Positions 1 through 64,000 of a stretch of 64,000 nucleotides of DNA are shown piece after piece. This DNA comes from Sphingomonadales bacterium. GTDB taxonomy: Bacteria; Pseudomonadota; Alphaproteobacteria; Sphingomonadales; Sphingomonadaceae. Position 1 is the first letter of the stretch. Each line of letters starts with the position of its first letter. Location: positions 62,001 through 126,000 of the forward strand of contig JANYGX010000012.1 in assembly GCA_025362295.1 (NCBI GenBank), read 5' to 3'. The notes beneath the pieces are model-generated. The model saw only the letters and a list, made by a program, of their open reading frames with translations. It was not told where the DNA came from and did not search any database. A program made the translations under genes and the position numbers.

Positions 1-378
1 ACCGAGCCATCAGTCATCTGCCATTCAAAAATCTTAAGGACGAAATCCCAATATTCAACCAATGTCTCGCCCTTGTGGGCAAAAACCGGTGTGCCGCCAG
101 CGGCAATGGCCGCAGCGGCCTGATCCTGGGTTGAGAAAATATTGCAAGAGGCCCAGCGCACATCGGCCCCCAAAACCTTCAGGGTGTCAATAAGCACAGC
201 GGTCTGGATGGTCATGTGCAGACAGCCAGCAACACGCGCACCTTTCAAGGGCTTGCTCTCGCCAAATTCCCGACGCAGCGCCATTAAGCCGGGCATTTCG
301 GTCTCGGCAATGGCAATTTCCTTGCGGCCCCAGTCAGCGAGGGACATATCTTTGACGGCGTAATCGTGGCTGGCCATG
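1..378 (-). CDS. ahcY: Adenosylhomocysteinase, N-terminal part (runs off window)
   Basis: Hydrolyses S-adenosylhomocysteine to adenosine and homocysteine in the cytoplasmic methyl cycle. The minus strand reads [20 protein letters not shown] from an ATG at 378, followed by [16 protein letters not shown] and the substrate-site stretch [16 protein letters not shown], all typical of the AhcY N-terminus. An AGGAG-type ribosome binding site lies just upstream of the ATG. About 126 codons are present; the NAD-binding domain lies outside the window. It is divergent from the M20 hydrolase at 629, and the space between holds an inverted repeat that may be its operator. Identification is secure. Confidence 0.96.
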
Positions 379-440
379 CGGCGCTCCTTTGGAATGAAAT
401 CTTGCGCCTGCCATAGCGGCTATGCGTAGAATGAGCAAGC

Positions 441-464
441 ATAAAGAAATGTTTATATCTTTAT
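441..464. promoter_or_regulatory. Inverted repeat upstream of ahcY, candidate operator
   Basis: ATAAAGA (441-447) and TCTTTAT (458-464) form a perfect 7-bp inverted repeat with a 10-base spacer, 63 bases upstream of the ahcY start. AT-rich palindromes of this kind are bound by ArsR-family SahR/SamR-type regulators of methionine-cycle genes in proteobacteria. That match is recalled, not computed. A second short hairpin, CATAG-CGG-CTATG, lies at 412-424 inside the ahcY leader. Confidence 0.45.
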
Positions 465-628
465 TTGCTTTGAATTTTGAGTCAGGAATGCCCGAGAAGC
501 CGCTTTTTGATCAGTGCCAGTATTTGGCGACATTGCTGATTGCCAAGGCTTGCCATCAAAAATCTCAATGTGCAGACTATTGACTTTGGTTATATTTTCC
601 TATATGGTTATTGAATTGGAGAAGAATT

Positions 629-1942
629 ATGACTAAATTTTATTTATTTATCCTGCTTATGCTTAACTTTACAACACATTCTGCTCTGGCAGCGCCACTC
701 GACGCAGCCATTGCCAAAGATTACCCGTCGCTGGTCGCCCTGTATAAAACCCTGCACCAGAATCCCGAACTGTCGTTTCATGAAACAGCCACTGCCAAGC
801 GCATGGCGACGGAACTGCGCACGGCGGGCTATACGGTCACCGAACATATTGGTGGCAACGGCGTGGTCGGTGTTATGAAAAACGGTGACGGCCCGGTGCT
901 GCTGATCCGCACAGACATGGATGCGCTGCCGGTTAAAGAGCAAACCGGTTTTGCCTATGCCAGCACTGTCACCACCCTGGATGACACGGGCACTCGTGTG
1001 CCGGTGATGCACGCCTGCGGCCACGACATCCACATGACGGTGTTTACCGGCACAGCGCGGCAACTTGCTGAAATGAAAAGCCAGTGGCACGGCACGCTGG
1101 TGATGATCGGTCAACCGGCAGAAGAGCGCATTGGCGGTGCCACAGCCATGCTTAAAGATGGTCTGTTCACGCGATTTCCAAAGCCGACACATCTGCTTGG
1201 CCTGCATGACAGCAGCGATCTGCCGGCTGGCACTTTGGGTTATACGGTTGGCTACACACTGGCCGCCGCCGACTCGATTGATATTGTCGTGCACGGCATT
1301 GGCAGCCACGGCTCGCGCCCGCAGCTCGGCAAAGACCCTGTGCTGCTTGCGGCCCAAATCATCACCGGCCTGCAAACCATCGTCAGCCGCTCGATCGATC
1401 CGCAGGATCCTGGTGTCATCACTGTGGGGGCCATTCACGGGGGCACCAAGCGCAACATCATTGGCACCAGCGTGACGCTCGAACTGACCGTGCGCAGCTA
1501 TACGGATAAAACCCGCAAGGCCCTCATCGATGGTATCAAACGCATCGCTGATGGCAATGCCATGGCCGCAGGACTGCCACCAGAACTCTACCCGACGATC
1601 ACTGTGGTCGATGCGTTTGCGCCGGCAACCTTTAACACCGCAAAGCAAACCGAGGCCGTCGCCACGATCTTCAAGCAACATTTTGGTGACACTCGCGTGC
1701 AAGCCATGCAAGCCATAATGGGCAGTGAAGATTTTTCCGAATATTGGCAGGCGGACAAAACTGCTGAAAGCACCTTTTTCTGGCTCGGCTCAGCCGAGCC
1801 AAACGCCTACGCTGCTGCAAAGGCAAAAGGTGTGAGCTTGCCCACCATGCACTCGCCATTCTTTGCACCCGACCCTGAACCAACAATCAAGACCGGGGTG
1901 GAGGCGATGACTATGGCAGCACTAGGGATATTGAAGAAATAA
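629..1942 (+). CDS. Secreted M20 family amidohydrolase/peptidase
   Basis: Predicted metal-dependent amidohydrolase of the M20D (HipO/carboxypeptidase Ss1-like) group, probably periplasmic. The ATG at 629 is preferred over an in-frame TTG at 611 because GGAGAAG sits 5 bases before it, and it gives a clean signal peptide (MTKFYLFILLMLNF, cleavage near ALA-AP). Metal-site motifs are RTDMDALP (about residues 94-101), HACGHD (128-133), the EE pair of GQPAEE (165-166) and MGSEDF near the C-terminus. Length about 437 aa is normal for the family. It stands alone between ahcY and the convergent S53 peptidase and ends at a shared terminator. The substrate is not predictable; N-acyl amino acids or peptides are likely. 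Confidence 0.88.
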   Translation: MTKFYLFILLMLNFTTHSALAAPLDAAIAKDYPSLVALYKTLHQNPELSFHETATAKRMATELRTAGYTVTEHIGGNGVVGVMKNGDGPVLLIRTDMDALPVKEQTGFAYASTVTTLDDTGTRVPVMHACGHDIHMTVFTGTARQLAEMKSQWHGTLVMIGQPAEERIGGATAMLKDGLFTRFPKPTHLLGLHDSSDLPAGTLGYTVGYTLAAADSIDIVVHGIGSHGSRPQLGKDPVLLAAQIITGLQTIVSRSIDPQDPGVITVGAIHGGTKRNIIGTSVTLELTVRSYTDKTRKALIDGIKRIADGNAMAAGLPPELYPTITVVDAFAPATFNTAKQTEAVATIFKQHFGDTRVQAMQAIMGSEDFSEYWQADKTAESTFFWLGSAEPNAYAAAKAKGVSLPTMHSPFFAPDPEPTIKTGVEAMTMAALGILKK

Positions 1943-2017
1943 TCACGCTCGTTCCGGCATGACCACCGATTATATCGCGAGTCAGTTAAAACGACCTCTG
2001 CTATTAAAACAGCATTA

Positions 2018-2048
2018 AAAAAAAGGCAGGATTTCTCCTGCCTTTTTT
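2018..2048. terminator. Bidirectional intrinsic terminator
   Basis: AAAAAGGCAGGA, loop TTTC, TCCTGCCTTTTT: a perfect stem flanked by an A-run on one side and a T-run on the other. It therefore works for both the M20 gene (plus) and the S53 peptidase gene (minus), which converge here. Confidence 0.85.
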
Positions 2049-2067
2049 ATATCAGAGCGTGTGGGTA

Positions 2068-3912
2068 TTAGGGATTGCTTGGGGATTGCGGGTCACCAGC
2101 CGGCCCAATTTTATTCATATTGAACAGCGCACGAATGTCGGGTGAGCCGTTACCATAAATATAGTTATATTTTTTAGGAAAGTCGGTGCCGTAAACACCA
2201 TCGAAACCCGGGTTGTTGCGATGATAAGGCTGTATGGCTGGTTGCGGACCCGTCGCTGTATTTTGCGCTTTGGCTTGTGTGTAAAGGAAGGTGTTGACGT
2301 TTCCAAGACGGCCGCCTTGGTATTGCACCAGCAGGGCCAGTGCGCCGACAAATTCAGGTGAGGCAACCGACGTGCCAATCACACCAGCGCGCGAGCCGTT
2401 ATCCCAGATGATATCAAAACCATCATCGAGGGTGCAGGATGATGCAATACCTGGGCAACCACCCACAAACATGCCAACATCAGGCAGTGTGCGCATTTTT
2501 GAATTGGTCGTGACCAGTTTTTGATAGTCCGGTCGTTTGAAAATGGTGCTGATGCCACCGCCTGCACCCCAGTAACCACCAGAAATCGGGTTGGTGCCAA
2601 ACGGGCTGTATGGGATCAGCGGATTACCAAAGGCACTTTCACGCACATATTTTGATTTGAGCGTGCCTGGCACAAATTGTGTGATCAGGTTGCCACCGCC
2701 TACAGATGTCACGTGCGGGCTGTGCGCCGGAAAGGAAACACCGGGAATCCATGTTGGTGCCGCATTTGGATCGCTTGAGAAAGCATCAGCGCTTGGGCAT
2801 TGCAAGCCACCGTTGTCGCCTGAACTTGCAACAAAGGTGATGCCTTGGGCATTGCCTTGGGCAAATATGCTATCATAAACCCTAAGCAAACCAGTTTGAT
2901 CAACACCATTGTTATAGTCTGCGGTGAAAAACAACTCGCAAGCACCGAAGGATGAATTCACCAGGTCAAACGTATTGTTGGAAACAATAGTGTAATATCC
3001 ATCAAGAATGTTTGCAAACGAAAGGTTTGGAACATTGACCAAAGTGACATTTGCACCGGGCGCGCCACTGATCACTTGCTGCACATCCAGTGAGGCTTCA
3101 AAAGACAGGTTAGGGTCAAAAGGCGCACCACCGTTGATCAGCAAGCGGTTGATGGTTGGCACGGGTTTGCCGGTGTTGGTTGTGAAGTTTTCATGATCAA
3201 ACATTGCCTGAACATCTGTATCGAGAATGTCATTTGATATCAGAATGGCAACGTTCGACCCTGTCCCGTCAAGCTTCTTGCCTTTTACCTTGGCAGTATA
3301 GGAAGGATAATCGTACGCTTGTTTCAGATCATTGTAATAATAACCGCGATTGATGCCACGACGACTGTCCGCAATGACGCCGTTGGTTTTGACGGCCATT
3401 GGTTTGGCTGCATGCATGTTGGCAAAATCAGCAATGACAACTTTTTCGCTTTCCAGCGCCGGTGACATGGCAAGTTTCGACATGGCGACCATGCTGGCCT
3501 TGCCAGTGGCCGATGATTTAACGCCAAGGCGTGTGCCCAGTAGTTTTTCAATCTTCGCAACCGAGCCTGAAACCGTGATGGAGCGACTGCGCATGGCTTT
3601 GACGTTAAGGCCAGCAGCCTTCAGGCTATCGTGCACTCTGGCCATTGATGCCTGTGTCGGGCCAAAGCGTGTGCCAAAGTCAGCCGGTGTCAGCCATTTA
3701 TGATAGTTGGCTGAACCCGGTGTCTGTTGGTCGGATAGCAGGGCTTCAAGACCCGCTTCATTGCGCAGCGGCAAAAAAAGCTCAAACTGAACAGTGGCGG
3801 CCGCATTGGCCTTTGCCAGTGTCTCAACTGCATCAGCGGCTTGCGCTGGTGCAGCAACAGCCAAAACGCAAGCCGTTGTCAATAAAGTTGAACATAAAAC
3901 AGATTTAATCAT
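2068..3912 (-). CDS. Secreted S53 family (sedolisin/kumamolisin-like) peptidase
   Basis: Serine-carboxyl endopeptidase precursor, expected to be exported and to mature by removal of its propeptide. The ATG at 3912 follows GAGGA with a 5-base gap, so it is preferred over the GTG at 3924. The signal peptide is MIKSVLCSTLLTTACVLAV ending near AQA. A pro-kumamolisin domain covers roughly residues 40-180 (HKWLTPADFGTRFGP is typical). The catalytic Glu and Asp are in SFEASLDVQQ, and the nucleophile Ser is in the conserved GTSVASPEF. Length about 614 aa fits a prepro-S53 enzyme without large extra domains. It shares a terminator with the M20 hydrolase, so both may serve extracellular peptide use; that link is inference. 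Confidence 0.88.
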   Translation of the reverse strand: MIKSVLCSTLLTTACVLAVAAPAQAADAVETLAKANAAATVQFELFLPLRNEAGLEALLSDQQTPGSANYHKWLTPADFGTRFGPTQASMARVHDSLKAAGLNVKAMRSRSITVSGSVAKIEKLLGTRLGVKSSATGKASMVAMSKLAMSPALESEKVVIADFANMHAAKPMAVKTNGVIADSRRGINRGYYYNDLKQAYDYPSYTAKVKGKKLDGTGSNVAILISNDILDTDVQAMFDHENFTTNTGKPVPTINRLLINGGAPFDPNLSFEASLDVQQVISGAPGANVTLVNVPNLSFANILDGYYTIVSNNTFDLVNSSFGACELFFTADYNNGVDQTGLLRVYDSIFAQGNAQGITFVASSGDNGGLQCPSADAFSSDPNAAPTWIPGVSFPAHSPHVTSVGGGNLITQFVPGTLKSKYVRESAFGNPLIPYSPFGTNPISGGYWGAGGGISTIFKRPDYQKLVTTNSKMRTLPDVGMFVGGCPGIASSCTLDDGFDIIWDNGSRAGVIGTSVASPEFVGALALLVQYQGGRLGNVNTFLYTQAKAQNTATGPQPAIQPYHRNNPGFDGVYGTDFPKKYNYIYGNGSPDIRALFNMNKIGPAGDPQSPSNP

Positions 3913-4057
3913 GATAGTCCTCACTTGAACGTGTTAAACTGCATGCAAATGAACATAAGATGCGTAACGATGCAAATTATTTTATTAAATTTTTAAGTTA
4001 CGAAGAATTTTAGGGACAAAGAAACATGTTGCGGCGCAATATAAATTGGGCGTTCAT

Positions 4058-4158
4058 CGTTATCCCCAACGCTTGATCGGGGAACTTGGGCAATAAGGTC
4101 TCGGTGGCGGCAGTGTTCACTAGAGCTTAGAGATCTCGCACCAGAAGCGGGGATGACG
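4058..4158. repeat. Palindromic intergenic repeat-like unit
   Basis: The ends CGTTATCCCC (4058-4067) and GGGGATGACG (4149-4158) are inverted copies with one mismatch. The inner sequence includes GCTTGATCGGGGA next to the left end and AGAGATCTCG near 4130-4139. This resembles the dispersed GTCATCCCCG-type palindromic repeats common in alphaproteobacterial intergenic DNA. Only one copy is seen in this window, so its repetitive nature is inferred. Confidence 0.45.
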
Positions 4159-4203
4159 ACCATCAACGCATTCACTATAGCTCTTTGTTATCGTTCGCCT
4201 TGT

Positions 4204-4232
4204 CCCGATAAAATGAAGCTCATTTTATCGGG
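4204..4232. repeat. Perfect 13-bp inverted repeat
   Basis: CCCGATAAAATGA, loop AGC, TCATTTTATCGGG. There is no T-run on either side, so it is not a standard intrinsic terminator. It could be a protein-binding palindrome or part of the neighbouring repeat cluster. Confidence 0.6.
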
Positions 4233-4252
4233 GGCTCGCTATATATTATGCC

Positions 4253-4321
4253 AAAAAATTGGCCTGAAAATCTTATCTGTCGCAGGCGGACCAACGCCTT
4301 TAGCAGAGAGATTTTCAGGCC
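4253..4321 (-). terminator. Long hairpin with U-tract behind dnaA
   Basis: GGCCTGAAAATCT (4261-4273) pairs perfectly with AGATTTTCAGGCC (4309-4321). The 35-base loop contains a further AGGCG/CGCCT stem. Read on the minus strand, the hairpin is followed by AATTTTTTGG (4251-4260), so it can act as the dnaA terminator. The long branched loop is unusual for a plain terminator. Confidence 0.55.
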
Positions 4322-4367
4322 GGTCCATGGAAAACTTTGGGAGGTCCCCAGGACTGTTCGTAAAATT

Positions 4368-6002
4368 TTAGCTGTCGAGCTGGCGGCTGAGGGCGGTGAT
4401 ACTGGTTTCCATTTCATTGTCTGTCAGACGCAAAGATTCGATTCGCTTGATCGCGTGCATCACGGTTGTGTGATCGCGGCCACCAAATTTGCGCCCGATC
4501 TCTGGCAGTGAGCGCGGTGTCAAACGTTTGGCCAGATACATGGCAATCTGGCGCGGCCGCGCCACTTCGCGCGAGCGCCGAGCCGAGAGCAAATCCGCCA
4601 GTCGTATTTTATAGAAGTCAGCCACCTTGCGCTGTATTTCGTCTATGGTGATGCGGCGATCGTTGGCCCGAATGAGATCCTGCAGAGCACTGCGGGCAAA
4701 TTCCAGATCGACCGGACGCCCCGTGAGGGTTGCGTGCGCCACCACACGGTTGAGCGCGCCTTCCAGTTCCCGAATGTTGGAGGACACACGGCGGGCCAGA
4801 AACTCCAGCACGTCCGAGGGCACATGGGCATTGGCCATGGTTTCCAGTTTGGACTGTAAAATGCCAAGCCGAAGCTCAAAATCAGTCGGGTGAATGTCCG
4901 CAACCAACCCCCAGCCGAGGCGGGAACGAATGCGCTCCTCGATGCCTTCGAGGTCAGATGGCGAGCGGTCCGCCGAGATGATCAGCTGGCGACGATAATC
5001 GATCAGCGCGTTGAAGGTGTGAAAAAACTCCTCCTGCGTTGAGTTCTTGCCTGCAATAAATTGTACATCATCAATCATCAGCACATCGACATTGCGGAAG
5101 CGCTGTTTGAAGGCCACTGTATCCTGATGGCGGAGGGCAGACACAAACTCGACCATGAATTTTTCAGCCGATAAATAGACCACCTGTCGTTCCGGATGCT
5201 GACGGCGGATTTCCCAAGCAATGGCGTGCATCAGATGGGTTTTGCCAAGCCCGACACTTGAATGCAGAAACAAGGGATTGAAAGCCACAGTGCCGCCTTC
5301 CGCAACGCGCTGAGCGGCCGAAAACGCAAACTGGTTCGAGGCACCCACCACAAAGCGATCGAAAGTATAGCGCGGGTCCAGTGGCGATCCTAGAGCCGCC
5401 GACGTGTTGCCATTAACAGCGCTTCCAGCCGCAGCATTCTGGGTCGCGGCCGTGCTCGTGGCGCCATTTGATGGCGTCACCATAGGCGTGGCCAAATTGT
5501 GTTGTGCAGGCGGGGCCAGTGTGCTTGCAGCAACAACCAGACGAACAGATGTTATACAATCCGTCTTGGCGGCCCACAGGCTGCGCAGTCGCTCGGCAAA
5601 ATGGCTGGCCACCCAATCCCGCATAAAACCATTGGGGAGTGCTAGCAGCACCTCGTTACCGGAAGCGCTGACAAACGTGAGGGGCTTCAGCCAGCTTTCA
5701 AATGTCCGCACACCAAATTCCGCACGCAAGTGATCTCGTATGGCTGCCCAGGCGTCTGCAATCCCTGTTTCAGCTTCTGTGCCACTCTTAACAGTTTTGT
5801 CGGTTGTGTCAGGCTGCAACAAAAGAGCGCCCGCTACAGCGGCAACAGCCATAGGACTGGTAGTCGCAGGAATCATATCAATGGGCGATGTCATCTGCCG
5901 GGCTTTGCCAGAGTTGAAACTATCGCTGTTGAAACTATCGCTGGAGGTATGAAAGCCACGGATACGGCTGTTATCTTCATTGCCATCACTCTCTCTCATC
6001 AT
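4368..6002 (-). CDS. dnaA: Chromosomal replication initiator protein DnaA
   Basis: Binds DnaA boxes and melts the replication origin. Domain I starts near residue 84 (AWAAIRDHLRAEFG, ESWLKPL). A long Ala/Thr/Asn-rich linker follows (about 155-205). The AAA+ domain has Walker A HSSVGLGKTH (248-257) and Walker B VLMIDDVQF (307-315). Domain IV ends with the DnaA signature GRDHTTVMHAI. Two adjacent ATGs (6002, 5999) follow GGGGA; 5999 has the better spacing. The 544 aa exceed the usual 450-500 because of a roughly 80-residue N-terminal extension of low complexity. A start at 5894 would remove part of it but lacks a visible ribosome binding site. No cluster of DnaA boxes is seen nearby, so this locus is not evidently the origin. 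Confidence 0.96.
   Translation of the reverse strand: MMRESDGNEDNSRIRGFHTSSDSFNSDSFNSGKARQMTSPIDMIPATTSPMAVAAVAGALLLQPDTTDKTVKSGTEAETGIADAWAAIRDHLRAEFGVRTFESWLKPLTFVSASGNEVLLALPNGFMRDWVASHFAERLRSLWAAKTDCITSVRLVVAASTLAPPAQHNLATPMVTPSNGATSTAATQNAAAGSAVNGNTSAALGSPLDPRYTFDRFVVGASNQFAFSAAQRVAEGGTVAFNPLFLHSSVGLGKTHLMHAIAWEIRRQHPERQVVYLSAEKFMVEFVSALRHQDTVAFKQRFRNVDVLMIDDVQFIAGKNSTQEEFFHTFNALIDYRRQLIISADRSPSDLEGIEERIRSRLGWGLVADIHPTDFELRLGILQSKLETMANAHVPSDVLEFLARRVSSNIRELEGALNRVVAHATLTGRPVDLEFARSALQDLIRANDRRITIDEIQRKVADFYKIRLADLLSARRSREVARPRQIAMYLAKRLTPRSLPEIGRKFGGRDHTTVMHAIKRIESLRLTDNEMETSITALSRQLDS
5913..5942. repeat. 15-bp perfect tandem duplication in dnaA 5' end
   Basis: GTTGAAACTATCGCT occurs twice in direct succession (5913-5927, 5928-5942). 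It encodes the repeated pentapeptide SDSFN in the N-terminal extension of DnaA and preserves the frame. Confidence 0.9.
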
Positions 6003-6409
6003 TTCCCCACGTCGCCCCCAAGCGCCTTATTGAATTATAGAATATTGATAAAACTGGAAAATTTTACCGGTATACGCCACATCGTTTTCAATATTTGAAG
6101 GCCGCGCCAATTCTGCACTGCGGATGCAAACATCCGTCTTACACACTGAAGCTTTCAAGAATCGATTATTTGTGACAGTTTGAAGAGTGTATCGAACTCA
6201 AAAACGAACGCAAGCGCAGAAACGTTCAGTTACTTTAAATAAATAGATTGACAAGGCAAACCCGAGCAATCCTCAACACTTAATCTAACCAATTGATATT
6301 TATGCATTATTTTTAAAACGTAAGAGTCGGCGAGTCGGCCGCTCATATGATTGAATTTCAATGGCTTTGATAAAAGTTTTAAGCATGCTGATGAACACAA
6401 AATGAATAA
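6003..6409. other. 407-base intergenic region between dnaA and the amidase gene
   Basis: AT-rich, no supported gene. It should hold the dnaA promoter (minus strand). Visible structure is a small hairpin CGGATG-CAAA-CATCCG at 6121-6136 and an 8-bp tandem repeat GAGTCGGC at 6324-6339. No DnaA-box cluster was found. Confidence 0.6.
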
Positions 6410-7843
6410 TTAATTGGCAGCGACTCGACGCTCAAAAAAATGTTCAACAGCCCGCGCCACCCCGCGACCAATGATTTTCTGCCCATCTTCTGAAAACAAA
6501 AATTTCGAATCAAGCGCGTTGGACATATAGCCGGTTTCCAGCAGAATGGATGGCACATCGGGGGCCTTCAATACAATAAATCCGGCAAAACGATGAAAAT
6601 TCGATCGAAAATAGAGAGATTTACTCACCTCACGCACAGCCGTCTGGGCAAATTCCGAAGAGTAATTCATCGTTTCATGCTGGGCGAGATCAATCAGGAT
6701 ATTGGTCACATCCGGGCTTTCTCCACCAAGATTGATGCCTGAAATAATGTCGGCCTTGTTTTCCTTAGCGGCCAGTTTTTCGGCCTCTTTGTCTGAGGCT
6801 CTGGTAGACAGGGTGTAAACCGTGGCACCGCGGATTGCGGGGTCTACGATCGAATCGGCATGGATCGAGATAAACAGATCAGCGCCCAGCTTGCGGGCGA
6901 TTTCGACACGGCCGGTGAGCGGTATGAACACATCGGTCGAGCGTGTCAGCATGGCTTTGGCTTTGCCGCCTTCATCAATTTCAGCCTTGATGGCGCGCGC
7001 GATTGCCAGCGTCACTTCCTTTTCCTTGCGACCGGCCAGCACGCTGGGTGCACCTGGGTCTTGGCCGCCGTGTCCCGCATCAATCACCACAATCGGCAAA
7101 CGACCGCGAATTTTAGCCGAAAGCGGTGGTTTTTCAACAGCCACCGGAATTTGCTCCGGTGGCAAAAGAGGCACGTTCGATGTTGGCAAGCTGGCAATAA
7201 CCACTGGTTTTGTAAGGGGAGTTTGCGAGAGTGGCGGCTGTGTTGAGGTTGTTTTGACAGCCGGTTTTTGCGCTGCCGGTTTTACAGGCGCGCCTGATTC
7301 AATCACCGGGCCAGACGGGGTGCCGAAATTCGCACCAACTTCTGTTGTATCGTCCGCATCAGCTGGTTTCAGATGCGCTGCCGTGGTCGCCCCCGGCACT
7401 GTGGTTTTGCCACGCTTCATGGTTTGGGCATATACGGCGGTATCTGCGGCCTTGAGAGTAATGATCAGCCGGGGCTTGCCGGTGTTGTCCGCAGCATCAA
7501 ATGTGCGCGTGCCTGAGACAATGGCGGCATCACTGATATCCATCACAACACGTGTTGAACCCGGTTTTGGCTGGCCCAACCGGATGGCGTTGACGAGGCC
7601 AGCAACCGAAATTGAAGCTTTCTGGCTGTTGCTGACGCCTGGTATGTCGAGCACCCAGCGTTTTGGGGCATCAAGTGCAAACAATTGAGGCCGGTCGAAC
7701 GGGCCATCAAAATCCAGTGTGATCAGCGTTTCGCCAACGCTCGCCTTTTCCTCCACACGAATATCGGTGATATGGGCCGCTAGGGCGGGTAACCCGACCA
7801 GAGCGGCTAGCAACACGATTGTAACGCTGAGATAACGAACCAT
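6410..7843 (-). CDS. N-acetylmuramoyl-L-alanine amidase (AmiC type)
   Basis: Periplasmic zinc amidase that cuts the amide bond between MurNAc and the stem peptide during daughter-cell separation. The signal peptide is MVRYLSVTIVLLAALVG with cleavage near ALA-AH. An AMIN domain (about 25-130) for septal targeting is followed by a Pro/Thr-rich linker and an Amidase_3 catalytic domain (about 250-475). Zinc and catalytic residues are in VIDAGHGG (His about 258), KEKEVTLA (Glu), SIHADS (His) and LLETGYMSN (Glu). Length 477 aa is normal. It is divergent from rne across a 455-base gap. In many alphaproteobacteria penicillin-binding protein mrcA follows; here dnaA does. Confidence 0.92.
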   Translation of the reverse strand: MVRYLSVTIVLLAALVGLPALAAHITDIRVEEKASVGETLITLDFDGPFDRPQLFALDAPKRWVLDIPGVSNSQKASISVAGLVNAIRLGQPKPGSTRVVMDISDAAIVSGTRTFDAADNTGKPRLIITLKAADTAVYAQTMKRGKTTVPGATTAAHLKPADADDTTEVGANFGTPSGPVIESGAPVKPAAQKPAVKTTSTQPPLSQTPLTKPVVIASLPTSNVPLLPPEQIPVAVEKPPLSAKIRGRLPIVVIDAGHGGQDPGAPSVLAGRKEKEVTLAIARAIKAEIDEGGKAKAMLTRSTDVFIPLTGRVEIARKLGADLFISIHADSIVDPAIRGATVYTLSTRASDKEAEKLAAKENKADIISGINLGGESPDVTNILIDLAQHETMNYSSEFAQTAVREVSKSLYFRSNFHRFAGFIVLKAPDVPSILLETGYMSNALDSKFLFSEDGQKIIGRGVARAVEHFFERRVAAN

Positions 7844-8298
7844 TCGGAATACTCTACTTCAAACCAGTTTAAATGGCCAAAACAATTGTGTGAAGCCATT
7901 ATGACAGTTAGGGTTGTTTGACTACCAAAATGGTGTTAGCACGTACGAATCGTATCTGAGCAGGGTGATTTTTTTGTTAAATATCACTTATTTCGCGTCT
8001 GATATGCCGTGCAATGTATGTATTTTAGCAACAATACAGCCATTATCAAGTTAGGTCCGGTTTCGGATGACGTTAAAACATATCCATGCGCCCATGCGCG
8101 ATAGAGATCATAGAATCTACCGGTCAACGGCAGTTTCTAGTTGCGTCTATCACATGTGCGCAAGCCGTCTGGCAACGTGCCAGCACTGTCACACACACTC
8201 TTACACAAACATAATCCCCGCCCATCTTGAGGCAAGTGGTCCGCATATCTCTGCGGTATACACGCCATCGGTGAGGCCGGGTCCAGGGAGACTATCTC
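7844..8298. other. 455-base divergent region and rne leader
   Basis: Contains the promoters of the amidase gene (minus) and rne (plus). A TTGACT at 7918-7923 could be a -35 for rne, but no good -10 follows at 17 bases. The probable rne leader carries a perfect hairpin CTGGCA-ACG-TGCCAG at 8169-8183. Long structured 5' UTRs are known sites of RNase E self-control; that role here is inference. No gene is supported. Confidence 0.5.
8169..8183 (+). promoter_or_regulatory. Hairpin in the probable rne leader
   Basis: CTGGCA, loop ACG, TGCCAG; 6-bp perfect stem about 115 bases before the rne start. A possible element of mRNA-level feedback; function not shown. Confidence 0.3.
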
Positions 8299-11007
8299 AT
8301 GTCAAAAATGCTCATCGATGCCCGCCACCCGGAAGAAACCCGCGTGGTGGTGCTGCGCGGCAACCGGATTGAAGAATTCGATTTTGAAGCCGAAGCCAAA
8401 CGCCAGCTTAAAGGCAACATCTATCTCGCCAAGGTCACCAGAGTAGAACCTTCGTTGCAGGCAGCGTTTGTCGAATACGGCGGCAACCGCCATGGATTTT
8501 TACCGCTGTCGGAAATTCATCCGGACTATTATCAAATTCCGCAGGCAGACCGCGATGCACTGCTGCAAGCCGAGCGCGACGCCCATGTGACGCGCGATGC
8601 GCATCACGATGATGAAGACGATGATCATCTGGAAGATATGTCTGACGAGGCACTGGTCGCCGAAGCGATACAACACGCTGAGGATCACCAGAACGCAGAT
8701 ACCATGGAAGACACAGCCGAAAATATCAGCACGGATGACGGCGATGTGAATTTAACTGACGCAGATCACGGCAGTGCAGATCTTGGCAGTGCGGATCTCG
8801 ATAGTTTGGATCACAGTGGGGTGGAGCCTGAGACTGTACAAGACCGACCAGCCGAGATCACCGAAGTTGGCGCCTCCGATGAGGCCGAAGCAGAAGCTGC
8901 ACGTCGTCGCCGCACGTTGCTGCGCCGTCACTATAAAATTCAGGAAGTTATTCGCCGTCGTCAGATTTTGCTTGTGCAGGTTGTGAAAGAGGAACGCGGC
9001 GGCAAAGGTGCTGCACTTACAACCTACATGAGTCTTGCAGGTCGTTATTCCGTGCTGATGCCCAACACCACCAACTCTGGTGGTATCAGCCGCAAGATTG
9101 CCCAGTCCACCGACAGGCGCCGGCTGAAGGAAATCATGAGTGATCTGCAGCTGCCGATGGGCATGGGCTGCATCATTCGCACAGCCGGTTTGAAGCGTAC
9201 GAAAGTTGAAATCCGGCGCGACTTTGATTATCTGACCCGGTTGTGGGACGAAATTCGTGAAACCACCATGCACTCGGAAGCGCCAGCGCTGGTCTATGAG
9301 GATTCAAGCCTCGTCAAGCGTGCTATCCGCGATATCTACAACAAGGATATCGATGAGGTTATTGTTGACGGTGAGCCCGGCTACCGCGCTGCTAAAGACT
9401 TCATGCGCCTGCTGATGCCAAGCCATGCCAAGCGCGTGCAGCTCTACCGTGAACCGGCACCACTGTTTCAGCGCTATCAGGTCGAGGCGCAGCTGGAGAC
9501 CATGTATCATCCAACGGTGCAGCTGAAGTCAGGTGGCTACATCGTCATCAACCCGACAGAAGCCCTAGTCTCCATCGATATCAACTCGGGCCGCTCAACC
9601 AAAGAACATAACATCGAAGAAACGGCAGTGAAAACCAACTGCGAGGCGGCGGATGAAATCGCGCGTCAGCTGCGTCTGCGCGACATGGCGGGTCTGGTGG
9701 TGATTGACTTCATCGACATGGATGAAAACCGCAATATCAAAACCGTTGAGCGGCGCTTGAAGGAGGCGCTCAAAAACGACCGGGCGCGTATTCAGGTAGG
9801 CCGTATTTCAAATTTTGGCTTGATGGAAATGTCACGCCAGCGCCTGCGCACCGGCGTGCTTGAAGCATCCACCCACGTTTGCCCAACCTGCACCGGGGCG
9901 GGCTTTGTCCGCTCGGTGCCATCATCCGCATTGTTTGCCTTGCGTGGTCTTGAAGATGAGGCTGGCAAAGGCCGCGCTTCTGAGCTGACACTCAAAGTGC
10001 CCGCCGATGTGGCGATTTATATTCTGAATAACAAACGGGTAGAGATTGCTGATGTTGAAACCCGCTGCGGTGTTACGGTCGAGGTGCAACCCAGCGCCAC
10101 GCTGATGGCGCCTGAATTTGAAATTGATCGCGCGGGTGGTCCGCCAACGGTGCCGCCAGCGGCCATGCTTGCCCCGATGCCAATCGAACCTGAAGATGAC
10201 ATACCTGATGACATCGATGACGAAGAGATCGCCGACACGTCAGAGCGTGAAGACGATGACAGGGATGATGCCGACAGCAGTGCAGCCAAGCGCGATACAC
10301 AGCGCGCCGATCGCGACGGGGATGGCAATCGCGGTCGCAAGCGCCGTCGCCGCAAGCGTCGTGGCGGGCGCGACCATGATGAAACCAAAACGGACGGCGA
10401 ACAGCCCGTTGCAGCGGATAGCGCTAACGGCAATGAAACCGTAGCCGCTCCCCCGCTGGATGGTGATGGTGCCTCTGATGGTGAGGGTGGTGAGGGCGTT
10501 TCAACAGCTGAGGTGCCCGGTGATGATGCTGAAGCCGAAAATCCCCGCCGTCGTCGCCGTGGCAGGCGCGGTGGCCGCAATCGCGGTAAATCAGACGCGG
10601 GAACTGGCGATGAAGCACAGACGACGTCTCATGTCGCTGACGGTCCTGTTTTGTCTGATGCACAGGATACGCCTAACACTTTACAACCCGCAGAGCTGAT
10701 TGGCCCGGATGCTGATGTTCCAGACGATGCTGCTGACAAACCAAAGCGCGTGCGGAAGCCCAGGGTGAAAAAAACCGATGCGCCAGACTTTCCAACAGAC
10801 GCGTCTGCTGAGATTGCCGTTGAAGCTAAACCTTCGAACACATTGGTTGATGTGCCAGATGCAAAAATGGTCGCTGCACCGGTTGTAACGCCTGATCCTG
10901 TGGTCATAGGCACAACGTCTTCAGAAGCTATTCAGGACGTCGCGCCCGCAAACACAACGCCGATCTCAACCCGCAAAGGCTGGTGGCAACGCACATTCAA
11001 CGGCTAA
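8299..11007 (+). CDS. rne: Ribonuclease E
   Basis: Endoribonuclease for mRNA decay and rRNA/tRNA processing, and scaffold of the RNA degradosome. The ATG at 8299 follows GGGAG. The S1 domain (about 35-225) is split by a strongly acidic insertion (about 95-200) before VIRRRQILLVQV. The DNase I-like catalytic part has VSIDIN (Asp about 426) and VVIDFIDMD (about 467-475). The zinc-link CPTC, which ties the dimer, lies near 527. The C-terminal half is disordered, with two Arg-rich tracts (RGRKRRRRKRRGGRD, PRRRRRGRRGGRNRGK) that should bind RNA. The protein ends KGWWQRTFNG; a GWW tail is the PNPase docking site shown for Caulobacter RNase E. Length 902 aa fits alphaproteobacterial RNase E. Confidence 0.96.
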   Translation: MSKMLIDARHPEETRVVVLRGNRIEEFDFEAEAKRQLKGNIYLAKVTRVEPSLQAAFVEYGGNRHGFLPLSEIHPDYYQIPQADRDALLQAERDAHVTRDAHHDDEDDDHLEDMSDEALVAEAIQHAEDHQNADTMEDTAENISTDDGDVNLTDADHGSADLGSADLDSLDHSGVEPETVQDRPAEITEVGASDEAEAEAARRRRTLLRRHYKIQEVIRRRQILLVQVVKEERGGKGAALTTYMSLAGRYSVLMPNTTNSGGISRKIAQSTDRRRLKEIMSDLQLPMGMGCIIRTAGLKRTKVEIRRDFDYLTRLWDEIRETTMHSEAPALVYEDSSLVKRAIRDIYNKDIDEVIVDGEPGYRAAKDFMRLLMPSHAKRVQLYREPAPLFQRYQVEAQLETMYHPTVQLKSGGYIVINPTEALVSIDINSGRSTKEHNIEETAVKTNCEAADEIARQLRLRDMAGLVVIDFIDMDENRNIKTVERRLKEALKNDRARIQVGRISNFGLMEMSRQRLRTGVLEASTHVCPTCTGAGFVRSVPSSALFALRGLEDEAGKGRASELTLKVPADVAIYILNNKRVEIADVETRCGVTVEVQPSATLMAPEFEIDRAGGPPTVPPAAMLAPMPIEPEDDIPDDIDDEEIADTSEREDDDRDDADSSAAKRDTQRADRDGDGNRGRKRRRRKRRGGRDHDETKTDGEQPVAADSANGNETVAAPPLDGDGASDGEGGEGVSTAEVPGDDAEAENPRRRRRGRRGGRNRGKSDAGTGDEAQTTSHVADGPVLSDAQDTPNTLQPAELIGPDADVPDDAADKPKRVRKPRVKKTDAPDFPTDASAEIAVEAKPSNTLVDVPDAKMVAAPVVTPDPVVIGTTSSEAIQDVAPANTTPISTRKGWWQRTFNG

Positions 11008-11079
11008 TGCATGGTAAGCAAATGCGGCTAGCATAACGTGCGTTTAAGACATTCTTGCAGCCGACGGCCCTCTGCCGGA

Positions 11080-11307
11080 TTAGTGCAACAATCTGCCCTT
11101 GCGCGGCTTCACTGGTGCAGAGTGCAATGCCACCATGGCATGCAAATCCAGCCAGAGTGACAGGCCTTCAGCATCGGCTTTGTCGCGCATGGCGGCAATG
11201 GCCTTGAGGCTGAGGCTGACAGCACGACCAGGCCCCAAACGCTCGATCATGCTGCTGGCGACAGTGGCAACAAGCACCTCAGGGGAAGCGGGTATGTTCA
11301 GATACAT
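11080..11307 (-). CDS. Small conserved-looking protein of unknown function
   Basis: 75 aa, starting MYLNIPASPEVLVATVASSM. It is amphipathic and helix-rich, with no signal peptide, metal motif or membrane segment. The ribosome binding site is weak (AAGAAG about 11 bases ahead). An ORF of similar length lies on the opposite strand, but its start and composition look poorer. Short helical proteins of this kind are common as unannotated genes in alphaproteobacteria. I do not recognise a family. It converges with rne. Confidence 0.45.
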   Translation of the reverse strand: MYLNIPASPEVLVATVASSMIERLGPGRAVSLSLKAIAAMRDKADAEGLSLWLDLHAMVALHSAPVKPRKGRLLH

Positions 11308-11476
11308 GGGCGGCGACTTCTTTTTTTAAAGGTATATGGCGCAGTCGGGTAGTGCCCTGCAGGTTTGCAAAAGTCAGGCCAAACTCTAAAATGTGGCTTT
11401 CTATGGCACGGGCTGATACATACCCGCTTTCAATCGGCAAAATGTGCCGCATACAGCTGAAAGGACAAGCCTGCGC

Positions 11477-12403
11477 ATGGATAGACTGACCGCCATGGAA
11501 ATGTTTGTGAAAGTTGTGGCGGAAAAAAGTTTTTCCAGTGCAGCACGCCAGCTGGGTGTCTCAAAATCCGTGGTATCGAAAGCCGTTGCCGAGCTGGAAG
11601 ACCGGCTAAGCGCCCAACTGCTCAACCGCACCACCCGGCAAATGTCGCTGACAGAGGTTGGCCAAGCCTATCACCAGCGCTGCCTAGGTATCCTTGAGGA
11701 GGTTGATGAGGTCGAGCAGCTGGTCTCGTCACAAGCGCGCGCGCCCAAGGGTTTACTGCGGCTAGCAGCACCAGTCACGTTCTCGATTGCGCACCTGGGT
11801 GGGCCGATATCAAGTTTTCTGAAAGCCAACCCGGATATGTCGGTTGAGCTCGCGCTCAACGACCGCATGGTTGATATTGTTGAAGAAGGTTTTGATGTTG
11901 CCATCCGCATTTCAAGGCGGCTCAAAGACAGCAATCTGATCGCTGTCAAACTGTGCTCCGCGCGCTCGGTCGTGAGTGTCAGCCCGCAGTATCTGGAAGC
12001 GCACGGCGAACCGCAGCATCCACGCGATTTGCTTGGCCACAAGTGCTTGCGCTATTCCAATCTCGGTCCTGCCGAGGAGTGGAGTTTTCTCGACCCGGAT
12101 ACAAAACAAGCTCTTGCCATGCCGGTGTCTGGCCGCATCATCACCAACAATGGTGAAGTGCTGCGGGCAGCAGCGCTCAATGGCGAAGGGATTATCTACG
12201 GCCCCAGTTTTATCGTTGCAGACGATATTCGCACGGGCAGACTGGTGCCCATATTGAAAAAATATGTAGGACCACCGTTCATCATCTATGCCGTCTATCC
12301 ACCCAACCGTCACATCTCGACCAAGGTGCGCCGCATAGTCGATCACTTGCGAAAAACCTGGGGCGAGTTGCCGGAGTGGGAGCGCGATTGTGCCGTCTGC
12401 TAG
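11477..12403 (+). CDS. LysR-family transcriptional regulator
   Basis: N-terminal LysR helix-turn-helix: FVKVVAEKSFSSAARQLGVS followed by KSVVSKAVAELEDRLSAQLL and NRTTRQMSLTEVG (residues about 6-60). A substrate-binding effector domain follows (about 90-300: LLRLAAPVTFSIAHLGG, VDIVEEGFDVAIRIS). It is most like the large subgroup that includes AaeR/DmlR-type regulators (TTRQMSLTEVG). The ATG at 11477 fits the usual MDRLTAMEMF start; a GTG at 11444 in frame is less likely. The gene overlaps hemW by 14 bases, so the two are probably co-transcribed although not functionally linked by family knowledge. The effector is unknown. Confidence 0.92.
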   Translation: MDRLTAMEMFVKVVAEKSFSSAARQLGVSKSVVSKAVAELEDRLSAQLLNRTTRQMSLTEVGQAYHQRCLGILEEVDEVEQLVSSQARAPKGLLRLAAPVTFSIAHLGGPISSFLKANPDMSVELALNDRMVDIVEEGFDVAIRISRRLKDSNLIAVKLCSARSVVSVSPQYLEAHGEPQHPRDLLGHKCLRYSNLGPAEEWSFLDPDTKQALAMPVSGRIITNNGEVLRAAALNGEGIIYGPSFIVADDIRTGRLVPILKKYVGPPFIIYAVYPPNRHISTKVRRIVDHLRKTWGELPEWERDCAVC

Positions 12404-13544
12404 ATCAGGCACACTGGCTGTTTACATCCATTGGCCGTTTTGCGAATCCAAATGCGCGTATTGCGATTTTAATTCGCATGTCCGCGACACGGTTGATCAT
12501 GCGCGCTGGCGGCAGACATTGCTCGCGGAGTTAAACTTCGAGGCAGGGCTCACATCTGGTCATCAGGTCACCAGCATTTTCTTTGGTGGCGGCACGCCGT
12601 CGTTGATGCAACCCGAAACTGTAGCCACACTGATTGATGCCGTGAAAAAACTCTGGCCGACAAACGATAATCTTGAAATCACACTTGAAGCCAACCCATC
12701 CAGTGTTGAGGCAGCGCGGTTCAAGGATTTTGCTGCCGCTGGCATCAATCGGGTGTCGCTGGGTATCCAAGCGCTGGATGACAGGGCTTTGCAATTTCTC
12801 ACCCGCAGGCACGATCTGAAATCAGCGCTTGCCGCGCTGGCAACAGCGCAGGCTATTTTTGATCGTGTGAGTTTTGATCTTATTTACGCGCGCCCTGAAC
12901 AAACGATCGATGCCTGGGAGCAGGAACTGAAACAAGCGCTTGCATTTGGCACCGGTCATCTCTCACTCTATCAACTCACCATCGAACCAAACACGGGCTT
13001 TGCCGGCACCTATAAACGAGGTGGTTTTACGTTGCCAGACGAAGACACTGCCGCAGAGCTCTATACGCTCACGCAGGCCATGACGGCAGATGCCGGTTTG
13101 CCTGCCTACGAAATCTCCAATCACGCCAGGCCAGGTCAAGCATCGCGGCACAATCTCAGCTATTGGGCCTACGATGATTATGTTGGCATTGGCCCCGGTG
13201 CGCACGGTCGCCGTTTGCATCAGGCAACAGCGCGCCTGAAACGACCGGAGGCCTGGCTGGAGCGCGTCGAGCAGCACGGCAACGGTCTTGAAACCGCCGA
13301 GCCGCTGGATTCAAGATCCCGCGCGGAGGAAGCGCTGTTGATGGGTCTGCGATTGACCGTCGGGATTGATGCAGAGCTCTATTATCAACGCACCGGCACG
13401 CCACTCAACGGGATTATAGACCAAAGCGCGCTCAGCGCTTCAATCGATGATGGCCTAATGGTTGCAACACCCAAAGGTGTCACCGCGACAGCAGCCGGAA
13501 GGCTGGTGCTGAACCGTTTGATTGCAACCCTAGTGGGGGCCTAG
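12390..13544 (+). CDS. hemW: Radical SAM heme chaperone HemW
   Basis: Oxygen-independent coproporphyrinogen oxidase-like protein that binds and delivers heme; it is related to HemN but lacks that activity. The radical SAM cluster motif CESKCAYC gives Cys 18, 22 and 25, without the extra N-terminal part and fourth cysteine of HemN. Family blocks seen: YIHWPFC, FFGGGTPSLM, EANPSS, RVSLGIQALDD, GFGTGHLSLYQLTIEPNTG (written here as AFGTGHLSLYQ), YEISNHA and GIGPGAHGR. The GTG start lies inside the LysR gene and follows GGGAG with good spacing. Length 384 aa is normal. In many bacteria hemW follows rdgB; that neighbour is absent here. Confidence 0.93.
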   Translation: MPSARSGTLAVYIHWPFCESKCAYCDFNSHVRDTVDHARWRQTLLAELNFEAGLTSGHQVTSIFFGGGTPSLMQPETVATLIDAVKKLWPTNDNLEITLEANPSSVEAARFKDFAAAGINRVSLGIQALDDRALQFLTRRHDLKSALAALATAQAIFDRVSFDLIYARPEQTIDAWEQELKQALAFGTGHLSLYQLTIEPNTGFAGTYKRGGFTLPDEDTAAELYTLTQAMTADAGLPAYEISNHARPGQASRHNLSYWAYDDYVGIGPGAHGRRLHQATARLKRPEAWLERVEQHGNGLETAEPLDSRSRAEEALLMGLRLTVGIDAELYYQRTGTPLNGIIDQSALSASIDDGLMVATPKGVTATAAGRLVLNRLIATLVGA

Positions 13545-13608
13545 ACGCAGTTGCCTTGCCAATGGAGCCTGAATATGTGGCAGGCGGATATTTTTAATAA
13601 TCGCGTGG

Positions 13609-16600
13609 TCATTTGGCCGCCACGTTTGTGCCGCCCAATGTATTCACCTTGCTTAGGATTGACAGTGTTTTGGTAAGATCGACTTCCAGTGGTGTCGATG
13701 TGTACCCGCGACCGTCGGTGGTCACGTCGACATAAACCCGGTCACTAACATATTTGCCGCCAGAAATTGCCGTGCCTAATGTTGCGTTTCCAGCGCTGTT
13801 TTTCTCGTCAAAGGCAACGATACCAAACTTGTCTATGCGCAGCAGTTTTTTGGTCTTGCCCAGAATATTGAAGTTTCTCACACCACCCTGGCTCACTTGC
13901 GCAAGCGCGCTGGCAAGCTGCACCGCTTCAAGCGGTGATAGTGTTTCAATCGATGATCCAAACAGGATGAGAGACAGGATTTCATCCTGTGGCAACGACG
14001 GCGTTGATGAAAAGCTGATTTGCGGCAGCTGTGCCGTGCCAGCAATGTTAATCAGCGCCTCAAGAGTGTCTTTGGTTGCTCTGTTGGTCACACTCGAACT
14101 TGCCGAGAGTGACAATACAGGGTTGAGTGTATCCTGGCCCTGAAAATTCACTGTCCCCCGATCGACCAAAAATCGCCTGCCGGCAAAATCATACGTACCG
14201 CGAATAAGATGCAGGCGACCGCTGATGGACGGTTTGATGGCATTGCCCCGAACAGTCAGGTCACCACCCCATTCTGAATTGAGTCCTAGTCCTTCAACGA
14301 ACACTTTCTGCGGCGCTGTCATGTTGAGAGCAAGTTCAAATGGTCGTGCAATTCTGTATTTGATAACGGGTTGAGCGCGATTGCCGTTGGCGCCAGCCGT
14401 GCCGTATCGGCTGCTGCGATTGCGTTCTCTCAACTGCAACTCCGGAATGGATTCGCCCCCCGACTGTCCAGCCTTGACCCGCATGCGGTTGATCACCAGC
14501 GGGCCGGAAATTTTGCCGCCATCAGCATCATAGCTTGCCAGCAGCGGGCCGGTTACGGCGAGTTCCAGATCCTCGCGCTTTATCACAGTTGCGTGATCAA
14601 GCGCTATATTGATCGATGCCGGAAAGTTTTTCGCAGCAGACACATCAATATTGCCACCTGCCGTAAAGCTGCCGCCGCCAGACAATTTGCCAGATGCACC
14701 GCTGATGGCAAGCTTTGATCCCTTGAAGCGCCCATCAACGGAGAGGCTAGTCGCGATCAAACCCAGTTCAATGCTTTCGTAGCGGCCATTGGTCATGCGG
14801 AGCGTGCCGTCTAGATACGGATTATCCAATTTACCAGCAAGAGTTGTACTGAGTGCCAGAGGTCCACGTATGTCGTGAGCATCAAGACCGGTTAAACCCC
14901 ACAAAGTGTCTGCGGGTCCGGTGTATGTCAAGCGGCCGGCAAGTGCGCCTGATACAAGGTTGCCACCTCGGTCTCGTGCCACTGTAAAACGCGCGTCTCC
15001 GGATGGTTGACGGTTGACCAGTGCGCTGACAGTGCCCGTGAGGCCGCGATCTCTGAGCGCCAGCACAGTATTGATGTCGAGGGGTTGCGATGACTGGAAC
15101 AAACCTGCCCGGCGCACACGTTTTAAAGCGATTGTTGCATCACCGGCTTTGAGTTTGCTGCCAGCCAACACCAGGTGCGCGTTGCCCGTTGCTGTGCCTG
15201 TCAGGTTGAGATTGGGTGAGACAATATCGAGAAACGTCAAGGGCGTTTCGCCAAGGGTTAGCTGTGCATCAACGCTTTCCCCCACCTTGCGACCGGTTGC
15301 AATAATTGAACCGGTTGCAACGTTGATTTTTGTGGGCCGCAATTGCCATGCATTTCTGTCTTTTTGCAAAACCAGCGGGTTGGCCATTTGTACAGGTTGA
15401 TGTGCCAAAGTGCCATCGAGGGTAGCCGAGAGTGCCAGCAGTTCGGTTTGTGAACCGCGCGTGACAATAATGCCATGACCATCAAAAGGGCTGGCGTTGG
15501 AGCCACGTGCCGTATAATTGAAACTTGCGTTACGCATGGAACCACCGCCAGCCACACTAATCTGGTCGAAATGCGTGTTGCCGATATCTATACCACTGCC
15601 ATTGCTCTGAAGTTTAAGAGTAGGCTCACCCCCCAAAAAACCAGAGCCTATTAGCGTCGCCGCATCAATACTGATATCCTTGCCTCGGAATGTTCTTTCA
15701 AGATTTTTACCCGTCAGATTAAAATTATACGCTTGGCGATTTTGTTCAGGAAAAAGTTTTGCAACAATATTAAGCGCGCCTGATTGATCGCCGGTGGGTT
15801 TGAGTACAACAGACAAATCAGCTTGCCATAACTTTCCCGCCAGCAATGTGCTTTTGCCATCAACTTCAGCTGTGCCTATCCGTCCGGTTATGTTTTCAAA
15901 ACTTGGATTAATGCCCGTGCGCGCATTGGCCGCCAGATTTACTGGGCCAAATTCGCTGTCGCCCTTTAAAACAACGTGCCAGCGCTGCGTATCAATCGGG
16001 GCCAGCTGCGCCGTGACTTTGCTTGCTGTAAAGCCGGCCACATTGAGTTCAGGTGCTGACACATCTGCCGTAATACGGGGTTGCTTGATGGTGCCTTCAA
16101 TGCGAAATATAACCGGCAAAGGTTTGGTCGTTGTAATAGGCGTATCAGGGGCGAGCGCCTTTAAGTTTTTTATCGTGCCAACCAAAGAGGCACTGATCGC
16201 ATTGCCGCGCAGCGATCCTGATCCGGTAAAGTCACCACTGCTGCCAACAAGAGCCAGTTTTTGCGATGACAGGCTGCCATCCTGCCCCAGTTGAATAATG
16301 CCACGAAGTTGCGGCTGATCACCAAGAAACCGTATAACTTCTGCCGGTGCGTGCCAGTTTTTTGTTGTGGCACTTGCTGTGATGTCGCTGATCAGAGCGG
16401 CCGTTCTGCTATCACGCTTTACCGTTCCACGGACGACAACAGGCATATCCCCGAACGTGCCAGTCGCAAGTGGCAGGTTTGCCTGTTGCACAACGGCGGT
16501 TAACTTGCCCGTGTTCTGATTGAGGTTGATCAAGCCGGTCATGCTTGCAAGGTGGCTTTTTACGTCGAGTCCACTGAGTGTTATGTCGCCACCGCTTTGC

Positions 16601-17952
16601 AGGAATTGTCCCTTGGCATTCACGTCTGTCAAATAGCGTGCCAGTGCCACATCGCCTGTTGTGATTGCAGCGGACTTGAAAGTAACATTCAAAGGTTTCT
16701 GCCCTTCCGAATGGTCCAGAGGTTTTCCGGCCACATTTAAACTTACTTTACTGGCTTCAGTTTTGTTTTGCTTGAAGTTGTTTGCTGTAATTTGCAGGTT
16801 CATGTCAGGGTTGCGCAACAAGCCTTCGAGTGATGCTGTGGCGTGCACATTCTTAGCCAACAAACCGGGTTCAAATATGGATAGCAAATGCCCGTCAGCA
16901 TCACTGGTTTTAACAGCCGTGTTGTGCAAACTGGATTTTTCAAGATCAACAGTGGCATTTGCAGAAATATTCATGCCTGCGCCAACAAGCGTCAAAGACG
17001 TTTGCACATTCGGGCGATTGATGGACACCGAGCCAGAGACGTTGGGTGTTTGCATGATGATTTTTTGCACCAGAACAGGCAATGTTACATTTGCCGCCAA
17101 AGTGCCTTTGGCAAATATGACGCCGCTGGTTGCATGCAGTGCAAGATTTGCAAGTGGTGCCGCGGCAATCGAGGCGTTCAAATTGCCATGCCAGTTGGCA
17201 AAACTGCCTTTGCCGGAAATATCAAGATCAAGCCCGGGTTGCCATCTTAGCAAGGCAGCAAGGGCGCCGTTGGCTGGCGCATCAACGCGGGCCTGAATAT
17301 CAAAAATGTCTTTATCCGGCGCTGCGTGAATTTTTATAAAGGCCCGGTCCGGTGCGTCTAGGGCTGTCAGGTCAAGATTGGTTATCAACGCCTGATCGCG
17401 CAGGACGGCATTGCCCTTTGCCGCCAGTGTGAAGGTACGACTGGAAACACCAGGCTCAACCACCAACCTGTCCACGCGCAGGTTGGCAATATTGATGTCG
17501 CCTTTGGGCAGCAAAGGATCGTGCGGATCGCTGGGATAAAAATGCGGTTGTCGCAGCCACCGTGCTGACCATATGTGAAGATCACTGATATCAATTTTTC
17601 GACGCAGCAGGGCCGCTGGTTGCCATATCAAGTCGCCTGCATCTATAACAGCAAAGGTGCCATCCAGATCACGCAATTGAACAGCTTCCATTTGTGATGA
17701 GTCAAACAGGGAGCCGGAAATTTTACCGACCTTGATAGAAAATCCACTTTTGCTAACGCGTCCTGCCAGTCGGTTGGTAACCCAGCGCTGGCCATTCGAA
17801 CTGTCTAGCCACAAGATGCCAGCAAATGCCAGTAACAAAACAGCCGATATAATAGCTGGAATGAGAAAGGCTTTGCGAGGCCGCTTTGGCAGCTGCCAGT
17901 TGAAATCGTCACCGGCAGTCTCTTGGGAGGGATGGTCTGCACGCATGGTCAT
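13609..17952 (-). CDS. tamB: TamB, inner-membrane-anchored lipid/protein transport component
   Basis: AsmA-like bridge protein spanning the periplasm, linked to outer-membrane protein assembly or phospholipid transport. One N-terminal membrane helix (about residues 30-50, AFLIPAIISAVLLLAFAGIL) is followed by more than 1000 residues of repetitive beta-rich sequence. The C-terminal DUF490/TamB domain includes GTYDFAGRRFLVDRGTVNFQ, PQISFSSTPSLPQDEILSLI and LFGSS. The protein ends in a short beta-type tail. Its 1447 aa and intact frame argue for a working gene. The partner gene tamA, normally directly upstream, is present only as a remnant at 17991-18095. Confidence 0.93.
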   Translation of the reverse strand: MTMRADHPSQETAGDDFNWQLPKRPRKAFLIPAIISAVLLLAFAGILWLDSSNGQRWVTNRLAGRVSKSGFSIKVGKISGSLFDSSQMEAVQLRDLDGTFAVIDAGDLIWQPAALLRRKIDISDLHIWSARWLRQPHFYPSDPHDPLLPKGDINIANLRVDRLVVEPGVSSRTFTLAAKGNAVLRDQALITNLDLTALDAPDRAFIKIHAAPDKDIFDIQARVDAPANGALAALLRWQPGLDLDISGKGSFANWHGNLNASIAAAPLANLALHATSGVIFAKGTLAANVTLPVLVQKIIMQTPNVSGSVSINRPNVQTSLTLVGAGMNISANATVDLEKSSLHNTAVKTSDADGHLLSIFEPGLLAKNVHATASLEGLLRNPDMNLQITANNFKQNKTEASKVSLNVAGKPLDHSEGQKPLNVTFKSAAITTGDVALARYLTDVNAKGQFLQSGGDITLSGLDVKSHLASMTGLINLNQNTGKLTAVVQQANLPLATGTFGDMPVVVRGTVKRDSRTAALISDITASATTKNWHAPAEVIRFLGDQPQLRGIIQLGQDGSLSSQKLALVGSSGDFTGSGSLRGNAISASLVGTIKNLKALAPDTPITTTKPLPVIFRIEGTIKQPRITADVSAPELNVAGFTASKVTAQLAPIDTQRWHVVLKGDSEFGPVNLAANARTGINPSFENITGRIGTAEVDGKSTLLAGKLWQADLSVVLKPTGDQSGALNIVAKLFPEQNRQAYNFNLTGKNLERTFRGKDISIDAATLIGSGFLGGEPTLKLQSNGSGIDIGNTHFDQISVAGGGSMRNASFNYTARGSNASPFDGHGIIVTRGSQTELLALSATLDGTLAHQPVQMANPLVLQKDRNAWQLRPTKINVATGSIIATGRKVGESVDAQLTLGETPLTFLDIVSPNLNLTGTATGNAHLVLAGSKLKAGDATIALKRVRRAGLFQSSQPLDINTVLALRDRGLTGTVSALVNRQPSGDARFTVARDRGGNLVSGALAGRLTYTGPADTLWGLTGLDAHDIRGPLALSTTLAGKLDNPYLDGTLRMTNGRYESIELGLIATSLSVDGRFKGSKLAISGASGKLSGGGSFTAGGNIDVSAAKNFPASINIALDHATVIKREDLELAVTGPLLASYDADGGKISGPLVINRMRVKAGQSGGESIPELQLRERNRSSRYGTAGANGNRAQPVIKYRIARPFELALNMTAPQKVFVEGLGLNSEWGGDLTVRGNAIKPSISGRLHLIRGTYDFAGRRFLVDRGTVNFQGQDTLNPVLSLSASSSVTNRATKDTLEALINIAGTAQLPQISFSSTPSLPQDEILSLILFGSSIETLSPLEAVQLASALAQVSQGGVRNFNILGKTKKLLRIDKFGIVAFDEKNSAGNATLGTAISGGKYVSDRVYVDVTTDGRGYTSTPLEVDLTKTLSILSKVNTLGGTNVAAK

Positions 17953-17990
17953 ATATTTTCTTTTTATTAACCCACTCTATTAACGTTTAG

Positions 17991-18095
17991 TTAAAAACTT
18001 TGTCCAACGGAAACATAAATCTGTAGAGGTGCTTCCCGTAATGGTTGTCCCGCTGCCGAAACGAAGCGTCGACGGTTGACAGGTGTTGCAATATT
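17991..18095 (-). pseudogene. tamA: Remnant of tamA (last 34 codons)
   Basis: Just upstream of tamB the minus strand reads NIATPVNRRRF, then APLQIYVSVGQSF and stop. This matches the end of TamA/BamA-type outer-membrane barrels, whose last strand runs D-x-A-x-P-x-N-R and ends (Q)IYxSxGQ(A/S)F with terminal Phe. Position and strand are those expected for tamA. Upstream of this point no barrel or POTRA sequence can be read in any minus frame. An ORF of 96 codons includes it, but its first two thirds do not look like a protein. I read this as a deletion remnant; the homology is by eye. Confidence 0.6.
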
Positions 18096-18412
18096 TTGGG
18101 ATAAATTGCGCCTGAGATGACGGCGACCGTCAACGTGGCTGTGCTCAACAGCGAACAGGCAAAATTTTTTCTGAACATCCGTGTTCTTTAGGCATCGGAC
18201 ACTCTGCACGAAGGGAATGCGCTTATTGCTTTCAATCGGTAACATGTGCGGGTGCTGCTGCGCAGGTGAACCTCGCACCAAAAAATCAGTGAAGTAATCA
18301 ATCTCGCGGCAGGTTTTGCGCTATGGTTCTGCTTATGCCCTATGGTTTGCATCCGCCAAGTTTATGGCCTCAAGACGGCAAGGGAAAGCCAATTGTCAAC
18401 CGTCCGTCCTAT
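18096..18412. other. Region without a supported gene upstream of the tamA remnant
   Basis: About 317 bases. Short ORFs exist on both strands, but none has a convincing start or a protein-like composition. A 63-codon ORF (17987-18178, minus) has a hydrophobic start but shares DNA with the tamA tail in another frame and is probably spurious. The sequence is likely junction DNA left after loss of tamA. Confidence 0.5.
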
Positions 18413-18748
18413 TTAGTGAATTGTTCCAAGCACATCTTCGAGCAAGAGCAATTGTATGGCGACCTCAACACGGCGCCAGTAGCCAAACTGATCGGTATTG
18501 GCGCGGCCCATGGCCTCTTCCGCGAGTGCTGAAGCTGTCAGAATGGCATCATCGCCTTCAAGTCGCAAAAGCTCTTTTGCGCACAAGAATGCGACACGAT
18601 CCGCAATAACTGGAAGAACTGTGGCTGTGGTTTGATTGTACTCAAGCATGATGCGCCTCGCTGGGTTGATCTCTCTGTCAACCACATCGCAAGCCTTGAG
18701 CCATTTATTAATCTGTTTAAAAACAATAGCTTGAAAACTTAGAGCCAT
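18413..18748 (-). CDS. Small protein of unknown function
   Basis: About 111 aa from the ATG at 18748 (MALSFQAIVFKQINKWLKAC), or 140 aa from an upstream start at 18835. The C-terminal part, ALAEEAMGRANTDQFGYWRR followed by VEVAIQLLLLE, looks like the small alphaproteobacterial proteins that carry an A-x-x-A ... D-x-x-x-Y-W-x-x-V-x-x-A-I pattern. Neither start has a good ribosome binding site. There is no signal peptide or membrane helix. No function is assigned. Confidence 0.5.
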   Translation of the reverse strand: MALSFQAIVFKQINKWLKACDVVDREINPARRIMLEYNQTTATVLPVIADRVAFLCAKELLRLEGDDAILTASALAEEAMGRANTDQFGYWRRVEVAIQLLLLEDVLGTIH

Positions 18749-18844
18749 GCCATTGTTAGCATATTGATACACACTTGTCCCGTTTTGAGACGTTTGAAAC
18801 CTCTCACAATCGTGATATATCTTTTTGATAAACAAGGAACACTT

Positions 18845-19006
18845 ATGAGAACATCAATCGCGGGCGGCGTATTTCTGCCAATCAGCATATTGTTGGGTGG
18901 CCTTGCTGGCAGCCGCTTTGGGAATGTCAGCATTGGCGTCTTATCAGGCGTTGCAGCCGGACTTGTTTTAGCTGGTTTGTTTAGCCTCTGGAACAAAAAT
19001 AGGTAA
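18845..19006 (+). CDS. Small two-helix membrane protein
   Basis: 53 aa: MRTSIAGGVFLPISILLGGL, then a charged/Gly turn, then a second hydrophobic helix (SIGVLSGVAAGLVLAGLFSL) and the tail WNKNR. AAGGA lies 6 bases before the ATG, a textbook ribosome binding site, which strongly favours 18845 over the in-frame upstream start at 18764. The Gly-rich helices suggest a small inner-membrane hairpin protein. The family is not recognised. Confidence 0.65.
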   Translation: MRTSIAGGVFLPISILLGGLAGSRFGNVSIGVLSGVAAGLVLAGLFSLWNKNR

Positions 19007-19020
19007 AAACCTTTACAGCC

Positions 19021-19728
19021 CTAAATTTGTCGGCCCATCCAGACCACCCGACCGATGATGTGGATGGTTTCAGGGTCGCAATCAACCCAGCTGGCATAGG
19101 CCGGATTATCACTGGCTATGGTAATCTGATGCCGTGACGGGTGCATGGACAGGCGTTTCACCAGCAGTGCCTCTTCAGCTCGCAGCACATAAATGCCATC
19201 ACGCAAGCGCTCCGTGTCGGCTGTATCAATCAGAATGTGATCGCCATTGGCCAATGTCGGCAACATGGAATCGCCTTCGACCTGAATGACCGACAACGCA
19301 GCAATGCCGCCGGATGAAATGGCCCGTGCCCAGCTTGACTGAAATGCCAGTGCGGTCTCGTCGGGCATGTCATCGGGGAGGGTGCCACTGCCAGCCGAGG
19401 CGCGCACGTCATAGCGCGGTATCAGCACATAATCAGCATCATTATGATATGTAGCAACGGATTTATCGTGACCCTTCATGCGCCGTGCCTGGCTGATGCG
19501 ACCCGTAGGCGCGCCGAGTTCCAACTCACTCACCTGCAAGCGCTCGGCCAGCAAGCGCCGGTCGTCCTCGCCCAGTTTCCGAGGAATTCCGCGCTTGATG
19601 TATTGCTGAATATAGGCAGCGTTGCGCCCGAGCAACTTTGACAGCGATGCATAATCTTCATCGCGCTCCCGAATCAACTCATCGAGCCTTGCCCTGACGG
19701 TCACATCCTGTTTTGAACCTTGTGTCAC
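19021..19728 (-). CDS. S24-family (LexA/CI-like) self-cleaving transcriptional repressor
   Basis: Phage-type repressor. The N-terminal part (about 1-70) has a helix-turn-helix region (YASLSKLLGRNAAYIQQYIK). The S24 peptidase domain (about 105-235) has catalytic Ser154 in EGDSMLPTL and Lys191 in ALLVKRLS. An Ala-Gly pair (112-113, RASAGSG) sits at the position where such repressors cut themselves. It ends IIGRVVWMGRQI, as in many alphaproteobacterial chromosomal homologues. It is divergent from a small DNA-binding-like gene at 19872, with about 140 AT-rich bases between, the likely operator. It may respond to DNA damage via RecA; that is family knowledge, not seen here. Confidence 0.88.
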   Translation of the reverse strand: MTQGSKQDVTVRARLDELIRERDEDYASLSKLLGRNAAYIQQYIKRGIPRKLGEDDRRLLAERLQVSELELGAPTGRISQARRMKGHDKSVATYHNDADYVLIPRYDVRASAGSGTLPDDMPDETALAFQSSWARAISSGGIAALSVIQVEGDSMLPTLANGDHILIDTADTERLRDGIYVLRAEEALLVKRLSMHPSRHQITIASDNPAYASWVDCDPETIHIIGRVVWMGRQI

Positions 19729-19871
19729 TGTGTTTGTCCTGATGTACGTTTTTCGCCATGAAACACGAATTTGCCTACAAAATACCTATATCATAGGAAA
19801 AAAACTAGACAAGTGATTTCTTTTGAGCTACATAGGATTTTACCTGCACAACACCTGTTTCGGAGTTCCCT

Positions 19872-20081
19872 ATGCCAAGCCAACCAAGCCATCCATTGCA
19901 TCAGATCGAAAAAATCATGAAACGCGACAAGATCCCGCCATCCCGTTTTGGCCGCGAGGCCGCAGGCGATCCGCAACTGGTGTTTGACCTCCGGCGTGGC
20001 CGCACCCTTGGCCCTCCGCTGTTCGAACGTATCACTCGATATATCCAAAACCTCCACCCCGTCAAAACGGCTCGCCACTAA
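19872..20081 (+). CDS. Small putative DNA-binding protein paired with the S24 repressor
   Basis: 69 aa. The core KIMKRDKIPPSRFGREAAGD plus PQLVFDLRRGRTLGPPLFER matches a small alphaproteobacterial type in which S-x-F-G-x-x-A-x-x-D-P-x-x-V-x-D-L-R-x-G-R forms a helix-turn-helix and a helical tail follows. Such genes often lie head to head with S24 repressors, as here. It could be a Cro-like or excisionase-like partner. Function is inferred from arrangement only. Confidence 0.7.
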   Translation: MPSQPSHPLHQIEKIMKRDKIPPSRFGREAAGDPQLVFDLRRGRTLGPPLFERITRYIQNLHPVKTARH

Positions 20082-20122
20082 ATATGCTCAACCCACACAC
20101 CCATTCACAAAAGGAAGCCACC

Positions 20123-20530
20123 ATGTCTTTAGCACAAAACCCGACTCCAAAGCACGTTCATACCCAGCTGCTTGGCGCTGTCCGCAAGCAACTGGCCAGC
20201 GATGCCATGCTTGCCGGTCTGCTGCTGGCCGATGAACACCAGCCGCCACGATTGTCCGTGTCGCTGCTGGAAACCAGACCATGGGCCAGTGCAACCTTCA
20301 ATGGCGCCCATCATCATCTGGAAATGGCCCTGCACAACGATGGCCCGCTGCAACAGTCAGCGCCAGCGACCGACAGAATTATTTCTGCGTTGCACGATGC
20401 TGACCTGATGCTGAATGGCTATGCCCTGATCGATTTTCAATTTGCCGGTGCAGAGACAAAACTAGACGATGGGGGGTCAAGCTGCCGCTTGCATTTTGAC
20501 GCGTTGACCCTGAGTGATGATGTGGGGTGA
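20123..20530 (+). CDS. DUF3168-like phage/GTA tail-completion protein
   Basis: About 135 aa from the ATG at 20123, which follows AAAGGAAG. An upstream in-frame ATG at 20084 has no such site. The pattern fits DUF3168 (tail terminator/tail completion, as in gene transfer agents): an N-terminal helix (HTQLLGAVRKQLASDAML), a central HHHLEMALHNDG strand, the helix ATDRIISALHDADLMLNGYAL, then a final strand pair ending RLHFDALTLSDD. The residues match the usual E-x-W ... A-L-H-D-A-x-L-x-L ... L-R-F-x-A-L-T layout by eye. No other tail or head genes are nearby, so it is a solitary gene or a remnant of a larger phage-like unit. Confidence 0.5.
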   Translation: MSLAQNPTPKHVHTQLLGAVRKQLASDAMLAGLLLADEHQPPRLSVSLLETRPWASATFNGAHHHLEMALHNDGPLQQSAPATDRIISALHDADLMLNGYALIDFQFAGAETKLDDGGSSCRLHFDALTLSDDVG

Positions 20531-20691
20531 ACGCATGACCCACAAGGGGCACGCTTGTAAAAGAGCCGTGAGGTTGGCCATTTAATGCAATTAACTTATG
20601 GACATATGCAATAGTTTAGCTCAATCTACCCTTTCGTTGCGTTGCCGTGTATGCGTTATTAAATATTATATCAAACAACAGGGAGTGTTCC
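20531..20691. other. Intergenic region before the Yip1-family gene
   Basis: 161 bases, AT-rich toward the right, with no gene seen. It probably carries the promoter of the membrane protein gene at 20692. Confidence 0.4.
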
Positions 20692-21279
20692 ATGTCACTA
20701 ATCGACCGCGCTAAAAACATTATTCTGACACCTGCAACAGAGTGGCCGGTGATTGCCAATGAAATGACCGATACCAAAAGCATTTTTATCGGCTATGCCA
20801 TGGTGCTGGCCGCCATACCGGCGGTAATCACGCTGTTCAAGGGAAGCATGTGGGGTTTTGCTGGCGGGTCCGTTTTTGCGGCCATCACATACGTGCTTTC
20901 CTTGCTCACGACCTATGTGCTTGGGCTGGTTGTCAATGCACTCGCCCCAAATTTTGATGGCCAGAAAGATAAAACACAAGCGATGAAACTGGCAGTCTAT
21001 GCGTCGACGCCGGCATGGGTTGCCGGCGTTTTAAACATCATTCCGTATTTGGGCACTTTCGTTGTTTTTCTAGCCTGGCTTTATGGGGCTTACGTGCTCT
21101 ACCTTGGTATACCAAGCCTCATGAAAGCACCAAAGGATAAGGCTACAGGCTATGCCGTTGTCAGTTTTTTGGTGGTCATGGTCATCACATGGATATTCTC
21201 GGCTGTTGTTATAGGCGCATTGATGAGCATGTTTTTTGGCGGCTTGTCCATCGCAGCCCTGAGTGCCATGCACCATTAG
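20692..21279 (+). CDS. Yip1-family inner-membrane protein
   Basis: 195 aa with five predicted membrane segments. The start MSLIDRAKNIILTPATEWPV followed by IANEMTDTKSIFIGYAMVLA is the hallmark opening of bacterial Yip1/DUF1282-type proteins (R-A-K-x-I-L-x-P-x-x-E-W). GGGAG precedes the ATG at 20692, which is better than the in-frame GTG at 20647. The function of bacterial members is unknown. It ends at a strong terminator. Confidence 0.85.
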   Translation: MSLIDRAKNIILTPATEWPVIANEMTDTKSIFIGYAMVLAAIPAVITLFKGSMWGFAGGSVFAAITYVLSLLTTYVLGLVVNALAPNFDGQKDKTQAMKLAVYASTPAWVAGVLNIIPYLGTFVVFLAWLYGAYVLYLGIPSLMKAPKDKATGYAVVSFLVVMVITWIFSAVVIGALMSMFFGGLSIAALSAMHH

Positions 21280-21319
21280 GTGTTTTTATAACTTCAACAT
21301 TTTTCAGAACATATAAAAA

Positions 21320-21353
21320 GAGACGACAAAAAATGTAATTTTTTTGTCGTCTC
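21320..21353. terminator. Bidirectional intrinsic terminator
   Basis: GAGACGACAAAAA and TTTTTGTCGTCTC pair over 13 bases across an 8-base loop. The A/T parts of the stem supply the U-tract in both directions. It serves the convergent Yip1-family gene (plus) and DUF4397 gene (minus). Confidence 0.85.
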
Positions 21354-21366
21354 ACATTATAAAAGT

Positions 21367-22086
21367 TTACTTAAATGTTTTTGTAACGTCTTTTGATAAT
21401 ATTTTAAGAGTGTTGTTTTTCACGCTGCCAACGGCAAACAAGGCGTATACACCTTTATCCTTTGTGCTGAATCTGCCAAAGTTGTATTCCGTGGTGCCTT
21501 TTGCATCCCTCAAAGAATAAAAAATATTTTTGTCACTGGATATATCCAGATTTTTAGATTTTCCTGTAGCGACTTTTGCTTCATAAGCAAAATTGAACGG
21601 AATATACGTCCCTGCAAAAAGCAATGTCGGTGCAGCAGCAGTGTGGATATTGATAACGCGCTCCTTGCCTGCGACCGGTGCTGATGCATTGATTGGAAAA
21701 ATTTGCACTGTCGGCGCGCCAGCCTTTGTCAACGATGCAACGATTGAGACTGTATTGTTAGCAGCGAGGGTTGCTGATGCTGAAATGACAGCAGCATTGC
21801 TGCACGGGTTTTTTGTGTTGGCAAGGCTGATGTCCAAACCATATGTGCCAGCTGGAACCTTGACAGCGTTGGTGATCTGACCAAACTGCAGACCTTTCAG
21901 CAGGCAGGTTGTTTTATTGACCAGAACATCAACAGGCAGTTTTGGATTGACTGTTGGCCCGACGTCCCGACCAGGTATCCCGTGAACAACAATGAAGCTA
22001 GCAGTGTCGGCTGCGTGAGCAAACGGTGATACAAGAAACGCAAGGCTGGCGAGCAAGGCTGTACCAGTGATTTTTCTTTTCAACAT
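21367..22086 (-). CDS. Secreted DUF4397-domain protein
   Basis: 239 aa. The signal peptide is MLKRKITGTALLASLAFLVS with cleavage near AHA-AD. The body opens with ASFIVVHGIPGRDVG and then PVDVLVNKTTCLLKGLQFGQ, the typical DUF4397 pattern (V-V-H-x-x-P ... V-D-V-x-V-N). Repeated beta strands follow (VPAGTYGLDISLA, NNTVSIVASLTKAG). The two cysteines around residues 60 and 95 could form a disulphide. Probably an extracytoplasmic beta-sandwich protein; function unknown. It stands alone, and the 245 bases upstream include an inverted repeat GCATTG-CA-CAATGC at 22113-22126. Confidence 0.8.
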   Translation of the reverse strand: MLKRKITGTALLASLAFLVSPFAHAADTASFIVVHGIPGRDVGPTVNPKLPVDVLVNKTTCLLKGLQFGQITNAVKVPAGTYGLDISLANTKNPCSNAAVISASATLAANNTVSIVASLTKAGAPTVQIFPINASAPVAGKERVINIHTAAAPTLLFAGTYIPFNFAYEAKVATGKSKNLDISSDKNIFYSLRDAKGTTEYNFGRFSTKDKGVYALFAVGSVKNNTLKILSKDVTKTFK

Positions 22087-22331
22087 GAACTTATCCTTAA
22101 GTTAGAGATGAAGCATTGCACAATGCAATGCATACCTCTTACGCCGGGCACACGGTTTGTGGATGTATGGTTAATCAAAAAATAAATGAGTGATCTATTT
22201 ATAGCGTTTCAACGTCACATGTTTTTTGATTTCATGTCATAAATTTGTCATGTAAATTTATAGTCCATGAGTGTTACGTCCTTTGGACTAGTTGAGTACA
22301 AAAGCCTTTTTATTCACGAATGTGATGGTCT

Positions 22332-23095
22332 TTAACTGGCCAGGCTGGCGCGCAGGTGCCCCAAAGTTTCGCGGTGCGTTAAATCCAGATGCAGCGGTGT
22401 CACTGAAATAAAACCTTCTTTTAGTGCCTTGATATCCGTTTCGTGGCGAGGATTTTTTGTGGCACGGCCAAGGCCAAACCAGTAATAGGTGAAGCCGCGC
22501 TGGTCGATGCGTTCGTCGATAACTGTCGCACCAAAATCGCGAAAGCCCTGCTCAGTCACGTGAACACCTTTGACCACATCAGCCGCAATGGGCGGAAAGT
22601 TGATGTTGATGAACACAGACTCCGGCCAGCCGGCTTGCAACAGTTTTGTGATGAGGTCTGGCGCATGGGTTTCGGCGGCCTCAAACGCATCTTCACCCAC
22701 TGGACGGTCAACTGTGGCTTGGCTGAGCGCTATGGATTTGATGCCTGCCAGCGTGCCTTCCATCGCGGCGGACACCGTGCCCGAATATGTCACGTCTTCG
22801 GCAATGTTAGCACCGCGATTGACACCGGAGAGCAACAGGTCAGGTTTCTTGCCACTGACCAGTTTGCCAAGTGCCATCATCACTGAATCTGTTGGCGTGC
22901 CCTTCACGGCAAAACGCCGGTCGTTGTATTGATGAACCCGCAAGGGTTGGGTGAGCGTGAGGGAATGGCCAGCCCCCGATTGTTCATCCGCTGGTGCCAC
23001 GCACCAGATATCATCGCTGAGCTGGCGTGCAATGCGTTCAAGCACCGCAAAGCCCGGCGCGTTGATACCATCGTCGTTGGTGAGGAGAATGCGCA

Positions 23096-23096
<1 letters not shown>
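22332..23096 (-). CDS. surE: 5'-nucleotidase SurE
   Basis: Metal-dependent nucleoside 5'-monophosphate phosphatase linked to stationary-phase survival. The N-terminus MRILLTNDDGINAPG carries the metal-binding Asp-Asp; DEQSGAGHSLTL, SGVNRGANIAEDVTYSGTVS and NINFP are further family blocks. Length 254 aa is normal. The start overlaps the serS stop by one base (TAATG), so the two are translationally coupled, as in the common serS-surE order. Confidence 0.96.
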
Positions 23097-24397
<1,301 letters not shown>

Positions 24398-24436
24398 TCA
24401 TAGGTGTATTAAGTACTTTTTGTCGTCATGCCGATC

Positions 24437-25006
24437 TTAACCGTCAGGCTGCATTATCGCAAGGCGCCATGCCCTGTGGCCAAAAATTGCCATCAGCAGC
24501 ATGATCAAAAATAATCCCGAGGTCACATGCAAATGCCGCGTCCAATACACCCCGGTCGCCAGTGTGTTCACGCCAATCCACACACTCCAGCATTCGAGAT
24601 AGCGCCGCGATTGCAACAACTGGGCGCTGACACTGAAGCCGGCAATAATCGCGTCCAGCCATGGCACGGCCGCGTTGGTGAAATGGCGCATTAAGAACCC
24701 CAGCATCACCGCCCCCACAGTTGTCATGCCAGCCCACAGCAGGCGATCGGCGGCTGAGAGCACCAACACTTCAATATGCGTGCTATCGGTTTTCGGGCTG
24801 CGCCACCACACATGCCAGCCGTAAGCCTGGGTTGCGAAGAAAAATATTTGCAACAGTGTGTCGCTGTAAAGCCGTGCCCGGAAAAACACGACGCCGTATA
24901 GCACCACACCCACCAGACCCCATGGAAAATTCCACAGGCTCCGGCGCATTACTAGCGCAACGTTGATGAGGCTGATGAGAGCGGCAGCGGCTTCGAGGGG
25001 GTTCAT
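24437..25006 (-). CDS. pnuC: Nicotinamide riboside/mononucleotide transporter PnuC
   Basis: 189 aa with seven predicted membrane helices; imports an NAD precursor (nicotinamide riboside in characterised members) for the cytoplasmic salvage pathway. Family features are the repeated short helices and the motifs WNFPWGLVGVVLYGVVFF and ATQAYGWHVWWR. The start overlaps the tatC stop as ATGA, so it is translated with tatC. Its place between tatC and serS is an insertion into an otherwise common alphaproteobacterial order. No NAD-salvage kinase is adjacent. Confidence 0.9.
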   Translation of the reverse strand: MNPLEAAAALISLINVALVMRRSLWNFPWGLVGVVLYGVVFFRARLYSDTLLQIFFFATQAYGWHVWWRSPKTDSTHIEVLVLSAADRLLWAGMTTVGAVMLGFLMRHFTNAAVPWLDAIIAGFSVSAQLLQSRRYLECWSVWIGVNTLATGVYWTRHLHVTSGLFLIMLLMAIFGHRAWRLAIMQPDG

Positions 25007-25797
25007 TCCATAACGCTTGGCAGGGTATCTGGTGTTGCGGCTCGCTTCACCGTAAACCGCAGCACCAGGATCGACAATTCATACAGCAACACCAGCGGGA
25101 TTGCTAAACTCAGCATGGAAATTGCATCTGGCGGGGTGATGACAGCGGCGACAACTGTGGCGATCAATATTGCATAACGCCGACCTTTTTGCAGCGTTTC
25201 CAATTGCACAAGGCCTGCCCGCACCAGCAGCACCAAGAGCACCGGCAGCAGAAATGCAAAACCAAACGCGAGAATGAATTGCATCACCAGGCCAAGATAT
25301 TCGCCCATGTCCGGCAACGCCTCTTGGCTGATAGCGAGCGCACTGCCGGTTTTCTGGAATTGCAGAAAAAATTTGAAAGCGTTTGGCATCACCACATAAT
25401 AACACAGTGCAGCACCGCACGTGAACAGCACAGGCGTTGCCACCAGAAACGGCAGCACGGCGCGCTTCTCGTTTTTATAAAGGCCCGGCGCTACAAATTT
25501 CCACACCTGATTGGCAATGATTGGAAAAGCAATAAAAATACCCGTGAAAAATGCGAGTTTCAGCTTGGTTGCAAAGGCACCGGTTAGGTGCGTGTAAATC
25601 AGTTTCGGGTCGTGGGTGCCGCTGGCGCGGAAGGCCTTCAAGAGCGGCTGGGTGAGAAAATCAAAAACCTTGTCAGCAAACACAAAGCCGATGATCGAGG
25701 TGATGAACAAAGCAGCCACCGACATGATGAGCCGCGAGCGCAGCTCAATCAGATGCTCCATCAGCGGGGCTTTGGACTCGTCGAGATCAATGCTCAT
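25003..25797 (-). CDS. tatC: Sec-independent protein translocase TatC
   Basis: Six-helix receptor of the twin-arginine translocase, recognising the RR signal. APLMEHLIELRSRL at the N-terminus is the conserved TatC block; F-x-x-P-L-L and the FAFLLPVLLVLLVRAGLV helix follow. The ATG at 25797 (MSIDLDESKAP) overlaps the tatB end by 11 bases and fits the family; the longer ORF start at 25839 is not needed. Length 264 aa. Confidence 0.95.
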   Translation of the reverse strand: MSIDLDESKAPLMEHLIELRSRLIMSVAALFITSIIGFVFADKVFDFLTQPLLKAFRASGTHDPKLIYTHLTGAFATKLKLAFFTGIFIAFPIIANQVWKFVAPGLYKNEKRAVLPFLVATPVLFTCGAALCYYVVMPNAFKFFLQFQKTGSALAISQEALPDMGEYLGLVMQFILAFGFAFLLPVLLVLLVRAGLVQLETLQKGRRYAILIATVVAAVITPPDAISMLSLAIPLVLLYELSILVLRFTVKRAATPDTLPSVME

Positions 25798-26080
25798 GAG
25801 GCGGCGTGGCCAGAGTGTCCAGCGCGGCTGCTTGAACAACAGGTTCAGCTGGCTTTGGCCCGGTCATCATGTGCTCCAACGAACCCATGCTACGGATTTC
25901 ATCCACCTCAGCTTCGCGCATCATGTCGTCAAAGCCAGCGCGAAAGGTGCGGGCCATAGCGCGGCCTTTGGCGGTAAACTTGCCAAGTTCGCGCAGCACG
26001 CGCGGTAAATCTTTGGGGCCAATCACCACCAGTGCGAGCAGTCCAATAATAAACAACTCGCCAGAGCTGAAACCAAACAT
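25787..26080 (-). CDS. tatB: Sec-independent protein translocase TatB
   Basis: 97 aa. MFGFSSGELFIIGLLALVVI then GPKDLPRVLRELGKF is the TatB membrane helix and amphipathic helix with the Gly-Pro hinge. Glu at position 8 is typical of TatB, which distinguishes it from TatA. It forms the signal-receptor complex with TatC. It lies between tatA and tatC with 3-base spacing and an overlap. Confidence 0.95.
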   Translation of the reverse strand: MFGFSSGELFIIGLLALVVIGPKDLPRVLRELGKFTAKGRAMARTFRAGFDDMMREAEVDEIRSMGSLEHMMTGPKPAEPVVQAAALDTLATPPHEH

Positions 26081-26083
26081 CGC

Positions 26084-26320
26084 TTAACCTTTGGCGTCGT
26101 GCTTTGCTGGCTCGGCATGTGCATCAATCACGGGCGATTGCACAATGCGCACAGGCGGCGGGGTCGTGGCCGCTGGTGTATCCTCATCAGCCATGCCTTT
26201 TTTAAAGCTTTTGATGCCTTTGGCGACATCGCCCATCACATCCGAAATGCGCCCCTTGCCGAACAGCAAGAGCACCACGACACCTATTAAAACCCAATGT
26301 ATCAGACTGAATGAACCCAT
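26084..26320 (-). CDS. tatA: Sec-independent protein translocase TatA
   Basis: 78 aa from the ATG at 26320 ([20 protein letters not shown]), preferred because GGAG lies ahead of it; the longer ORF start at 26338 lacks one. The helix is followed by [20 protein letters not shown], the TatA amphipathic helix with the FGKGRI hinge. It oligomerises to form the translocation pore. First gene of the tatABC-pnuC-serS-surE run. Confidence 0.95.
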
Positions 26321-26485
26321 AGTTTTTCTCCAACTCAAAATCGTTATTCACACAATATAGCCTATTTCATCCACGGATACCATGGCTAGGCATAGGACCT
26401 ATAAAATGATTGCAAGTGGGAACATTGGTTGATTACCGCTGCGCGTTGACTTTGGCCCAATGGCGGCATCAAGGCGGCGCTGTCG

Positions 26486-26690
26486 ATGGGTGTACCGTTT
26501 CAGCTGAGTGAGGCACAAATGCGCCGGATAGAGCCGTTTTTCCGATACCCAGGGTCGATGACCGGCGGGTCGTCTCGGGTATTATCTATGTCATCAAGCA
26601 CGGGTTGTTATGGCGTGATGCGCCCACACACTTATGGCCGTCAACTCCATCGCTGCAACATGCGGCTACGGGTTGTTGTCAATGAGCCCT
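26486..26690 (+). pseudogene. Decayed IS5-type transposase fragment
   Basis: The plus strand reads LSEAQMRRIEPFF, then, after a one-base frame change near 26545, RVDDRRVVSGIIYVIKHGLL and WRDAP, the N-terminal block of IS5-family transposases (usually followed by AYGPHKTLYNRF). A second frame change gives HTYGRQLHR. The catalytic DDE domain is missing and no terminal inverted repeats are evident. It lies between tatA and scpB, breaking their usual tight linkage. Confidence 0.75.
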
Positions 26691-26694
26691 GAGC

Positions 26695-27417
26695 CTAAAG
26701 AGCCTGTGCGGGCCTTGGCTCGCCATCACCCACCATATCCGGCAAACTTTCTGGCGCATCGTCATCGATATTTTCCAGTGGCAGCATTTCTTGTTCCGGC
26801 TCAGCTTCCTCGCTTTCAGAGTTTTTTTGCATAAGATCAGTCAGGGACTGATCAAACGGGTCAAGCATACCGGCTGCGCGCAGGTCTTCCATACCGGGCA
26901 ATGTGTCGAGTGTTTCGAGGCCAAAATGCGTTAGGAAGGCGGCCGTTGTGCCATAAACCACTGGCCTGCCCGGCACGGGTCGGCGACCGATTGGCTTCAC
27001 CCAGCCGGCCTCAATCAGCACATCGAGTGTGCCCTTCGATAGGCCCACACCCCGAATATCTTCTATTTCAGCCCGCGATACACCCTTCATCACCTGTTTG
27101 CGGCCGCGTTGATGATAGGCGACGACCGCCAGTGTTTCGACAGCGGCGCGCGACAGGCGGCGGGTTTCCTCAACATTTTTGCGTAACAAAAACGCAAGGT
27201 CCGGCGCGGTCTGGAACAACCAGGTCTTGCCGCGCTGCACCAGATGCACACCGGCTGTTTCGTAGCGCAAGGCCAGAGCGCCAAGCACGGTTTCAAGCGC
27301 GGTGCCCTCAGGCAGACGGCTGGCAAGCACGGTTTCCGACAATGGCTCACCGGCGGCGAACAGTATCGCCTCCAGCATCCGAACATGATCATGATCAACC
27401 ATTGTGGCATCAACCAT
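26695..27417 (-). CDS. scpB: Segregation and condensation protein B
   Basis: Partner of ScpA in the SMC condensin complex for chromosome compaction. It has two winged-helix domains: MLEAILFAAGEPLSETVLAS then GVHLVQRGKTWLFQT, and SRAAVETLAVVAYHQ then RGVGLSKGTLDVLIEAGWV. The ATG at 27417 has GGAAGGAGA ahead of it and overlaps the scpA stop as ATGGTTGA (8 bases), indicating coupled translation. An acidic tail follows residue 190. 240 aa. Confidence 0.95.
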   Translation of the reverse strand: MVDATMVDHDHVRMLEAILFAAGEPLSETVLASRLPEGTALETVLGALALRYETAGVHLVQRGKTWLFQTAPDLAFLLRKNVEETRRLSRAAVETLAVVAYHQRGRKQVMKGVSRAEIEDIRGVGLSKGTLDVLIEAGWVKPIGRRPVPGRPVVYGTTAAFLTHFGLETLDTLPGMEDLRAAGMLDPFDQSLTDLMQKNSESEEAEPEQEMLPLENIDDDAPESLPDMVGDGEPRPAQAL

Positions 27418-28243
27418 TATGGCGGTCTCCTTCCGGCCTGATTCTAAGGTACAGTGGCCCAAAGGCCTCCAGTTGTTGAAGCTCTGCACGGCCAAGTTTC
27501 GCCATTTCTAGGCTGGCCGCAAAGGTAGAGGCAAGTGCCGAGCGTTGATACGCAGGGTCAGCCCCTGTGGGTAAAAAACCGACCAGATCGGTCCATTCGA
27601 TGGCCGTGCCAATCAATCGCTGCAAGCGCTCGATCGCGGCTTCCAGCCCAAAAACCGGGCGCCGCTCCGGCTTGTAGTGGGTTGCTGTCGCTTTTGCGGC
27701 GACATCGCCATAAACCTTCAAAAGCTCATACAATGTGAGGTCAAACGCTCTGGTTTTGACAATTTTTAATGGCTCAGGTGCGCCGCGCAGAAACACATCA
27801 CGGCCCAGCCGGTCGCGCCCCATCAGCCGGGCACCGGCCTCTCGCATGGATTCCAGCCGCTGCAATTGCAGTTGCAGGCGAGCGGCCAGTTCAAGCGCCG
27901 AAGGCTCATTTTCCGGCACCTCCTCCTTTGGCAACAGCAAACGCGACTTGAGATAGGCAAGCCAGGCTGCCATCACGAGATAATCTGCCGCCAGTTCAAG
28001 CTTCAGCAGGCGCGCCTGATTGATAAATTCAAGATATTGCTCAACCAGCGCCAGAATTGAAATCTGCACCAGATCAACCTTCTGGGTGCGGGCCATTTGC
28101 AGCAGCAAATCGAGTGGCCCTTCAAACCCATCGAGATTGACAACAAAAGCCCCCTCAGCCATCGAATTCGGTAACAAATCGCTGGCTAGAACGCGCGGCG
28201 GCGTGTCAAAAGGCTCATTGGACATCGTAACAACATTGGACAT
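27410..28243 (-). CDS. scpA: Segregation and condensation protein A
   Basis: Kleisin subunit bridging SMC heads. FVVNLDGFEGPLDLLLQMAR and ADYLVMAAWLAYLKSRLLLP are the diagnostic N-terminal blocks; a C-terminal winged helix (FGPLYLRI region) follows. Length 277 aa is normal. It is the first gene of the scpAB pair; a second Met at codon 7 is a possible start, but neither has a strong ribosome binding site. Confidence 0.94.
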   Translation of the reverse strand: MSNVVTMSNEPFDTPPRVLASDLLPNSMAEGAFVVNLDGFEGPLDLLLQMARTQKVDLVQISILALVEQYLEFINQARLLKLELAADYLVMAAWLAYLKSRLLLPKEEVPENEPSALELAARLQLQLQRLESMREAGARLMGRDRLGRDVFLRGAPEPLKIVKTRAFDLTLYELLKVYGDVAAKATATHYKPERRPVFGLEAAIERLQRLIGTAIEWTDLVGFLPTGADPAYQRSALASTFAASLEMAKLGRAELQQLEAFGPLYLRIRPEGDRHNG

Positions 28244-28444
28244 ACTCTATGGCGATAGCGGCTAAAGCACACTCAGGGCAAGCTTTTTGGTTGTTTTTAA
28301 AATGGCAATCCGGTGAGTAAGTATTGGCACCGAAAACACGGTTTAAAACAAAAACCGTTATACCAGCAAAGCTTGGTATCCATTTTTTTCCTTGCGGTAT
28401 CAGACAAAAAGGTGAGCACCAGCCTTCGCTTGGGTGAGAAACTG

Positions 28445-29203
28445 GTGAAAAAATTTATTCATCTTATTATCTTGTTTTTCTTATTCTCTTTCCGGATACA
28501 GCATTCTGTTGCACAGGAGGCGACGGTTGTAACACCCTATCGACCATCGCTATCCAATCCGGCACAGCTGCCGACAGCCGGACAGCTGGAGCTAGAAATG
28601 GGCAGCCTGCGCGCGCGCGGCAACGGTGTTGTACTGGATAGCACGCCAATCCTCCTGAAACTGGCCTTCAACAAAGATTGGGGCATTTTGGCAGGAGGCC
28701 AAGTTTACACGCGGGATCATGATGCCAAAACTTTCGGTGATATCAACATAACTTTAAAACGGGCATTTCTGGTGTCTGAAAAAACCGCATTCGGCATTGA
28801 GCTTATCACCAAATTGCCAACCGCCTCTGCGCCCATTGGCTCCGGCAAGGCGGATTTCCTGGTCAATGGCATTTACAGCCAAGATATTGGTAAGGTGCAT
28901 ATGGACGCCAATGTAACGCTCGCCTTGCTTGGCAAGCATGACCTTGCCACATCAAGAGTGCAAACCAATCTGTCAGCGGCTTTTTCATTGCCTTTATCTG
29001 GGCGTTTTGGCCTGACCGCAGAGCCATCTGCTGTCGTGCAGCAGGGCGTGCCGACCACAGCACAGTTGCTTGGCGCGCTCACATTCAGCCCAAGCAAGAC
29101 AATCACCTTCGACGCGGGCATTGCCAAAGGGCTGAATAACAATAGCCAGAACTGGTCAATTTTTGCTGGTGTGGTGCTGCCGCTAGCAAGGCTTTGGCAA
29201 TAA
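28445..29203 (+). CDS. Putative outer-membrane beta-barrel protein
   Basis: About 252 aa from a GTG at 28445 preceded by GTGAGAAAC, which gives a signal peptide (VKKFIHLIILFFLFSFRIQH, cleavage near SVA-QE). The longer ORF start at 28313 adds 44 unlikely residues. The mature part opens VVTPYRPSLSNPAQLPTAGQ and alternates short amphipathic strands ending in aromatic residues. It resembles the transporter-like barrel group near PF13557 (phenol-degradation MetA-pathway type): KTAFGIELITKLP, GSGKADFLVNGIYSQDIG. Substrate unknown. It is not linked to neighbours by operon structure. Confidence 0.6.
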   Translation: MKKFIHLIILFFLFSFRIQHSVAQEATVVTPYRPSLSNPAQLPTAGQLELEMGSLRARGNGVVLDSTPILLKLAFNKDWGILAGGQVYTRDHDAKTFGDINITLKRAFLVSEKTAFGIELITKLPTASAPIGSGKADFLVNGIYSQDIGKVHMDANVTLALLGKHDLATSRVQTNLSAAFSLPLSGRFGLTAEPSAVVQQGVPTTAQLLGALTFSPSKTITFDAGIAKGLNNNSQNWSIFAGVVLPLARLWQ

Positions 29204-29643
29204 TAGTGTATGTATGAGTATAACGATCAAGACTGACTTATTTGATTTTTCAAGGGTGTTTGGCCGAAACATCGAACTTTAAGTCTTTTCTCTTTTTTGG
29301 TGGCATCAAAACAGTATTGTTCAAATGCTCTGAACATAGTTGCAAGAATCATATTGACGCCTTCATACATCCGCTATAACACACGCAAATATTGCTCGCG
29401 GATTGGTGGTAGGTGATCAGCCTAGACGCATTCCAACGATAAGAGCTTCAGTTTTGTTTGCGGTATTATTGTCTTTAATCAAGCCTTTAATGCATTTCCC
29501 CCGGGTGCTTCTCTGCCACATGTGTGGTTGATGAAGATAACGTATGATAAACAGAAGTCCGCCTTGCATATGAAATGAATTGGTTGCCAAGGGTTTCGAT
29601 CCATGGCGGCCTTATGGTTTTTAACGATTGAGGCTATATTATT
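29204..29643. other. 440-base region upstream of the str operon
   Basis: AT-rich DNA with no supported gene. It should contain the main promoter of rpsL-rpsG-fusA-tuf. The best candidate pair is listed at 29354-29380. About 260 bases lie between it and rpsL, so a long leader is possible. Confidence 0.5.
29354..29380 (+). promoter_or_regulatory. Candidate promoter of the str operon
   Basis: TTGACG (29354-29359) and TATAAC (29375-29380) with a 15-base spacer, slightly short for sigma-70. It is the best -35/-10 pair seen upstream of rpsL. Tentative. Confidence 0.35.
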
Positions 29644-30015
29644 ATGCCAACGATTAACCAACTGGTTCGCAAGCCGCGTACCCCACAGCGGGTGCGTAAC
29701 ACGGCTCCGGCAATGGAGGCGTGTCCGCAGAAGCGTGGTGTGTGCACGCGCGTGTATACAACGACACCTAAAAAGCCGAACTCGGCTCTGCGTAAGGTCG
29801 CCAAGGTGCGCCTGACCAATGGTTTTGAGGTGATCGGTTACATTCCGGGTGAAGGCCATAACTTGCAAGAGCATGCTGTGGTGCTGATTCGCGGCGGTCG
29901 TGTTAAAGATTTGCCAGGCGTGCGCTATCACATTTTGCGCGGCGTGCTCGATACACAAGGCGTTAAAAACCGCAAACAATCGCGTTCCAAGTACGGCGCG
30001 AAGCGTCCGAAGTAA
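29644..30015 (+). CDS. rpsL: 30S ribosomal protein S12
   Basis: Decoding-centre protein. [14 protein letters not shown] is the universal start, and [20 protein letters not shown] (loop with Lys at the streptomycin site) and [13 protein letters not shown] are diagnostic. Lys rather than a resistance residue is present in both PKKPNS and the later [10 protein letters not shown] loop. 123 aa. First gene of the str operon; here rpoB/rpoC and rplJ/rplL do not precede it. Confidence 0.99.
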
Positions 30016-30027
30016 GGGGAAGATTAT

Positions 30028-30498
30028 ATGTCACGTCGCCGCCGCCCCGAAAAACGGGAAATTTTGCCGGATCCAGTGTTCAAGGATCTTGTGCTGTCGA
30101 AATTTATGAATGCCGTTATGTATGATGGCAAGAAGTCGATTGCAGAATCGATTGTCTATGGTGCGTTGGAAAGCATTGAAACCAAGTTGAAAAAAGAGCC
30201 GATGGCTATTTTTCACACAGCACTGGACAATGTGAAGCCGGGCATCGAAGTGCGGTCGCGTCGCGTTGGCGGGGCGACTTATCAGGTGCCAGTCGAAGTG
30301 CGGCCGGACCGCGCGCAGGCTTTGGCGTTGCGCTGGGTTATTGGCGCGGCACGCAAGCGTTCGGAGAACACCATGGCTGCCCGGTTGTCCGGTGAGCTTA
30401 TCGACGCTTCAAACAATCGTGGCACAGCTGTGAAAAAACGCGAAGACACACACCGCATGGCGGAGGCCAACAAAGCCTTCTCGCACTATCGCTGGTAA
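30028..30498 (+). CDS. rpsG: 30S ribosomal protein S7
   Basis: Assembly-initiating protein of the 30S head, contacts the E-site t[21 protein letters not shown] start, then [20 protein letters not shown] and NKAFSHYRW at the end. 156 aa, 12 bases after rpsL. In E. coli S7 represses its own operon; no matching site was identified here. Confidence 0.99.
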
Positions 30499-30513
30499 TC
30501 AAGAGTACAGACA

Positions 30514-32586
<2,073 letters not shown>

Positions 32587-32601
32587 GGAAAGGACTAAGC
32601 C

Positions 32602-33792
32602 ATGGCTAAAGCAAAATTTGAGCGGAACAAACCGCACTGCAATATTGGTACTATTGGTCACGTGGACCATGGTAAAACTTCGCTGACAGCGGCGATTACA
32701 AAAATTCTCGCTGAAACCGGCGGAGCCACATTCACGGCTTACGATCAGATCGACAAAGCGCCGGAAGAAAAAGCACGCGGCATCACCATTTCAACATCGC
32801 ATGTTGAATATGAGACGGCTAACCGCCATTATGCGCACGTTGATTGCCCCGGCCACGCGGATTATGTGAAAAACATGATCACAGGTGCTGCTCAAATGGA
32901 TGGCGGTATTTTGGTGGTGTCGGCTGCTGATGGCCCTATGCCACAAACGCGCGAGCACATTCTGCTGGCCCGTCAGGTCGGTGTGCCTGCACTTGTTGTG
33001 TTCATGAACAAGGTTGATCTTGTTGATGACGCTGAAATTCTTGAGCTGGTTGAACTTGAAATCCGCGAGCTGCTGAGCAAATATGATTTTCCTGGCGATG
33101 ATATTCCAATCGTTCAAGGCTCAGCTGTCTGTGCACTGGAAGACAAACGTCCTGAAATCGGCCGTGAAGCTGTGCTGAAGCTTATGGCCGAAGTGGATCG
33201 TTACATTCCGCAGCCTGAGCGCCCGCTGGACAAACCATTTCTGATGCCAATCGAAGATGTGTTCTCGATTTCCGGTCGTGGTACAGTGGTGACTGGCCGT
33301 GTGGAAACTGGCATTGTCAAGGTTGGTGAAGAAGTCGAAATTGTTGGTATCAAGCCAACGTCCAAAACGGTTGTTACAGGCGTTGAAATGTTCCGCAAGC
33401 TGCTGGATCAAGGTCAGGCTGGTGATAACATTGGTGCGCTTGTGCGCGGTGTGACACGTGAAGCGGTTGAGCGCGGTCAGGTTTTGGCAAAACCAGGTTC
33501 GATCACGCCACACACACAGTTCAAAGCAGAAACCTATGTGTTGTCGAAAGAAGAGGGTGGCCGTCACACACCATTCTTTGCCAACTACCGTCCTCAGTTT
33601 TATTTCCGCACCACTGATGTCACTGGTACAGTGACCTTACCAGAGGGTACAGAAATGGTGATGCCAGGGGACAATATTGGTTTGACGGTTAAGCTAATTG
33701 CGCCTATCGCTATGGATCAAGGTTTGCGATTCGCTATCCGCGAAGGCGGACGCACCGTTGGTGCTGGCGTTGTCGCTTCAATAATCGAGTAG
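32602..33792 (+). CDS. tuf: Elongation factor Tu
   Basis: Delivers aminoacyl-tRNA to the ribosome. [24 protein letters not shown] and NKVDLVDD form the GTP site. Domains 2 and 3 are complete, ending [14 protein letters not shown]. 396 aa. Ten bases after its stop lies an intrinsic terminator, then rpsJ. No second tuf copy is in the window. Confidence 0.99.
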
Positions 33793-33801
33793 GGTCGATA
33801 G

Positions 33802-33840
33802 ACCAGAGCAATGAAAGTTGCTCTGGTTTTTAATTTTTTT
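33802..33840 (+). terminator. Intrinsic terminator/attenuator between tuf and rpsJ
   Basis: ACCAGAGCAA (33802-33811), loop TGAAAG, TTGCTCTGGT (33818-33827), then TTTTAATTTTTTT. A perfect 10-bp stem with a long U-tract. It ends only 18 bases before the rpsJ start, leaving no room for a promoter behind it. It therefore either separates str from S10 transcripts with an rpsJ promoter located inside tuf, or acts as an attenuator. Confidence 0.85.
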
Positions 33841-33858
33841 GAGTAACGGAATTACACT

Positions 33859-34173
33859 ATGGACACACAAAATATACGCATACGCCTTAAGGCATTTGAC
33901 CATCGCGTGCTTGATCAGGCGACCGGTGAGATCGCAGCGACTGCTAAGCGTACGGGTGCTTTTGTGCGTGGGCCAATTCCCTTGCCGACACGAATGGAGA
34001 TGTTCACAGTGAACCGCTCTCCGCACGTGGATAAAAAATCACGCGAGCAGTTTGAGGTGCGAACCTACAAGCGCTTGCTGGATATTGTTGACCCGACACC
34101 ACAGACGGTTGACGCCTTGATGAAGTTAGACCTCGCCGCTGGCGTGGATGTGGAAATCAAGCTCCAGGCGTAA
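33859..34173 (+). CDS. rpsJ: 30S ribosomal protein S10
   Basis: 30S head protein, also NusE of antitermination complexes. [20 protein letters not shown] and [20 protein letters not shown] are typical. 104 aa. First gene of the S10 operon; it lies directly behind the terminator of tuf. Confidence 0.99.
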
Positions 34174-34210
34174 GCGCTGTCGGAGCCTCTGTTAGAAAAG
34201 GAGTGGTGCA

Positions 34211-34945
34211 ATGCGCACCGGATTATTAGCGAAGAAAGTCGGCATGACCCGGCTGTTCAAAGAAGATGGCGTTCACGTTCCCGTGACTGTTCTGTCGCTT
34301 GAAGGTTGTCAGGTTGTGGCTCAAAAGACAGTTGAGCGCGACGGTTATTCGGCTATTCAGGTGGGCGCTGGAAAAGCCAAAGCCAAAAACGTTGCCAAAC
34401 CGCAACGTGGCCATTTTGCCAAAGCTGAAGTTGAACCCAAAGCCAAGCTGGTTGAGTTTCGTGTTGCTGATGATGCACTTGTGCCGGTTGGTGCAAGCTT
34501 TTCGCCAGCGCATTTTGTTGCCGGCCAATTTGTTGATGTGACCGGCATGACCATCGGTAAAGGTTTTGCTGGTGTTATGAAACGCTGGAACTTTGGTGGT
34601 TTGCGCGCGACACACGGTGTGTCGGTATCGCACCGTTCACATGGGTCGACCGGTCAACGCCAAGATCCAGGCAAAGTGTTCAAAAACAAGAAAATGGCTG
34701 GTCATATGGGTGACGAGCAAATTACGCAGCAAAATCTTGAAATCGTGCAAACAGATGTTGCGCGTGGTTTGATTTATGTGCGTGGTTCTGTCCCTGGTTC
34801 CAGGAACAGTTGGCTGACATTGAAAGATTCCGTCAAGATCAAAGCACCAAAAGATTTGCCTTATCCAGCAGCTGTTATGTCTGCTGCCGTTGAGGCGCCC
34901 GCTTCGGTTGCTCCAGAAGCAACGCCTGAAAGTGCAGGGGAATAA
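34211..34945 (+). CDS. rplC: 50S ribosomal protein L3
   Basis: Binds 23S rRNA near the peptidyl transferase centre. [16 protein letters not shown] start, and the conserved loop [20 protein letters not shown]. 244 aa, with an Ala/Glu/Pro-rich C-terminal extension of about 25 residues beyond the usual end. AAAGGAG precedes the ATG. Confidence 0.99.
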
Positions 34946-34947
34946 TC

Positions 34948-35568
34948 ATGAAACTCTCAGTCAAAACGCTTGATGGTGGTAGCGCCGGTGATATCGAACT
35001 AAACGATATCCTCTTTGGTGCACCGCTGCGCAAAGATATCCTGTTTCGTGTGATCAATTGGCAGCTTGCCAACCGCCGCGCGCCAGCACGCGCTGCCCGT
35101 CAGCGGTCAGATGTTGCGCGCACCGGCAAAAAAATGTATAAACAAAAGGGCACAGGTTCGGCCCGTCACCACAATCGTGCTGCGCCACAGTTTGTTGGCG
35201 GCGGTGCAGCCCATGGTCCGCGTGCTCGCACGTTCGATCAAAGCCTCAACAAAAAAATCCGTGCCTTGGGATTACGCACAGCGCTCTCTGCCAAGCATGC
35301 TGAAGGCAAGCTGGTGGTGCTCGATAATCTGGCACTTGGCGAGGCAAAAACAAAAACGTTGCTGGCAAAGCTGGCAGGTCTCGGCATTGCACGTGGTTTG
35401 TTTATCGACGGTGATACAGTCAATGATAACTTCAAGCTGGCCTGTTCAAACCTCTATAAAGTTGATGTGATGCCTGCGATGGGTGCCAACGTCTACGATA
35501 TTGTCAATCACGATACGCTGGTGCTCACAAAGTCGGCTATCGAAAAGCTGGAGGCACGTTTAGCATGA
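34948..35568 (+). CDS. rplD: 50S ribosomal protein L4
   Basis: Lines the peptide exit tunnel. [20 protein letters not shown] then [20 protein letters not shown] is the L4 tunnel loop. 206 aa. Overlaps rplW by 4 bases (ATGA). In E. coli L4 regulates the S10 operon by attenuation. Confidence 0.99.
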
Positions 35569-35858
35569 GTGCGCTCTCCCATTATGATGTGGTGCGGAAA
35601 CCTGTAATCACTGAGAAGTCTACCATGCTCTCTGAGCACAACGTGGTTGTCTTCAAGGTGCATCCGGATGCGACAAAGCCACAAATCAAGGCGGCTGTTG
35701 AAGCGCTGTTTGACGTCAAGGTGAAAGCTGTCAACACAGCTGTTCAAAAGGGCAAAACAAAGCGCTTTAAGGGTGTGAAATATATTCGATCCGATGAGAA
35801 AAAAGCTATGGTCACATTAGTGGCTGGCCAATCCATCGACATCACAACCGGCATTTGA
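35565..35858 (+). CDS. rplW: 50S ribosomal protein L23
   Basis: Tunnel-exit protein contacted by trigger factor and [23 protein letters not shown] and [20 protein letters not shown] are diagnostic. 97 aa; starts inside the rplD stop. Confidence 0.99.
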
Positions 35859-35871
35859 GGGAACAGCGACA

Positions 35872-36705
35872 ATGGCACTGAAAAGCTATAATCCAACCTC
35901 ACCGGCCCGTCGTGGTCTGGTTCTGGTTGACCGGTCTTCGCTTTGGAAGGGCAAGCCTGTCAAAATGCTGACAGAAGGCATGTCTAAATCTGGCGGACGC
36001 AACAACATGGGTCACGCCACAGCGCGCGGCATTGGTGGTGGTCACAAGCAGTCTTATCGCATTATCGATTTCAAGCGGCGCAAGTGGGACATGCCAGCAA
36101 CGGTTGAGCGGCTTGAATATGACCCGAACCGTTCGGCATTCATTGCATTGGTCAAGTACACCGATGGTCATCTCACATATATCATCGCGCCGCAACGACT
36201 GGCTATCGGTGACACAATTGTATCCGGTAAAAAAACCGACGTGAAACCAGGCAACGCCATGGAAATTGGTCAGATGCCGATTGGGACGATTGTTCACAAT
36301 GTGGAACTTAAGCCACTCAAGGGTGGTCAAATGGCGCGCGCCGCTGGCGCTTATGTGCAAGTGGTTGGTCGTGATCGTGGTCAGGTTATCATTCGTTTGA
36401 ATTCGGGCGAACAACGCTACGTGCGCGGCGAGTGCATGGCGACGGTTGGTGCAGTCTCAAATCCTGACAATATGAACACCTATCTTGCCAAGGCTGGTCG
36501 CAATCGCTGGCTTGGTTATCGGCCACTGTCACGTGGTGTCGCGAAAAACCCAGTCGATCACCCGCACGGCGGTGGTGAAGGTCGGACCTCTGGCGGTCGT
36601 CACCCTGTGACACCATGGGGCAAGCCAACCAAAGGCAAACGTACACGCTCGAACAAGGCGACTGACAAGTACATTGTGCGGTCTCGTCATGCGAAGAAAG
36701 GTTAA
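35872..36705 (+). CDS. rplB: 50S ribosomal protein L2
   Basis: Needed for subunit joining and the peptidyl transferase centre. [20 protein letters not shown] start and [20 protein letters not shown] with the functionally important His. 277 aa. Confidence 0.99.
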
Positions 36706-36708
36706 CCC

Positions 36709-36987
36709 ATGACACGTTCAAGCTACAAAGGTCCGTTTGTTGATCTCTACATGCTGAAGAAAGCTGAAGTGGCAACAGCCGCTGGCAATAAGCAGCCGAT
36801 CAAAACATGGTCGCGGCGCTCGACGATCGTGCCCCAATTCATGGGCCTGACGTTTAGTGTTTATAACGGCAAGAAATTCATTCCGGTGTTTGTCACTGAG
36901 GAAATGGTTGGTCATAAGTTTGGTGAATTCTCACCGACCCGCTCTTTCCCTGGCCACTCTGCCGATAAAAAAGCGAAGAAGAGCTAG
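36709..36987 (+). CDS. rpsS: 30S ribosomal protein S19
   Basis: 30S head protein next to the A site. [16 protein letters not shown]-like start ([20 protein letters not shown]) and [20 protein letters not shown] end. 92 aa, 3 bases after rplB. Confidence 0.99.
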
Positions 36988-36990
36988 GTC

Positions 36991-37371
36991 ATGTCAAAAC
37001 CAAAAGCCCCCCGTCGTGTTGGTGAAACTGAAGCGCTTGCCATTGGCAACTCGCTGCGTGGATCGCCTTATAAATTGAACCTAGTCGCTGGCCTTATTCG
37101 CGGCAAGCCGGTTGCAAAAGCGTTGGCTGATCTTACCTTCAGTAAAAAGGGCTTTGCCCGTGACGTGAAAAAAGTTCTGGAGTCGGCGGTGGCCAATGCC
37201 GAGAACAATCATAATCTCGACGTCGATGCGCTTGTTGTGAAAGAAGCGTCAGTGGGTAAGTCCATGGTGATGAAACGTTTCAGTCCGCGCGCGCGTGGTC
37301 GTTCGGCTGCCATTCAAAAGCCGTTCAGTCGTATTCGCATAATTGTGCGTGAAGTTGGGAGCGAAGCATAA
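36991..37371 (+). CDS. rplV: 50S ribosomal protein L22
   Basis: Exit-tunnel protein. [20 protein letters not shown] and the tunnel hairpin [20 protein letters not shown] are typical. 126 aa. Its stop overlaps the rpsC start by one base. Confidence 0.99.
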
Positions 37372-38066
37372 TGGGTCAGAAGGCCAACCCCGTCGGTCTG
37401 CGTTTACAGATCAATCGCACCTGGGACAGCCGCTGGTACGCCGATGGCGATGCCTACGGCAATCAGCTGCACGAAGATTTGAATATCCGCAACACTCTGA
37501 TCAAGGAAATGCCGCAGGCTGGTATCAGCAAAGTGATCATCGAGCGTCCGGCCAAACTGGCACGCGTTTCGATTTACTCTGCGCGTCCAGGTATTATTAT
37601 TGGCAAAAAAGGCGCTGATATCGACAAGTTGAAAAAGCGCATTGGCCTGATGACGAAATCAGAAGTATCGCTCAACATTGTTGAAATTCGCAAGCCGGAG
37701 ATTGATGCGCGACTGGTTGCTGTCGGTGTATGCGACCAGCTGGAGCGCCGGATTGCATTTCGCCGCGCCATGAAGCGCGCTGTGCAATCAGCTTTACGGC
37801 TTGGTGCAGAAGGCATTAAAATTACATGTGCCGGCCGTTTGGGCGGTGCCGAAATCGCGCGCACGGAATGGTACCGCGAAGGTCGGGTGCCATTGCATAC
37901 GCTGCGCGGAAACGTTGATTACGCTGAAGCGCAGGCCCATACAGCTTATGGCGTGTGCGGTGTGAAAGTGTGGATTTTCAAAGGCGAAATTCTTGCCCAC
38001 GATCCACTGGCGCAAGAAAAAATTATGTTAGATGCACAAACCTCAGGCGTGCGGCCGGCCCGGTAA
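37371..38066 (+). CDS. rpsC: 30S ribosomal protein S3
   Basis: mRNA-entry protein with a KH domain. [20 protein letters not shown] start, and the KH GxxG loop in [18 protein letters not shown]. 231 aa. Followed by an unusual 68-base gap with RNA structure before rplP. Confidence 0.99.
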
Positions 38067-38084
38067 GGACCAGCCGCCTTATCG

Positions 38085-38127
38085 AGGGCGTGACTTGAGG
38101 GCAACCTCAAGGCTCTGTCAGAAGGCG
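38085..38127 (+). promoter_or_regulatory. Structured leader before rplP
   Basis: An inner hairpin CTTGAGG-GCAA-CCTCAAG (38094-38111) with a GNRA-type loop lies between CGCCTT (38085-38090) and its complement AAGGCG (38122-38127). The AAGGCG arm covers the purine-rich stretch just before the rplP ATG, so pairing could control L16 translation. This is a structural reading only. Confidence 0.4.
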
Positions 38128-38134
38128 AAGAAAT

Positions 38135-38554
38135 ATGTTGTCACCTAAGAAAACAAAGTTCCGCAAGGGCTTTAAAGGCAAGATCAGCGGCGATGCCAAA
38201 GGCGGCACAACGCTGAACTTCGGTTCGTTTGGCTTAAAAGCCATGCAGCCTGAGCGCATTACCGCGCGCCAGATTGAGGCGGCCCGTCGTGCGTTGGCCC
38301 GTGCTATCAAACGTCAGGGTCGTATTTGGATTCGCATTTTCCCGGATGTGCCAGTGTCATCAAAACCTGCTGAAGTGCGCATGGGTTCTGGCAAGGGTGC
38401 ACCGGAATACTGGGTGGCGCGTGTCAAACCGGGCCGCATCATGTTTGAGCTCGATGGCGTAGACGCGGCAACAGCGCGTCAGGCTTTCGCGCTTGCAACC
38501 GAAAAACTCCCAATCAAGACGCGCGTTGTTGGCCGCCTTGGCGAACAGTTCTGA
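38135..38554 (+). CDS. rplP: 50S ribosomal protein L16
   Basis: Organises the A-site tRNA elbow region of the 50[21 protein letters not shown] start, [20 protein letters not shown] and [20 protein letters not shown] follow. 139 aa. The family usually starts MLQP; here Ser replaces Gln. Confidence 0.99.
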
Positions 38555-38569
38555 GTCTAGAAAGATTTT

Positions 38570-38773
38570 ATGAAAACCGCAGACCTAAAAATTAAAACGG
38601 ACGATCAACTGGCTTTGGATTTGCAGAGCCTGGAAAAAGAGCGTTTCAATCTGCGGTTTCGCACGGCGACCAGCCAGCTTGAAGCGCCAGCGCGGGTTCG
38701 TGTTGTGCGCCGGACTATTGCACGTATTAAAACCCTGCAGTCTGAACGTACGCGTTCAGCGGCAGCGAAGTAG
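38570..38773 (+). CDS. rpmC: 50S ribosomal protein L29
   Basis: Small helical hairpin at the tunnel exit. [20 protein letters not shown] then [20 protein letters not shown] and TIARIKTL. 67 aa, between rplP and rpsQ. Confidence 0.97.
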
Positions 38774-38787
38774 AAGGAACGGACACG

Positions 38788-39024
38788 ATGCCAAAACGTA
38801 TTTTGCAAGGGACCGTGGTTTCAGACAAGCCCAACCAAACGGTGGTTGTTCTGGTCGAACGCCGCTTCCGTCACCCTTTGCTCGGCAAGATTGTGCGTCG
38901 CTCGAAAAAATTTCATGCGCATGACGAAGGTAATGTAATGAAGTCCGGTGATATCATTCGTATCGAAGAATGTCGTCCAATGTCAAAGCTGAAGACATGG
39001 CGCGTTGTCGATAAAGTTCAATAG
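38788..39024 (+). CDS. rpsQ: 30S ribosomal protein S17
   Basis: OB-fold 16S-binding protein. [31 protein letters not shown] and [20 protein letters not shown]. 78 aa. Confidence 0.98.
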
Positions 39025-39047
39025 TTGGTTTGTAAGAGGAATTATAT

Positions 39048-39416
39048 ATGATCCAGATGCAATCCAATCTCGAAGTTGCTGACAACAGTGGCGCAAAACG
39101 AGTGCAATGCATTAAAGTGCTTGGTGGTTCCAAGCGTCGCACCGCCAGTGTTGGTGATGTGATTGTGGTTTCCATCAAAGAAGCCTCACCAAAAGGCCGC
39201 GTCAAAAAAGGTGATGTGCACCGTGCTGTGATCGTGCGCACAAGCTTTCCAGTGCGTCGTGCTGATGGTTCAGTCATTCGTTTTGACAAAAACGCCGCCG
39301 TGCTGATCAACAAGCAGAAAGAACCGATTGGTACGCGCATTTTCGGACCAGTTGTGCGCGAACTGCGGGCCAAGAACCACATGAAAATTATTTCGCTAGC
39401 GCCGGAGGTGCTCTGA
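39048..39416 (+). CDS. rplN: 50S ribosomal protein L14
   Basis: [20 protein letters not shown] start and [16 protein letters not shown]-like end ([16 protein letters not shown]); forms an intersubunit bridge. 122 aa; stop and rplX start are 2 bases apart. Confidence 0.99.
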
Positions 39417-39418
39417 TT

Positions 39419-39739
39419 ATGTCAGCAGCCAAAATAAAAAAAGGGGACACCGTTGTTGTGTTGTCGGGTAAAGACAAAGGCCGCACGGGTGAAGTTATTC
39501 GCGCCATTCCAAGCGAAGGCAAGGTCGTTGTTGGTGGAATTAATATGATTTCACGTCACACCAAGCCAAGCCAGGGAGATCCGCAAGGCGGTATAAAACG
39601 CCGCGAAGCAGCAATGCACGTGTGCAAGGTGGCGATTGCCGATCCGAAATCTGGTAAGCCAACTCGGGTTGGTTTTAAAATAGTTGATGGCAAAAAAGTT
39701 CGTGTTGCCAAGAAATCTGGTGAGGTCATCCATGGCTGA
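39419..39739 (+). CDS. rplX: 50S ribosomal protein L24
   Basis: KOW-domain assembly initiator: [20 protein letters not shown] then [18 protein letters not shown]. 106 aa. Overlaps rplE by 8 bases (ATGGCTGA). Confidence 0.99.
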
Positions 39740-40307
39740 TACAAAATACACGCCACGCTTTAAAACGCAGTACGAAACAAAAATTCGTGCTGCGATGAAG
39801 GAGCAGTTTGGTTATACAAACGACATGCAGATTCCGCGCCTTGACAAGATTGTCATCAACATGGCGGTTGGCGATGCAACCCAGGATAAAAAGAAGGTGG
39901 ATGCCGCTGTTGCAGACATGCAGCTTATTGCCGGCCAGAAACCGGTGGTTGCAAAAGCCAAAACATCAATTGCGCAATTCAAGTTGCGCGAGGGCATGCC
40001 AATTGGTTGCAAAGTTACGTTACGCCGTGAACGCATGTATGAATTCATGGATCGGCTGGTGACAATTGCTATGCCACGCATTCGAGATTTTCGTGGTATC
40101 AGCCCGAAGTCATTTGATGGTCGCGGTAACTACGCTTTTGGTTTGAAGGAGCAACTGGTGTTTCCTGAAATCAATTACGACAAGATCGATAAAATTCGCG
40201 GTATGGATATTATTATCTGTACGACGGCAAAAAATGATGATGAAGCCCGCGCACTTCTCCGTGCTTTCAACATGCCATTCACTGGCATGACGCAAGCTGC
40301 GGCTTAA
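39732..40307 (+). CDS. rplE: 50S ribosomal protein L5
   Basis: Binds 5S rRNA and contacts P-site tRNA. The true start is the ATG at 39732 ([20 protein letters not shown]) inside the rplX end. [36 protein letters not shown] and [20 protein letters not shown] are family blocks. 191 aa. Confidence 0.99.
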
Positions 40308-40321
40308 AGGAAACTGGACAT

Positions 40322-40627
40322 ATGGCAAAGACGAGTTCGATCAACAAAAACAATGCAAGGCGGAAGCTGGTTAAATCCTGCGCCGGTCGGCTTGAAAGAT
40401 TGAAGACAATTGCAAATGATGCAACCAAGCCGGACGAAGAGCGCTTCATGGCGCGTCTCAAAATGGCGGAAGTACCGCGCAATGGTAATCCAACGCGCAT
40501 TCGCAATCGTTGTGAAGTGACGGGACGTGCCCGTGCCTATTATCGTAAATTTAAAATGTCTCGTATCGCGCTCCGTGATTTGGCCAATAAAGGCTTGATT
40601 CCCGGTGTGACGAAATCTAGCTGGTAA
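40322..40627 (+). CDS. rpsN: 30S ribosomal protein S14
   Basis: 101-aa zinc-free type (no CxxC pair; [20 protein letters not shown] present), ending [13 protein letters not shown]. 30S head protein. Confidence 0.99.
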
Positions 40628-40642
40628 GGGAAGGGGAAACAG

Positions 40643-41041
40643 ATGTCTCTATCTGATCCTTTGGGCGACATGCTCATGCGTATACGCAATGGCCAACAGG
40701 CCCGTAAAGACACGATTGTTAGCCCAGCCTCAAAGCTGCGAGCCCACGTGCTTGATGTGTTGCAACGTGAAGGTTATATTCGCGGCTACAGTGAAACGGA
40801 TCTTGGCCCAGGCCGCCGAGAAATTCGCATTGAGCTCAAATATTACGAAGGTGATCCGGTCATTCGCTCGATTCAGCGTGTATCAAAGCCCGGGCGCCGC
40901 TATTATTCTGGTGTCAGTGAATTGCCGCGTGTGCAAAACGGTCTTGGCATCACCATCGTTTCAACGCCAAAAGGTGTTCTGTCTGACGCGGAAGCGCGCG
41001 ACCAGAATGTTGGCGGCGAAGTTTTGTGCACAGTATTTTAA
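40643..41041 (+). CDS. rpsH: 30S ribosomal protein S8
   Basis: Central-domain 16S binder and, in E. coli, translational repressor of the spc operon. [20 protein letters not shown] start; [20 protein letters not shown] and GGEVLCTVF end. 132 aa. Confidence 0.99.
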
Positions 41042-41056
41042 GGAAAGGGGTAAACA

Positions 41057-41590
41057 ATGTCACGTATTGGGAAAAAACCTGTTCCTGTTCCAGCTGGCGT
41101 CACGGCCAATCTTGCTGGCACACTGCTGTCAATCAAAGGCCCTAAGGGTGAACTGAAACTGTCGATTGCAGATGAAGTTGAGTGCACGATTGATGGTGCC
41201 GTGATTTCGATCAAACCACGTACAGATTCAAAACGTGCGCGCGCGTTTTGGGGTTTGCAGCGTACGCTTGTTTCAAACCTGGTCGTTGGTGTGACTGCCG
41301 GTTTCACCGAAACGCTTGAAATGGTTGGTGTTGGCTACAAGGCTAACGTGCAGGGCCGTCAGCTCAATCTGGCACTGGGCTTCAGCCACGATATACCGTA
41401 TCCAATGCCAGAAGGCATCGACATCAAGTGCCCGGATGCCACAACAATCGTGATCAGTGGTATGGATAAACAAAAAGTAGGGCAGGTGGCTGCCGAAATT
41501 CGTCGTTACAGAAAACCAGAGCCGTATAAAGGCAAAGGCGTCAAGTATCGCGGCGAGTTTATTTTCCGCAAAGAAGGCAAAAAGAAGTAA
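41057..41590 (+). CDS. rplF: 50S ribosomal protein L6
   Basis: Sarcin-ricin-loop neighbour used by elongation factors. [40 protein letters not shown], and [16 protein letters not shown]. 177 aa. Confidence 0.99.
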
Positions 41591-41594
41591 TCCT

Positions 41595-41951
41595 ATGGGT
41601 AAAGTTCTTTCAATGTTTGAGAAGCGCCGTCAGCGGGTCCGCACGTCGCTCAAGGCCACATCAAAAGGCCGCGTAAGGTTGTCAATTCATCGCACGTCGC
41701 AGCATATTTATGCGCAGGTTATTGATGACAGCAAAGGCGGTACGGTGGTTGCAGCATCAACGCTTGAGAAAGCTCTCAAGGGCAAAACAGGTGCAACATC
41801 TGCGGCTGCCGCCGAAGTCGGCAAACTGGTGGCGGAACGTGCCAAACAGGCGGGTATCGCAAAAGTCGTGTTTGATCGCGGCGGGTTTATTTATCATGGT
41901 CGCGTCAAAGCGCTGGCTGAAGCAGCACGCGCTGCCGGATTGGAGTTTTAA
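41595..41951 (+). CDS. rplR: 50S ribosomal protein L18
   Basis: 5S rRNA binder. [20 protein letters not shown] then [35 protein letters not shown] end. 118 aa. Confidence 0.98.
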
Positions 41952-41953
41952 CT

Positions 41954-42538
41954 ATGGCTCGTGAAGCAAAAAAACAGGAACCACTGCGCGCTGAAGACGG
42001 TACGGAGCTGGTTGAGAAATTGGTGCACATCAATCGTGTATCCAAGACAGTGAAGGGTGGTAAACGCTTCGGTTTTGCCGCTCTCGTGGTTGTTGGTGAC
42101 ACAAAGGGCCGTGTTGGTTTTGGTCATGGCAAAGCCCGGGAAGTGCCGGAAGCCATTGCCAAGGCAACCTCAGCGGCCCGCAAAACAATGATCCGTGTGG
42201 CGCTTCGGGAAGGTCGCACATTGCACCATGACAATCACGGTCACTGGGGGGCGGGCAAGGTGTTCGTGCGCTCTGCTGTGCCGGGGACCGGCATTATCGC
42301 CGGTGGCCCAATGCGTGCGGTGTTTGAAGCTTTAGGTGTGGCCGATGTGGTGACAAAATCCATGGGTTCGAATAACCCTTACAACATGGTGCGTGCAACG
42401 TTTCATGCGCTGGTTACACAGGTATCGCCGAAAATCGTTGCGGCGCGCCGCGGCAAAAAGGTAACGGATTTGATTTCACGTCGCGCCGACATGAGTGGCA
42501 AAGCTGCCGAAGTCGAAGCTGAAGCGCAAGTGGCTTAA
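41954..42538 (+). CDS. rpsE: 30S ribosomal protein S5
   Basis: Decoding-fidelity and mRNA helicase element. [20 protein letters not shown] then [20 protein letters not shown] (spectinomycin loop). 194 aa, two bases after rplR. Confidence 0.99.
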
Positions 42539-42550
42539 AGGATAAAGATC

Positions 42551-42739
42551 ATGACAACCAAGAAAATGATCAAAATTACGCAGATTGGATCACCTATCCG
42601 CAGAGCACCATCGCACGAAGCGACGCTTGTGGGTTTGGGCTTGAATAAAATGCACCGCACGGCCACTTTAGAAGATACCCCGTCAGTGCGCGGTATGGTT
42701 CGCAAAGTTGCTCATATGGTCCGCGTGGAAGGCGAATAA
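42551..42739 (+). CDS. rpmD: 50S ribosomal protein L30
   Basis: 62 aa: [20 protein letters not shown] then [20 protein letters not shown]. Stop is directly followed by the rplO ATG. Confidence 0.98.
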
Positions 42740-42740
42740 A

Positions 42741-43259
42741 ATGAAGTTGAATGAAATCAAAGATAACGACGGCGCCCATACGAGACGGATGCGCGTTGGT
42801 CGCGGCATCGGTTCTGGCAAAGGCAAGACATGCGGTCGTGGCCAAAAAGGCCAAACCTCGCGTTCGGGCGTTGCCATAAACGGTTTTGAAGGTGGCCAGA
42901 TGCCACTTTACATGCGTATTCCAAAGCGTGGCTTCAACAATATTTTCGCCAAGGATTTCGATGTGGTGAATACCGGTGCGATCCAGAAGGCGGTTGACTC
43001 AGGTAAAATCAAAGCAGGGGATGTGCTGGATCATCAGACGTTGCTTGATCATGGCCTTACTGGTAAATCGCGAGATGGTGTGCGTTTGCTCGCCAAAGGT
43101 GAATTGACGACGGCCCTCACATTCAAGGTTGAGGGCGCATCGAAGTCGGCGCTGGATATGGTCAAGAAAGCTGGCGGTACAGTTGAGCTACTGGTGGCCT
43201 TGCAATCGGCGGCTGAAAAAGCAGCTGCAAAAAAGAATAGTGTTAAAAAACGCGCATAA
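42741..43259 (+). CDS. rplO: 50S ribosomal protein L15
   Basis: [20 protein letters not shown] then [20 protein letters not shown] start from the ATG at 42741; an in-frame upstream start lies inside rpmD and is not needed. [18 protein letters not shown] block. 172 aa with a Lys/Ala-rich C-terminal tail. Confidence 0.99.
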
Positions 43260-43281
43260 GCGCTAACGTTAGGTTTAGATC

Positions 43282-44634
43282 ATGGCATCAGCTGCTGAGC
43301 AACTTGCAGCGAACTTAAACTTCGGTGCTTTTTCCAAGGCGACCGAGCTCAAGCAGCGCATCTGGTTTACCATTGGTGCGCTGATCGTGTTTCGCCTGAT
43401 GACCTTTGTGCCGCTGCCAGGTATAGACGCTGCGGCATTCAAAACCTTGTTTGACAAGCAATCGCAGGGCGTGTTGGGCATGGTCAACATGTTCTCGGGT
43501 GGCGGCTTACAGCGTATGTCGATTGTCGCACTCAATATCATGCCGTACATCACGTCATCCATTATCGTGCAGCTGCTCACATCCTTGTCGCCGTCGCTGG
43601 CGGCACTGAAAAAAGAGGGTGCATCCGGCACCAAGAAAATCAATCAATACACCCGTATGGGTACGGTCGGTTTGGCATTGTTGCAAGGCTACGGTATTGC
43701 ACGTGGACTCGAAAGCGCGCGTGGTGGCGTGGTTATTGATCCCGGGTTTTTCACGTTTGAATTTCCGGTGATGGTAACACTGCTGGGTGGCACCATGTTT
43801 TTGATGTGGCTGGGAGAACAAATTACCGCACGAGGTATTGGCAATGGGTCATCGCTGATCATTTTCACGGGTATTGTCGCATCGTTGCCGCACGCATTGG
43901 CGGGCATGTTTGAACTTGGCAAGTCCGGCGAAATGTCACCAATCGTTATTCTGGCCGTGCTTGTGTTGATAGCCGCTGTCATTGTTGGTATTGTGTTTAT
44001 GGAGCGTGCCCAGCGCAAGGTGACCATTCAATACCCCAAGCGTCAAGAGGGCAACAAACAGTTTCAGGGCGATACCAGCCATATGCCGCTGAAACTAAAC
44101 ACTGCTGGTGTTATCCCGCCTATCTTTGCATCTTCGTTGCTGCTGATGCCGCTGTCAGTTGCAAACTTTGCCGGCGCCAACGCACCACCCTGGCTTGCTT
44201 TCATTACAACGCATTTTCAGCATGGTAAATTTGGCTACATGCTTGGTTATATATTACTTATTGTTTTTTTCTGCTTTTTCTACACCGCTGTGGTGTTCAA
44301 TCCGGAAGAAACCGCTGACAACCTCAAAAAACACGGCGGCTTTATACCCGGCATTCGTCCTGGTGCGCGCACGGCGGAATATCTCGATTTTGTGCTCACT
44401 CGCATCACGGTTATTGGCGCTGCCTATCTCGCCACCATTTGCCTGATTCCAGAAATTTTGACCAGTCAAGCCAAGCTTCCCGGGTATCTGGGCGGCACGA
44501 GTTTGCTTATTGTGGTTTCCGTCACAATGGATACAATAGCCCAATTGCACGGTCACCTCATGGCACATCAATACGAAGGCTTAATTAAAAAGTCCAAGCT
44601 GAGAGGGGCGAAATCAGGGAGAGGCGCTAAGTGA
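43282..44634 (+). CDS. secY: Protein translocase subunit SecY
   Basis: Ten-helix channel of the Sec translocon. RIWFTIGALIVFRLMTFVPL with PGID, SGGGLQRMSIVALNIMPYIT, and the C-terminal GGTSLLIVVSVTMDTIAQLH block. 450 aa. Last large gene of the spc operon; overlaps adk by GTGA. Confidence 0.99.
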   Translation: MASAAEQLAANLNFGAFSKATELKQRIWFTIGALIVFRLMTFVPLPGIDAAAFKTLFDKQSQGVLGMVNMFSGGGLQRMSIVALNIMPYITSSIIVQLLTSLSPSLAALKKEGASGTKKINQYTRMGTVGLALLQGYGIARGLESARGGVVIDPGFFTFEFPVMVTLLGGTMFLMWLGEQITARGIGNGSSLIIFTGIVASLPHALAGMFELGKSGEMSPIVILAVLVLIAAVIVGIVFMERAQRKVTIQYPKRQEGNKQFQGDTSHMPLKLNTAGVIPPIFASSLLLMPLSVANFAGANAPPWLAFITTHFQHGKFGYMLGYILLIVFFCFFYTAVVFNPEETADNLKKHGGFIPGIRPGARTAEYLDFVLTRITVIGAAYLATICLIPEILTSQAKLPGYLGGTSLLIVVSVTMDTIAQLHGHLMAHQYEGLIKKSKLRGAKSGRGAK

Positions 44635-45275
44635 ATATTATACTGCTTGGCCCGCCGGGGGCGGGGAAGGGCACACAAGCAGCCGAGCTAGTCATCAAGC
44701 GCGGTATGAAACAGCTTTCAACCGGTGACATGTTGCGCGCTGAACGCGCTGCCGGGACTGCTCTGGGCCATGAAGTGGAAGGCCTTATGAAAGCGGGGCT
44801 TTTGGTATCAGATAATATCGTAACCAGGCTGATTGGCGAGGCGCTCACCAAGCCGGACACTGCCAAAGGTGTTATATTTGATGGCTATCCACGCACCGAA
44901 GCGCAAGCCAAGTCTCTTGATACACTATTGCAATCGCATGGCCGCACACTTGACAAGGTGATTGAACTCACTGTTGATGAAGATGCGCTCGTCGATCGGA
45001 TTACGGGTCGTTATTCGTGTGTCAAATGCAAAACTGGTTATCATGATCGTCACAAACCAGCAAAGATTGCTGGGGTATGTGATGTCTGCGGTTCGACAGA
45101 ATTTACCCGCCGCCCTGACGATACCGAAGCTGTGGTGCGAGAGCGTCTCGCCGTTTATCGGGCCAACACAGCACCAATATTGCCATATTATGAAGCGCGA
45201 GGTTTACTGGCGCGTGTGGACGGCATGGCGGACATGGGGCATGTGAGTGAAGACATAGCGCGCTTGCTGGATTAA
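44631..45275 (+). CDS. adk: Adenylate kinase
   Basis: Interconverts ATP+AMP and 2 ADP. P-loop GPPGAGKGTQA; the LID carries a zinc-type quartet CVKC...CDVC (about 126-149), as in zinc-containing adenylate kinases. GTG start inside the secY stop, so translationally coupled. 214 aa. Confidence 0.98.
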   Translation: MNIILLGPPGAGKGTQAAELVIKRGMKQLSTGDMLRAERAAGTALGHEVEGLMKAGLLVSDNIVTRLIGEALTKPDTAKGVIFDGYPRTEAQAKSLDTLLQSHGRTLDKVIELTVDEDALVDRITGRYSCVKCKTGYHDRHKPAKIAGVCDVCGSTEFTRRPDDTEAVVRERLAVYRANTAPILPYYEARGLLARVDGMADMGHVSEDIARLLD

Positions 45276-45320
45276 GCTAAATGGCTTTATGCGCGTGCAG
45301 AATGCCAAAAACCTGATTTT

Positions 45321-46553
45321 TTACTTCATGAGCATCCGACCCGTCACGCCTTGCTCGCGGTCGACCGCCTGTTGCACAAGCCGGTGAAAAGCAAAGCGTG
45401 CTTCCATAAAATCATTTTCATCATTGCTGGGAAAATCAGCATTCATTGCAATTACAAGTTTGCGCTTGGGATCAACAAATATTGTCTGGCCAAAATGCCC
45501 AAGCGCTGCAAAGCTGCCGTCGTCATAGGTCCACCACTGATAGCCATAGCCTCGGCCAGGCTCGCCAATATCTTTTTGCTTATGCGTCGCCGCCTCGATC
45601 CAGCCACTCGGGAGTATGGACTGGCCGTTCACCCTAGCACCATCCATAATGAACTGCCCCATGCGGGCATAATCGCCAAGTGACGCGGAAATGCAGCAAC
45701 CGGCGATTTCGCGCCCGGTTGTGTCGAGCACCCAAAAACCTGGCCGTGCCATATACGGCTGCCAGATTTTTTCAGTCAGATACGTGGCCAGCGGCTTGTG
45801 GGTGGCACGCATGACAATCACCCCAAGCAAGCCGGTCTCGCCAGTGTTATAGTGCCACAAGGTGCCAGGTGCTGCCGCACGCGGCAATTTTTTAAGGTAG
45901 GTTACAATCGGTTCCTCGCCGGGCACCAGCTTCACATGATCGAACTGGCCAACATCTGAATTCGGGTCGGCATAATTCTCGTTCCAGCGCACGCCAGAAC
46001 TCATGGTGAGAATATGTTTAAGCGTGACGCCGTCGTAAGCGCTGCCCTTGAACTCGGGAATAATATCTGTGACTGGTTCATCTATGCTTTTGATAAAGCC
46101 ATCTTTGAGCGCTGCGCCAAACAACGTCGAAGTAAAGGATTTGGCAACCGAAAAGCTTGTCCATGCGCCCTGATCGGAATAGCCTTTGGCATATTTCTCA
46201 AGCCTGACCTTGTCGTCCACCACAATCAGGGTGCCAACTGCACGCTGTGCTGTCATGAATGCGTCTATATCAAAGGCGGTGGTGCCATTTGCGGTCATAA
46301 TGGCAAAACCAGGGGCATGCGCGAAAGCGTGCGGTGTAGCACTTGGGGGCATGGGATGAGATTGAACAGTCGGCAATTGCTCAAGGTGGCCAAAAGCATA
46401 ATCGCGCTGTTCAACAGTCCATTGCAGCACGTTGCGATCTTTGGGCGCGTGGGCAAGAAAGTAAAGCGTATCGCGTTTGATGTAGGCTATAGTCCCAAGG
46501 GCTATGACCGTAATACCTAATCCCCATAACCACTTACGCATCATTTGTTCCAT
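45321..46553 (-). CDS. Beta-lactamase-fold serine hydrolase
   Basis: Class C beta-lactamase/esterase/6-aminohexanoate-dimer-hydrolase-like protein (PF00144 type). Ser135 and Lys138 of SVAK, Tyr235 of YNTGE and the HFG near GHFGQTIF form the catalytic site. One N-terminal membrane helix (WLWGLGITVIALGTIAYI) anchors the domain outside the cytoplasm. 410 aa. It lies on the opposite strand inside the ribosomal cluster, between adk and rpsM, and converges with adk. This is an unusual position that forces rpsM onward to have its own promoter. The substrate is unknown; true beta-lactam resistance is not implied. Confidence 0.88.
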   Translation of the reverse strand: MEQMMRKWLWGLGITVIALGTIAYIKRDTLYFLAHAPKDRNVLQWTVEQRDYAFGHLEQLPTVQSHPMPPSATPHAFAHAPGFAIMTANGTTAFDIDAFMTAQRAVGTLIVVDDKVRLEKYAKGYSDQGAWTSFSVAKSFTSTLFGAALKDGFIKSIDEPVTDIIPEFKGSAYDGVTLKHILTMSSGVRWNENYADPNSDVGQFDHVKLVPGEEPIVTYLKKLPRAAAPGTLWHYNTGETGLLGVIVMRATHKPLATYLTEKIWQPYMARPGFWVLDTTGREIAGCCISASLGDYARMGQFIMDGARVNGQSILPSGWIEAATHKQKDIGEPGRGYGYQWWTYDDGSFAALGHFGQTIFVDPKRKLVIAMNADFPSNDENDFMEARFAFHRLVQQAVDREQGVTGRMLMK

Positions 46554-46819
46554 TTCTATTATTCTTATTTATGGAAACTTTAACATTGATCATCATCAGC
46601 ATCAAGAACGGCACGGCTCTATGTTGCAACGAATGCAAAAACCGCGCTTGACGCCGCCATTAGTGGAACTATAGTTTCTTTCTTCAGCGATTCGGATGTA
46701 GCCGCTTTGCAGCGTATAGGAAACTATTCGCCGTAAGGGGGTAGATTTTATGAATAAGCTTAATAATCAGGTATTTCAGGTAGTTTAGAGACTGAAACTT
46801 GATAACAGGAGAATAAAGC
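46554..46819. other. Divergent region upstream of rpsM
   Basis: 266 bases between the serine hydrolase gene and rpsM. It must hold promoters for both. The stretch before rpsM (46740-46800) is AT-rich, with no unmistakable -35/-10 pair. AGGAG precedes the GTG start of rpsM. Confidence 0.5.
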
Positions 46820-47188
46820 GTGGCGCGTATTGCAGGTGTAAACATACCGACCAACAAGCGAGTTGAGATCAGTTTAACCTATATTTATGGTATTGGCCGC
46901 ACCAAAGCCAAGCAAATCTGCGAGAAGCTCAAGTTTCCCCCAGATCGTCGTGTGCAAAACTTGACCGATTCGGAAGTGCTGCAGATTCGTGAAATGATTG
47001 ATGCTGAATATAAGGTTGAAGGCGATCTTCGCCGCGAAGTTTCCATGAACATCAAACGCCTGATGGATTTGGCCTGTTACAGGGGTCTGCGTCATCGCAA
47101 AGGCCTGCCTGTACGCGGTCAGCGCACCCACACAAACGCTCGCACCCGCAAGGGCAAAGCCAAGCCGATTGCTGGCAAGAAAAAATAA
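46820..47188 (+). CDS. rpsM: 30S ribosomal protein S13
   Basis: Head protein bridging to the 50[21 protein letters not shown] then [39 protein letters not shown] and [18 protein letters not shown] start after AGGAG. 122 aa. First gene of the detached alpha operon (rpsM-rpsK-rpoA-rplQ). Confidence 0.99.
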
Positions 47189-47218
47189 GCTCACTTTTTC
47201 GAGAGACTGGACCAAGCT

Positions 47219-47608
47219 ATGGCTAAAGAACCTGCCCGCGTAAAAAAACGTGAGCGTAAAAATATATCAAGTGGTACAGCGCATGTGAATGCGTCTTTCA
47301 ATAACACGGTGGTTACAATCACTGACGCGCAAGGGAACACCATTTCTTGGTCGTCCTCTGGCACGATGGGTTTTAAAGGGTCACGAAAATCAACCCCTTA
47401 TGCGGCCCAGATGGCGGCTGAAGATGCCGGCAAAAAGGCCCAGGAGCATGGGATGAAAACCCTTGAGGTTGAAGTGAAGGGGCCCGGTTCAGGTCGTGAG
47501 TCTGCACTGCGCGCTTTGCAGTCGGTGGGGATGACAATCACATCCATTCGCGATGTGACCTCGATACCACACAACGGTTGTCGCCCGCCGAAGCGCCGCA
47601 GGGTTTGA
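47219..47608 (+). CDS. rpsK: 30S ribosomal protein S11
   Basis: Platform protein at the E site. [40 protein letters not shown] and [18 protein letters not shown] end. 129 aa. rpsD (S4), which follows in enteric bacteria, is absent, as usual in alphaproteobacteria. Confidence 0.99.
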
Positions 47609-47721
47609 TGATCGTTTAACTTTATATATTCGGGCCGGGGCAACCTACCCATATTTTTTTCACTTGCCGTATAATCTGCGGTATTTATCGCTAGAGCCAA
47701 ACACGTCTGGAGCCAAACCGC

Positions 47722-48747
47722 ATGACGAATGTGATCGCCAAAAACTGGCAAAACCTTATTAAACCAACGCATCTTGAGAAAAAGAGTGTCGCAGAAAGCA
47801 GCCGCCGGGGCACATTCATTGCTGAGCCGCTGGAGCGCGGCTTTGGTATGACGCTCGGCAACAGCTTGCGCCGCGTATTGCTGTCATCCTTGCAGGGCGC
47901 TGCGGTAACAGCGCTTAAAATAGAAGGTGTGCTGCATGAATTTTCATCAATCGCGGGTGTGCGCGAAGATGTGACGGACATCGTGCTCAACGTCAAGCAG
48001 CTTGCCATCCGCATGACTGCGGAGGGCACAAAGCGCCTCCACTTGACCGGCACTGGCCCTGGTGAAGTGCGTGCTGGCCAAATCACGGCCATTGCCGGTG
48101 TCGATATCATGAACCCAGACCTGATTATTTGCACGCTCGATCAAGGGGCGACGTTGAATATGGACCTCACGGTTCAAAATGGTAAAGGCTATGTGCCAGC
48201 TTCGGAAAACCGCCCGGCAGATGCACCGGTGGGCCTGATCCCGATTGACGCCCTATATTCACCAGTGCGTCAGGTATCCTACAAGGTTGAAGCTGCACGT
48301 GCTGGCGAAAAGCTGGATTATGATAAGCTTACCATGACAATTGAGACCGATGGCACCATAACGCCGGATGATTCACTGGCCTATGCAGCGCGAATTTTGC
48401 AAGATCAGCTGCAATTGTTTGTGAATTTTGACGAACCGCGCGTAGCTGTCGCGCACACGGAAGAAGATGGCCCCGCCTTTAACAAATTCCTGCTCAAGAA
48501 GGTTGATGAACTTGAACTGTCAGTGCGGTCTGCCAATTGCCTCAAGAATGATAATATCATTTACATTGGTGATCTGGTGCAAAAATCAGAAGCTGAAATG
48601 TTGCGTACGCCAAATTTTGGTCGCAAGTCGCTGAACGAAATTAAAGAGGTGCTGGCATCAATGGGTTTACGTCTGGGTATGGAGATTCCCGGCTGGCCGC
48701 CTGAGAATATTGAAGATTTGGCTAAAAAAATGGAAGCCGATTACTAA
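47722..48747 (+). CDS. rpoA: RNA polymerase subunit alpha
   Basis: Assembles beta/beta' and contacts UP elements and activators. [16 protein letters not shown] start, [20 protein letters not shown] in the dimer domain, and the C-terminal domain [20 protein letters not shown] with [19 protein letters not shown]. 341 aa. GGAG lies about 10 bases before the ATG; a 113-base gap separates it from rpsK. Confidence 0.99.
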
Positions 48748-48835
48748 AGCACTTTTATGCTTTCGGTTTTGGCATGCTGCCTGAACCTGGTCTGGGGTAC
48801 CTGATACGGCCCCCTAACGAACGGAGAATACGAAC

Positions 48836-49255
48836 ATGAGACATGGTTTTGGCCATCGCAAATTGGGCCGCACTACGGAGCATCGCACAGCCATGTTCCG
48901 CAACATGGCAACCTCACTCATCAAGCATGAGCAAATCAAAACCACCTTGCCAAAAGCCAAAGAGCTTCGTCCCTATGTGGAAAAGCTGGTGACGCTGGCA
49001 AAAAAAGGCGGCCTCTCAAACCGCCGCATCGCTATAAGCCGTATGGGTGAATCCGTGCAGGTGGCAAAATTGTTTGATATTATCGGCCCGCGCTATAAAG
49101 CCCGCAGCGGTGGTTACATCCGCGTGCTGAAAGCCGGTTTTCGTCGTGATGACGCTGCTGCCATGGCAATTATCGAGTTTGTAGACCGCGACGTTTCTGC
49201 CAAGGGACTTGATAGTGGTCCGGTTGTCGCTGGCACGGATGATGATGCAAGTTAG
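48836..49255 (+). CDS. rplQ: 50S ribosomal protein L17
   Basis: [20 protein letters not shown] then [20 protein letters not shown]. 139 aa with a short acidic C-terminal tail. CGGAG precedes the ATG. Confidence 0.99.
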
Positions 49256-49292
49256 AAAGACTTTCTGAACGTCAACCCATTGGGCTTAGCGC

Positions 49293-50165
49293 ATGAAACC
49301 CAAGATCAGTGTTATAATCCCGCATTATAACGATATCGCTGCCTTGTCAGTGTGCTTGAATTCTTTGTCGCAACAATTATACCCTCGTGATGATTTTGAA
49401 ATTATCGTTGGGGACAATGCATCGCCTTTAGAACGCCGTGTCCTGGAGGATGTTGTGCTCCCGCATGCGGCTTTGGTGATTGTCACAGAACGCGGGGCCG
49501 GGCCGGCACGAAACGGCGCTGCGGCGCATGCCAAGGGCGAGATACTTGCTTTCACTGATTCCGATTGTCGGCCATGCAAGGCGTGGCTTACTGAGGGCGT
49601 CGCCATGCTTGACACAACCAGTTTTGTTGGCGGCAGTGTTCAGGTTCCGATTGATAACCCTGGCCAGATGTCAGGCGCGGAAGCGTTTGAGGCTTTATTT
49701 GCGTTCAATCAGAAAGATTACATTGAGCGTAAGGGCTTCACCGGTACCGGCAATTTATTTGTTCACCGACATAATTTCGAACGTATTGGCGGCTTTTGCG
49801 TTGGCAAATCAGAAGATAATGAGTGGAGTTATCGAGCTATAGCAGCAGGGTTGAAAATAAAGTACGCTCCAAATGCGTGTGTTACGCACCCTGCTCGGCG
49901 TAACTGGCAAGAACTGCACCAGAAATGGGAGCGTATTGCACGCGAAAACTATCTCCTCATCTCTGAACAGCGCCACGGCAAGTTAAAATGGCTTTTGCGC
50001 ACTTGGGCCATGCCGCTCTCGGCGCTTGCTCACACACCGCGCGTTCTAAAAAGTAACATACTGTCGCCTGGCGAAAAGCGTCGTGCGCTGACAACGCTTT
50101 ATAAACTTCGCTTATGGCGCTTTATGGAAGGCCACAGACTTCTGCTGTCGGGTAGTAAAATATAA
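49293..50165 (+). CDS. Family 2 glycosyltransferase
   Basis: Sugar transferase with a GT-A fold: KISVIIPHYNDIAALSVCLN start, nucleotide-binding IIVGDNAS, the DSD metal motif in LAFTDSDCRPCKAWL, and a later acceptor/His region. 290 aa with no membrane helices. It lies 37 bases behind rplQ on the same strand, so it may be read through from the ribosomal operon. Acceptor and sugar donor are unknown; polysaccharide or glycolipid synthesis is likely. Confidence 0.88.
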   Translation: MKPKISVIIPHYNDIAALSVCLNSLSQQLYPRDDFEIIVGDNASPLERRVLEDVVLPHAALVIVTERGAGPARNGAAAHAKGEILAFTDSDCRPCKAWLTEGVAMLDTTSFVGGSVQVPIDNPGQMSGAEAFEALFAFNQKDYIERKGFTGTGNLFVHRHNFERIGGFCVGKSEDNEWSYRAIAAGLKIKYAPNACVTHPARRNWQELHQKWERIARENYLLISEQRHGKLKWLLRTWAMPLSALAHTPRVLKSNILSPGEKRRALTTLYKLRLWRFMEGHRLLLSGSKI

Positions 50166-50186
50166 CGAAATATATTTTGAAAATCT

Positions 50187-52865
50187 TCACCCACTATTCC
50201 TTAGCGCCGTTGCAATTGCATTGATTGACAAGTGAATGCCGTCGGCAATGCGGGCATCCGTCTCACCAGCACGATGACGTTTCAGGAGCTCGACCTGCAA
50301 CAAATTGAGCGGTTCGATATAGGGCAGGCGCAATTGAATCGAGGCATCGAGCGCTGGGTTTTTTTCGAGCAGGCGGGATTGGCCGGTAATGGCAAGAACG
50401 CCGTCGTGGGCTTGTTGCCATGAGCGGCTAATGGCAACAAACACTGTTTTGCCCAATATTTTATCTTCAACCAGAGCCGCGTAGCGTGCTGCGATTGTCA
50501 TATCGGATTTTGCCAGCACCATCTCAGTGTTGGCAAGGGTGGCTTGAAAGAACGGCCAGCGCGCGGCCATTTCCACCAGCAAGCCGTGATCCTCAAAACT
50601 TGAGATGGCAGCACCCACTCCAAACCATCCAGGCAACATCACACGGGACTGTGCCCAGCTGAACACCCATGGTATGGCGCGCAAATCTTCTATGCGACCG
50701 GTTTGAGTGCGGCTGGCGGGCCTTGAGCCGATCTTGAGTGTCGAGATTTCTGCGATGGGCGTCATCTGACGAAAGAATGTGCGAAAACCATCCGAGCCGT
50801 AGACGAGGGCGCGGTACGCCGTTTGGGCGTGCGCCGATAGCTGATCCATGGCCGTGCCAAAGCGGTCGCGGTCGGCAACAGACAGCGGATTGTCTGCGAT
50901 TGTGGCAACAATCGCTGCGGTTGTCATAGACTCCAGATTTGCCAGGGCACTTGCTCGCGAACCGTACTTGGCTGCAATCACCTCACCTTGTTCGGTGATA
51001 CGAATACGGCCTTGCACAGTGCCGGCTGGTTGCGCTGTGATGGCTGCATAGGCTGATCCGCCGCCACGGCCAACAGCGCCGCCACGGCCATGAAACAGCT
51101 GCATGGCAATACCAGCCTCGGCAAATACAGTCGCCAAGGCTTCGCTGGCGCGATACAATTGCCAAACAGAGGTGAGATAGCCACCATCTTTATTGGAATC
51201 AGAATAGCCGATCATCACTTCCTGATAGCCACGCGCTTTTGCCAAGGCCGACATTTCCGGCAGGGCCAGATAGGCCTTCATGATTGCCGGGGCTTGTTCA
51301 AGATCGTCGATGGTTTCAAATAGAGGCACCGGCATCACGGAACATCGCGGTGGCTCTGACAAATCAGCATTGCCAGGAACAAACAACCCTGCCTCTTTCA
51401 ACAAAATGGCCAGTTCCAGCAGATCAGAAACAGCTTCAGCCTTTGATATAATGCTGGCTGTAATCGCTTCTGAACCAAGGCTGCGCTGGGCGTCTGCTGC
51501 GGCAGCAAAAATGGCGAGTTCGCTGCGTGTCTCTTCAGAATAGCCAGCAAATGGATTGGAAAGCAGGCGAGGGCCGCGCAACTCAAGGCGCAGCAGTTCA
51601 ACGCGTGCGTTTTCATTCAGTGTGGAATAGTCAACGCACACCCCGGCCTTGGCAAGCAACTCAGCAACCGTGCGCTCGTGCACCGCACTGTTTTGCCGAA
51701 GGTCAAGCGTGGCCAGATGAAAACCAAAGCTATCAACGGCGCGAATAAGCCGACCAAGCGCACCGACAGTGCTCATGGCACCCTTGCTGCCGTTAGCAAG
51801 GCTGTGCGCCACACTCACTAAGTCTGAACGAAAAGCCTCTGGGTTGTCATAGGGCGTTCCAGCCAATTGGGCTGGCCGCGCTGGTGGTAAGCCAATCAGA
51901 ACCTGATGCGTTGATGCCAGACGGGCATAAATACCAGAGAGGGCACGGCGATAAGGTTCATCCTGACGGCTGGGTGCATCGTCTTCACTGGCATCAGCAA
52001 GCGCCATAAGTGCAGCGCTAGCACCTGCAAGACTGGTGGAAATGCTGAGCTCTGCGCCTAGCGCATGAACACAATCGAGATAATGATTGAGCACGGTCGA
52101 TGCCGAGCGGCAGGTTGCATGCTGAACAATATCGGCAGTCACATACGGGTTGCCATCGCGGTCGCCACCAATCCAGCTGCCCAGCTTCAAAAACGCTGAT
52201 GTGCGGCTGCCAAGCACACGCTCGCAATGCGTTAGCAGCGTTGGAATCACGGGCAAAAACACGTCGCGCATATAGAACAGGGCTGTCTCGATTTCATCCG
52301 CTACAAACAATCGCTCCCGGCGGAGCGGCCATGTTTGCCAAAGCAATGCAATCTGCCTGTAGATGGCATCATCTATGGTGTCCCCTTCCGGGGTTTCGCT
52401 CTTGCCCTGATCTTTGAGCTGCATAAGTTCGGCAATGCGGTCTTTATGGTCGATCATGCTTTTGCGCCGCACCTCGGTTGGGTGTGCTGTGAGCACAGGC
52501 GCAATACGGGCCGTAGCGAGCAATTTGATGACGCTTGACTTGTCAATATCCGCAAACGTCGCCTCAAGCGTGGCGGTAGCATCAGCGGCGGCAGACTGAC
52601 GATCTTCTACAAGGTTAGCCAAAGTCGAAAACAACATGAAGCCGCGCACAAAAGCAAGCGTATTATCCAGCGACAGGGTGCCCAGTGCAAGGTCAACCGC
52701 AGCCGATACAGTTTGTGAGCGGTGTCGTTCGATCGAGGCTGTGCGAATGGCTTCCACGTGGTTAAACAGCGCATCACCGCCAAAGTCACGAATAACGTTT
52801 CCAAGAAGACGACCAAGGTAGCGCATATCAGGGGACTGCGCGATGATGTTGCTGCTCTGCATCAT
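50187..52865 (-). CDS. ppc: Phosphoenolpyruvate carboxylase
   Basis: Carboxylates phosphoenolpyruvate to oxaloacetate, refilling the TCA cycle. Catalytic His128 in VLTAHPTEVRRKS; VMIGYSDSNKDGGYLTS and LFHGRGGAVGRGGG are the active-site and substrate loops. The C-terminus is NAIATALRNSG, where most enzymes end in NTG. 892 aa, full length. It converges with the glycosyltransferase gene. It serves anaplerosis, useful when sugars from the nearby galactoside genes are the carbon source. Confidence 0.97.
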   Translation of the reverse strand: MMQSSNIIAQSPDMRYLGRLLGNVIRDFGGDALFNHVEAIRTASIERHRSQTVSAAVDLALGTLSLDNTLAFVRGFMLFSTLANLVEDRQSAAADATATLEATFADIDKSSVIKLLATARIAPVLTAHPTEVRRKSMIDHKDRIAELMQLKDQGKSETPEGDTIDDAIYRQIALLWQTWPLRRERLFVADEIETALFYMRDVFLPVIPTLLTHCERVLGSRTSAFLKLGSWIGGDRDGNPYVTADIVQHATCRSASTVLNHYLDCVHALGAELSISTSLAGASAALMALADASEDDAPSRQDEPYRRALSGIYARLASTHQVLIGLPPARPAQLAGTPYDNPEAFRSDLVSVAHSLANGSKGAMSTVGALGRLIRAVDSFGFHLATLDLRQNSAVHERTVAELLAKAGVCVDYSTLNENARVELLRLELRGPRLLSNPFAGYSEETRSELAIFAAAADAQRSLGSEAITASIISKAEAVSDLLELAILLKEAGLFVPGNADLSEPPRCSVMPVPLFETIDDLEQAPAIMKAYLALPEMSALAKARGYQEVMIGYSDSNKDGGYLTSVWQLYRASEALATVFAEAGIAMQLFHGRGGAVGRGGGSAYAAITAQPAGTVQGRIRITEQGEVIAAKYGSRASALANLESMTTAAIVATIADNPLSVADRDRFGTAMDQLSAHAQTAYRALVYGSDGFRTFFRQMTPIAEISTLKIGSRPASRTQTGRIEDLRAIPWVFSWAQSRVMLPGWFGVGAAISSFEDHGLLVEMAARWPFFQATLANTEMVLAKSDMTIAARYAALVEDKILGKTVFVAISRSWQQAHDGVLAITGQSRLLEKNPALDASIQLRLPYIEPLNLLQVELLKRHRAGETDARIADGIHLSINAIATALRNSG

Positions 52866-52990
52866 TTTATATTGCAGTGCAAAAACGCGCTGTCAACGTT
52901 ATAGCGAATCCAATAATCCCTCGATGTCACAAAAAGGCGTTAACATTGTTTGTTGATGCTTCTGTAAATTTTGCACTTCATGAACGTCTC

Positions 52991-53170
52991 ATGTTTACCG
53001 TGAAATATAAAAATATTTTTCGCAGTCGCTGGTATGCCCTCCTCTGGGCGCTCGGGTTTATGTGGTTTGCCTTCGAATTCGTTGATATGCGAGGTACGCA
53101 TCATACAACAGCAGCAGCAGACACCGATGGCATTGAGCAGGCAACAGCGGCTTTAAATGCCGGGCAATAA
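52991..53170 (+). CDS. Small single-helix membrane protein
   Basis: 59 aa: MFTVKYKNIFRSRWYALLWA then LGFMWFAFEFVDMRG (one membrane helix) and a short periplasmic-type tail. The ATG at 52991 follows a weak site; upstream in-frame starts add implausible residues. Similar tiny proteins (R-x-x-W-x-x-L-x-W-A-L-G-x-x-W) are common in alphaproteobacteria; function unknown. It ends 2 bases before the convergent hydrolase gene. Confidence 0.6.
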   Translation: MFTVKYKNIFRSRWYALLWALGFMWFAFEFVDMRGTHHTTAAADTDGIEQATAALNAGQ

Positions 53171-53172
53171 CC

Positions 53173-54444
53173 TCACTGGCCTGCCGCGCGCTGGTGCAGC
53201 TCCAGCCCTAGCGCCCAGCGGCGCTGGAAGCCGCGCCAGTATCTGGCCTCGCCAGCACCGGCAACACGACCACCGTTTTGCTCGCCGAAAGCCTGCGGCC
53301 AGTCACCATCACCGGCAACGGGCGTCGGCACATTCAGATACGCGGCCTTGGCCGTATCGCCCTTCAGGTTGAGGTCGAGAAAGGCTGTAATAAAATGAAT
53401 GTTGATGGCATTAATGCGCTCGCCGCGCCACACCGGTTCGTTCAGATATTCATAGGCCTGAAAGTGGGTTTCCAGTGAGTTTGGCAAAGGGTTGCCGGCC
53501 ACATTGTGCAGCGCATCGCGGTAAACCAGCATGGCGCGAGTTGTGCCTGTGAGGCTGGCAAAAATCCACGATACGCCGTCCTTATAGTTTGCCACATCAT
53601 CGTGGTCACCATCTATCATCAGCACTGGTGCCTTGATAGCGGCAAGTGACACAGCTTGCCACGATCGGTTGGCTGGTTGGCCGCCCCACGGGGCTATGGC
53701 CACAATCGCCTTGATCTGGCCGGCACTGGCAGCATCGGCTGTTGTGATCGTTGCGCGTGTCGCCGCTGGAAGCGGTGCAATAGTGGTGGAGGCCGCATCA
53801 TACGCAGCACCAGCCGTTGCCAGCGCACCGAATGCACCCATGGAATACCCGATTATCCCAATGTGCTCTGGATCAATCATGTTTGCGGCTGCATGGTTTG
53901 GTGTTTTGGCTTCTGCCACCAGCGCTGCAATTGCAGCGCGCTGATCCTGTGTGCGGTTGGCAACGGCACCAGCAAACGACGATACAAAAGAGCCTTTGCT
54001 ATAGATAAAGCCATCATCATGCTCGATGGCCGCCACCACATAGCCCTTCGAGGCGAGATTCTCACCGAGATAAGCGAAGTATGTGGCCCCACCCTGAAAG
54101 CCGTGTGAAACCACCACCAGTGGAAAACGCTTGTTACTGACAGCAGGCGCATCGGCAACCGCTAGACCTGTTACATCAAGGGTTGATGATTTGCCGACAA
54201 ACAAAGGCAGTTTGTGATGGTAGACAATTGGGCTTGCGCCAACTTTATCTGTTGCTGGATACCACAGGCGCACGCTCACTGTCCGGCTGGCACCAACAGC
54301 TATTTTTTCAATCACAGTGCCGATTTTAAAGGCACCGGGTGCTGACAGTTCAGGGGCATCGGCCGCTGGTTTGCTGGTGGTCGGTTCACCTGAGCAGGCA
54401 TTCATCGATATCATGGTGGCAAGCAGCGGGAAATATTTCAGCAT
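53173..54444 (-). CDS. Lipoprotein alpha/beta hydrolase (PAF-acetylhydrolase-like)
   Basis: Secreted esterase-type hydrolase. The ATG at 54444 follows AAAGGA; the signal peptide MLKYFPLLATMISMNAC ends in a lipobox-like Cys, so it is likely membrane-anchored. Family blocks are FPLVVVSHGFQGGATYFAYL (oxyanion region), AAIEHDDG, the nucleophile elbow GIIGYSMGAFGAL and MIDGDHDD (Asp). About 423 aa. These match the platelet-activating-factor acetylhydrolase II-like group of uncharacterised bacterial esterases. The C-terminal YWRGFQRRWALGLELHQRAA is shared by close relatives. Substrate unknown. It follows the KDPGal aldolase gene on the same strand. Confidence 0.85.
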   Translation of the reverse strand: MLKYFPLLATMISMNACSGEPTTSKPAADAPELSAPGAFKIGTVIEKIAVGASRTVSVRLWYPATDKVGASPIVYHHKLPLFVGKSSTLDVTGLAVADAPAVSNKRFPLVVVSHGFQGGATYFAYLGENLASKGYVVAAIEHDDGFIYSKGSFVSSFAGAVANRTQDQRAAIAALVAEAKTPNHAAANMIDPEHIGIIGYSMGAFGALATAGAAYDAASTTIAPLPAATRATITTADAASAGQIKAIVAIAPWGGQPANRSWQAVSLAAIKAPVLMIDGDHDDVANYKDGVSWIFASLTGTTRAMLVYRDALHNVAGNPLPNSLETHFQAYEYLNEPVWRGERINAINIHFITAFLDLNLKGDTAKAAYLNVPTPVAGDGDWPQAFGEQNGGRVAGAGEARYWRGFQRRWALGLELHQRAAGQ

Positions 54445-54448
54445 CTGT

Positions 54449-55087
54449 TTATATCCTTTGTTTGAAAGCATCTGCAAAAGCCCGGGCCGTTTCCATAACC
54501 TCTGTCGGTGTCATGCCGGCACGGTAGATTGCGCCACCGACACCAAAACCACTGGTGCCTGCAACACGAAAGGCGGCAACGCTGTCAGGTCTCACACCGC
54601 CCACCACCAGCACGGTTGATGATACAGGGAGCACGGCGCGTATGGCTTTGACAACAGCCGGTGTTATGAGCTCACCGGGAAAGAGTTTGATCGCATCAGC
54701 ACCAGCCTCAAGAGCTGTGAAACATTCCGTTGGGGTCAGGCAACCAGGGGCCGAAAGCATACCGGCAGCAAGGCTAGCTCTGATAACATCCGTGCGCATG
54801 TTTGGCGATACAACAAGCTGGCTGCCAGCATCCTTGCAGTGCTGTACATCAACCACAGAAAGCACTGTGCCCGCGCCGACAAGTGCGCGACCAGCAAAAC
54901 ACTTCGCCATCAAGGCAATAGAGGCAAACGGCTCAGGAGAATTGAGCGGCACTTCGATAAGTGTGATGCCAGCGGCGATGAGCGCCTCCCCCACAGCTTC
55001 GACTTCATTGGGTTTAATGCCGCGCAATATGGCGACGATGGGCATGGCCGTTAAGCGCTGGTGAAAGTCCTGTTGCAAACTGATCAT
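54449..55087 (-). CDS. dgoA: 2-dehydro-3-deoxy-6-phosphogalactonate aldolase
   Basis: Splits KDPGal to pyruvate and glyceraldehyde-3-phosphate in the De Ley-Doudoroff galactose pathway. The TIM barrel of the KDPG/KDPGal family has Schiff-base Lys134 (AIKLFPGEL) and Glu45 (LIEVPLNSP); [20 protein letters not shown] is closer to KDPGal than to KDPG enzymes. 212 aa. It is the gene after glpK on the same strand (14-base gap), next to galactosidases, which supports the galactose assignment. KDPG aldolase (eda) is the alternative. The pathway's kinase and dehydratase are not in this window. Confidence 0.8.
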
Positions 55088-55101
55088 AAGTATCTCTAAC
55101 C

Positions 55102-56568
55102 TTACATTAGCACGCGCGCCAGTGCGTCTGCCCAGCCGTCGAGGCGTTTCTGTCGCTCGCGGTCGTTCATCTGCGGGGAAAACCGCATGACGGCCTGGCG
55201 CATTGCGGCCGCATCCTGCAAGGATTTATAAAGCCCAGCCCCAACACCGGCCAGCATGGCCGCCCCGAGTGCCGTGGTTTCAATGAAAGATGGCCGCTCC
55301 ACATCAATGGCCAGCATGTCGGCAAGGTCTTGTGCCATCCAATCGTTTGCCACCATACCGCCATCTATGCGCAGCTCTTCCCATTCGGCCCCGTCAGCTG
55401 CAAAAGCATTCTTCAAATCATGCGCCTGATGCGCCATGGCCTCAAGCGCTGCACGCGCAATGTGAGCTTTTGTCGCTGCAAAACTCAGGCCTAAAATCGC
55501 ACCGCGCGCTGATGGTTGCCAATGTGGCGCACCCAAACCGGAGAGCGCTGGCACCACATAAACCCCGCCATTATCAGACACGCTGCGCGCGAGTGGTTCT
55601 GTATCTGGGGCACACACAATCAAACCCAGGTCATCACGCAGCCACTGGATCAAGCTGCCTGCTACAAACACGGAGCCTTCCAATGCGTAGTGGCGTTCAC
55701 CATCGATTTGCCAAACAATTGTTGACAGCAAACGATGTTTTGATTGCGGTAATGTGCGGCCGGTTTGCGTGAGCACAAAAGCGCCGGTGCCAAACGTCGC
55801 TTTGGTTTGGCCTGGTTGCAAACATCCCTGGCCAATGGTGGCGGCTTGCTGGTCACCGGCCAGCCCGCAAATTTCGATAGAGCCACCAAAATGCTCCGGC
55901 AATGTTTTGCCAAGCCGCTCAGCGCAATCGGTAATCTCTGGTAGAATATCGCGAGGGACGTTGAAAAGGTCAAGCAGCCCGTCATCCCAGCCACTGCTGC
56001 CGATCGCCATCAATGCCGTGCGGGAGGCGTTGGTAGCATCACTGATATGCAATCCGCCCGTCAGTCGGTAAACGAGATACGATTCAATCGTGCCAACAGC
56101 AAGGTTACAGCCAGCGTCTTTTAGTTGCGGCCAGTGTTCAAGCGCCCAGCCGATCTTGCTGCCGGAGAAATACGGGTCGAGCCGCAAGCCGGTTTTGGCT
56201 TGCATGGTGGGTTCCGCGCCACGCTGTTTTAATGTCGCACACATGTCCGCTGTACGGCGATCCTGCCACACGATCGCTGGGCCAAGCGGCTCGCCAGTGC
56301 GCTTGTCCCAGAACACAATGGTCTCGCGCTGGTTGGTAATGCCGATACCGGCGATCTTGTCTGCCCCACCAGCCAAGGTGACCATCTCGCGCGCGCACTC
56401 CAATGTCAGTGTCCATATTTCAGCAGCATCATGCTCGACACGCCCGGGTGCCGGATAGTGCTGCGTGACCGGTCGCTGGGCACGGCCAAGGCACGCGCCA
56501 GCCGCCGAAAACAGCATGGCGCGGGTCGAGGTGGTGCCTTCATCGATAACGAGGAGGTGAGAGGTCAT
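55102..56568 (-). CDS. glpK: Glycerol kinase
   Basis: ATP-dependent phosphorylation of glycerol to sn-glycerol-3-phosphate. FGGY fold: [14 protein letters not shown] (phosphate 1), [31 protein letters not shown] and GLAGDQQAA with [10 protein letters not shown]-type loop ([12 protein letters not shown]). 488 aa. A Gly-Arg pattern at the end fits GlpK. It lies in one minus-strand run: symporter, glpK, dgoA, hydrolase. glpD is 4 kb away on the other strand. Confidence 0.95.
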
Positions 56569-56758
56569 GGTGCTGGTGCCGTAGCAAAAATATTGGCAAC
56601 GAAGCTACCGCACATTGGTATAAACTTTAAAAACCCACCCCTGCAAGGGGAGAGCACTTCTAAACTAAGCACGCATGAGTCTTCGTTAGGGTCACGCGTT
56701 GGCGAAAAAACGGTTTCCCGCGATTGTCGTGGATTATATATTATCTGGCACGCGCTCT

Positions 56759-58288
56759 TCACACAGCTTCCTGTACTTTCATAGCCCGCCTTCTGTTACT
56801 GAATATAAACGTTGCCGTGTTACCAAAGACAAAACGATTGACAGTAAGGGCAACCATTACAGACGTTACAAGCACGATCAGCATGACATCGATATAGTGC
56901 AGCCATGGCATCCCTGCATGTTGATACCAGTTTTCACCGGGGTAAAACATGTCAGGCTTGTTCAAAATAAAATTGTGAAACGCATACGTGCAAAAACCGT
57001 ATACCAGACCTGTAATCGCTGCCCGTGCATCAACGTTGCGAAACAGCAAGCCAGTAATAAATGCTGATAATATTGGCATCGACGACAGCCCGTTCAATTC
57101 CTGGAGCAAATTGATGATTGACTTGGCGTTTTCAAATGCGGGGACCATGGCAATAGAACTGAAGGTAAGCACGATTGAAGCAACCGCTGCCAAACGCCAG
57201 TGATTTTTCACCGGTGCAATAAATTTATCGTGAAAATCGACAGCATAGAGTGCAACGGAACTGTTAAGAATGGCACTTGTATGCGCAATCACAGCGGCCA
57301 TCATCATGGCTGCAAATGCGCCGGACATCCAGCCGGGCAGCACTGTGCCGACAAGACGGCCATAAGCCTGATCACCAATGTTGCCAAACAGTTTGTAGGC
57401 GACAACACCCGGCACAACGACAATAACGGGTATCACCAGAATGCGAATTGTTGCAGCAGCCAGAACCCCCTTTTGTGCCTCGCGCACCGTCGGGGCTGTC
57501 ATGGCTTTCTGGGTGATATTTTGGTTGGTAGACCAGTAGAATATCTGAATGAAAACCATGCCAGTCAACAATGTATGAACGGGAATGGGTGAGTGGATGC
57601 TGCCGATCATGGACAATCTTTCAGCAGGTACAGTTGAAAGGTCAAAATGCACTGCCTGTAACGCTAGAAACACTATTAGTAAGGCAATGCTGAGCACACC
57701 AATGCCAGAGTATGTGTCCATCACCGCCACAGCCCTTAGCCCGCCTGTGATGGTGTAGACCGCTGCAATAATTGCCATGGGTGCTGCAAACCATATGAGC
57801 GACCAATCGACGCCAAACATCGACTTGAGAAACAGGCTGCCACTATAGAGGGCTGCCGGCAAATAAATGAAAATATTGCCGAGCAGAAACAAAAACGAAA
57901 TGACCGTGCGAATACTGCCACCATTGTAGCGTTTTTCCAGAAGTTCAGTCACTGTGGTGCAATGGTTGCGGTAGTAAATCGGTACGAAAACAAAGGCGAG
58001 AATCAACAGGCCGAAAAAGCCGGATATCTCCCACCAAGCCAGCAGTAGCATCTGGGTGCCGTTCATGCCGACAAGCTGTTCGGTCGAAAGATTGGTCAGC
58101 GTGATCGAGCCTGCGACAAACAACCATGTGAGACCGCCGCCTGCAAGAAACACCTCGCGGGTGCTGCCAAGCTCACCGGTGCGGTTAGCGGCTTTGCCGT
58201 GCACCTTCCAGTAAGTCAGCAAGGCCACCAAGGCCGTTAGCCCGAGGAAAACGGCAATCTGTAATGTTGACGCGCCAACCTTTTGCAT
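56759..58288 (-). CDS. SSS-family sodium/solute symporter, SglT-like
   Basis: 509 aa with about 14 predicted helices. WLFVAGSITLTNLSTEQLVG, AWWEISGFFGLLILAFVFVP, and FIQIFYWSTNQNITQKAM are the hallmarks of the sodium/galactose-glucose branch (SglT/vSGLT). VYTITGGLRAVAVMDTYSG supplies the common signature. The neighbours (alpha-galactosidase across a 121-base divergent gap, glpK and dgoA behind) suggest galactose, a galactoside or a related sugar as substrate. Substrate assignment is inference from context and family. Confidence 0.85.
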   Translation of the reverse strand: MQKVGASTLQIAVFLGLTALVALLTYWKVHGKAANRTGELGSTREVFLAGGGLTWLFVAGSITLTNLSTEQLVGMNGTQMLLLAWWEISGFFGLLILAFVFVPIYYRNHCTTVTELLEKRYNGGSIRTVISFLFLLGNIFIYLPAALYSGSLFLKSMFGVDWSLIWFAAPMAIIAAVYTITGGLRAVAVMDTYSGIGVLSIALLIVFLALQAVHFDLSTVPAERLSMIGSIHSPIPVHTLLTGMVFIQIFYWSTNQNITQKAMTAPTVREAQKGVLAAATIRILVIPVIVVVPGVVAYKLFGNIGDQAYGRLVGTVLPGWMSGAFAAMMMAAVIAHTSAILNSSVALYAVDFHDKFIAPVKNHWRLAAVASIVLTFSSIAMVPAFENAKSIINLLQELNGLSSMPILSAFITGLLFRNVDARAAITGLVYGFCTYAFHNFILNKPDMFYPGENWYQHAGMPWLHYIDVMLIVLVTSVMVALTVNRFVFGNTATFIFSNRRRAMKVQEAV

Positions 58289-58409
58289 TGAACTCTCCCC
58301 GAACAGCCCGTGTGTAAAATCATATTAATGGGCTCAATGCACGAAGCTACTTTCCTTTTTGAAAAAGACAAGTATCGAATTGAGATGTTGATGTTCAAAA
58401 GGAATCAAG
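58289..58409. promoter_or_regulatory. Divergent promoter region, symporter and alpha-galactosidase
   Basis: 121 bases between head-to-head genes. It includes CTTTTTGAAAAAG near 58356-58368, an inverted repeat, and ATGTTCAAA at 58391-58399, a 9-mer also found right before glpD. The left part (58310-58340) is AT-rich. A shared operator is plausible but not shown. Confidence 0.4.
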
Positions 58410-60557
58410 ATGAACCACGTACGTTTCGACGCTGGTGAAACCACGCTGATACTTGCCTGCGCCATCGGCGAGCCGCCTCACATGCTGTACTGGGGTAAGC
58501 GACTTCAGGCGGACGTATCACCGGAGCATATGACCCGTCTGACGACCCGTCAGGGGGTCAACGGCGGCGAGGATGTGCCAGTGCAAGCATCGCTGGCACT
58601 TGAGCCTGGCCTCGGGCTGATGGGGCCAGTGGGCTTTTCGGCGCACCGGGCAGGCAGGGATTGGGGCAGCCGGTTTGTGGTGACGGACGTAATTCATCAT
58701 GATCATCAGATACTAATCGAGTGTCGTGACGCACAAACACAGCTTAAACTCGATTATACGATCAAATATCAGCCTAAAACTGGACTGTTTTGCCTTTCGG
58801 CTGCACTTTTGAATGATGGCGAAGGGGTGCTGGAATTGCAGGATATGGCAACGGCCTGTCTGCCAATACCTCAACATATAACGGATATAATTGGCTTTAA
58901 GGGACGCTGGGCGGGTGAATTCCAACGCGAAAGAATCAACCGCTTTGCCGGTACGTACATGCGAGAAAACCGCCGCGGACGCACTTCGCAGGATAGTTTT
59001 CCAGCCATGTTTTTGTGCCAGAATGATACGAATGAACAGTCCGGCGAGGCCTACGGCCTGCATCTGGCGTGGTCGGGCAATCATCGTTTGCGCGTCGACA
59101 GTCTTGCAGATGGACGGGTTATAGCATCACTTGGAGCCTTGTTATGGCCGGGTGAGATTCGTTTGGCAGCTGGGGAACGCTATGCCAGCCCTGAAATAGT
59201 GGCGGGCTTTTCGGCACTGGGGTTGTCAGCCCTTAGTCAGCATTTTCATCAATATGTTCGCGATGAAGTGTTGCGGCAAGCTGTACGTGCCCGCCCGAGA
59301 CCTGTGCATTACAACTGCTGGGAGGCAGTTTATTTCAATCATGATGTTGATCAACTGAAAGCCATGGCCACCAGGGCGGCTGCAATCGGCGTAGAGCGCT
59401 TTGTGCTTGATGATGGCTGGTTTGGTGCACGGCGACACGATCAGGCAGGGCTTGGCGACTGGACAGTTTCAGCCGACGTGTATCCCCATGGACTGACACC
59501 CTTGATCGATCATGTGACTGGCCTTGGTATGGAGATGGGCATCTGGTTTGAGCCTGAAATGGTCAACCCGGACAGTGATCTGTTCCGCGCTCATCCGGAT
59601 TGGATTCTGGAACTCAAAGGCGTGGCGCAAGTGCCTTTTCGGCACCAGTATGTGCTTGATATATCACGTCAGGAGGTATCGGATTATTTATACAATCAAA
59701 TACATGCCATTCTTGCCGACCACAAAATCGGTTATGTGAAATGGGACATGAACCGCGATCTTAACCATCCGGGTGATGTGCATGGCCATCCGCGCGCCTT
59801 CGCTCAAGTGCCTGCTGTTTATGCGCTGATCGACCGGTTGCGTGCGGCGCACCCAACAATCGAGTTTGAAAGCTGCTCATCAGGCGGCGCGCGGGCTGAT
59901 TTCGGCATTTTAAACCATACAGACAGGGTGTGGACCTCCGACAGCAATGATGCGCTAGACCGCCAGATGATCCAGCGCGGTGCCAGCTTTTTGCTGCCTC
60001 TTGAGGTGCTTGGCTCTCATGTCGGGCCGCGCCAGTGCCACATTACTGGCCGCACACTGTCAATGGAAATGCGTGCTGGTACAGCACTCATGGGTCACAT
60101 GGGGTTGGAACTCAATCTGCTTGAAGAATTGAACGGCGATATTGCAGTGCTTAAAAAAGCGGTCTCGCTTTATAAAACCCACAGAAATTTGCTGCATTCA
60201 GGCAAGTTTCACCGGCTTGACACGCCCGATTTCATGAACGCTGTTGGCGTGGTTTCACAGGATCAATCAGAAGCCCTGTTTTCCTGGGCCATCCTGCATA
60301 CCAACCCACACACTGTGCCGGGGCAGGCACGCTTTACAGGTCTCAATCCTGATAAAACATATTGGCTGCAGCTGATCTGGCCACAAAACTGGCATTCCAG
60401 AACGTCTCCATCTATCACGGAAGCAGCAGATTTGGCTGGAAACGGCTGTGCTTTTAGCGGCGCTGCGCTCATGTCGGCGGGGTTGCAGCTGCCACAGGTT
60501 TTTCCTGAAACTGTGTTTTTGTTTCACCTGCACGTTAAGGCCGCACAACATGGTTGA
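58410..60557 (+). CDS. Alpha-galactosidase, GH36 family
   Basis: Hydrolyses terminal alpha-galactosides such as melibiose or raffinose. The nucleophile is Asp446 in YVKWDMNRD and the acid/base Asp511 in WTSDSNDALDR; FVLDDGWFG, WFEPEMVNPDSDL and FESCSSGGARADFGI are GH36 blocks. 715 aa, with an N-terminal beta-sandwich domain and no signal peptide, so it is cytoplasmic, which fits uptake by the divergent symporter. It overlaps the DeoR-regulator remnant by 8 bases (ATGGTTGA), indicating an operon. Confidence 0.95.
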   Translation: MNHVRFDAGETTLILACAIGEPPHMLYWGKRLQADVSPEHMTRLTTRQGVNGGEDVPVQASLALEPGLGLMGPVGFSAHRAGRDWGSRFVVTDVIHHDHQILIECRDAQTQLKLDYTIKYQPKTGLFCLSAALLNDGEGVLELQDMATACLPIPQHITDIIGFKGRWAGEFQRERINRFAGTYMRENRRGRTSQDSFPAMFLCQNDTNEQSGEAYGLHLAWSGNHRLRVDSLADGRVIASLGALLWPGEIRLAAGERYASPEIVAGFSALGLSALSQHFHQYVRDEVLRQAVRARPRPVHYNCWEAVYFNHDVDQLKAMATRAAAIGVERFVLDDGWFGARRHDQAGLGDWTVSADVYPHGLTPLIDHVTGLGMEMGIWFEPEMVNPDSDLFRAHPDWILELKGVAQVPFRHQYVLDISRQEVSDYLYNQIHAILADHKIGYVKWDMNRDLNHPGDVHGHPRAFAQVPAVYALIDRLRAAHPTIEFESCSSGGARADFGILNHTDRVWTSDSNDALDRQMIQRGASFLLPLEVLGSHVGPRQCHITGRTLSMEMRAGTALMGHMGLELNLLEELNGDIAVLKKAVSLYKTHRNLLHSGKFHRLDTPDFMNAVGVVSQDQSEALFSWAILHTNPHTVPGQARFTGLNPDKTYWLQLIWPQNWHSRTSPSITEAADLAGNGCAFSGAALMSAGLQLPQVFPETVFLFHLHVKAAQHG

Positions 60558-60699
60558 TAAGCATAACGAAAGGCAAAAAAAGATACTGGCGCTTGTGGAC
60601 GAACATGGTTTTGTTGCAACCAAACGTTTGGTTAATAAGTTTAATGTGAGGCCATAAACAATCCGCCGCAATATTAATATATTGTGTGAGCAAATGTGA
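60550..60699 (+). pseudogene. glpR: Nonsense-mutated and truncated DeoR-family regulator (former glpR)
   Basis: An open 35-codon reading frame MVDKHNERQKKILALVDEHG then FVATKRLVNKFNVRP ends at TAA (60655-60657). The same frame continues TIRRNINILCEQM before TGA at 60697. With CAA in place of TAA this reads V-R-P-Q-T-I-R-R-N-I-N, the DeoR recognition helix. The effector domain is missing. It lies directly before glpD, the usual place of the glycerol-3-phosphate repressor gene glpR. DeoR family is certain by pattern; identity as glpR is inferred from position. Confidence 0.8.
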
Positions 60700-60755
60700 T
60701 ACTGATTTCATCGAATTAGAAAATTTAAATCAAGTAGGATAAAGTAAAGTCTTTA

Positions 60756-60788
60756 ATGATGGAAAAAATGTTCAAACACTATGTTTGA
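60756..60788 (+). other. Ten-codon mini-cistron overlapping the glpD start
   Basis: ATG ATG GAA AAA ATG TTC AAA CAC TAT GTT TGA ends inside the glpD start as ATGTTTGA (8-base overlap). glpD itself has no good ribosome binding site, so translation could be coupled to this small frame. It may also be a leftover of the regulator gene's tail. Coding status unproven. Confidence 0.35.
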
Positions 60789-62283
60789 TCTGCTGATCAT
60801 CGGTGGTGGTATTAACGGCGTCGGTATTGCGCGCGATGCTGTTGGTCGCGGTCTTAAAGTTGTTCTGTGCGAGCAGAATGATCTTGCCAGTTCCACATCC
60901 TCAGCCAGTTCCAAGCTCATTCATGGCGGCTTGCGCTATCTTGAAACCTACGAATTCCGTTTGGTGCGCGAGGCGCTTGGCGAGCGTGAAACACTGTTGC
61001 GCATGGCCCCGCATATCATCTGGCCGCTGCGTTTTGTGCTGCCGATTGACAAGGGCCTGCGCCCGGCATGGCTCATTCGACTGGGCCTTTTTCTGTATGA
61101 TCACCTTGCGAAGCGCTCGCTGCTTCCTGGCATCAAAACCCTTAACCTGCGCACCTGCCAGCAAGGCAAACCGCTAAACGAGCGCCTCAGCAAGGGTTTT
61201 GAGTATGCCGATTGCTGGGTTGACGATGCGCGACTTGTGGTGTTGAACGCAGTGGACGCTGCCGAGAATGGTGCCGAAATTCTCACACGCACAACATGCT
61301 CGGCCCTTAGCCGCAGCGAAACGTATTGGACCGCAGCACTCACCACAGCAGAAGGCACCACCCGTGAGGTCAAGGCCAAAGCTCTGGTGAACGCCGCTGG
61401 CCCATGGGTTGAGGACATACAGGGTAAATTTGGCCGTCTCTCTAACAGTCGAGGTGTGCGCCTGATCAAGGGCAGTCACATTGTTACAAAAAAACTGTAT
61501 GAAGGCGAGCACGCTTATATTTTTCAGTCGCCAGACAAACGCGTTATTTTCGCCATCCCCTATGAACATAATTACACACTGATTGGCACAACGGATCAGG
61601 AGTGGTCGTTTGAAGAGGGCGAACTGAAGATTTCCCCTGAGGAAACCGAATATCTTTGTTCAACGGCAAGCCAATACTTTAAATTACCTGTCACGCAGGA
61701 TGACATTGTCTGGTCCTATGCCGGTGTGCGCCCACTCTATGATGACAAGAGCTCATCAGCCTCGGTTGTTACCCGCGACTATGTGTTTGATCTTGATGCG
61801 GCAAACGATACACTTGCGCCAGCCCTGTCGATTTTTGGCGGCAAGATCACCACCTATCGTCGCCTGGCTGAAGAGGCGCTGCATAAACTGGCGCCTTATT
61901 TTACCGCTATCGGACCCGCTTGGACGGCTGAAAAAGCGTTGCCCGGCGGGAATTTTCCAGCCGACAAGGTTGGTGCATTTTATGATAGTCTGTGCGCACA
62001 ATATGCCTGGATACCGGCAGCACAGTTGCACCGCATGATGCAGGCTTACGGCACACGTATTCACGATGTGATTGGCAAGGCAACATCACTGGATGATCTT
62101 GGTCATCACTTTGGTGCAGGGCTTTACGAAGCTGAAGTGCACTATCTTTATACGCACGAATTTGCCCGCACGGCAGACGATATTTTATGGCGCAGGACAA
62201 AGCTCGGCTTGCGTTTGAGTGCACATGAGCAAGCTAAACTGGAGACGTGGCCAGCGTTGCGGCACGCGAGAGGAACCGGGTGA
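60781..62283 (+). CDS. glpD: Glycerol-3-phosphate dehydrogenase
   Basis: FAD enzyme oxidising sn-glycerol-3-phosphate to dihydroxyacetone phosphate, feeding the quinone pool at the membrane. Dinucleotide motif DLLIIGGGINGVGIARDAVG, then SSKLIHGGLRYLE, VNAAGPWVEDI, FAIPYEHNYTLIGTTD and SYAGVRPLYDD. 500 aa. An in-frame stop upstream fixes the start at 60781, despite a poor ribosome binding site. It follows the broken regulator and precedes a GH42 beta-galactosidase. It works with glpK on the other strand. Confidence 0.96.
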   Translation: MFDLLIIGGGINGVGIARDAVGRGLKVVLCEQNDLASSTSSASSKLIHGGLRYLETYEFRLVREALGERETLLRMAPHIIWPLRFVLPIDKGLRPAWLIRLGLFLYDHLAKRSLLPGIKTLNLRTCQQGKPLNERLSKGFEYADCWVDDARLVVLNAVDAAENGAEILTRTTCSALSRSETYWTAALTTAEGTTREVKAKALVNAAGPWVEDIQGKFGRLSNSRGVRLIKGSHIVTKKLYEGEHAYIFQSPDKRVIFAIPYEHNYTLIGTTDQEWSFEEGELKISPEETEYLCSTASQYFKLPVTQDDIVWSYAGVRPLYDDKSSSASVVTRDYVFDLDAANDTLAPALSIFGGKITTYRRLAEEALHKLAPYFTAIGPAWTAEKALPGGNFPADKVGAFYDSLCAQYAWIPAAQLHRMMQAYGTRIHDVIGKATSLDDLGHHFGAGLYEAEVHYLYTHEFARTADDILWRRTKLGLRLSAHEQAKLETWPALRHARGTG

Positions 62284-62466
62284 AAGCTTGTTTATCCTAC
62301 CCCTCAAATGGGGGAGAAATTTCACGGAGAAGCGTTCACCCGGTTACTCTATATAAAATGCCTGCTAATATTTATTTTATGCAGCTGGGTATTATGTATA
62401 GGTATTGATGGCGGGCCTAGAATAGTTACAAATGGCGCTGTCGGGACACATTAAAATGAGACTGTT
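62284..62466. other. Intergenic region before the beta-galactosidase gene
   Basis: 183 bases. It contains CTACCCCTCAAATGGGGGAG near 62294-62313, a weak hairpin that may end glpD transcripts, then AT-rich DNA (62340-62440) that could hold a promoter. A related CCCCTGCAAGGGG hairpin lies in the gap before the symporter gene (near 56637-56649). Confidence 0.35.
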
Positions 62467-64000
62467 ATGCACCTAGGCGTCTGCTATTACCCCGAGCAAT
62501 GGGACGAATTCCGCTGGCAGGAGGATGCGGCGCAAATGGCAGCACTCGGTCTGACGCGAGTGCGTATTGGCGAGTTTGCCTGGAGCCGGATTGAACCAGA
62601 AACGGGTCGTTTTGAATGGGCATGGCTTGACCGCGCTATTGAAACTTTACACAAGGCAGGCTTGGGCATCATTCTCGGTACACCGACAGCGACGCCGCCC
62701 AAATGGCTTGTCGATGCTCACCCGGATATTCTTGCAAAAGACAGCAATTGCCGGGTGCGTGGTTTTGGTTCGCGTCGGCATTATTGTTTTTCAAGCCAGA
62801 CATACAGACGGGAAGCAACGCGCATGGTGACCGCTTTGGCAGAACGCTACGGCAAGCACCCGGCCATCGTCATGTGGCAAACAGATAATGAATATGGTTG
62901 CCACAATACAACGCTGAGTTATTCAGCTGAAGCGGCATTGGCATTTCGCAACTGGCTGACGCGTCACTACAATTCTGTTGAAACATTAAACAGCGCGTGG
63001 GGTAACGTATTTTGGAGTCAGTCCTATCGCAGCTTTGACGAGATTGATCTGCCCAACCTGACAGTCACAGAAGCCAATCCCTCGCACATTTTGGATTTTC
63101 GGCGTTTTTCGTCTGATCAGGTGATCAGCTTCAATACAATGCAGATTGATATCATTCGTGCCCATGCGCCCAACACAGATATCACGCACAACATGATGGG
63201 CTTCGTGACAGATTTCGATCATCACACATTGGGTGCTGATCTCGATCTCGCGACATGGGACAGCTATCCGCTGGGCTTCACCGAGCAGTTCTGGTTTACA
63301 GAAAGCGAGAAAATAAAATACGCACGGCAAGGCCATCCGGATATAGCTGCCTTCCATCATGATTTGTATCGTGGGTGTAGCAACGGTCGCTGGGGCGTGA
63401 TGGAGCAACAGCCGGGGCCGGTGAACTGGGCAGCCTATAACCCGTCGCCGCTGCCCGGCATGGTGCGGCTGTGGACACTGGAGGCTTTTGCGCACGGTGC
63501 CGAACTGGTCAGCTATTTTCGCTGGCGGCAGGCACCGTTTGCGCAGGAGCAAATGCACGCCGGGTTGCAACGACCGGATGGCAGTGCGGATGTCGCGTGC
63601 GCTGAAATTGCAGAAGCCGCAGGCGACCTTGAACACTTGGCTGGCGCGGGGAAACCGCTATCATCCGTTGCGCTGGTGTTCAGTTATGAAGCGCAGTGGA
63701 TGATCCAGACACAACCACAAGGCAAAAATTTTGATTATTTGCAACTGGTTTTTGAGTTTTATACAGCCTTGCGCAAACATGGCCTAGATGTGGATATCGT
63801 GGCGCCCGATGCTGATCTCAACCACTATAAAATGCTGGTGATCCCGTCGCTCCCCATTCTCGGCAACGAAATTATGGCGACACTGGAAAACTTTGGTGGG
63901 CCAGTGTTGATAGGCCCGCGCACGGGCAGCAAAACCAGAGACTTCCAAATGCCTGATGACCTGCCACCCGGACCCTTGCAAGAGCTGATGCCGTTCCGCG
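62467..64000 (+). CDS. Beta-galactosidase, GH42 family (runs off window)
   Basis: Cleaves beta-galactosides, often plant or oligosaccharide types. MHLGVCYYPEQWDEFRWQED start; acid/base Glu142 in WQTDNEYGCH and nucleophile Glu313 in WGVMEQQPGPVNW. 511 codons are inside the window; the trimer-forming and C-terminal domains are only partly present. No signal peptide, so cytoplasmic. With the GH36 enzyme, the symporter and the KDPGal aldolase it forms a galactoside-use set. Confidence 0.95.
   Translation, partial: MHLGVCYYPEQWDEFRWQEDAAQMAALGLTRVRIGEFAWSRIEPETGRFEWAWLDRAIETLHKAGLGIILGTPTATPPKWLVDAHPDILAKDSNCRVRGFGSRRHYCFSSQTYRREATRMVTALAERYGKHPAIVMWQTDNEYGCHNTTLSYSAEAALAFRNWLTRHYNSVETLNSAWGNVFWSQSYRSFDEIDLPNLTVTEANPSHILDFRRFSSDQVISFNTMQIDIIRAHAPNTDITHNMMGFVTDFDHHTLGADLDLATWDSYPLGFTEQFWFTESEKIKYARQGHPDIAAFHHDLYRGCSNGRWGVMEQQPGPVNWAAYNPSPLPGMVRLWTLEAFAHGAELVSYFRWRQAPFAQEQMHAGLQRPDGSADVACAEIAEAAGDLEHLAGAGKPLSSVALVFSYEAQWMIQTQPQGKNFDYLQLVFEFYTALRKHGLDVDIVAPDADLNHYKMLVIPSLPILGNEIMATLENFGGPVLIGPRTGSKTRDFQMPDDLPPGPLQELMPFR

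Follow-up and report, generated by a model that had tools for sequence, protein, structure and literature searches.

The tamA slot and its remnant

The window, i.e., the whole 64-kb stretch of DNA analysed here (G000:C15:62001-126000), is part of a 2.59-Mb draft genome of 37 contigs (completeness 100, contamination 0) and holds, within a 154-kb contig, a tamB gene preceded by a short remnant of tamA (Table 1). The remnant, translated as NIATPVNRRRFVSAAGQPLREAPLQIYVSVGQSF and terminated by a stop codon, lies on the tamB strand 38 nt before this gene. Against a profile built from the last 45 residues of TamA in 19 of 20 relatives' tamAB loci (one gave none), it ranks top among the 2775 stop-to-stop segments of the window (12.8 bits, E 0.016; second-best segment 8.9). 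The alignment spans IATPVNRRR...LQIYVSVGQSF, the turn being extended by 9 inserted residues, and includes the TamA hallmark of a last barrel strand ending in F. Judged by score alone, the identification would be weak: composition shuffling of the window, repeated 30 times, gave 106,756 segments, of which 2, each from a different shuffle, equalled this score. The remnant is nevertheless taken as a TamA end because of its position, i.e., strand, stop and distance to tamB, and because of the synteny of the tamA slot, and on the same grounds a chance match was rejected despite the weak score. An origin from the BamA gene of this genome was likewise rejected, as the end of that protein reads ...FQFNVGTSF, unlike the remnant. 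The first-pass annotation had read these 34 codons as the end of a TamA/BamA-type barrel and had seen no POTRA or barrel sequence upstream. In agreement with the latter, the full-length TamA profile finds its best window match in the same remnant and nothing convincing upstream of it in the window, neither POTRA domains nor a 16-stranded barrel.

Table 1. Features of the tamAB site (window positions) and the YhdP-like gene of the same genome.
Feature	Position	Strand	Evidence
tamB, 1447 codons, open	13609..17952	-	PF04357 E 1.4e-57, alignment to 20 relatives
tamB stop TGA inside conserved last strand	13609-13611	-	alignment to 20 relatives
Untranslated remainder of the TamB end (P-R-D-Y codons and TAA)	13594..13608	-	in frame past TGA
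tamA remnant, last TamA barrel strand and stop codon, 34 codons	17991..18095	-	profile of 19 TamA C-termini, synteny
Candidate leftover tamA start (MFRKNFACSLLSTATLTVAVISGA)	18096..18178	-	ATG at 18178, signal-peptide-like; tentative
orf140, small uncharacterised family, directly before tamA in sphingomonads	18413..18835	-	profile E 7.9e-13
Small membrane-protein-like frame between orf140 and S24 gene	18764-19006	+	reading frame
S24 peptidase-domain regulator-like gene, upstream neighbour common to relatives	19021..19728	-	PF00717 E 1.6e-16
YhdP-like gene	L182 (G000:C29) 1620-4631	+	YhdP-like open frame

In the relatives' loci L061 and L080, a short gene is located directly before tamA. A profile of the orf140 family, obtained in a second-round build from relatives' sequences only, detects members in 35 of 101 relatives' loci (a set including the same genome twice in places, e.g., L061 and L101). 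Each of them adjoins tamA, at -40 to 94 nt from the TamA open frame in the 33 loci in which this distance was measured, whereas the remaining two, L061 and L080, were inspected individually. In the window, the sole match of this profile is orf140. Homologues of the S24 gene were found upstream of tamA in L062, L067 and L080 among 20 loci and also in L088. Since orf140 and the S24 gene are thus neighbours at the tamA site of relatives, the window holds the tamA slot, and orf140 and the remnant are separated by 317 nt where relatives carry a whole tamA. A deletion of tamA in place is, on these sequence comparisons, well supported.

The orf140 product belongs to an uncharacterised family, shows no Pfam match and has a longer N-terminus than the L061 and L080 copies, and no NCBIfam match was obtained for the small frame on the opposite strand between orf140 and the S24 gene. 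The stretch beginning with the ATG at 18178 is signal-peptide-like and out of frame with the remnant; among 5000 composition shuffles, its home-made signal-peptide score was attained by 0.36% when the start had to be ATG and by 1.0% when any start was allowed. It is too short for any TamA sequence match, and we tentatively regard it as the old tamA start.

The clipped end of TamB

Compared with 20 relatives, the 1447-aa TamB is terminated five codons early by a TGA inside the conserved last strand. Its end reads ...GGTNVAAK, followed by TGA and then, in frame, by codons for P-R-D-Y and TAA, in register with the ends of relatives (e.g., ...RWSKDY). Scanning named genomes (labels Sphingomonadaceae, Sphingomonadales, Sphingomonas and similar) with a single sequence did not retrieve a relative, whereas 80 TamBs were taken from the scan with an alignment query. 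All 80 carry a [KR]DY end, although this set leans towards complete ends, as a single full-length query gave 562 matches, of which the 80 best were used. The final Y is also found in 32 of 32 distinct TamB ends of a second set of relatives. Across its 1447 codons, tamB contains no other stop, the only lesion being situated in the last 5 of 1452 codons. The PF04357 match covers profile positions 4-368 of 381 and does not reach the profile end; the C-terminal (DUF490) domain is present, with its conserved last C-terminal strand incomplete. Consequently, the earlier description of tamB as intact and full length is correct for the otherwise open 1447 aa but does not extend to the last five residues, which are lost to the early TGA.

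For E. coli, PMC12800296 describes the last TamB strand, residues 1251-1259, as forming nine hydrogen bonds to TamA beta1. From the shared place at the extreme C-terminus we infer that the residues cut here are the counterpart of that strand, and the five lost residues would probably plug into TamA. A PDB search returned E. coli TamB (9xdc, 23sp, 5vtg), with the matched stretch ending before the tail, and in both of two single-chain models of the TamB end the tail has a pLDDT below 50.

Trees of TamB and BamA, each calculated from seven family members and four outgroups, agree in placing this genome outside the other six family members. Its TamB distance to the outgroups, 2.90, is the smallest of the seven (others 3.04-3.40), and its BamA distance of 1.10 is the second smallest (range 1.09-1.39, G012 partial). 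With this smallest outgroup distance and no acceleration of TamB, the data give no hint of prolonged relaxed selection, and the assumption of a TamB decaying for long was rejected for showing no acceleration relative to BamA. A search of 397 family genomes, this one counted among them, yielded no close relative; the next-best TamBs were 31-32% identical.

Omp85 and AsmA-like proteins in the genome and its relatives

In the whole genome, PF01103 has one match, an 880-aa frame taken as BamA, and a search with the TamA alignment at E ≤ 10 yielded three stretches, all within this frame. Hence, the genome-wide search for TamA/Omp85 proposed in the first-pass annotation retrieved BamA only, and a second such protein was not found in the assembly with either query, which speaks against the idea that tamA might have moved elsewhere. 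PF04357 likewise detects one TamB in the genome, and TamA and TamB, the two components of a TAM complex, are not both encoded.

For comparison, 58 relatives, 34 from the same family and 24 from the same order, were examined together with this genome. Of these 58, 42 have a PF04357 match and all 42 possess TamA, i.e., TamB without TamA was encountered in 0 of 42. In 41 of the 42, one or more tamB copies are immediately preceded by an Omp85 match, the exception being G036, where contig ends truncate both genes. In the named set (best 80 of 562 matches), TamA is upstream of TamB in 73 of 80 loci, and the other seven loci begin inside TamB or less than 300 nt from the TamB open frame. Many family members have two tamAB pairs, this genome a single, broken one; two TamB matches were seen in G001, G005, G009, G011, G012, G017, G024, G027, G029, G032, G034 and others. 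A reverse case within the family is found at L184 (G033:C1:2795000-2803000), where at about 3212-7086 on the minus strand a TamA frame of 826 aa is followed by an N-terminal TamB part only. The latter matches residues 28-541 of the L061 frame, PF04357 is absent in G033, and the neighbouring frames appear transposase-like by eye.

Besides TamB, the genome carries a YdbH-like open frame of 999 aa and a YhdP-like one of 1003 aa, while AsmA (PF05170) was not found in it. At E ≤ 1e-10, a YhdP match was obtained for 22 of the 24 order relatives but for none of the 34 family relatives; when 11 family relatives were searched at E ≤ 0.001, one weak match (G008), below the cut-off, was obtained. The 34 family relatives include 31 with TamB, the 24 order relatives 11. 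PF04357 is absent in 13 of the 24 order genomes outside the family, and YhdP is present in 11 of these 13. The other two, G042 and G052, gave no YhdP match at E ≤ 1e-10 (G042 misses only just), and the family member G025 is also without TamB and without YhdP, indicating that YhdP is not the sole route to TAM loss. The corresponding comparison of YhdP with TAM loss (31/3 versus 11/11, Fisher p 0.001) is post hoc and, by following the family boundaries, confounded by them. For the autotransporter domain, one genome match of 21.8 bits is below the 26-bit cut-off, and a lack of clients is, therefore, a possible cause of TAM loss.

Interpretation and relation to known systems

Taken as a whole, the locus looks like a TAM caught in the act of loss or rewiring. 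We consider it fairly probable, for this one genome, that the TAM is being lost and that YhdP and YdbH cover for it. An internal deletion of about 1.9 kb, a size estimated from relatives' TamA of about 650 aa, would have taken tamA between its start and the last barrel strand, leaving an out-of-frame stub and a TamB without outer-membrane partner. A stop codon, acquired before or after this deletion, would have removed the latter half of the TamB strand that inserts into the Omp85 barrel. The loss would be recent, which would explain why the remaining tamB is still open, and it may be tolerated because the YhdP-like and YdbH-like proteins are kept, two other AsmA-like lipid bridges that are redundant with TamB in E. 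coli. The order and age of these events, the loss of function and the buffering are what we infer from the features described above. Loss of the TAM is favoured by the stub and its synteny with BamA as the only Omp85 found, by the presence of TamA in all 42 TamB-bearing relatives, by an early stop that hits an end kept in 80 of 80 (best of 562) and 32 of 32 relatives, and by the YhdP-like and YdbH-like genes together with TAM loss being common in the order outside the family. According to PMC8593681, an E. coli tamA deletion resembles a tamB deletion and TamB supplied on a plasmid is of no help without TamA; P. aeruginosa agrees, with TamB described as having no measurable effect when TamA is missing (PMC10900882). 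What counts against loss of the TAM is a tamB open over 1447 codons and showing no acceleration, and G042, G052 and G025, in which TamB is missing and YhdP was not found either at E ≤ 1e-10, speak against a simple YhdP rule. The first-pass annotation had proposed that TamB was kept without its partner at this locus, which fits the tamA remnant and a nearly full-length, not fast-evolving TamB but overlooks that tamB is not intact. Loss of the whole TAM, with the YhdP-like and YdbH-like proteins as backups, is a reading absent from that annotation.

The open tamB, not accelerated relative to BamA, would also suit a TamB that is retained and acts in the absence of TamA and of strand pairing to any Omp85, its docking strand decaying for want of a barrel and its lipid-carrying groove remaining under selection. 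The sole lesion seen, in the last 5 of 1452 codons, affects the place of strand pairing with TamA in E. coli, TamB without TamA is reported to be common outside Proteobacteria (PMC4494059), and TamB is described as functional in Deinococcus, which is without tamA (PMC5382914). However, the lesion site is a biased clue, as an end lesion is the only kind visible in a locus picked for its whole-looking tamB, two backups (YhdP-like and YdbH-like) exist, and the accounts from E. coli and P. aeruginosa mentioned above (PMC8593681, PMC10900882) give no measurable TamB effect without TamA. Such independent action of TamB appears rather unlikely to us. Pairing of TamB with BamA, as proposed for Borrelia, is very improbable. 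There, TamB is reported to bind the POTRA domains of BamA, and in the model presented its C-terminal strands complete the BamA barrel (PMC13382580). BamA is indeed the sole Omp85 found in this genome, but a cursory look at it revealed nothing unusual, and the proposed docking needs the strands at the TamB C-terminus, of which the final one is truncated in this genome; for a TamB without the last five strand residues, the usual strand pairing with BamA is less likely. An intact tamA and/or an intact tamB end might, with low probability, be missing from the draft due to an assembly or sequencing artefact, since the assembly consists of 37 contigs. Against this stand its completeness of 100 and contamination of 0, the position of the site within a 154-kb contig, two independent kinds of lesion and the finding of no other TamA sequence in the assembly.

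With the TAM (TamA-TamB) of Proteobacteria, the locus shares the TamB family, the tamA remnant and the neighbour genes of the sphingomonad tamAB site, but the TamA barrel and POTRA domains are gone and TamB is without its last five residues. As in Borrelia, which has TamB and BamA but no TamA, TamB occurs here with BamA as the only Omp85 found, and Deinococcus is also without tamA. In both of these, however, the absence of tamA is ancient, whereas the loss here is presumably recent and the last TamB strand is cut; among four Borrelia species, the C-terminal TamB strands are reported to be fully conserved (PMC13382580). E. coli tamA deletion mutants are similar in having TamB without TamA and YhdP and YdbH as backups, but here the loss is natural and accompanied by an added TamB lesion. 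TamB without TamA is already known from many phyla (PMC4494059) and has been studied in Borrelia (PMC13382580), while neither a stub of tamA nor a clipped TamB was found described for a sphingomonad in the titles and abstract openings of the literature matches listed, which is not proof of novelty.

On the action of TamB without TamA or another Omp85, the evidence points both ways: the genetics of two model species say no, while many phyla carry TamB without TamA. Of the readings compatible with the data, a TamB working independently is the most interesting, and the position of the lesion in the docking strand favours it, although its chance of being correct is small. TamB might then, though this is doubtful, be a working lipid bridge minus its Omp85 plug, in which after tamA loss only the docking strand became dispensable and the groove is still selected. 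If true, transport by TamB would be separable from Omp85 docking in a proteobacterium. If the TAM is simply decaying, the locus would be a snapshot of the module's disappearance. With a presumably recent tamA loss, an open tamB, a lost docking strand and both YhdP and YdbH, this genome may serve as a natural test of the dependence of TamB on TamA and likewise of the redundancy among AsmA-like lipid bridges.
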